From: a virus
Length of the DNA: 23,035 bases
IMG/VR virus record: IMGVR_UViG_3300032895_000391
Coordinates: 1 to 23,035 of that record
Direction: 5' to 3' (one strand)
The number at the start of each line of letters is the position of its first letter. Position 1 is the stretch's first letter. Under the pieces are notes generated by a model. It saw only the letters and a list, made by a program, of their open reading frames with translations. It did no database searches and was not told the DNA's origin. The translations under genes and the position numbers were made by a program. Shown piece by piece: positions 1 through 23,035 of the stretch.

Positions 1-765
1 CAGGACATCACGGCGACAAAGGGCAAGTTCGGCCAGCTCAAGCTCTCGGCGAAGAAGCTGGCGGCTCTCGTGCCTATCTCGAACGACCTGTTGCGGCGTT
101 CGGGCGGCGAGTCTGCCGATGCTGCGGTGCGTGATGACCTGATGATCTCGCTGGCGAACACGGAGGATGTCTCCTTCATTCGCTCGCAGGGGTCGCAGTA
201 CAGCCCGAAGGGTCTGCGGTACTGGGCTCTTCCGGCGAACGTCATCACCGCGACGAACGTCACCGGTCTCACTGGAGGCGCTCTCGTCCAGGCGGTGCAG
301 GCGGACATCGGCAAGCTCAAGCTGGCGCTCCGTAAGGCCAACGTTCGCTTCCTGCGGCCCGGCATCATCATGTCGGTTTCGACGGAGTACTTCCTCGAGA
401 ACCTGCTCAACGGACTCGGTTATCCGGTGTTCCGCGAGGAGATGGCTCAAGGCAAGTTCATGGGCTATCCGTACCGCGTGACCACGCAGATCCCGGAGAC
501 TCTGACGGTGAACGGTGTGGCGAATTCGACGGAGCTCTACTTCGCCGACTTCGCGGACGTGACCATCGGTGATGCTCCGCAGATCGGTATCGAGTTCTCC
601 ACCGAGGCCTCGTATGTCGATCCCGGCACCGGCCAGCTCGTCTCGGCCTTCTCGCAGGATCAGACGGTCATGCGGGTGCTCATCGAGCATGACCTCGGCA
701 TGCGTCACCAAGAGAGCATCGCGGTCCTGAACGGAGTCGCCTACTACAACCAAGCCTCGGCCTAA
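1..765 (+). CDS. HK97-fold major capsid protein (5' truncated)
   Basis: The frame is open from base 1, so the true start lies upstream and only the last 254 residues are present. The GTG at 70 is an internal valine codon, not a start. The visible part has the hallmarks of phage major capsid (HK97 gp5-like) proteins. An early K-FGQLKLSAKKLAALVPISNDLL type segment corresponds to the start of the P-domain/spine region. A central R-N-LNGLGYPVF stretch follows, and the end has the MRVLIEHDLG pattern typical of these proteins. The product would form the icosahedral shell in the cytoplasm. It is followed by a putative cement protein, as is common in siphophages. A GC-rich hairpin sits just after the stop. 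The family assignment is by remembered motif style, not by search. Confidence 0.88.
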   Translation, partial: QDITATKGKFGQLKLSAKKLAALVPISNDLLRRSGGESADAAVRDDLMISLANTEDVSFIRSQGSQYSPKGLRYWALPANVITATNVTGLTGGALVQAVQADIGKLKLALRKANVRFLRPGIIMSVSTEYFLENLLNGLGYPVFREEMAQGKFMGYPYRVTTQIPETLTVNGVANSTELYFADFADVTIGDAPQIGIEFSTEASYVDPGTGQLVSAFSQDQTVMRVLIEHDLGMRHQESIAVLNGVAYYNQASA

Positions 766-785
766 GCGGGCCGGAAGCTGAAGCG

Positions 786-806
786 GGGCGCGGCGTAAAC
801 GCGCCC
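786..806 (+). other. GC-rich stem-loop after the capsid gene
   Basis: A perfect 7-bp stem (GGGCGCG at 786-792, CGCGCCC at 800-806) encloses a 7-nt loop, 21 bases after the capsid stop codon. No T-run follows, so it is not a convincing intrinsic terminator. It might stabilise the 3' end of the abundant capsid message or attenuate transcription. The function is inferred. Confidence 0.35.
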
Positions 807-851
807 GCCTCGCTCAAACGCATTTGAATTCTCTGAGGTGAGGACACCAGC

Positions 852-1322
852 ATGTCGAACTTCGCAATGACTCACAATATCGACGCGTTCATCGGAGCCG
901 CTGCGGCATCGGATGACGTGTCCCTCACCGCCGGGGGTGCCGGCGATAACACAGAGGTGAACGGCCTGGCGATCGATCGCGCGGCGCTCAGCTATCCCCT
1001 GTCGGCTTCGTTTATCGCGCACTACAAGGCAGTTCTTGGCGCGGGCAACACGATCTCGCTGAGCGCGGTTGTGCAGACGGCGGACGACTCTGGCTTCACG
1101 GAGAACGTGAACACGCTTGCGACCTTCGCGAAGGCGGTTGTGGACACTGGCGCTGCCGGAGGCTCGACGCAGCGCGGTGTGGTGCGGTTCCCGGTGGACT
1201 TCGCCGGCGCGCAGGAGTTCGTTCGCATCCAGTTCACCCCGGACCTGTCGGCGGCGAACACGGATACGGCCGATGTTTCTGTGGTGGCGGTGTTGGGCGG
1301 ACAGGACTACCTGCCGGCCTAA
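852..1322 (+). CDS. Putative capsid cement/decoration protein
   Basis: A 156-residue protein directly downstream of the major capsid gene, with a GAGGTGAGGA ribosome site just upstream of the ATG. The sequence is rich in Ala, Thr, Val and Gly and has no membrane segment. A likely beta-rich body contains the SLSAVVQTADDSGF stretch and an FVRIQFTPDL strand near the end. This layout resembles the Bbp16-like capsid cement proteins that follow major capsid genes in many siphophages and podophages: an N-terminal arm, then a jelly-roll, with a comparison to a quantile-like VQTADD segment. Position and size support a minor or decorating head protein. The exact family is an inference and a generic head protein cannot be excluded. 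Confidence 0.55.
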   Translation: MSNFAMTHNIDAFIGAAAASDDVSLTAGGAGDNTEVNGLAIDRAALSYPLSASFIAHYKAVLGAGNTISLSAVVQTADDSGFTENVNTLATFAKAVVDTGAAGGSTQRGVVRFPVDFAGAQEFVRIQFTPDLSAANTDTADVSVVAVLGGQDYLPA

Positions 1323-1325
1323 AGA

Positions 1326-1535
1326 ATGCCATTCGACCCGCTCCAATCGAACTGTTCATACTGCGGCGCGGCCGCTGGCGTGGAGTGCGATTGGGGCGGC
1401 GTCGAGAATCATCCGCGCTTTCATGCGGATCGCCTCGAGGTTGAGCAGTTCTCTGAGGCGATCACGCAGGGCGCGGCGGACACGCAAGAGTGGAAAACCG
1501 CAGTCGATGGTGCGGCTGCAGATTTGGTGGATTAG
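1326..1535 (+). CDS. Small phage zinc-finger protein
   Basis: A 69-residue protein starting 4 bases after the previous stop. The N-terminal third carries a C10-x2-C13-x7-C21-x11-H33 arrangement in the context CSYCGAAAGVEC...FHADR. This matches the small phage/actinophage-type zinc-binding motif (CPxCGAxxGxxC...HxxR) found in short DNA- or RNA-binding peptides. The remainder (residues 37-69) is acidic and probably helical. The neighbour, starting 4 bases later, encodes a single-strand DNA-binding protein, so a nucleic-acid role is plausible. The partner is unknown. The motif is seen; zinc binding is inferred. Confidence 0.6.
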   Translation: MPFDPLQSNCSYCGAAAGVECDWGGVENHPRFHADRLEVEQFSEAITQGAADTQEWKTAVDGAAADLVD

Positions 1536-1538
1536 CAG

Positions 1539-1970
1539 ATGGCAAAGGGTGTGAACAAGGTCATTGTTCTCGGCAACATTGGGCGCGACCCCGAGATCCG
1601 GACACTGCCGAGCGGCGCTTTGGTGGCGAACCTGTCGCTGGCGACCTCGGAGTTCGTCAAGGATAAGGCGGGGAACCGGCAGGAGCGCACGGAGTGGCAT
1701 CGCTGCGTCGCCTTTGGGCGTACCGCCGAGATCGTCCGCGACTACGCAGCCAAGGGCTCGCAGGTATTCATCGAGGGTCGGCTGCAAACGCGCTCCTGGG
1801 AGAAGGATGGCGAGAAGCGGTACGCGACGGAGATTGTCGTCATGCACCTGCAGCTCCTCAACTTCAAGCGGGACGGAGCGCAGCACTCGCATCGCGAGGA
1901 TGATGTCGAGCACCAGCGCGGCCGGTCATATGAGCACGCCGGCATCACCGACGAAGACATCCCCTTCTAA
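1539..1970 (+). CDS. ssb: Single-stranded DNA-binding protein (SSB)
   Basis: A 143-residue protein with the classical bacterial SSB layout. It has an N-terminal OB-fold (residues 1 to about 110) beginning [37 protein letters not shown] segment and a [12 protein letters not shown] strand follow. A short polar linker leads to the acidic tip DEDIPF, the protein-interaction peptide that binds partners such as RecO, PriA or exonuclease I in cellular SSBs. It coats single-stranded DNA during phage replication or recombination. Oddly, it lies inside the head-tail structural operon between capsid and connector genes rather than with replication genes. The linker is short for a cellular SSB, which is usual for phage versions. 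The assignment is secure from sequence. Confidence 0.95.
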
Positions 1971-1994
1971 AACACGGCACTGAAGCGAGGCGTT

Positions 1995-2513
1995 ATGGTC
2001 ACGAAGTTCTCCCGCCAGGAGATCGCGGACGTGTGTCGCAAGTTGGGCGGCACGGTTGGGCCGCTCCCGTCACACATCGAAGGATGGCAGCTCTTGTGGG
2101 CCATCACTGGCAATGAGTCGAGCTTTGGTGCGGACTGCACGCCGCGACATGAGCCGGCATACGACGTGGGCGGCGAGTACTCGCGAGATCCGAGCCAGGC
2201 GCATCTGCTGGCGCTGTATGGGCCAGCGGCCGCGTGTAGCTATGGGCCGATGCAGGTGATGCTAGTCAACGCTCCACCATGCACGACGCCGGAAAGCTTT
2301 GACGATTTGGAGACCGCGATGCGCGCTGGTATTTATGCGCTGAACCGGATGCTGCAGCGATTCCAGCCGCAGAGCGTCGCGCAGGTCGGCTTCTGCTGGA
2401 ACGGCGGTCACATCGCCAACCTGAATCCAGAGGTGCAGGCGTATGGTCTGCGCCTCACGAAGAAGTACCTATCGACAGCGATGCCTCCGGCCACACAAGC
2501 GGAGGTTGCGTGA
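1995..2513 (+). CDS. Lytic transglycosylase-like (SLT) lysozyme domain protein
   Basis: A 172-residue protein with soluble lytic transglycosylase features. GNESSFG has the likely catalytic Glu41 followed by the conserved Ser pair. SYGPMQVM (residues 82-89) corresponds to the family's G-x-MQ substrate-site motif. A later A-I-ALNRML helix and CWNGG complete the typical N-terminal SLT core. It would cleave the glycan strands of peptidoglycan. No signal peptide or membrane segment is visible. In this position it could be a virion-associated enzyme used at DNA entry, or the endolysin displaced from a lysis cassette; no other clear endolysin is in the window. Its TGA overlaps a GTG (GTGA at 2510-2513), suggesting translational coupling to the next gene. 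Confidence 0.75.
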   Translation: MVTKFSRQEIADVCRKLGGTVGPLPSHIEGWQLLWAITGNESSFGADCTPRHEPAYDVGGEYSRDPSQAHLLALYGPAAACSYGPMQVMLVNAPPCTTPESFDDLETAMRAGIYALNRMLQRFQPQSVAQVGFCWNGGHIANLNPEVQAYGLRLTKKYLSTAMPPATQAEVA

Positions 2514-2523
2514 TTAGCGCGAA

Positions 2524-2838
2524 TTGGCCGAATCCCGGTACATCCGTGGTGTGGCTATCGGGCAGAACGATACGGCGGTGTTCTTTGCGGACTGGAATTG
2601 CATCGCCTTCGCCGGTAATAGCGCGTTCTGCATCTTCGATGCACCGGGCAAGGATGCGGAGTTTGATCATCTCTCGGTTAGCAATACGGAGCTGACTGCG
2701 CTGCTGTCGGCGGTCGCTTTCAATCCCATGCCGAAGCCGAAGGATCAAGTCGCGGTGGATGGCGTGAATTACGCAGTGCAATCGTCGAGCCCAGTGCAGG
2801 ACGGCGCGATGGTTGAACTGAAGATGAGGAAGCTGTGA
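2524..2838 (+). CDS. Head-tail joining protein (lambda FII-like)
   Basis: About 104 residues if TTG 2524 is the start, or 95 if GTG 2551 is used; neither has a clear ribosome site. The body has the layout of small head-tail joining/attachment proteins. It runs from an FFADW start, through a CIFDAPGKDAEF strand and an internal VSNTELTALL segment, to the VDGVNYAVQSSSPVQDGAMVELKMRKL-type end (a V-G-Y-V strand, then a C-terminal strand ending in Lys/Leu). It should seal the connector to the tail. It ends by a GTGA overlap with the tail terminator gene. A different frame opens at GTG 2510 with a good GGAGG, so a start-region sequencing error or a frameshift is possible. Confidence 0.65.
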   Translation: MAESRYIRGVAIGQNDTAVFFADWNCIAFAGNSAFCIFDAPGKDAEFDHLSVSNTELTALLSAVAFNPMPKPKDQVAVDGVNYAVQSSSPVQDGAMVELKMRKL

Positions 2839-3308
2839 GCAAGTCGGTTCGTGAACTCGCACTGCTGGCCATAGTGGCGGCGCTCGGCGCCGATGGCACT
2901 CCTGCGACCGGCGGGGTGTTTCGCTCGAGGCTGGAGCAGGTTGGACCGGACGATTTGCCCTGCTATGACGTGACGCCTGGCGATCAGAAGACGGACGAGA
3001 ATGGCGAACTGGCCGATCGCTTCTCGGTGCATAACGAGTTGACCGTAACGGTGCGTGGCATCGTCGACGCCGCGGTGCAGGAGGGCGGGCAGGCGAGCCT
3101 CGATGACTCCGCGCTCGACCCGTTCTACGTGTTTGCGGTTCAGGCGCTGACGGGTGACGGCGCCAATCTCGGCGGAATTGTCGAGAGTGTCGAGGAACGT
3201 GGCAACGTGGCAGTGTTCCAGCCTGCGGGCCGCGATGTCCTCGGGATCGAGATGACTTTTGTACTTCAATTTGCAACCAAGCGCGGCGACGCGACAACGA
3301 GGGGGTAA
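2835..3308 (+). CDS. Tail terminator / minor tail protein U-like
   Basis: A 157-residue protein whose GTG start overlaps the previous stop (GTGA). The N-terminus forms a helix (SVRELALLAIVAAL). A central LTVTVRGIVDAA strand and a DPFYVFAVQAL helix follow, and the C-terminus has an IEMTFVLQF strand. This alternation, the length and the position between head-tail joining and tail tube genes fit the gpU-type terminator. That protein caps the tail tube and completes the head-tail interface. No active-site motif is expected. The assignment rests mainly on synteny and layout. Confidence 0.65.
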   Translation: MSKSVRELALLAIVAALGADGTPATGGVFRSRLEQVGPDDLPCYDVTPGDQKTDENGELADRFSVHNELTVTVRGIVDAAVQEGGQASLDDSALDPFYVFAVQALTGDGANLGGIVESVEERGNVAVFQPAGRDVLGIEMTFVLQFATKRGDATTRG

Positions 3309-3311
3309 GGC

Positions 3312-3755
3312 ATGCCGGCACCTGCTGTAACAAAAATTCGTGGCTACGAGGGGCAGCTTTACTACACCATCCCTCCGGCCACGGAGACGATCTGGGCGAA
3401 CATCACCGACATCGAGCTCGACTCGAAGGCGGACGATCTCGACGCCAGCGACCATTCGACCGTGGGCTGGAAGGACAAGTTGTCCGGCCTGAAGGACTTC
3501 ACCGGCACGTTCAAGGCGATGCTGATGCAGAGCGGTCCGGATGCGACCAACCTGTTCGCGGCATATTCGGCTGGGACTACGATCACGATCGCGTTCCGTC
3601 CGCAGGATGTGACTGGCGGGTTGCAGTTCAGCGGCAACTGCGTCATCACCGGATTCAAGCTCGGTGCGCCGAACAGCGGTGTGCAGACGGTCGACCTGAC
3701 AGTTTCCGGACGCGGCGCTCTGACGCAGGGCACGGTGACCGAAGCCGGCAGCTAA
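3312..3755 (+). CDS. Major tail tube protein
   Basis: A 147-residue beta-rich protein with the sequence style of phage tail tube subunits. It has an early ITDIELDSKADDLDASDH segment (the typical 'x-D-x-x-x-S-x-H' after the first strand), a GLKDFTGTFKAML strand, and a C-terminal VQTVDLTVSGRGAL strand. It polymerises into the tail tube around the tape measure. It follows the tail terminator gene by 3 bases, the conserved order in siphophages. A strong intrinsic terminator lies downstream, in keeping with high-level expression of this gene. Confidence 0.8.
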   Translation: MPAPAVTKIRGYEGQLYYTIPPATETIWANITDIELDSKADDLDASDHSTVGWKDKLSGLKDFTGTFKAMLMQSGPDATNLFAAYSAGTTITIAFRPQDVTGGLQFSGNCVITGFKLGAPNSGVQTVDLTVSGRGALTQGTVTEAGS

Positions 3756-3836
3756 GGTTCTGCGGCGGTCCGAGGATAGCTAAGGCCCGAAGCGGAAACG
3801 GCTGCCTTGGACGCCGCGGGAAGAGATGCAAGGGGA

Positions 3837-3874
3837 GGGTGGCACCTTTGGGGTTGAGGTGCCACCCATTTTTT
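3837..3874 (+). terminator. Rho-independent terminator after tail tube gene
   Basis: A perfect 11-bp stem (GGGTGGCACCT at 3837-3847, AGGTGCCACCC at 3857-3867) with a 9-nt loop is followed by ATTTTTT. It stops or attenuates transcription after the highly expressed tube gene and before the chaperone gene, whose GGAG ribosome site follows at once. The gap 3756-3836 before the hairpin holds no gene. Confidence 0.9.
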
Positions 3875-3887
3875 CGGAGATGACGAG

Positions 3888-4676
3888 ATGAATCCGGTGA
3901 TCGGGCGCGTGCCGTACAAGATTGGCGGAGAGGTCCGCGAGTTTGCTTGCGATATGCGATGCGTCGCGGTGCTGTGGGATGAGGTGGGCGACGATTGGGC
4001 GACCTGGCTCACGGAGCGATTCGCGGGCACACTGATGCCGATGGAGGATGGCACCGAGCGGCGCGTGGCGGCACAGATTCCCGAAGCGGATCTCGGTATT
4101 GCGCTGTACGCGCTGCTGGCGAGCGATCGCGCGAAGCGGCCGAGGATTGAGACGCCGGAGGATATTCTTCGCAAGCTCTTCAAGGATCAAAAGGTGGACG
4201 CGCAGGTTGCGGCCATGGACGCGATAGCGCCGAGCTTCGGCATCCGCGGCAAAGGCCTCGAGCCGGAGCGGAAGCGCAAGCGCAAAAAGAAGGCGCAGCC
4301 GTGGGACTGGCGACTAATTCTGGAGACGGCGCTGGGCCTGATGGGGCTCGCGCCGGACGTGTTCTGGGGGATGACGCTGGCCGAATGGCGCGCGATGCAT
4401 GATGGCTACGCGGCGCGGCAGAAGCGCGACATGCGTAACGCGGCATGGGCGCTGAGCTATCAGCTCACGGCTGCGGGGTGCGACCCGGATAAGGTGACGC
4501 CGGCGAAATTGCTGGGCGAGACAACCAAGGCGGACCGCGAGCACAAGCGCAAGGTGCGTGAGGCAATCGAGAAGGCGAAGAGCGCGCCGGGTCCAAATCT
4601 GGAGATGCTCAAGCTCGCCCACGCGGCGACGGGCGGCAAGGTGGGCGCGGACCTGATCGCGCAGGCGGAGGGGTAA
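3888..4676 (+). CDS. Fused tail assembly chaperone (GTA gp10/gp10.1-like)
   Basis: A 262-residue protein between the tail tube and tape measure genes, the invariant place for tail assembly chaperones. Residues 1 to about 120 look like the first chaperone component: an N-terminal strand pair, then RCVAVLWDEVGDDW. A basic linker, RKRKKKA, follows near residues 130-135. Residues 138-175 (WRLILETALGLMGLAPDVFW, then LAEWRAMHDGY) match the small GTA gp10.1/rcc01693-type chaperone. The tail from 176 on is long, helical and charged. Many phages make the two parts from separate ORFs or by a programmed frameshift; here they are one continuous frame. A CAAAAAG run at 4283-4289 in the linker could allow limited slippage. 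The stop overlaps the tape measure start (TAATG). Confidence 0.7.
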   Translation: MNPVIGRVPYKIGGEVREFACDMRCVAVLWDEVGDDWATWLTERFAGTLMPMEDGTERRVAAQIPEADLGIALYALLASDRAKRPRIETPEDILRKLFKDQKVDAQVAAMDAIAPSFGIRGKGLEPERKRKRKKKAQPWDWRLILETALGLMGLAPDVFWGMTLAEWRAMHDGYAARQKRDMRNAAWALSYQLTAAGCDPDKVTPAKLLGETTKADREHKRKVREAIEKAKSAPGPNLEMLKLAHAATGGKVGADLIAQAEG

Positions 4677-7192
4677 TGGCTCGTTCTAGCAGCGTCGTGG
4701 TGAGCATCAACGCAGAAGATAATACCGGTCGAGCATTTGCCTCCATGAACGAGCAGATTGCGGCGCTGAAGTCGCAAGTGGCCAGCCTGCGTTCGCAGCT
4801 CAGTGGCACCGGTGAGGGATTTGGCGAGTTGGGCGAGCGCATCAAGCGGTCCATTGAATACATGGGCATCTATTTCGGCGCTCACGAGATTGTCGATGGA
4901 CTAAAGGATCTCGTCACAACCTCACTGGAGTTTGGCGAGCAGATAGAGCGCGCGAGCAAGTCGACCGGCCTGGCGATCGGGACGTTATCGACGTTGCACT
5001 ACGCGGCTGCGGTTACAGGCGGCGATTTCGATACGATGACGAAGGCCGTCTCGCGGATGGATCGCACCATCGCGCAGGCGACTCAGGGAAATGTCCAGGC
5101 CTCCGCGTATATAAAAAGCCTCGGACTCGACGCGAAGCAGCTCGCCAGCGACGTCAACGGGCCAGAGGTCGCGTTCCGGCGCCTAGCGCAGCTTCTTGGT
5201 CAAACGAGTAGTCCAGTACGTCGGACGGAGCTTGCCTCGGGTGTCCTCGGTCAGCGGGCCGGCGCCGATCAGATTGCGACTCTCGTAGAGGTCGGAAACC
5301 ATTGGGACGAGTTTACGGAGAAGGCGAAAGCGGCCGGCGTCTATCTTGACAATGCGCAAGCTGAGACCTTGGAGGCCACGAACCAGAGGCTCGAAGATTT
5401 GAAGCAGCGGATACTGGGTGCGAGTCTCGCTTTCACAGAGGGGTTGATTCCCGGCCTCAATCAGATGATGAGCGTGATATCCGGCAGTACGGACGCCAGG
5501 CAGAATCTCGCCGACTGGGGATCGAGGGTCGCGAAAGGAATGGCATTCGCCGCCGAAGCGATATACAGCACGGCGAGCGCGGCTGAGTTTCTATTTGCGG
5601 CCGCGGAGGCTGGTCCGCTCACCGCGATCGGCCGCCGCGACATCCAAGCCGCGAAGGACCTACAAAAGAAGGCGCAGGAGTTCCACGACATCGCTTTCGG
5701 TGGCCCGGCGGCACCGAAGCCGTCGCCTACGATTGACCCTGGCACTGGAAGCGGGCATGGGTATGGTGGCACAGGGGATCTTACGGGCGCCGCTGCCAAG
5801 ATGCGGGCGGCAGAGAATAAGCTGGCGGCGGCGCGTCGCCAGTTGGCTGACGCAAACGACAAGCTCGAGGCGTCCCGACAGAAGGCCGCGAGCGACGAGC
5901 GTCTGGCAGCCCTGGATGATGAGCATAAGCGCGAGTTGATTAGCGATACCGATTTCTATAAGCAGAAAGCTGATGCGCAGCAGAAATCCATCGAGGCGGA
6001 AAAGGCTTCCAACGCGAAGCAGCAGAACGACATTCAGGCGCAGATAAGCCATCTGCAATCGCATAAACTCAGCGGCGCGGAAGCGGTGAGCCGGGATGCC
6101 GAGGTTGCCGAGTTGCAGGCAAAGATTGTCGCGCTCCAAGCCCAAGCGGTGGAACTCGGCGCGAAGGAGGTTATCAACGCTACGCAGCTAAAGACTGAGT
6201 TGGCGGAGGTGGCCAAGCAGAAGCAGCAAGCCACTGATGCGCTCAACGCGGATGCGGAGAGGGCCTACGGAACCGGCGCGTCGGCTCGCATCAAACAAAT
6301 GCACGACGCCTATTATGGCGAGGGCGGAGAGCGTCAGAAGATTGCATTAGAGCGTCCGGGCGACCTGCCTACGGCGGACTCCTTAGAGCAGCACAATGAG
6401 GATCAGATATCAGCAAGCTCCGCAGACGAGATGTATCAGCAGGCGTCGGCGGTGTATGGGGCGAATCGGACAACCGTCGACGATGCGGAGGCGCGCGGGC
6501 AAATCTCGGCGGTCGATGCGCAGCAGCGGAAGATCGCACTCGACCGCGAGGAGGCCGAAGCTCTTCAGCCCGTACTGGAGGCGTATGAAAAGTTGGCGGC
6601 CGATGGGGACAATAATGCGGCAGCCAAGGTAGCAGAGCTTCAGGAGAGGATCTCTGAACTCAAGAGTCCGATCAGCGAGGTTGCTTCCGAAATCCGCACA
6701 CAGCTCAACGACGCGCTGGAGCAGCTCTTCGAGAATCTCGGCAAGGGCAAGGATGCGTGGAAGGACTTCGCGAAGTCGCTGCAATCGATGGCGCTGAAGG
6801 ACACCTACCAGCAGTTTCTTCAGCCACTGGTGCAGACTGCACTTGGGCATGCGGTGCCAAATCAGGGCGGACTGTTCGGCGCACGCGGCGCGGCCGCCAC
6901 AGGCCAAAACCCATCATTGGGAAAGAGCCTACTGGGCGCCATTATGCCAGGCATGGCAGCGAAGCTACCAGCGGCCGCTGGCGCAAAGAGCGGCGGCGGG
7001 GTGACGGTACAGATCATCAACCAGACGAGTTCGCCGGCGCAGGGAACCGCATCGCAGCAATCACCACAGGATGGGAGCGCAATGACGGATATGCTGCGGC
7101 CGCAGGTGATCCAGATTCTTCTTGAAGACTTGGACCGCGGCGGCAGTTTTGCGCAGGCGCTCAGCGGGCTTGGAGGATTGGCGACGGGCTAG
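4676..7192 (+). CDS. Tail tape measure protein
   Basis: An 838-residue protein, the longest in the morphogenesis block, starting within the previous stop codon. The N-terminus has the tape-measure region with SLEFGEQIERASKSTGLAIG at about residues 75-100, the pattern shared by many lambda-H-like proteins. A hydrophobic Ala-rich stretch lies around 288-312 and a long coiled coil around 373-525, rich in Lys, Gln, Ala and Glu heptads. A second helical region lies around 600-690. A C-terminal WKDFAKSLQ motif (W695) is typical of the lambda tail-length domain, before a Gly/Ala-rich end. It sets tail length and is ejected with the DNA. Its TAG stop shares a CTAG palindrome with the stop of the convergent minus-strand gene. 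Confidence 0.9.
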   Translation: MARSSSVVVSINAEDNTGRAFASMNEQIAALKSQVASLRSQLSGTGEGFGELGERIKRSIEYMGIYFGAHEIVDGLKDLVTTSLEFGEQIERASKSTGLAIGTLSTLHYAAAVTGGDFDTMTKAVSRMDRTIAQATQGNVQASAYIKSLGLDAKQLASDVNGPEVAFRRLAQLLGQTSSPVRRTELASGVLGQRAGADQIATLVEVGNHWDEFTEKAKAAGVYLDNAQAETLEATNQRLEDLKQRILGASLAFTEGLIPGLNQMMSVISGSTDARQNLADWGSRVAKGMAFAAEAIYSTASAAEFLFAAAEAGPLTAIGRRDIQAAKDLQKKAQEFHDIAFGGPAAPKPSPTIDPGTGSGHGYGGTGDLTGAAAKMRAAENKLAAARRQLADANDKLEASRQKAASDERLAALDDEHKRELISDTDFYKQKADAQQKSIEAEKASNAKQQNDIQAQISHLQSHKLSGAEAVSRDAEVAELQAKIVALQAQAVELGAKEVINATQLKTELAEVAKQKQQATDALNADAERAYGTGASARIKQMHDAYYGEGGERQKIALERPGDLPTADSLEQHNEDQISASSADEMYQQASAVYGANRTTVDDAEARGQISAVDAQQRKIALDREEAEALQPVLEAYEKLAADGDNNAAAKVAELQERISELKSPISEVASEIRTQLNDALEQLFENLGKGKDAWKDFAKSLQSMALKDTYQQFLQPLVQTALGHAVPNQGGLFGARGAAATGQNPSLGKSLLGAIMPGMAAKLPAAAGAKSGGGVTVQIINQTSSPAQGTASQQSPQDGSAMTDMLRPQVIQILLEDLDRGGSFAQALSGLGGLATG

Positions 7193-7713
7193 CGGAGCTT
7201 TTCTAGGTTTAGTCCCGATACGTGAAAGTGGAGAATTGTGTCCCGCTGAAAGAGCGGCGGTTGCATGAGGACAGTGTCAGCCGAGCGCGTACGCGCAATC
7301 AGAGTGCTCGTAGATAGAAGAAACATCGTGCGCGGGTCGCCGTTGTCTGTATTGACTCCAGATACTTGAATAGGCGCAGCAGTTCCAAATCTGACCGTCG
7401 TGGAGCAGTGATCCTCATAGCAGTAGAAGGCTGCCCCCGACGATCCGGGTGCTGTGATGTACGTATCGAGGCGTCCATTTGTCCTTCGGAAGCACCATTC
7501 ATACCCCTCCTCCGAGGTGGTGCAGGCATATGCGACGCGGCGACTGTGTATTTCGTCGAAGTCGTCTGAGTAATGCCAGTTTTCCGGCGCGCCAGACTTT
7601 GCGTCCACGCTGTATGGCGTAGAGCCATGCGACTCCCGATCGCCGGGAATACTCATCCCTATCACCATTAGCACCACAAAAACCGCGAAGATACCGCCAA
7701 TTATTTTTAGCAT
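7189..7713 (-). CDS. Membrane-anchored Cys-rich protein (moron candidate)
   Basis: 174 residues on the opposite strand to the tail genes. Residues 4-22 form a hydrophobic anchor; an uncleaved signal is likely because the following P-G-D lacks a signal peptidase site. The rest would be periplasmic, with four cysteines (64, 74, 98, 103) in two close pairs, likely disulfides. The layout resembles TagO/VasI-like envelope proteins: W46 after a short linker, a CYEDHCSTTVRF strand, and an end reading ADTVLMQPPLF...ILHFHVSGL. That resemblance is by layout only. As a host-envelope protein expressed apart from the late operon it is a candidate lysogenic-conversion or superinfection-exclusion gene. The DNA is visibly less GC-rich than the flanks. 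Confidence 0.65.
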   Translation of the reverse strand: MLKIIGGIFAVFVVLMVIGMSIPGDRESHGSTPYSVDAKSGAPENWHYSDDFDEIHSRRVAYACTTSEEGYEWCFRRTNGRLDTYITAPGSSGAAFYCYEDHCSTTVRFGTAAPIQVSGVNTDNGDPRTMFLLSTSTLIARTRSADTVLMQPPLFQRDTILHFHVSGLNLEKLR

Positions 7714-7722
7714 CGCCAGTGC

Positions 7723-7899
7723 CTACTTCCGCCTCTGATAGTGATTGTCTGTGGAGGGGTTGTCGTAATGGCCACCCCGGTGGCTGCTACCCACCCCGCC
7801 GTCATAATGTCCGCCGGTGTTGCATCCATCCATGACGCCCGACATTCCGATAAAAACGGCACCGACCACGATGGCAATAAGTATGAAGAAACTCGCCAT
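7723..7899 (-). CDS. Small membrane protein with Gly/His-rich tail
   Basis: 58 residues from the ATG at 7899, chosen over longer starts because GGGAAAG lies 4 bases upstream. The N-terminus is one hydrophobic segment (FFILIAIVVGAVFIGM). A hydrophilic tail follows, with a single Cys in DGCN and repeated GGHYD (twice) with S/N/H-rich spacers. Its stop lies 9 bases before the start of the next minus-strand gene, so the two probably form one operon. No known family is recognised. The repeated GGHYD could bind metal, but this is speculation. A 94-residue frame on the same strand overlaps it and is judged a shadow. Confidence 0.5.
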   Translation of the reverse strand: MASFFILIAIVVGAVFIGMSGVMDGCNTGGHYDGGVGSSHRGGHYDNPSTDNHYQRRK

Positions 7900-7958
7900 G
7901 CCACTTTCCCGTTCCGGAGGAGGCTCTGGTTGAGATTGGCGGCGACCCATAGGGCCAC

Positions 7959-7987
7959 AGTCTGCCGAATGTCACCGCGCGAGTCAA
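7959..7987 (-). promoter_or_regulatory. Candidate sigma-70-like promoter for the minus-strand moron genes
   Basis: On the minus strand a TTGACT (-35, bases 7987-7982) is followed after exactly 17 bases by CAGACT (-10, 7964-7959). It lies about 60 bases upstream of the ATG at 7899. The -35 is 5/6 to consensus and the -10 only 3/6, so it is a modest match. It would allow the two membrane-protein genes to be expressed in the lysogen, independent of the late operon. Confidence 0.35.
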
Positions 7988-8040
7988 GCACTTAAGTCGG
8001 TTACTTGCCGTGCGAGAGTGGTGCGCGGCAGGATGCGCGC

Positions 8041-8205
8041 ATGGTTAGGATTCGCGATCGAGTACGGCTTACTATTTGGCTGGTTTCTCATGCGCTATTT
8101 GGCGAGTGGCCGGAGTTCCGCCGCGAGGTTATCGAGACGGGAACGGAAGATGGCTGGAGGATATGCCAGCCGGGTAAGGTGTGGTTGGCATTTGGTACCC
8201 AGTGA
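8041..8205 (+). CDS. Doubtful small ORF (one of two overlapping frames)
   Basis: The 319 bases between the two minus-strand blocks (7900-8218) hold no strong gene. On the plus strand two overlapping frames are possible. One runs 8041-8205 (54 residues, hydrophilic end with EWPEFRREVIETGTEDGW). The other opens at ATG 8033 or GTG 8018 and runs to 8299; it has a membrane-like helix (WLGFAIEYGLLFGWFLM) but then runs antisense into the Z-like gene with Arg-rich sequence. The first frame reads more like a protein. Neither has a convincing ribosome site, and there is no family match. Confidence 0.25.
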   Translation: MVRIRDRVRLTIWLVSHALFGEWPEFRREVIETGTEDGWRICQPGKVWLAFGTQ

Positions 8206-8218
8206 AGCGGCGGCGCGG

Positions 8219-8950
8219 CTAGCCCCGTATCGATGCCCACGCGTCATTCCAGAACGTGTCGAAATTTTCCTCGACAATGGTGGCAGTCTCCACGTCTAGC
8301 CCGAGAACCGCTTTGACGTTTGCCCTGGTCGTCAGGATGTACCATGGCTCCGCGTCTCGCTTGCCGTCAACGCGCACGAAGATGCAGAGCGTTCCGCGCC
8401 GATCGTATTGCTTGAACGCCACATATTGAACACTGCCAAGCTTCTTCAACTTGCGGGCTCCGACCCGCTGGTTGAACTTCGCACGTGTTCCCGTGACCGG
8501 ACCCTCGAACCGGCCGCGAGTGACTACGCCGATGCCAGTATTTGCGGGCAGGAGGTTGCGCGGGCGTAGCGGCCCTGGAATCGTCGCTGGCGCGATAGCT
8601 CGCAGGTATTTCGTCGGAACTGCGATTTCCTTGCCGCTGTATGGAATCTTCTCGCCGCCCTCTTCCTGCAGCGCGAGGTAGTTTGGTGCGGTCTCGTTTG
8701 ACGTGTCCGCGACCACATAGGACGTAATGGGCCATCGTGTCTTCTCGGCGGCTCGAAACTTCGTATTGTCCTGAGTCCACCGATTGCGAAGATGGAAGAC
8801 CTGAGCCTCGCGGAACTGCTCTGCGACGCTTGACGCTCGCGCCAGTCGCGTCAGCGTGACGGCGGTCGCGTATGGAATGTCTTTCGTCTGCGCCTCGGAT
8901 AGCGCTGCGACCGCCTTCGATGCATCGACCGTTACATTGATGAATCCCAC
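8219..8950 (-). CDS. Minor tail protein Z-like, inverted
   Basis: About 243 residues from GTG 8950. The frame is open further upstream, but that part reads as the antisense of the next gene, so the short start was chosen. The N-terminus (VDASKAVAALSEAQTKDIPYA, then a helix) matches the opening of lambda gpZ-like minor tail proteins: 'x-A-x-x-L-x-x-x-q-x-k-x-I-P-y-A'. The middle is basic with VADTS, ALQEEGG (a common element in these proteins) and RKLKKLG. The C-terminus has a YILTTRANVK strand and a C-terminal helix with F-D-x-F. In lambda-like phages Z lies between FII and U, but here FII abuts U and this gene lies between H and M on the other strand. The assignment is by pattern, moderately sure. 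Confidence 0.5.
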   Translation of the reverse strand: MGFINVTVDASKAVAALSEAQTKDIPYATAVTLTRLARASSVAEQFREAQVFHLRNRWTQDNTKFRAAEKTRWPITSYVVADTSNETAPNYLALQEEGGEKIPYSGKEIAVPTKYLRAIAPATIPGPLRPRNLLPANTGIGVVTRGRFEGPVTGTRAKFNQRVGARKLKKLGSVQYVAFKQYDRRGTLCIFVRVDGKRDAEPWYILTTRANVKAVLGLDVETATIVEENFDTFWNDAWASIRG

Positions 8951-8995
8951 GCTCTCAGTTTGCGCTGATTCCTGATTCCGGCCAACCTTCGCGGT

Positions 8996-9115
8996 ATGGA
9001 TACAGCGAAGATGATCGTGGACGCGGCCTATCGGGCCTTTCTGTATGCCATCGCTGCCGGCGTCTCGCTCTGGGTGCTCTACGTGTGGCGAAACTGGCGC
9101 GGTCCCCGCCACTGA
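8996..9115 (+). CDS. Small single-pass membrane protein
   Basis: 39 residues. The N-terminus is short (MDTAKMIVDAAYR), one membrane segment follows (AFLYAIAAGVSLWVLYVW), and a basic tail RNWRGPRH ends it. The positive charge on the C-terminal side suggests that end stays in the cytoplasm. It starts 46 bases from the divergent Z-like gene and ends 15 bases before the M-like gene. No ribosome site is obvious. The function is unknown. Confidence 0.45.
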   Translation: MDTAKMIVDAAYRAFLYAIAAGVSLWVLYVWRNWRGPRH

Positions 9116-9130
9116 CGGCATAACCGCTTC

Positions 9131-10084
9131 GTGCCCTATCCCATCTTCCCATCGCTGAGCCGCGCCCCGAGCTTCCAGAGCACACGGAAGATCGAGGATG
9201 GAACGCTGAAGGACCCGATGGAATCCGGGTATGTGGCGACGCGGCCGCGGTTTACAAGGCTGCGGCGCACGTTCGGCGTTTCGTACAAGTTCCTCTCGGC
9301 CGAAGATGTCCGCGCTCTCGATGTCTTTGAGTCGCAGACTGTGCAAGGCGGAGCTGGCGCGTTCTACCTGCCGAACCTACTGCCCAATGGGAGCTTCGAG
9401 CTCTTGGACCAGAGCACCGGGCAACTGCAGGGCTGGAGCGTGGACCCTGCGGGCATCGGCGCCGGCGCACTCTTTTCGTGCCTGCCGTCCACGCAAGCCC
9501 ACGACGGCAGTACAGCCATCCAGTTCAACTCAGTAGCGGGCTCAATAGCGGCGCACGGTAGTTCGCTTGTCACGCGTCTCTTGTGCTCACAGCCGCTCAA
9601 TGTGACGGCTGGCGACGTTTATCAGATTGAAGGCTGGCTTGATGGCGTTACGACGCTGGCGGCTGGCCTCACGGCGACTTTCTACTTCGGCGTAACGGTC
9701 GTTTATGAAGACGGGACCGTGAGTCTGAATGGGCGCGAGTATACAAACGCTCCGACGCCGAGCGGGTATCTCGCGATCAGCGATACGTTCACTGTGCAGC
9801 CTTCGGCCGGCGGGGCCACACAGGCGACGATTGAGGCATCGCTGAACGTTCAGATTACGAGTTCCAACGGTTCGAGCACGGATGTAGGAGCTGGGCAGGC
9901 AGTCTTCACGGTGGATTCCGTTGGGATGGCGCTTATCGGTTCTGCGCAGCCGAACGGACGCATGCCTGGCTTGAATCCGCTGCTGAACGCGGTGCGCTTC
10001 ACGGAGGGATTGCAGATTTCGGATGCCGGAATCGCGAACGGGCAGAAGACGTACAACGTGAGCTTTGAAGTGACGGAGGTCTGA
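9131..10084 (+). CDS. Minor tail protein M-like with inserted carbohydrate-binding-like domain
   Basis: 317 residues from a GTG start. Residues 1-82 match the lambda gpM/DUF2460 style: YPIFPSLSR, then IEDGTLKDPMESGYVATRPR, and FTRLRRTFGVSYKFLS. The family resumes only at about 283-317 (NAVRF...YNVSFEVTEV). In between, about residues 83-275, sits a separate beta-rich domain that opens LLPNGSFELLDQ and has a GW a short way in, the classic start of CBM4/9-type jelly-roll modules. M-like proteins are usually near 100-110 residues, so the insert triples the length. It would sit at the tail tip and display a glycan-binding surface. It overlaps the next gene by TGATG. The M-like call is good; the CBM call is by motif. 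Confidence 0.7.
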   Translation: MPYPIFPSLSRAPSFQSTRKIEDGTLKDPMESGYVATRPRFTRLRRTFGVSYKFLSAEDVRALDVFESQTVQGGAGAFYLPNLLPNGSFELLDQSTGQLQGWSVDPAGIGAGALFSCLPSTQAHDGSTAIQFNSVAGSIAAHGSSLVTRLLCSQPLNVTAGDVYQIEGWLDGVTTLAAGLTATFYFGVTVVYEDGTVSLNGREYTNAPTPSGYLAISDTFTVQPSAGGATQATIEASLNVQITSSNGSSTDVGAGQAVFTVDSVGMALIGSAQPNGRMPGLNPLLNAVRFTEGLQISDAGIANGQKTYNVSFEVTEV

Positions 10085-10728
10085 TGCCAGCCGCTCTCTC
10101 CGCCGCCGCCGCGCTCGATAAATACAAGCTTGCCAGCACCACTCCCTGGCTGCTGTTGGTGGACTTCAATTGGCAGGGAGAGCACTTGCGCTTCGTGCGC
10201 AATACCGATGCTGTGACCTTCGACGCCGGCGACGGCGCAGGTCCGCAGACGTACCAGCCTCTCGCGTTTGAACTGACTGGCGCGGAGAACGGGACGACAG
10301 GATCTCTGGGGCAAGCAACGCTCAAGGTGTCGAACGTGTCGCGGCTCGTCGAGGGCGCGATCGTGCAGTATCAGGGTGGCGTGGGCGCGTCGGCGACGAT
10401 CTATGTCCTCAACACCGACAACCCTTCCGGCGAGCCGGAGATCGCGCTGCAAACGACGATCCTCAAGACGACGACTTCGCCGGCGTGGGTGACGTTCACG
10501 CTCTCGGCCGCGAGTCCACTGCGGATGCTCTTTCCGAAGTTTCTTTATTACCAAGGCACCTGCAAATGGCAGTACAAGAGCTCGCAGTGCGGCTACAGCG
10601 GCGCGCTGGTTACGTGTGACCTGTCCTTCGATGGGGCAAATGGCTGCATTACGCATGGGAATCAGCAGCGCTATGGCGGGTATCCGGGTATCGGGACCAA
10701 CGGCGCGACGATTGCGGGCCAGGTATGA
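10084..10728 (+). CDS. Minor tail protein L-like (iron-sulfur tip protein)
   Basis: 214 residues starting in the previous stop codon. The N-terminal half is a beta-rich domain beginning after LLLVDFNWQG with an FVRNTD segment. The C-terminal domain has four cysteines (160, 169, 178, 188) in GTCKW, SQCGY, VTCDL and NGCITH. They are spaced as in lambda-gpL-like proteins, where four Cys hold a [4Fe-4S] cluster. The end has the QRYGGYPGI signature common to this family. It joins M and K/I/J in the tail tip. The stop overlaps the next ATG (ATGA). Family call strong; the cluster itself is inferred from the four Cys. Confidence 0.82.
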   Translation: MPAALSAAAALDKYKLASTTPWLLLVDFNWQGEHLRFVRNTDAVTFDAGDGAGPQTYQPLAFELTGAENGTTGSLGQATLKVSNVSRLVEGAIVQYQGGVGASATIYVLNTDNPSGEPEIALQTTILKTTTSPAWVTFTLSAASPLRMLFPKFLYYQGTCKWQYKSSQCGYSGALVTCDLSFDGANGCITHGNQQRYGGYPGIGTNGATIAGQV

Positions 10729-10892
10729 CGCCGGAGTTCTCCTGCGTCGATACGGACTTGTGGGCGTGGAAGGACTGGTGGATTGCATTTGCCTACGGAT
10801 CGTTCTGGCTGCTCACGCCGTTGCCGCGTGAGTTCGGTCCATTCGCCTATTTCGATGATGCATATCGCAAAGTCATGGAGCTTATCTCTTGA
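10725..10892 (+). CDS. Small Trp-rich protein between tail genes L and K
   Basis: 55 residues from an ATG that overlaps the previous stop (ATGA), ending in a TTGA overlap with the next gene. The sequence is aromatic: LWAWKDWWIAFAYGSFWLLTPLP contains five Trp and makes a possible short membrane-seeking helix. A charged end follows (FDDAYRKVME). No known family is recognised. Tight coupling on both sides argues that it is real and that it is made with the tail-tip proteins. Confidence 0.6.
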   Translation: MTPEFSCVDTDLWAWKDWWIAFAYGSFWLLTPLPREFGPFAYFDDAYRKVMELIS

Positions 10893-11284
10893 GTCTTCCC
10901 GCAAAGTACGTTGCCGATTTGATCGGTAAGCCATTTGTCGACGGCGCGCGCGGGCCCGAGGCATACGACTGCTGGGGATTGCTGCAGTGCGTGTTGCGGA
11001 GGATGGGTCACGAGCCGACCGACTATCCCTCGAATCCGGCGCTGCTCCGCTTTGCGCTTCATGACGAGTGGCAGCCGCTCGATCCGCAGGAGGTGAAGCC
11101 CGGCGACGGAATCCTGCTGCGCTCTACTGACTCGCGGTGGGAGTGGCATGTTGGCCTGATTCTCGATAGCTGTCGCATGCTGCACGCGAGGGAGAGCGTG
11201 GGCGTGTGTGTGGAGCGCTTCGACTCGCCCGCTTACCGCCGGCGCATTGTCGGCTTCTACCGCTATCGAGGGCGCCCGGATTGA
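10889..11284 (+). CDS. NlpC/P60 peptidase domain tail protein (lambda K-like)
   Basis: 131 residues, TTG start in a TTGA overlap with the preceding stop. It has the NlpC/P60 cysteine peptidase layout: AYDCWGL with catalytic Cys28, a PGDGILL strand (residues 71-77), and EWHVGLI with His87. His99 in MLHARES is the third polar position. It matches the C-terminal domain of tail protein K, which cleaves peptide stems of peptidoglycan. The N-terminal JAB-like half of lambda K is absent; here it is a stand-alone P60 domain, like many lambda-like relatives. Its stop overlaps the TTG of the next gene. Confidence 0.85.
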   Translation: MSLPAKYVADLIGKPFVDGARGPEAYDCWGLLQCVLRRMGHEPTDYPSNPALLRFALHDEWQPLDPQEVKPGDGILLRSTDSRWEWHVGLILDSCRMLHARESVGVCVERFDSPAYRRRIVGFYRYRGRPD

Positions 11285-14200
11285 TCCTTCTCCATCGCAT
11301 CGACAATCCCTTTCAGCCGCAAATTTCGCGCAAGACGCGCGAGGTGGAGTGGCACGCGGGCATGACGCTCGCCGAGATTCTGCGGGCGGCGGAGGTTCGC
11401 ACTGAGCGATATGCCGCCGTAGTCGATGGTTTTGTTGTCCCGGCCGAGATGCTCGAGGGCTTCACCGTTTCGGATGGTGCGCAGATCGTCGCGATGCCGA
11501 ACGTGGGCGGCGGAAGCTTTGGGAAGATGTTCGCCGAGATTGCTGTGATGGTTGCGGCTGCGGCGATCACAGCCGGCATCGGCGGGATTGGTGTAGCCGC
11601 TGCGGACGGACTCTACTCGACGTTCGGCATCAACATCTCTTACGCCACAATGAACAGTGTCCTCGGGGCAGCAGTTGCCCTTGGCGGCAACATGCTCATC
11701 AACGCGTTCATGGGACCGCACGCCGCGGGCGGACCGGATTCGGCTGCGTTCGATCCGACGGGCCCGAAGACGGTGGCCAGTGGCGGCACGCCGATTCCGA
11801 AGGGATACGGGAGCTTTCTCAGCGGCGGCAACATCATCGCCAGCTACGTCGAGGCGGAGGGTGAAAGTAACTATCTGAACGTGCTGCTCTCGCTGGGGTG
11901 GGGACCGGCGATCAGCGTCTCGGATGTCTCCATCAACGGCAACTCGATTCAGAACTATAACGATGCCACCTACATGGTGCGGTACGGCACCAACAACCAG
12001 ACGCCGATTCCGTACTTCAACAACATCGTCAACGGCTATCCGCAGAACGCGCGAGTCATCGCTGACGGGATTACCGATATCGACGGCACTGTGGGCGCGC
12101 CGGTCGTCATCAATGGAACCGGGACGCAGACACAGGGTTTGCAGGTCGTCATCCAGTTTCCGGATGGAGTCTTCTACTCCAATGACGACGGCTCGCTGCG
12201 GTCCCTCTCGATCGCCTACAAGATCGAGTATGCGATCGAAGGTTCGGGCAACTGGCAGACGCCGATCGTTCCAAATCCGACTGACACGACGGATGTCGTG
12301 CGCTTCAGCGATGACGGGCAGGTCGAGAGCTATCCGGGATGGGTGGTGGTGCCGAATACCGGGCAGTACTCGAGCGGCTGCGTCTATGCCTATGACAACA
12401 ATATGTCGCCTACGGCGCACACACCTGGCGATCCGTGGACTGGGACGCAGACCGTCACCTACTACAACCCGGACGGCTCGAGCTATCAGGGCAGCATCAC
12501 GCTCACCGGCGAGTGGCAGCCGTGCGACCCGAACCTGAATCAGCAAGTCGTCAATAGCTGGTACGGTGGGTGGATCATCTTCTCGGATGCGAATCAGGGA
12601 ACGCTCTATCACCAGACGAACATCTACAATCTGCCGCCAGCCAAGTATGACGTGCGGGTCACGAAGTACGGCTCAGCGTTCTCCGGCGACGCGATTCAGC
12701 CGCGCGAGGCGGACAACAGCCGCACCGGCGATCAGGTATGGATTCACTCGATTGGCGAAGTGCAGTATCAGGACCTCGCCTATCCGAATGAGGTGCTGGT
12801 TGGCATCCGCGCACTGGCCACGGACCAGCTTTCCGGCGCGAACATTCAAATAACGGCGCAGTGCGAATACGGCATTGACACGGCGCTGCCGGCGGAGCTC
12901 GCCAGCTATGAGCTGAGCAACCCGGCGGTTGTGCTGTACGACATGCTCGTGAATTCGATGTATGGCGGCGGCATCGATCCGGACTGCATCGATGTCCCAG
13001 CGTTCGCGGAGTGGGCCGCCTACTGCGATGAGCCGGTTTCCGATGGCTTCGGTGGGACGATTCCGCGCGCCAGCTTCAATGGGGTCTTCGACCAGAACGG
13101 GACTAACCTCTGGAAGCAGGCGCAGAAGGTGGCGTCGCTCGGTTACGCCATGCTGGTGCAGCGTGGGCAGATATACACAATCATCATCGATCAGGCCGTG
13201 ACGGTTCCGGCGCAGATCTTCACTTCGGCGAACGTGCTGAAGGACTCCATCAAGGACACATGGGTCTCGCTGGACGATCGAGCGAATCGGATTGAGGCGA
13301 CGTTTGCGGACGCGGCGCGCACCTATCGCACGGACGAGCCTTGCGCGGTCATGCTGCCGGGCGACATTCAAGCGGGTGTAGAGCAGAAGCCGACCAGACT
13401 GCAGCTTCTCGGATGCACCAACCGTGCGCAGGCGTGGCACTGGTGCTACCGTAAGCTGCTGTCCACGGATACGCTGCTGTTGCAGCGCAGCATCGGCGTG
13501 GGCATTGAGTCTGTGGCTTGCCAGGTGGGCGACGTTATCGGAATTCAGGATGACGTTGCGCAGTGGGCGAATGGCGGGCGGATTCAGGCTGGCTCGACGA
13601 CTACGGCGCTGAATATCGACGTTGACAGCCTCACCTTCGCGGCCGGTGCCGGCTGGACGGTCAGCATCGTGCATCCGCTGGTGACGCGCGGGACTGGGAC
13701 CATCTCGAGCATTACGGGCAATCTGGTGCAGTTCGCGGCCAACATTCCGAGCGGCCGCATCGTCACGATCGAGAATGCTGCCGGCGCTGTCGGCGCGGTG
13801 CAGGCGACGGGAGCGAATACGGTCACCGTCGAGAGTATTGCTGGATTCGGCGTCGGGCAGACCGTCACCTTCTACGACCAGGACGTTATCGACACGCAGC
13901 CCGTCTCGGCCGTGAATGGGACCGTCATCACGCCAGCCGAGCCATTCCTGCAGACGCCCACGGAAGACTGTCCGTGGGTATATGGCCAGAGCGCAGGCGC
14001 GTTTCCGGCCAAGCTGTTTACGGTGACGAACATCAAGCGCAAGGGCGACTTCTCCGTCACGCTGGACACGCTGGAATACGATCCCAGCATCTATTCGGAC
14101 GACACGCCGATCATCGAGGGAACGCTCGGAGTTCCCGATTCGGATGCTGCGGTGTCGAGCCTGACGGCAACCGAGCAGTACGTGATGGCGTCCGCGGCGA

Positions 14201-15525
14201 ATGGCGGCGTCGCCTCGATCATTGCGCTCGGATGGCAGAACGGGCCGAACACTACGGCGGTGCAGTTGTGGGTGAGCAGAAACGAGGCGAATCAGCCGAT
14301 TTCCTCACCTTCCCTTGTGCTTACGGTGACCAAGGGAACGACGGCGACGCTGACCTATCCAACCGGAACAATCCTGACGATTCGCGCGGTTGGGATCGAT
14401 GGGCAGGGAATGGCCGCTCCGTTCGCGTCGGCGCCGACCGTGACGATCACTGTGCAGGGAAGCGGACAGGCGCCGGGCGACGTCACAAGCTTCACTGGGA
14501 ACTATCAGGTTACGCAGACCAACTTCTCGTGGACGGCGCCAAGTGGAGCCTCAACCTATGAGATTCGGTATAACGACGATCCGACGAACACAAACTGGCA
14601 GGCAGCGACGCTGCTGTGGGCTGGCAGCGGGACGACATGGAGCGATTCGACCATCCGCTCCGGCGTCTACCTCATCAAAGCGCTCTCGGCCGCGCCGAAC
14701 GATGTTGAGAGCATCAATGCGGCCAGTTTCTCGCTGCAGTCCAGCACCAGCTATCTGAACGCGCTCGGCCTGGCTCCAAACCAGTCGATCGCGGAGAGCG
14801 TGACGACGAACTCCTACAGCTCTACCAGTGGCTTGTGCACTGTCACGCTCTCGTTTCCGACGCAAACTCTTTCGCGGACAGATACCTCGACGGTAACGCT
14901 CGCGGCGCAGGAGCTCACGTGGACCAATCTCCAGCCGGCGACGACGTACTACATCTATCCGCGACTGCGGCTTTCGGACATGACGATGCACTCCGTGGCG
15001 GGCGATCCGCCGGCGATTCCGGATACGGCCATCAATCTGGCGAACGCGTTGCTGGCGGCCGCTGACGGCTATTACCAGGGCACGCCAATTACGGTCACAA
15101 CGCCAAACACAAGCGACTCTGGCGGCACGGTAGGCGGCTCTGGCGGAGAGCAGGGTATTTGTCCCGATGGCAGAGAGCTCGTCATCGTGAAGGGCCGCGG
15201 CGAGGTGCCGGTGAGCACGGTGGTTGAGGGCGATCAGATCCTCGGCCGAACTGGCGACGCAGATGGGTGGAAGCGGGTCATCGGCGTGCGGCGTGCGATC
15301 GCGCAGTCGTGGTATCTCGTCAACGGGTATCGCATCTCTCCGCACCATCCGGTATGGATCGATGGGAAGTGGCAGCGTCCTTACGAGGTAGGCAGCTTCG
15401 ATCCTGGCGCCGGCGAGCGCGTCAAGGTCACGACGGATGAGACGAGTTACGACGAGCAGAACTATTACCTCGTCGGGCGCGGCGAGCGGCTGCTGATCCA
15501 TAACTACAGAATCGAGGGCTCCTAA
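11281..15525 (+). CDS. Tail tip I/J fusion protein with C-terminal Hint domain
   Basis: 1414 residues, start chosen at TTG 11281 (TTGA overlap, as for the gene before). Residues 1 to about 75 are a beta-grasp tail-I-like domain (TREVEWHAGMTLAEIL). A hydrophobic Ala/Gly segment (about 79-145) follows, as in gpI/gpJ. The J body starts near GGTPIPKGYG with the LNVLLSLGWGP element. Fibronectin-III-like repeats lie near residues 1080-1180. A Gly/Ser linker (about 1278-1293) precedes a Hint domain (1294 to the end). It has Cys1294 in GICPDG, VVEGDQILGR, SPHHPVW (His1356, the block-B histidine) and a final LLIHN (H1407-N1408). It is the tip/host-recognition protein, and the Hint domain suggests self-processing. 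HN is followed by Tyr, not C/S/T, so full splicing is unlikely. Confidence 0.85.
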   Translation: MILLHRIDNPFQPQISRKTREVEWHAGMTLAEILRAAEVRTERYAAVVDGFVVPAEMLEGFTVSDGAQIVAMPNVGGGSFGKMFAEIAVMVAAAAITAGIGGIGVAAADGLYSTFGINISYATMNSVLGAAVALGGNMLINAFMGPHAAGGPDSAAFDPTGPKTVASGGTPIPKGYGSFLSGGNIIASYVEAEGESNYLNVLLSLGWGPAISVSDVSINGNSIQNYNDATYMVRYGTNNQTPIPYFNNIVNGYPQNARVIADGITDIDGTVGAPVVINGTGTQTQGLQVVIQFPDGVFYSNDDGSLRSLSIAYKIEYAIEGSGNWQTPIVPNPTDTTDVVRFSDDGQVESYPGWVVVPNTGQYSSGCVYAYDNNMSPTAHTPGDPWTGTQTVTYYNPDGSSYQGSITLTGEWQPCDPNLNQQVVNSWYGGWIIFSDANQGTLYHQTNIYNLPPAKYDVRVTKYGSAFSGDAIQPREADNSRTGDQVWIHSIGEVQYQDLAYPNEVLVGIRALATDQLSGANIQITAQCEYGIDTALPAELASYELSNPAVVLYDMLVNSMYGGGIDPDCIDVPAFAEWAAYCDEPVSDGFGGTIPRASFNGVFDQNGTNLWKQAQKVASLGYAMLVQRGQIYTIIIDQAVTVPAQIFTSANVLKDSIKDTWVSLDDRANRIEATFADAARTYRTDEPCAVMLPGDIQAGVEQKPTRLQLLGCTNRAQAWHWCYRKLLSTDTLLLQRSIGVGIESVACQVGDVIGIQDDVAQWANGGRIQAGSTTTALNIDVDSLTFAAGAGWTVSIVHPLVTRGTGTISSITGNLVQFAANIPSGRIVTIENAAGAVGAVQATGANTVTVESIAGFGVGQTVTFYDQDVIDTQPVSAVNGTVITPAEPFLQTPTEDCPWVYGQSAGAFPAKLFTVTNIKRKGDFSVTLDTLEYDPSIYSDDTPIIEGTLGVPDSDAAVSSLTATEQYVMASAANGGVASIIALGWQNGPNTTAVQLWVSRNEANQPISSPSLVLTVTKGTTATLTYPTGTILTIRAVGIDGQGMAAPFASAPTVTITVQGSGQAPGDVTSFTGNYQVTQTNFSWTAPSGASTYEIRYNDDPTNTNWQAATLLWAGSGTTWSDSTIRSGVYLIKALSAAPNDVESINAASFSLQSSTSYLNALGLAPNQSIAESVTTNSYSSTSGLCTVTLSFPTQTLSRTDTSTVTLAAQELTWTNLQPATTYYIYPRLRLSDMTMHSVAGDPPAIPDTAINLANALLAAADGYYQGTPITVTTPNTSDSGGTVGGSGGEQGICPDGRELVIVKGRGEVPVSTVVEGDQILGRTGDADGWKRVIGVRRAIAQSWYLVNGYRISPHHPVWIDGKWQRPYEVGSFDPGAGERVKVTTDETSYDEQNYYLVGRGERLLIHNYRIEGS

Positions 15526-15848
15526 TGCATCTGGATCACAAGCGGCGGTGGGTGTTTGGGCCCGTCATCGACGGCATGCCGGTGGCGATGGATTACGCGT
15601 CGAGCGGCGAATGGCCGATGATCGTCGACGGGTACGCCCTTACATTCTGTGTGATGAACGCGCACCAGCTCCGCGCTGCCCGCAAGGATACGCGGCTTAC
15701 GGTTCTGCCGAGCCTACACGCTGGAGTGGCCATTCCGGACAGCCTCGCCGATCATCATGCGCGGTACGGACTCAAGCGAGGGATGAGCCTGCACGACGCG
15801 CTCTGCGCGCTCGCGGTGCATCACCACGCCTTCGAGCCTGAAGATTAG
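15525..15848 (+). CDS. Unrecognised small protein after tail tip gene
   Basis: 107 residues, ATG in a TAATG overlap with the J stop, so translation is coupled to the Hint-bearing protein. It has no signal peptide or membrane span. It is rich in His, with HHA near residues 75-78 and VHHHAFEPED at the end. Hydrophobic strand-like parts are WVFGPVIDGMPVAM and GYALTFCVMN, and the C-terminal half is helical (LADHHARYGL, MSLHDALCAL). No family is recognised. The position next to a Hint domain makes a partner, tail-tip accessory or chaperone possible, but nothing in the sequence shows it. Confidence 0.7.
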   Translation: MHLDHKRRWVFGPVIDGMPVAMDYASSGEWPMIVDGYALTFCVMNAHQLRAARKDTRLTVLPSLHAGVAIPDSLADHHARYGLKRGMSLHDALCALAVHHHAFEPED

Positions 15849-15881
15849 CGCGAAATCGCGTCGCCGTCAGATAACGCGGCT

Positions 15882-16916
15882 ATGAAGCGAAGCGTAGCCT
15901 TTCTCGTCTTCCTAATCTCTTTTTGTGGCGCGGCCGCGGCGCAGACGACAACCGTCACTGCGGCGTCGGGCGGCTTGGAAATCAACGGGAATCCGGTCAA
16001 CGGCACCGTAACGATTTCTTCGCAGGGGCCGGTGGCGGTCTCCGGCGGCGGGTTGCGGCTCCCTTCGTCGTCGGGCGGATATGTTACGCAGTGCTCGGTG
16101 ACCGGAGGAGCGATCGGGAGCGGGTGTACCGTTCCCAGCTCGACTCTCTCGAATGGCGGCAATGGCGTTCTGTACTCGGTGCTTGTCACCGACAGTTTCG
16201 CCGGCAAGGCGCAGCTCCTCACGAACGTCTCGATTTCCGGCGCCTCGTGGGCTCTCGATCAGTACGTGCCGCCGTCCACGGTTCCCACGGCTGCGGCGTT
16301 CACGTATACGACGGGCTCCGGCGCACCCAGCGGCGGATGCAGTTCGACCTCGCTCTATGCGGATACCAGCGGATCGACGCTCGCCTTTTATGGATGCAAG
16401 GGCGGCGCATGGGTATCGGTTGGCACGGCGAGTGGTAGCGTCACACTGTCGCAGATTACGGCGCTCGGCACACTGACCAATAGCATCTCCGGTACCGCGG
16501 CGACGGCGACGAACTTCGATCACACGCCGAATCAGTGCAGCACCGGCAGCGTGCCAACTGGCATCACCTCTCACGGAGATGCGAACAATTGCGCGCCGGT
16601 TAGCGGCGGAAGTACGCCGGACACCTCTCCGACGTGCAGCGGAACGCAGGCGCTTAGCTTCTCCACTTCCGGCGACATTGCGTATAACGTCACCCTTTCG
16701 GCTAACTGCACATTTAGCGTTTCCGATGCTGGTTCAGCCGGGACTCTGCGCAAGCTCACGCTCATCATCCATCCGGCTGGCTTCACCTCAACGCTCCCCG
16801 TGTCGAGTGGGTCTCTGGTTTGGTCGGGTGGCTCGCCTCCTGCAGTGAGCACGTCCGCGACGACCGTCATCGTCTTCGCATCCACTGGCGTTGCGCCGAT
16901 CCTGGGAGGCTACTAA
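15882..16916 (+). CDS. Exported tail-fibre-like protein
   Basis: 344 residues. The N-terminus is a clear Sec signal peptide: MKRSV, a hydrophobic core (AFLVFLISF), then GAAAA-Q. The mature part is Ser/Thr/Gly/Val rich, with an SGTAATATNFDHTPNQC segment (about residue 204) and a GITSHGDANNC motif. Both are the style of fibre proteins of acidobacterial and related phages (A-TA-x, C, G-I, G-A-x-C). The C-terminus is a beta-strand set ending in Gly-Tyr. The start has a weak ribosome site. A signal peptide on a fibre-like protein is odd, since virion proteins normally assemble in the cytoplasm. It may be an exported adhesin or conversion product. Confidence 0.7.
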   Translation: MKRSVAFLVFLISFCGAAAAQTTTVTAASGGLEINGNPVNGTVTISSQGPVAVSGGGLRLPSSSGGYVTQCSVTGGAIGSGCTVPSSTLSNGGNGVLYSVLVTDSFAGKAQLLTNVSISGASWALDQYVPPSTVPTAAAFTYTTGSGAPSGGCSSTSLYADTSGSTLAFYGCKGGAWVSVGTASGSVTLSQITALGTLTNSISGTAATATNFDHTPNQCSTGSVPTGITSHGDANNCAPVSGGSTPDTSPTCSGTQALSFSTSGDIAYNVTLSANCTFSVSDAGSAGTLRKLTLIIHPAGFTSTLPVSSGSLVWSGGSPPAVSTSATTVIVFASTGVAPILGGY

Positions 16917-19277
16917 ATGCGGACTCGTTTCTCGCGCGCGGCGCTTGCGCTTGCAGCTCTTTTTGCGCTCAGCCTCCCGGCGTTCGCTTCGCATAACGGC
17001 ACCCTCGTGGGGTCGCCGACGTTCTCGACGGGCAAGTTCAGCAACGCCATCGGCGGCCTCGGCGACTCGAATTACGTTTCGCTGCCGAGCGGGACGTTCA
17101 GCTACGGGACCAGCGCCTTCACGATCGAGGCGTGGCTGAAGACGACGGTCAGCGGCTCGACGCAGGTCGCAGTATTCGCCGGCTCGACGTCCACCGAAGT
17201 TCCGGTGGATTGGATGGGGCTACTGTCGAACGGCCACTTCGGTGCTTCCGTTTCGGGCAATAGCGCGCTCTCGAGCGACGGCACGACCTACGACGGCGCG
17301 ACGCTCGACTCGGGCATCACGATCAATGATGGCAACTGGCACCACTGCGCCGTTGTGTACGGGAGCGGGACGCTCAAGGTCTATGTTGACGGCGTCGCCG
17401 GGTCCACCACGCTCACCGGAACGCCCACGGCCCTCACGGCCACGTCGGGGTATATCGGCCGTTTTACGGCAACAGGCTTCTCGTGGGGCGGCTCGATCGA
17501 TGAGGTGGCCGTATTCAACTATGCGAAGTACACGGCCAACTTCACGCCGCCATCTTCGCCCTATGTCGGCGACGAAACCAGCCTCCTCGATCTCTATCAT
17601 CTGGACGGAAACGCGAACGATTCCACCGGAACCTTCAATCCTGGCAGCGCGAGCCTGCCGCAGAGCGACAACTTCGACTCGGACACGACGGGAGCCATCG
17701 CGCCCGGATGGTACGACGTCTCCGGCAACTGGCAGGTGGGCACGGTCGGGCCGGTCAGCGGCAACAGCTTCGGCGATACGGAGGACGTGGACGGCGATGC
17801 CGCGCTGTACAGCAACATGGCCACCGTTGCTGACATGCAGGTGTATGACGAACAGGTTCTCGCCGGCGACGGCCGATTCATTGGCGTGCTGCTGCGCGTG
17901 GACTCCGGCTATGGCAACGGATACCTCGTCACCTATCAGTTCACGAACTCCACGACGCTCAGCCTCACCATCTGGAAGCGCGTCTCCGGGGCCTACACGT
18001 CAATCAATTCGACGAACGTCACGCTCACCGAAACGATCGGAGCGACCTATGCGATCCGCGCGCAGGTTCAAGGATCGACCATCTCCGCGAAGGTGTGGCT
18101 GAAGACGAGCGGGGAGCCGGGAAGCTGGAACGCGACGCAGACAGATACCTCCATCACGGCCGCGGGCTACGCCGGTCTCTACAACAGCGGAACCTATGCG
18201 AAGTCGATCGACAATCTGACCATCTCGGCGCCGTCTGCCTACTCGACGATCGCTCCGAACAATGCGGCCTTCCTCTATTCACCGGGGAACTGGAGCGTGA
18301 ACTCGTCGCAGGCGCTCAGCATCAACGCGGGCGCGTACTTCTCGATTCTTTTCACCGGCTCGACAGTCCAGCTCAACTTCAACGTGAGCAACCTGGGCAG
18401 CCCAGCTTCGGAGATTTACTACCGCATCGACGGCTATAGCGCGGGGACTCCGTTCACCGAGGCGAACGTTGCGGCGACGATCATTCCGACGATGCCGACC
18501 GCAACGTCGGCGCTCCCGTATCACCTGCTCGAAGTGGTCATCAAAAGCACGAGCGAGACCATGAATCGATGGAACTCGCCGAGCGCGACCGCTGTCATCT
18601 TTACCGGACTTTCGATCGCTTCCGGAGCCAGCGTGCTCGCGCCCAACCCTGCACCGGGCGGCACGGTGCTGTTCTTCGGCGACTCGATCACCGAGGGCGT
18701 GCGGACGGTCAATTACACCGCAACCAATGACACTGACCGCAATGACGCGATGATGAGTTGGGCCTACGCGCAGCGCCAGCTTCTCGGCGTCGAGGTTGGT
18801 GTTATTGGCTTCGGGGCAAGCGGCCTGACGGTGACGGGAAGCGGGAACGTGCCGGTGCTCTCGTCCAGCTACAACTACATCATGTCGGGCGTCGCGCGGA
18901 CGCCGCCGAGCAACACGAAGATGATCGTCCTGAACGAAGGAACGAACGACAGCAGCGCGTCGGGATCGTCCGTAACCTCGGCGCTGACTACGGTGCTGAA
19001 CGACTTGCTTTCGGCCTATCCAAATGTGCCGATCGTGGTAATGCGTCCGTTCAATGGGTCGCAGGCTTCAGCTCTACAGGCGGGCATCGCCGCATGCAGC
19101 AACCCATCCCTCGTTCATTGGATGGATACGACCGGCTTCTTCAACACGGCGTATGGCGCGGACAACCTGGACCTGCATCCCTCGGGACCGAACAACCTCG
19201 GCATCATCGCGCCGCTTGTGGCAGGGCAACTATCGCCGATCCTCTATCCCAAGGGACGGAGCTACAGCTTTTTCTAA
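16917..19277 (+). CDS. Exported LamG-lectin / CE2-like SGNH esterase
   Basis: 786 residues starting at the base after the previous stop; GGGAGG lies 9 bases before the ATG. A Sec signal peptide (MRTRFSRAALALAALF...AFA-S) comes first. A LamG/concanavalin-like lectin (about 25-225, with FTIEAWLK, NWHHCAVVY, VYVDG and GSIDEVAVFNYA) follows. A second glucanase-like jelly-roll lies around 240-440. A CE2-type N-terminal jelly-roll around 450-580 is followed by an SGNH hydrolase. Its blocks are GDSIT (Ser590), GFGASG, NEGTND (Asn677) and DLHPSG (Asp752, His754), so the full catalytic set is present. It should remove acetyl (or similar ester) groups from surface or matrix polysaccharide after binding. 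The export signal suggests it leaves the cell on its own. Confidence 0.85.
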   Translation: MRTRFSRAALALAALFALSLPAFASHNGTLVGSPTFSTGKFSNAIGGLGDSNYVSLPSGTFSYGTSAFTIEAWLKTTVSGSTQVAVFAGSTSTEVPVDWMGLLSNGHFGASVSGNSALSSDGTTYDGATLDSGITINDGNWHHCAVVYGSGTLKVYVDGVAGSTTLTGTPTALTATSGYIGRFTATGFSWGGSIDEVAVFNYAKYTANFTPPSSPYVGDETSLLDLYHLDGNANDSTGTFNPGSASLPQSDNFDSDTTGAIAPGWYDVSGNWQVGTVGPVSGNSFGDTEDVDGDAALYSNMATVADMQVYDEQVLAGDGRFIGVLLRVDSGYGNGYLVTYQFTNSTTLSLTIWKRVSGAYTSINSTNVTLTETIGATYAIRAQVQGSTISAKVWLKTSGEPGSWNATQTDTSITAAGYAGLYNSGTYAKSIDNLTISAPSAYSTIAPNNAAFLYSPGNWSVNSSQALSINAGAYFSILFTGSTVQLNFNVSNLGSPASEIYYRIDGYSAGTPFTEANVAATIIPTMPTATSALPYHLLEVVIKSTSETMNRWNSPSATAVIFTGLSIASGASVLAPNPAPGGTVLFFGDSITEGVRTVNYTATNDTDRNDAMMSWAYAQRQLLGVEVGVIGFGASGLTVTGSGNVPVLSSSYNYIMSGVARTPPSNTKMIVLNEGTNDSSASGSSVTSALTTVLNDLLSAYPNVPIVVMRPFNGSQASALQAGIAACSNPSLVHWMDTTGFFNTAYGADNLDLHPSGPNNLGIIAPLVAGQLSPILYPKGRSYSFF

Positions 19278-19323
19278 GTGCCCGTTTTGGCCATAATTCT
19301 CAACCTTCCGGCATAAACGTCCT

Positions 19324-19518
19324 GTGAGCGATCAGGATGCGGGAACGGTGACGGTTGTCAAGCCAGGCGAGACGCAGGTGACTGCACTCGCGCTCGTAGT
19401 GATTGGATTGCTGGCTTGCGCCGCAGCCTCGCGGTTCGGATGGCATGACCTCAACACAATGGCCATCGGGGCGAACGCGGCTGGTCTGACGCTTCTTACA
19501 CAGCGCAGAAGTTCGTAG
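19324..19518 (+). CDS. Small membrane protein, holin candidate
   Basis: 64 residues from a GTG start. A polar N-terminus (about 19 residues) is followed by a hydrophobic helix (ALALVVIGLLACAAA). A second, weaker segment (AIGANAAGLTLL) leads to a basic tail (TQRRSS). Two short helices with a charged end, followed by other small membrane or helical genes, fit a class II type holin. No family is recognised from sequence. The 46-base gap before it shows no strong terminator. Confidence 0.5.
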   Translation: MSDQDAGTVTVVKPGETQVTALALVVIGLLACAAASRFGWHDLNTMAIGANAAGLTLLTQRRSS

Positions 19519-19545
19519 CACCAAACCCACAGGAGGGGTTTCGAT

Positions 19546-19872
19546 ATGAGCGTTATCACGGACATTCAGACGGCCGGTAAGAAGGTCGGAGATTTTCTGG
19601 CCGAGGTTGTCACCTTCGCCGGCAAGGCGCGGGCGCTGTACAACTCGCTGAGCGGGCCGGTTCTGGCGGCTTCTCTCGCCGTCTTCAATGACGTTGTGAA
19701 GGCGGTTGGCGCAGCTCAGGGCGCTGCTTCCGACGCGGCCGAGGGCGATGTGCCCGGCGCGATCACGCTGAGCGAGACAACTGTCGGTCTGGTGAAGCAG
19801 GTTGTCTCGGACTTCAAGTCCGGCGAGAAGACGATCGTCGCCGACTTCGACGCGCTCGGCATCAAGCTCTAA
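19546..19872 (+). CDS. Small helical protein of unknown function
   Basis: 108 residues with a strong ribosome site (GGAGGGG, 8 bases before the ATG). It is mostly amphipathic helix, with Ala/Val-rich stretches (VLAASLAVFNDVVKAVGAA) but no clear membrane span. Its last codons overlap a hairpin. The place between a holin candidate and a membrane coiled-coil protein suggests a lysis or late accessory role, but no family is recognised. Confidence 0.6.
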   Translation: MSVITDIQTAGKKVGDFLAEVVTFAGKARALYNSLSGPVLAASLAVFNDVVKAVGAAQGAASDAAEGDVPGAITLSETTVGLVKQVVSDFKSGEKTIVADFDALGIKL

Positions 19873-20007
19873 CGCAAACCAGCGTTAGATTTCCACGTCG
19901 CGAAAGACGGTGTACCGACTGTGAGCTGAGAGCGAACGGCGGAGTCTTAGCGAGTCCCCACTGAGGCGATCAGTGTGACTTGGGGAGCCGGTTCAAGACG
20001 AACCGGC
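19868..20007 (+). other. Hairpin-rich intergenic region
   Basis: The 161-base gap between two small genes (19873-20033) contains three perfect stem-loops: 8 bp (TCTAACGC 19868-19875 with GCGTTAGA 19882-19889, followed by TTT), 6 bp (CACTGA 19959-19964 with TCAGTG 19970-19975) and 8 bp (GCCGGTTC 19987-19994 with GAACCGGC 20000-20007). The first overlaps the stop codon of the preceding gene and may be a weak terminator. Together they could form a structured leader or small RNA. The function is unknown. Confidence 0.4.
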
Positions 20008-20033
20008 CAACTTTCAAGGGCTCAGGGGTGGGG

Positions 20034-20279
20034 ATGGCTCCGCACGAAACTGAAAAACTGGACGCCATTCTTCGGCAGCTCGGCGAGTTGCGCACCGAAC
20101 TGCTGGGGAGCTCAGACATCGCCGTAGAAAAGCCGACAGGCCGTCTGCCGCGACTGGAGAGGGTCGTGGATGGCCACGAAAGCCGAATCCGCCGCATCGA
20201 GGGATTCGTGCTAATGATCGCCGGCGCGTTAGGTCTCATAAAAGCCGGTGCATGGGCATTCTCTCTATTTCACAAATAG
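20034..20279 (+). CDS. Coiled-coil protein with C-terminal membrane anchor (XhlA/holin-like)
   Basis: 81 residues from ATG 20034, chosen because AGGGG lies 5 bases upstream. A longer TTG start at 19980 would run through the hairpin. The N-terminus is a coiled coil (KLDAILRQLGELRTELL, then RLERVVDGHESRIRRIE). The C-terminus is one membrane helix (VLMIAGALGLIKAGAWAFSLF) ending HK. This resembles XhlA-type lysis proteins and related phage membrane accessory proteins, in which a coil lies in the cytoplasm and the end inserts in the membrane. It is a candidate for the lysis cassette. The similarity is by layout only. Confidence 0.6.
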   Translation: MAPHETEKLDAILRQLGELRTELLGSSDIAVEKPTGRLPRLERVVDGHESRIRRIEGFVLMIAGALGLIKAGAWAFSLFHK

Positions 20280-20285
20280 GTGTTC

Positions 20286-21062
20286 ATGGCGAAGCGAACG
20301 CAGCCGGAAACACATCTGCTCCTGCCCGACATGCACTTCCCCGATTACCACAGGGGACTGTGGCGGGCGCTGCTGAATTTTATGGAGCGCAGCCGCGTCG
20401 ACGGCGTGACGTGGATGGGCGACCAGCTCAGCCTGGACGAGATCTCGCACCACAATCAAGACAAGCCCGGCCTCAAGGGCAAGGGTGCGCTGCGCGCGAA
20501 CCTTGACGCCTTCGCGGTGCTGCTGGATGACGTGGATGCGAGGTTGCCGAAGGGGGCCGTGAAGCGCTGGCACTACGGCAACCATGAGCGTTTCGTGCAG
20601 GACCTCTACGATGCGTCGCCTGAGCTCGAGGGGATGGTCGACCTTGAGGAACATCTCGGCCTGGAGCGCCGTGGGTACGAGATCTTCAAGCTTGGCGAGA
20701 TGAGCGAGCTCGGCAACCTCGGCGTCATCCACGGCGATCAGGTAGGAAGTGGAAAGTATGTCGCGAACAAGCTTGTGGAGGCGTACTGCCAATGCATCGT
20801 GATGGGCCACGTCCACACAGCCTCGAGCATCGCGAAGGTAGCGGCCGCGAACGCGCGGCGCAAGTGGATCGGCTGGACATTGCCGACGATGGGGACGGTG
20901 AAGCCGGCGTATGCGCGTAATCGGGTCAACCCACATCTCAACGGCTTCGGCATCGTGGAGCTGATGCGGGACGGGCAGTTCAATATGTACACGATCATCG
21001 CGGACTCTGGGACTGGCAGCTTCAGCTACGGCGGCCAGTTCTACTGCGGCAAGGCGAGGTGA
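20286..21062 (+). CDS. Calcineurin-like metallophosphoesterase
   Basis: 259 codons including the stop, from ATG 20286 (AGG 5 bases upstream; a GTG at 20280 would add two residues). All metal-binding blocks are present: D15-x-H17 (PDMHFP), G45-D46 (MGDQL), GNHE (N99-H100), H149-G-D (IHGDQ) and GHVH (H175, H177). It hydrolyses phosphate esters using two metal ions; the substrate is unknown. Phage members are often near replication or end-processing genes, but no such function can be read from sequence. It is followed at 3 bases by the SprT-like gene. Confidence 0.9.
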   Translation: MAKRTQPETHLLLPDMHFPDYHRGLWRALLNFMERSRVDGVTWMGDQLSLDEISHHNQDKPGLKGKGALRANLDAFAVLLDDVDARLPKGAVKRWHYGNHERFVQDLYDASPELEGMVDLEEHLGLERRGYEIFKLGEMSELGNLGVIHGDQVGSGKYVANKLVEAYCQCIVMGHVHTASSIAKVAAANARRKWIGWTLPTMGTVKPAYARNRVNPHLNGFGIVELMRDGQFNMYTIIADSGTGSFSYGGQFYCGKAR

Positions 21063-21065
21063 GGG

Positions 21066-21392
21066 ATGTCCGCGGCGGTTCTGTCGGACCGGCAGCTCCG
21101 GCGCTGGTATCGCGATTTCAACCGTCGATTCTTCGGCGGCTGTCTGCCATCGGATGCAGACGTTCTTTATGCGCCAGTTGATGGCGCACACGGTGACGCC
21201 CTTGTCGAGAGCAATGGTGAGTTCACGGTCCGCATCAATCCGGCTTGCGCGATTGACTGGCGGATTGTGAGGATGACCCTGCTGCATGAGATGGCTCACC
21301 TGAAGCTGTGGCCCTACCGTGCGCATGGGGAGAGGTTCGAGAAAGAGATGCAGCGGCTAGCGTGCGCCGGTGCGTTCAAGGGGCTTTGGTGA
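21066..21392 (+). CDS. SprT-like zinc metallopeptidase
   Basis: 108 residues. The N-terminal helix (RQLRRWYRDFNRRFF) is followed by a short strand. HEMAH (His74, Glu75, His78) is the zinc active site and His87 in AHGERF is the third ligand, as in the SprT/Spartan family. Cellular Spartan cleaves DNA-protein crosslinks; phage SprT-like proteins are often small and their targets are unknown. It has no C-terminal zinc-finger. It directly abuts the next gene (stop then ATG). Confidence 0.88.
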   Translation: MSAAVLSDRQLRRWYRDFNRRFFGGCLPSDADVLYAPVDGAHGDALVESNGEFTVRINPACAIDWRIVRMTLLHEMAHLKLWPYRAHGERFEKEMQRLACAGAFKGLW

Positions 21393-21629
21393 ATGGCGGC
21401 AAAGGATACGCAGGTAGCAGGCTCGCACTATAAGGACATGACGGTGCAGCCGTGGGAGGCTCTCAAGGCTTGGATGACGCCCGAAGAATATGCCGGGTAC
21501 CTGCGCGGCCGCGCCATCACGTACCTCGCGCGCGCACCGCGCAAAGGTCGGCTCACCGATATAAAAAAGGCGCACCATACACTCGCCGAGCTCATTGAGT
21601 TTTTGGAGGAGTCGCAGCCTCGTTCGTAG
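21393..21629 (+). CDS. DUF3310 family protein
   Basis: 78 residues, ATG directly after the SprT stop. It has the DUF3310 pattern: GSHYKDMTVQPWE near the start, YAGYLRGRAITYLARAPRKG in the middle and DIKKAHHTLAELIEFL at the end. This matches the phage family often annotated as a nucleotide-kinase-like or SaV protein, found near DNA metabolism genes; its biochemical role is not certain. Its 3' end overlaps the convergent minus-strand regulator gene by 38 bases. Confidence 0.85.
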   Translation: MAAKDTQVAGSHYKDMTVQPWEALKAWMTPEEYAGYLRGRAITYLARAPRKGRLTDIKKAHHTLAELIEFLEESQPRS

Positions 21630-21780
21630 CTGCAGCCTCGTCCCGAGCAAGTTTCTCTAACAATGCCTGCCGGGCATAACTGGCGGCGATGATGCCGCGC
21701 GGCTGCGTGTAGTCCAATAGCCTCTTCTTCTCGGCCTTAGTGAGCCGAACCCCAATGCTTGTCTCCCGAAGCGCCTTCAC
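21592..21780 (-). CDS. Ribbon-helix-helix-like DNA-binding protein
   Basis: 62 residues from GTG 21780. The N-terminus reads ETSIGVRLTKAEKKRLLDY: a short strand followed by a helix, then a turn (RGIIAASYARQALLEKLARD) and a second helix. This is the layout of CopG/Arc/MobC-type ribbon-helix-helix proteins. The end is Ala/Glu rich and disordered-looking. It is divergent from the integrase with 100 bases between, and the intergenic repeats are candidate operators for it. It may repress or co-regulate the integrase or act in excision. It could also be an antitoxin, but no toxin is seen. Confidence 0.6.
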   Translation of the reverse strand: MKALRETSIGVRLTKAEKKRLLDYTQPRGIIAASYARQALLEKLARDEAAATNEAATPPKTQ

Positions 21781-21813
21781 GCGCTCACACTAACAGCCCA
21801 TTTGTCCTCAGCC

Positions 21814-21843
21814 TACTTTGTGGTACTTTGTTCAACATTGTTC
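21814..21843. repeat. Three tandem 10-bp phased repeats (candidate operator)
   Basis: Three consecutive 10-bp units, TACTTTGTGG, TACTTTGTTC and AACATTGTTC, share the core TTGT every 10 bases, one helical turn. They lie between the divergent regulator (start 21780) and integrase (start 21881). Spacing of one turn suits binding of a ribbon-helix-helix protein or an integrase arm-type site. A possible fourth TTTGT at 21801-21805 is out of phase. Confidence 0.5.
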
Positions 21844-21880
21844 CACATAAGACGGGCCCCGCAGAACCCAAGAGGGTCGG

Positions 21881-23035
21881 ATGACACAACAGGATGTGCT
21901 CCCAGATTTTGTACGCACAAAGACCATAGCGAAGAGAAGGAGAATATGGGATATTACTCGTCAACACACGCTGGACCATCGCGATTGTCCGGCATGCGAG
22001 GCGATAAACCAGAGAATTATGAATATCGATCGGGCTATCAGTACCATGTTGTTCCCAGTCGCGGCAGAGCGATGGACTGAATGGAAGCGACCCTACGTGC
22101 TTCCGCGCACCACAGAAGCTCACCTCACCTACATCCAGGCGCTGAACCGCTTTTTCTTCGGTTTGCCGCTCAATGAAATCAAGCCTGGGCATCTGCGCGA
22201 GTATCAGCGTATGCGGCAATCCAATGCCGACAAGCTTTGGAAGCGCGTCGCTGGGCCCAGCGCCATCAACCACGAACTCAATGTGCTTGCGCAGATCCTC
22301 GAATACGCGGGTCTGTGGCAGGCGATCAAACCCTACTATCACCCGATGCGCATGCCGCGCTGGACGCCGCGGCGCGTGATGACGGCGGAGGAAGAGCGGC
22401 GGCTGTTCGAGATAGCGAGCACGCGGCCGGAGTACGAGCTCGCCTATCTCGTCGCCAGCCTCACCAACAACACGACGGCGAGTGGATGCGAACTGCGGCT
22501 GCTGCAGATTGAGCACTTCAATCTGCTCGCCAGTCCGCCAGAGATTCTCATCCCTTCTGATCGAGTGAAGAATAACGATCGCGGCCGACGCATTCCGCTC
22601 AATGCGACGGCGGCGAAGCAGGCAGAACGCATCCTTCGCCGAGCGGCGCGTCTTGGCGCCGTCAACCGTGACCACTATGTCTTTCCGCTGCGCACGAACC
22701 GCGTGAAGCGTGAGGGCAGGGAGGTCATCTACCAGTACGATCCGACGCGCCCCGCGTCGCGCTCCTGGCTGCGCAAGCAGTTCGTGGCGCTGCGCGAGGA
22801 GGCTGGCGTTCCTTGGCTTCGCCCGCATGATCTCCGCCACCAGGCGATCACGCGGCTACTCGAAACCGGCGCACCGGATCAGACCGTCATGGCGGTTGCG
22901 GGACACGTCTCGCGGCGCATGATGAATCACTACTCACACATTCGTATGGACGCGAAGATGGTCGCTCTCAATGCCATCGAGCCGACATACTTTCAGCCCG
23001 CGCAGCCTTTGATGCGACGGGCAATCCCTGCATAA
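21881..23035 (+). CDS. int: Tyrosine recombinase/integrase
   Basis: 384 residues, ending at the last base of the window. The N-terminal part is an arm or core-binding domain (LTYIQALNRFFF, AINHELNVLAQILEYA). The catalytic domain has HDLRH (His316, Arg319), GHVS (His342) and NHYSHI with the nucleophile Tyr351. A plausible beta-hairpin Lys is in DRVKNNDRGRR. The first catalytic Arg is expected in a 'T-x-x-R-x-x-E-L' context; here the region reads TTASGCEL (Ser201 at the Arg place). Integrates and excises the phage by recombining att sites. The overall call is firm; whether the active site is intact is open. Confidence 0.92.
   Translation: MTQQDVLPDFVRTKTIAKRRRIWDITRQHTLDHRDCPACEAINQRIMNIDRAISTMLFPVAAERWTEWKRPYVLPRTTEAHLTYIQALNRFFFGLPLNEIKPGHLREYQRMRQSNADKLWKRVAGPSAINHELNVLAQILEYAGLWQAIKPYYHPMRMPRWTPRRVMTAEEERRLFEIASTRPEYELAYLVASLTNNTTASGCELRLLQIEHFNLLASPPEILIPSDRVKNNDRGRRIPLNATAAKQAERILRRAARLGAVNRDHYVFPLRTNRVKREGREVIYQYDPTRPASRSWLRKQFVALREEAGVPWLRPHDLRHQAITRLLETGAPDQTVMAVAGHVSRRMMNHYSHIRMDAKMVALNAIEPTYFQPAQPLMRRAIPA

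Follow-up and report, generated by a model that had tools for sequence, protein, structure and literature searches.

The tail-tip gene and its surroundings

The window, i.e. the whole 23,035-base stretch of a virus record analysed here, carries a siphophage tail region in which a J-type tail-tip gene is followed by a small gene whose ATG overlaps the J stop codon by one base (Table 1). The longest ORF of J starts from a GTG at 11206 and encodes 1439 aa, while a start from the TTG at 11281 would yield 1414 aa. All residue numbers are counted from the GTG and are 25 higher than those counted from the TTG. The initial annotation had counted from the latter codon, and its Cys1294, His1356 and H1407-N1408 were correctly placed, being C1319, H1381 (in SPHHP) and H1432-N1433 in the present numbering.

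Table 1. Positions of the features of the J gene and of the small gene behind it, given in window coordinates.
Feature	Position	Strand	Basis
J-type tail-tip protein	11206..15525	+	phrog_31 central tail fiber J, E=2e-111; Pfam FNIII-A_GpJ, Phage-tail_3
Module before linker, about residues 1220-1300	14863..15105	+	Alignments; common to eight other tip proteins
Gly/Ser-rich linker, residues 1301-1318	15106..15159	+	Sequence; Gly-rich directly before Cys1 in 9/9
Predicted Hint domain, C1319-S1439 (last 121 residues of J)	15160..15522	+	Pfam Vint, Foldseek PDB matches, family of nine
Putative nucleophile Cys1, C1319	15160..15162	+	Invariant 9/9; only Cys of window domain
Block A Gly-Asp, G1342 D1343	15229..15234	+	Both columns invariant 9/9
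Block B SPHH, S1378-H1381	15337..15348	+	Alignment
C-terminal His-Asn, H1432 N1433	15499..15504	+	Invariant 9/9
Tail YRIEGS after HN	15505..15522	+	Sequence
J stop codon	15523-15525	+	Directly after YRIEGS
Small gene (putative partner), 107 aa	15525..15848	+	Homologue directly behind tip gene in 9/9 cassettes

Towards its N-terminus, J matches the ThiS ubiquitin-like family over residues 44-103 (window 11335-11514) with an E-value of 7.6e-5, so that J seems to combine a ubiquitin-like fold at one end with a Hint (hedgehog/intein-like) domain at the other. Further downstream, positions 16917-19277 encode a protein of 786 residues that combines a laminin-G-like domain with a GDSL lipase domain and is likely a host-surface enzyme of the virion. 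A phosphoesterase (20280-21062) and an integrase (21881-23035) are 39% and 45% identical to those in L003 and L023, respectively, two of the relatives described below; the phages carrying this type of tip end have other genes in common too. The window phage is probably temperate.

Evidence for a Hint fold at the end of J

A match to a Hint profile, one of the checks proposed with the initial annotation, was obtained for the isolated C-terminal domain of J. The Pfam family Vint (PF14623) matched with E-values of 2.3e-4 to 3.8e-4 (about 3e-4), although the score of 21 bits lies below the curated cut-off of 27 bits, and three family members matched Vint independently. The second proposed check concerned the fold. 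Two AlphaFold models of the window domain, built from alignments of two and four sequences, are of medium confidence, with a mean pLDDT of 63.6 for the former and 66.4 for the latter; the ~20-25 residues at the C-terminus of the domain, HN included, are modelled at a pLDDT below 50. When these models were compared with the PDB using Foldseek, Hint structures occupied the first 25 matches for one model and the first 41 for the other, among them Vint 8r2c, the bacterial intein-like (BIL) domain 2lwy, gp41-1, hedgehog 1at0 and many inteins, with a best E-value of only 1.3e-3 (8r2c). The consistency of such Hint-led lists for predicted models is hard to explain otherwise.

In profile comparisons using hhalign, the J domain aligned at E-values of 2.9e-9 and 2.5e-8 with the Vint domain of L005, a clear viral example of this family. 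A four-sequence profile that included L005 matched Vint among the PDB sequences at 1.7e-5, and a profile of the eight-sequence alignment found no Hint chains among these PDB sequences. Because profile, predicted fold and family agree, the assignment of the last 121 residues of J as a Hint domain is supported, and the proposal of the initial annotation is upheld in this respect.

A family of Hint-ended tips with a linked small gene

Eight other phage tip proteins from IMG/VR end in the same Hint domain after a Gly-rich linker, and these domains share 34-43% identity with that of the window. L001 and L003 were recruited with the Hint domain itself as the query. When the upstream module of ~100 residues served as the sole query, eight records were recovered, all of them Hint-ended. 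Six tips were new in this module-only scan (L019, L021, L022, L023, L024 and L025); they had not been selected for a Hint end, and all six possess both the Hint end and the small gene. PHROGs assigns the tip bodies to at least three kinds of tail protein: the lambda-J-like phrog_31 in the window, phrog_5616 in L003, L019, L021, L023 and L024, and phrog_1101/5911 in L001, L022 and L025. L022 has body segments in common with L001 and L025, but both its Hint domain and its small protein most closely resemble those of L003, so that the two genes have probably moved as a unit between the tail tips of different phages.

The small gene measures ~107-123 codons across the family. A profile built without the window copy recovers the window small protein with an E-value of 2.8e-10, and a search of the whole records of the eight relatives found one copy in each. 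The Hint end was absent from 15 other tips examined, fourteen of named phages and that of L007, and no small-gene match was found at these loci. Taken together, nine loci have both and 15 have neither, a count made on related sequences that are not independent. Since the small gene stands behind every Hint-ended tip and is absent beside the 15 tips lacking this end, the two form a tip cassette, which consists of the module, the Gly linker and the Hint domain, followed by a gene of ~110 aa. The initial annotation had overlooked that the Hint domain is one half of this linked pair, the other being the gene at 15525-15848. The identity matrices of the Hint domains and of the small proteins are correlated as well (r=0.81, permutation p=0.002).

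The small proteins possess seven invariant columns (W9, P19, Y24, P31, L39, D55 and L96), and the relatives of the window protein have a WxxSQF-like start and a DAYASxGAT motif in common. None of seven members matched PHROGs, no PDB match was obtained, and Pfam gave no match for the window protein; likewise, no sequence relation to the known tail fibre chaperones of the Tfa/gp38 type was detected by PHROGs or PDB. The gene occupies the position in which fibre chaperones such as V22 gp27 occur, and these chaperones can remain bound as caps (PMC10579305). Its position and co-occurrence suggest that the small protein is a partner of the Hint end.

In tblastn searches of 50,697 phage records, neither the window domain, nor the C-terminal ends of the first three members, nor the L024 cassette gave any match at E-value limits of 1 or 10. 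A search of plasmids returned weak chance matches only, and two scans of genome contigs returned none.

Conserved residues and a candidate self-processing reaction

Conservation was assessed on nine sequences, i.e. the window and its eight relatives, with pairwise identities of 34-59% over 122 columns. Seventeen columns are invariant, and these include Cys1, the block A Gly and Asp, the penultimate His and the final Asn. A simple count puts the chance that 17 randomly drawn columns include all three catalytic residues at about two in a thousand. The window domain ends in LLIHN followed by YRIEGS, and in all nine sequences the tail after HN comprises 5-8 residues, seven of these tails ending in Cys and the other two in Ser. 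The block-B His is found in the window only (H1381 of SPHH), and all eight relatives carry Glu at this position, with SPCE in five and TPCE, SPTE or TQRE in the others. In our judgement, such a uniform Glu looks like a substitution and not like decay. The conservation of the Cys, His and Asn that was anticipated by the initial annotation therefore holds for Cys1 and the HN pair, but not for the block-B His. In L025, block A of the Hint domain (6277-6747) is expanded by insertions of ~30 residues and has no adjacent Gly-Asp pair, but the domain still has Cys1 and HN.

The residue at the +1 position is Y in the window and F, Y, N, Q, L, Y, W and F in the relatives, and Cys, Ser or Thr occurs there in none of the nine. 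As no nucleophile is available at this position, normal splicing is not possible, in agreement with the initial annotation, which considered splicing unlikely. A splicing intein is ruled out by the Tyr at +1 together with the lack of a C-terminal extein, only six residues being left. The initial annotation also drew a likeness to type B BIL domains, which has to be abandoned: the HN ending resembles type A and not type B (PMC4031507). A selfish homing element was also rejected, as a domain of 121 aa has no room for an endonuclease.

The reading that we prefer, with a probability of roughly 0.5, is a self-cleaving Hint domain similar to a type A BIL, residing in a two-gene cassette in which the small protein would be the cognate partner. 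The analysis shows the fold, the conserved Cys1 and HN, the missing +1 nucleophile, the strict linkage of the two genes and their occurrence on three tip backbones; the chemistry, its timing and the role of the partner we infer as follows. Cys1319 would attack the preceding peptide bond to form a thioester, and Asn1433, assisted by His1432, would cyclise, whereby the short tail is cut off. The outcome would be either release of the Hint domain, leaving the Gly-rich linker as the end of the tip, or a tip that briefly bears a C-terminal thioester open to an amine or a thiol. The small protein may hold or time the Hint domain in the manner of a chaperone or cap, or it may be the molecule joined to the tip.

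No residues are common to all class 1 inteins except the Cys/Ser at the N-terminus and the Asn/Gln/Asp at the C-terminus, and splicing persists in several inteins that lack the block-B His (PMC7664689). Type A BIL domains have a C-terminal HN and no +1 nucleophile and mainly cleave; one with Tyr at +1 is known (PMC4031507). Self-cleavage is favoured since the nine sequences retain precisely these essential features. Processing of the J end, as put forward in the initial annotation, is thus plausible on sequence grounds. For the window copy, which also has the block-B His, the balance tips towards some self-cleavage, and we are less sure of it for the eight relatives. Several observations argue against such processing. 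None of the eight relatives has kept the block-B His, which is the main aid to the first step, the active site is a prediction whose C-terminal part is poorly modelled, and if the tail were simply discarded, its almost constant length and its terminal Cys or Ser would be odd. In addition, the lack of a recognisable relative of the small protein counts against its role as a partner.

The strongest competitor, which we judge possible though clearly less probable than self-cleavage, is a retired Hint fold, i.e. an unreactive folded knob of the tip that binds a receptor or docks the small protein. The Glu in place of the block-B His in eight of the nine sequences, the location of the domain where receptor-binding ends are found and a divergence compatible with a surface knob would all fit such a role. 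However, it leaves unexplained why Cys1, the penultimate His and the Asn are invariant among sequences of only 34-59% identity, and Cys1 is the sole Cys of the window domain, so that no intradomain disulfide can account for its retention. If the thioester is formed, it may also lead to a bonded tip instead of release, with Cys1 passing it to the small protein, another virion protein, a cell-surface amine or the Cys/Ser of the tail. The strict pairing with one small gene and the terminal Cys or Ser in all nine tails are compatible with this unlikely outcome, and hedgehog proteins join cholesterol to their N-terminal part via an N-S acyl shift only (PMC7664689). On the other hand, the acceptor and the steps are hypothetical, and the seven invariant columns of the small protein contain no Lys or Cys that would mark an acceptor.

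We consider a wider version equally doubtful, in which the cassette is a mobile two-gene module whose Hint thioester attaches, or is released by, the small partner or a host-surface group, giving covalent chemistry at the site of adsorption; the terminal Cys/Ser would be acceptor-like, and most members would work with Glu instead of the block-B His. A chance resemblance or an unrelated beta domain is very improbable: the Pfam score below the cut-off, the medium confidence of the models and the eight-sequence profile that alone found no Hint chain would point that way, but Hint folds lead the Foldseek lists for two models, hhalign aligns the domain to a bona fide viral Vint, and three members match Vint independently.

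Compared with known systems, the preferred self-cleaving domain shares with the type A BIL of Clostridium thermocellum (2lwy) the Hint fold, Cys1, the C-terminal His-Asn, the lack of a +1 nucleophile and the lack of an endonuclease, and a Magnetospirillum BIL has Tyr at +1 as in the window. It differs from type A BIL domains in its position at the extreme C-terminus of a tail tip, the tail of 5-8 residues in the family, the small downstream gene, the Glu for the block-B His outside the window and a profile nearer to Vint than to BIL. Over blocks A and B, Vint (8r2c from Tetrahymena) ranks first in Pfam, in the PDB profile search and in Foldseek. Vint proteins are VWA fusions of eukaryotes in which only motifs A and B are well conserved and motif F is weak (PMC2362128), whereas the window chain closes with a complete LLIHN. 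The hedgehog Hog domain is similar in that an extracellular protein carries a Hint fold as its C-terminal part, with a Cys nucleophile and no splicing. Hog lacks a C-terminal HN and has a sterol-binding extension, and no sterol-recognition region follows the window Hint domain, as the chain ends six residues past HN. The pairs of tail fibre and downstream chaperone of phage Mu (Tfa) and Alteromonas phage V22 (gp26/gp27) also have a small gene directly behind the gene for the host-binding end, but the window tip differs from them by ending in Hint.

Hint domains as such are well known, and phage enzymes and some other phage proteins are among those that contain them. Within the open-access literature, in which earlier reports may escape a search, no report of a Hint or BIL domain in tail tips was found, and at the tblastn level the tail-tip family with its co-inherited small gene was not found in named phages. 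Phage tips decide which host is infected. If the proposed reading is true, a self-cleaving or bond-forming tip domain that moves with its linked gene between unrelated tips would represent a step of tip maturation or adsorption that is unrecorded in the literature searched, and the family would provide a simple test bed for Hint function without the block-B His.

Two further phage loci carry Hint or intein-like elements in other settings. The 2081-aa ORF of L005 has its Vint-like domain (5833-6243, E=3e-15) at the C-terminus of a large phage protein as well, but it lacks the C-terminal HN and belongs to a different protein family, and the small partner gene had no match in the L005 stretch examined. 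L004, weakly similar, was rejected as a relative of the cassette: at about 5990-6960, its terminase large subunit is interrupted by an intein-like insertion that looks, by its sequence, like an ordinary phage intein.
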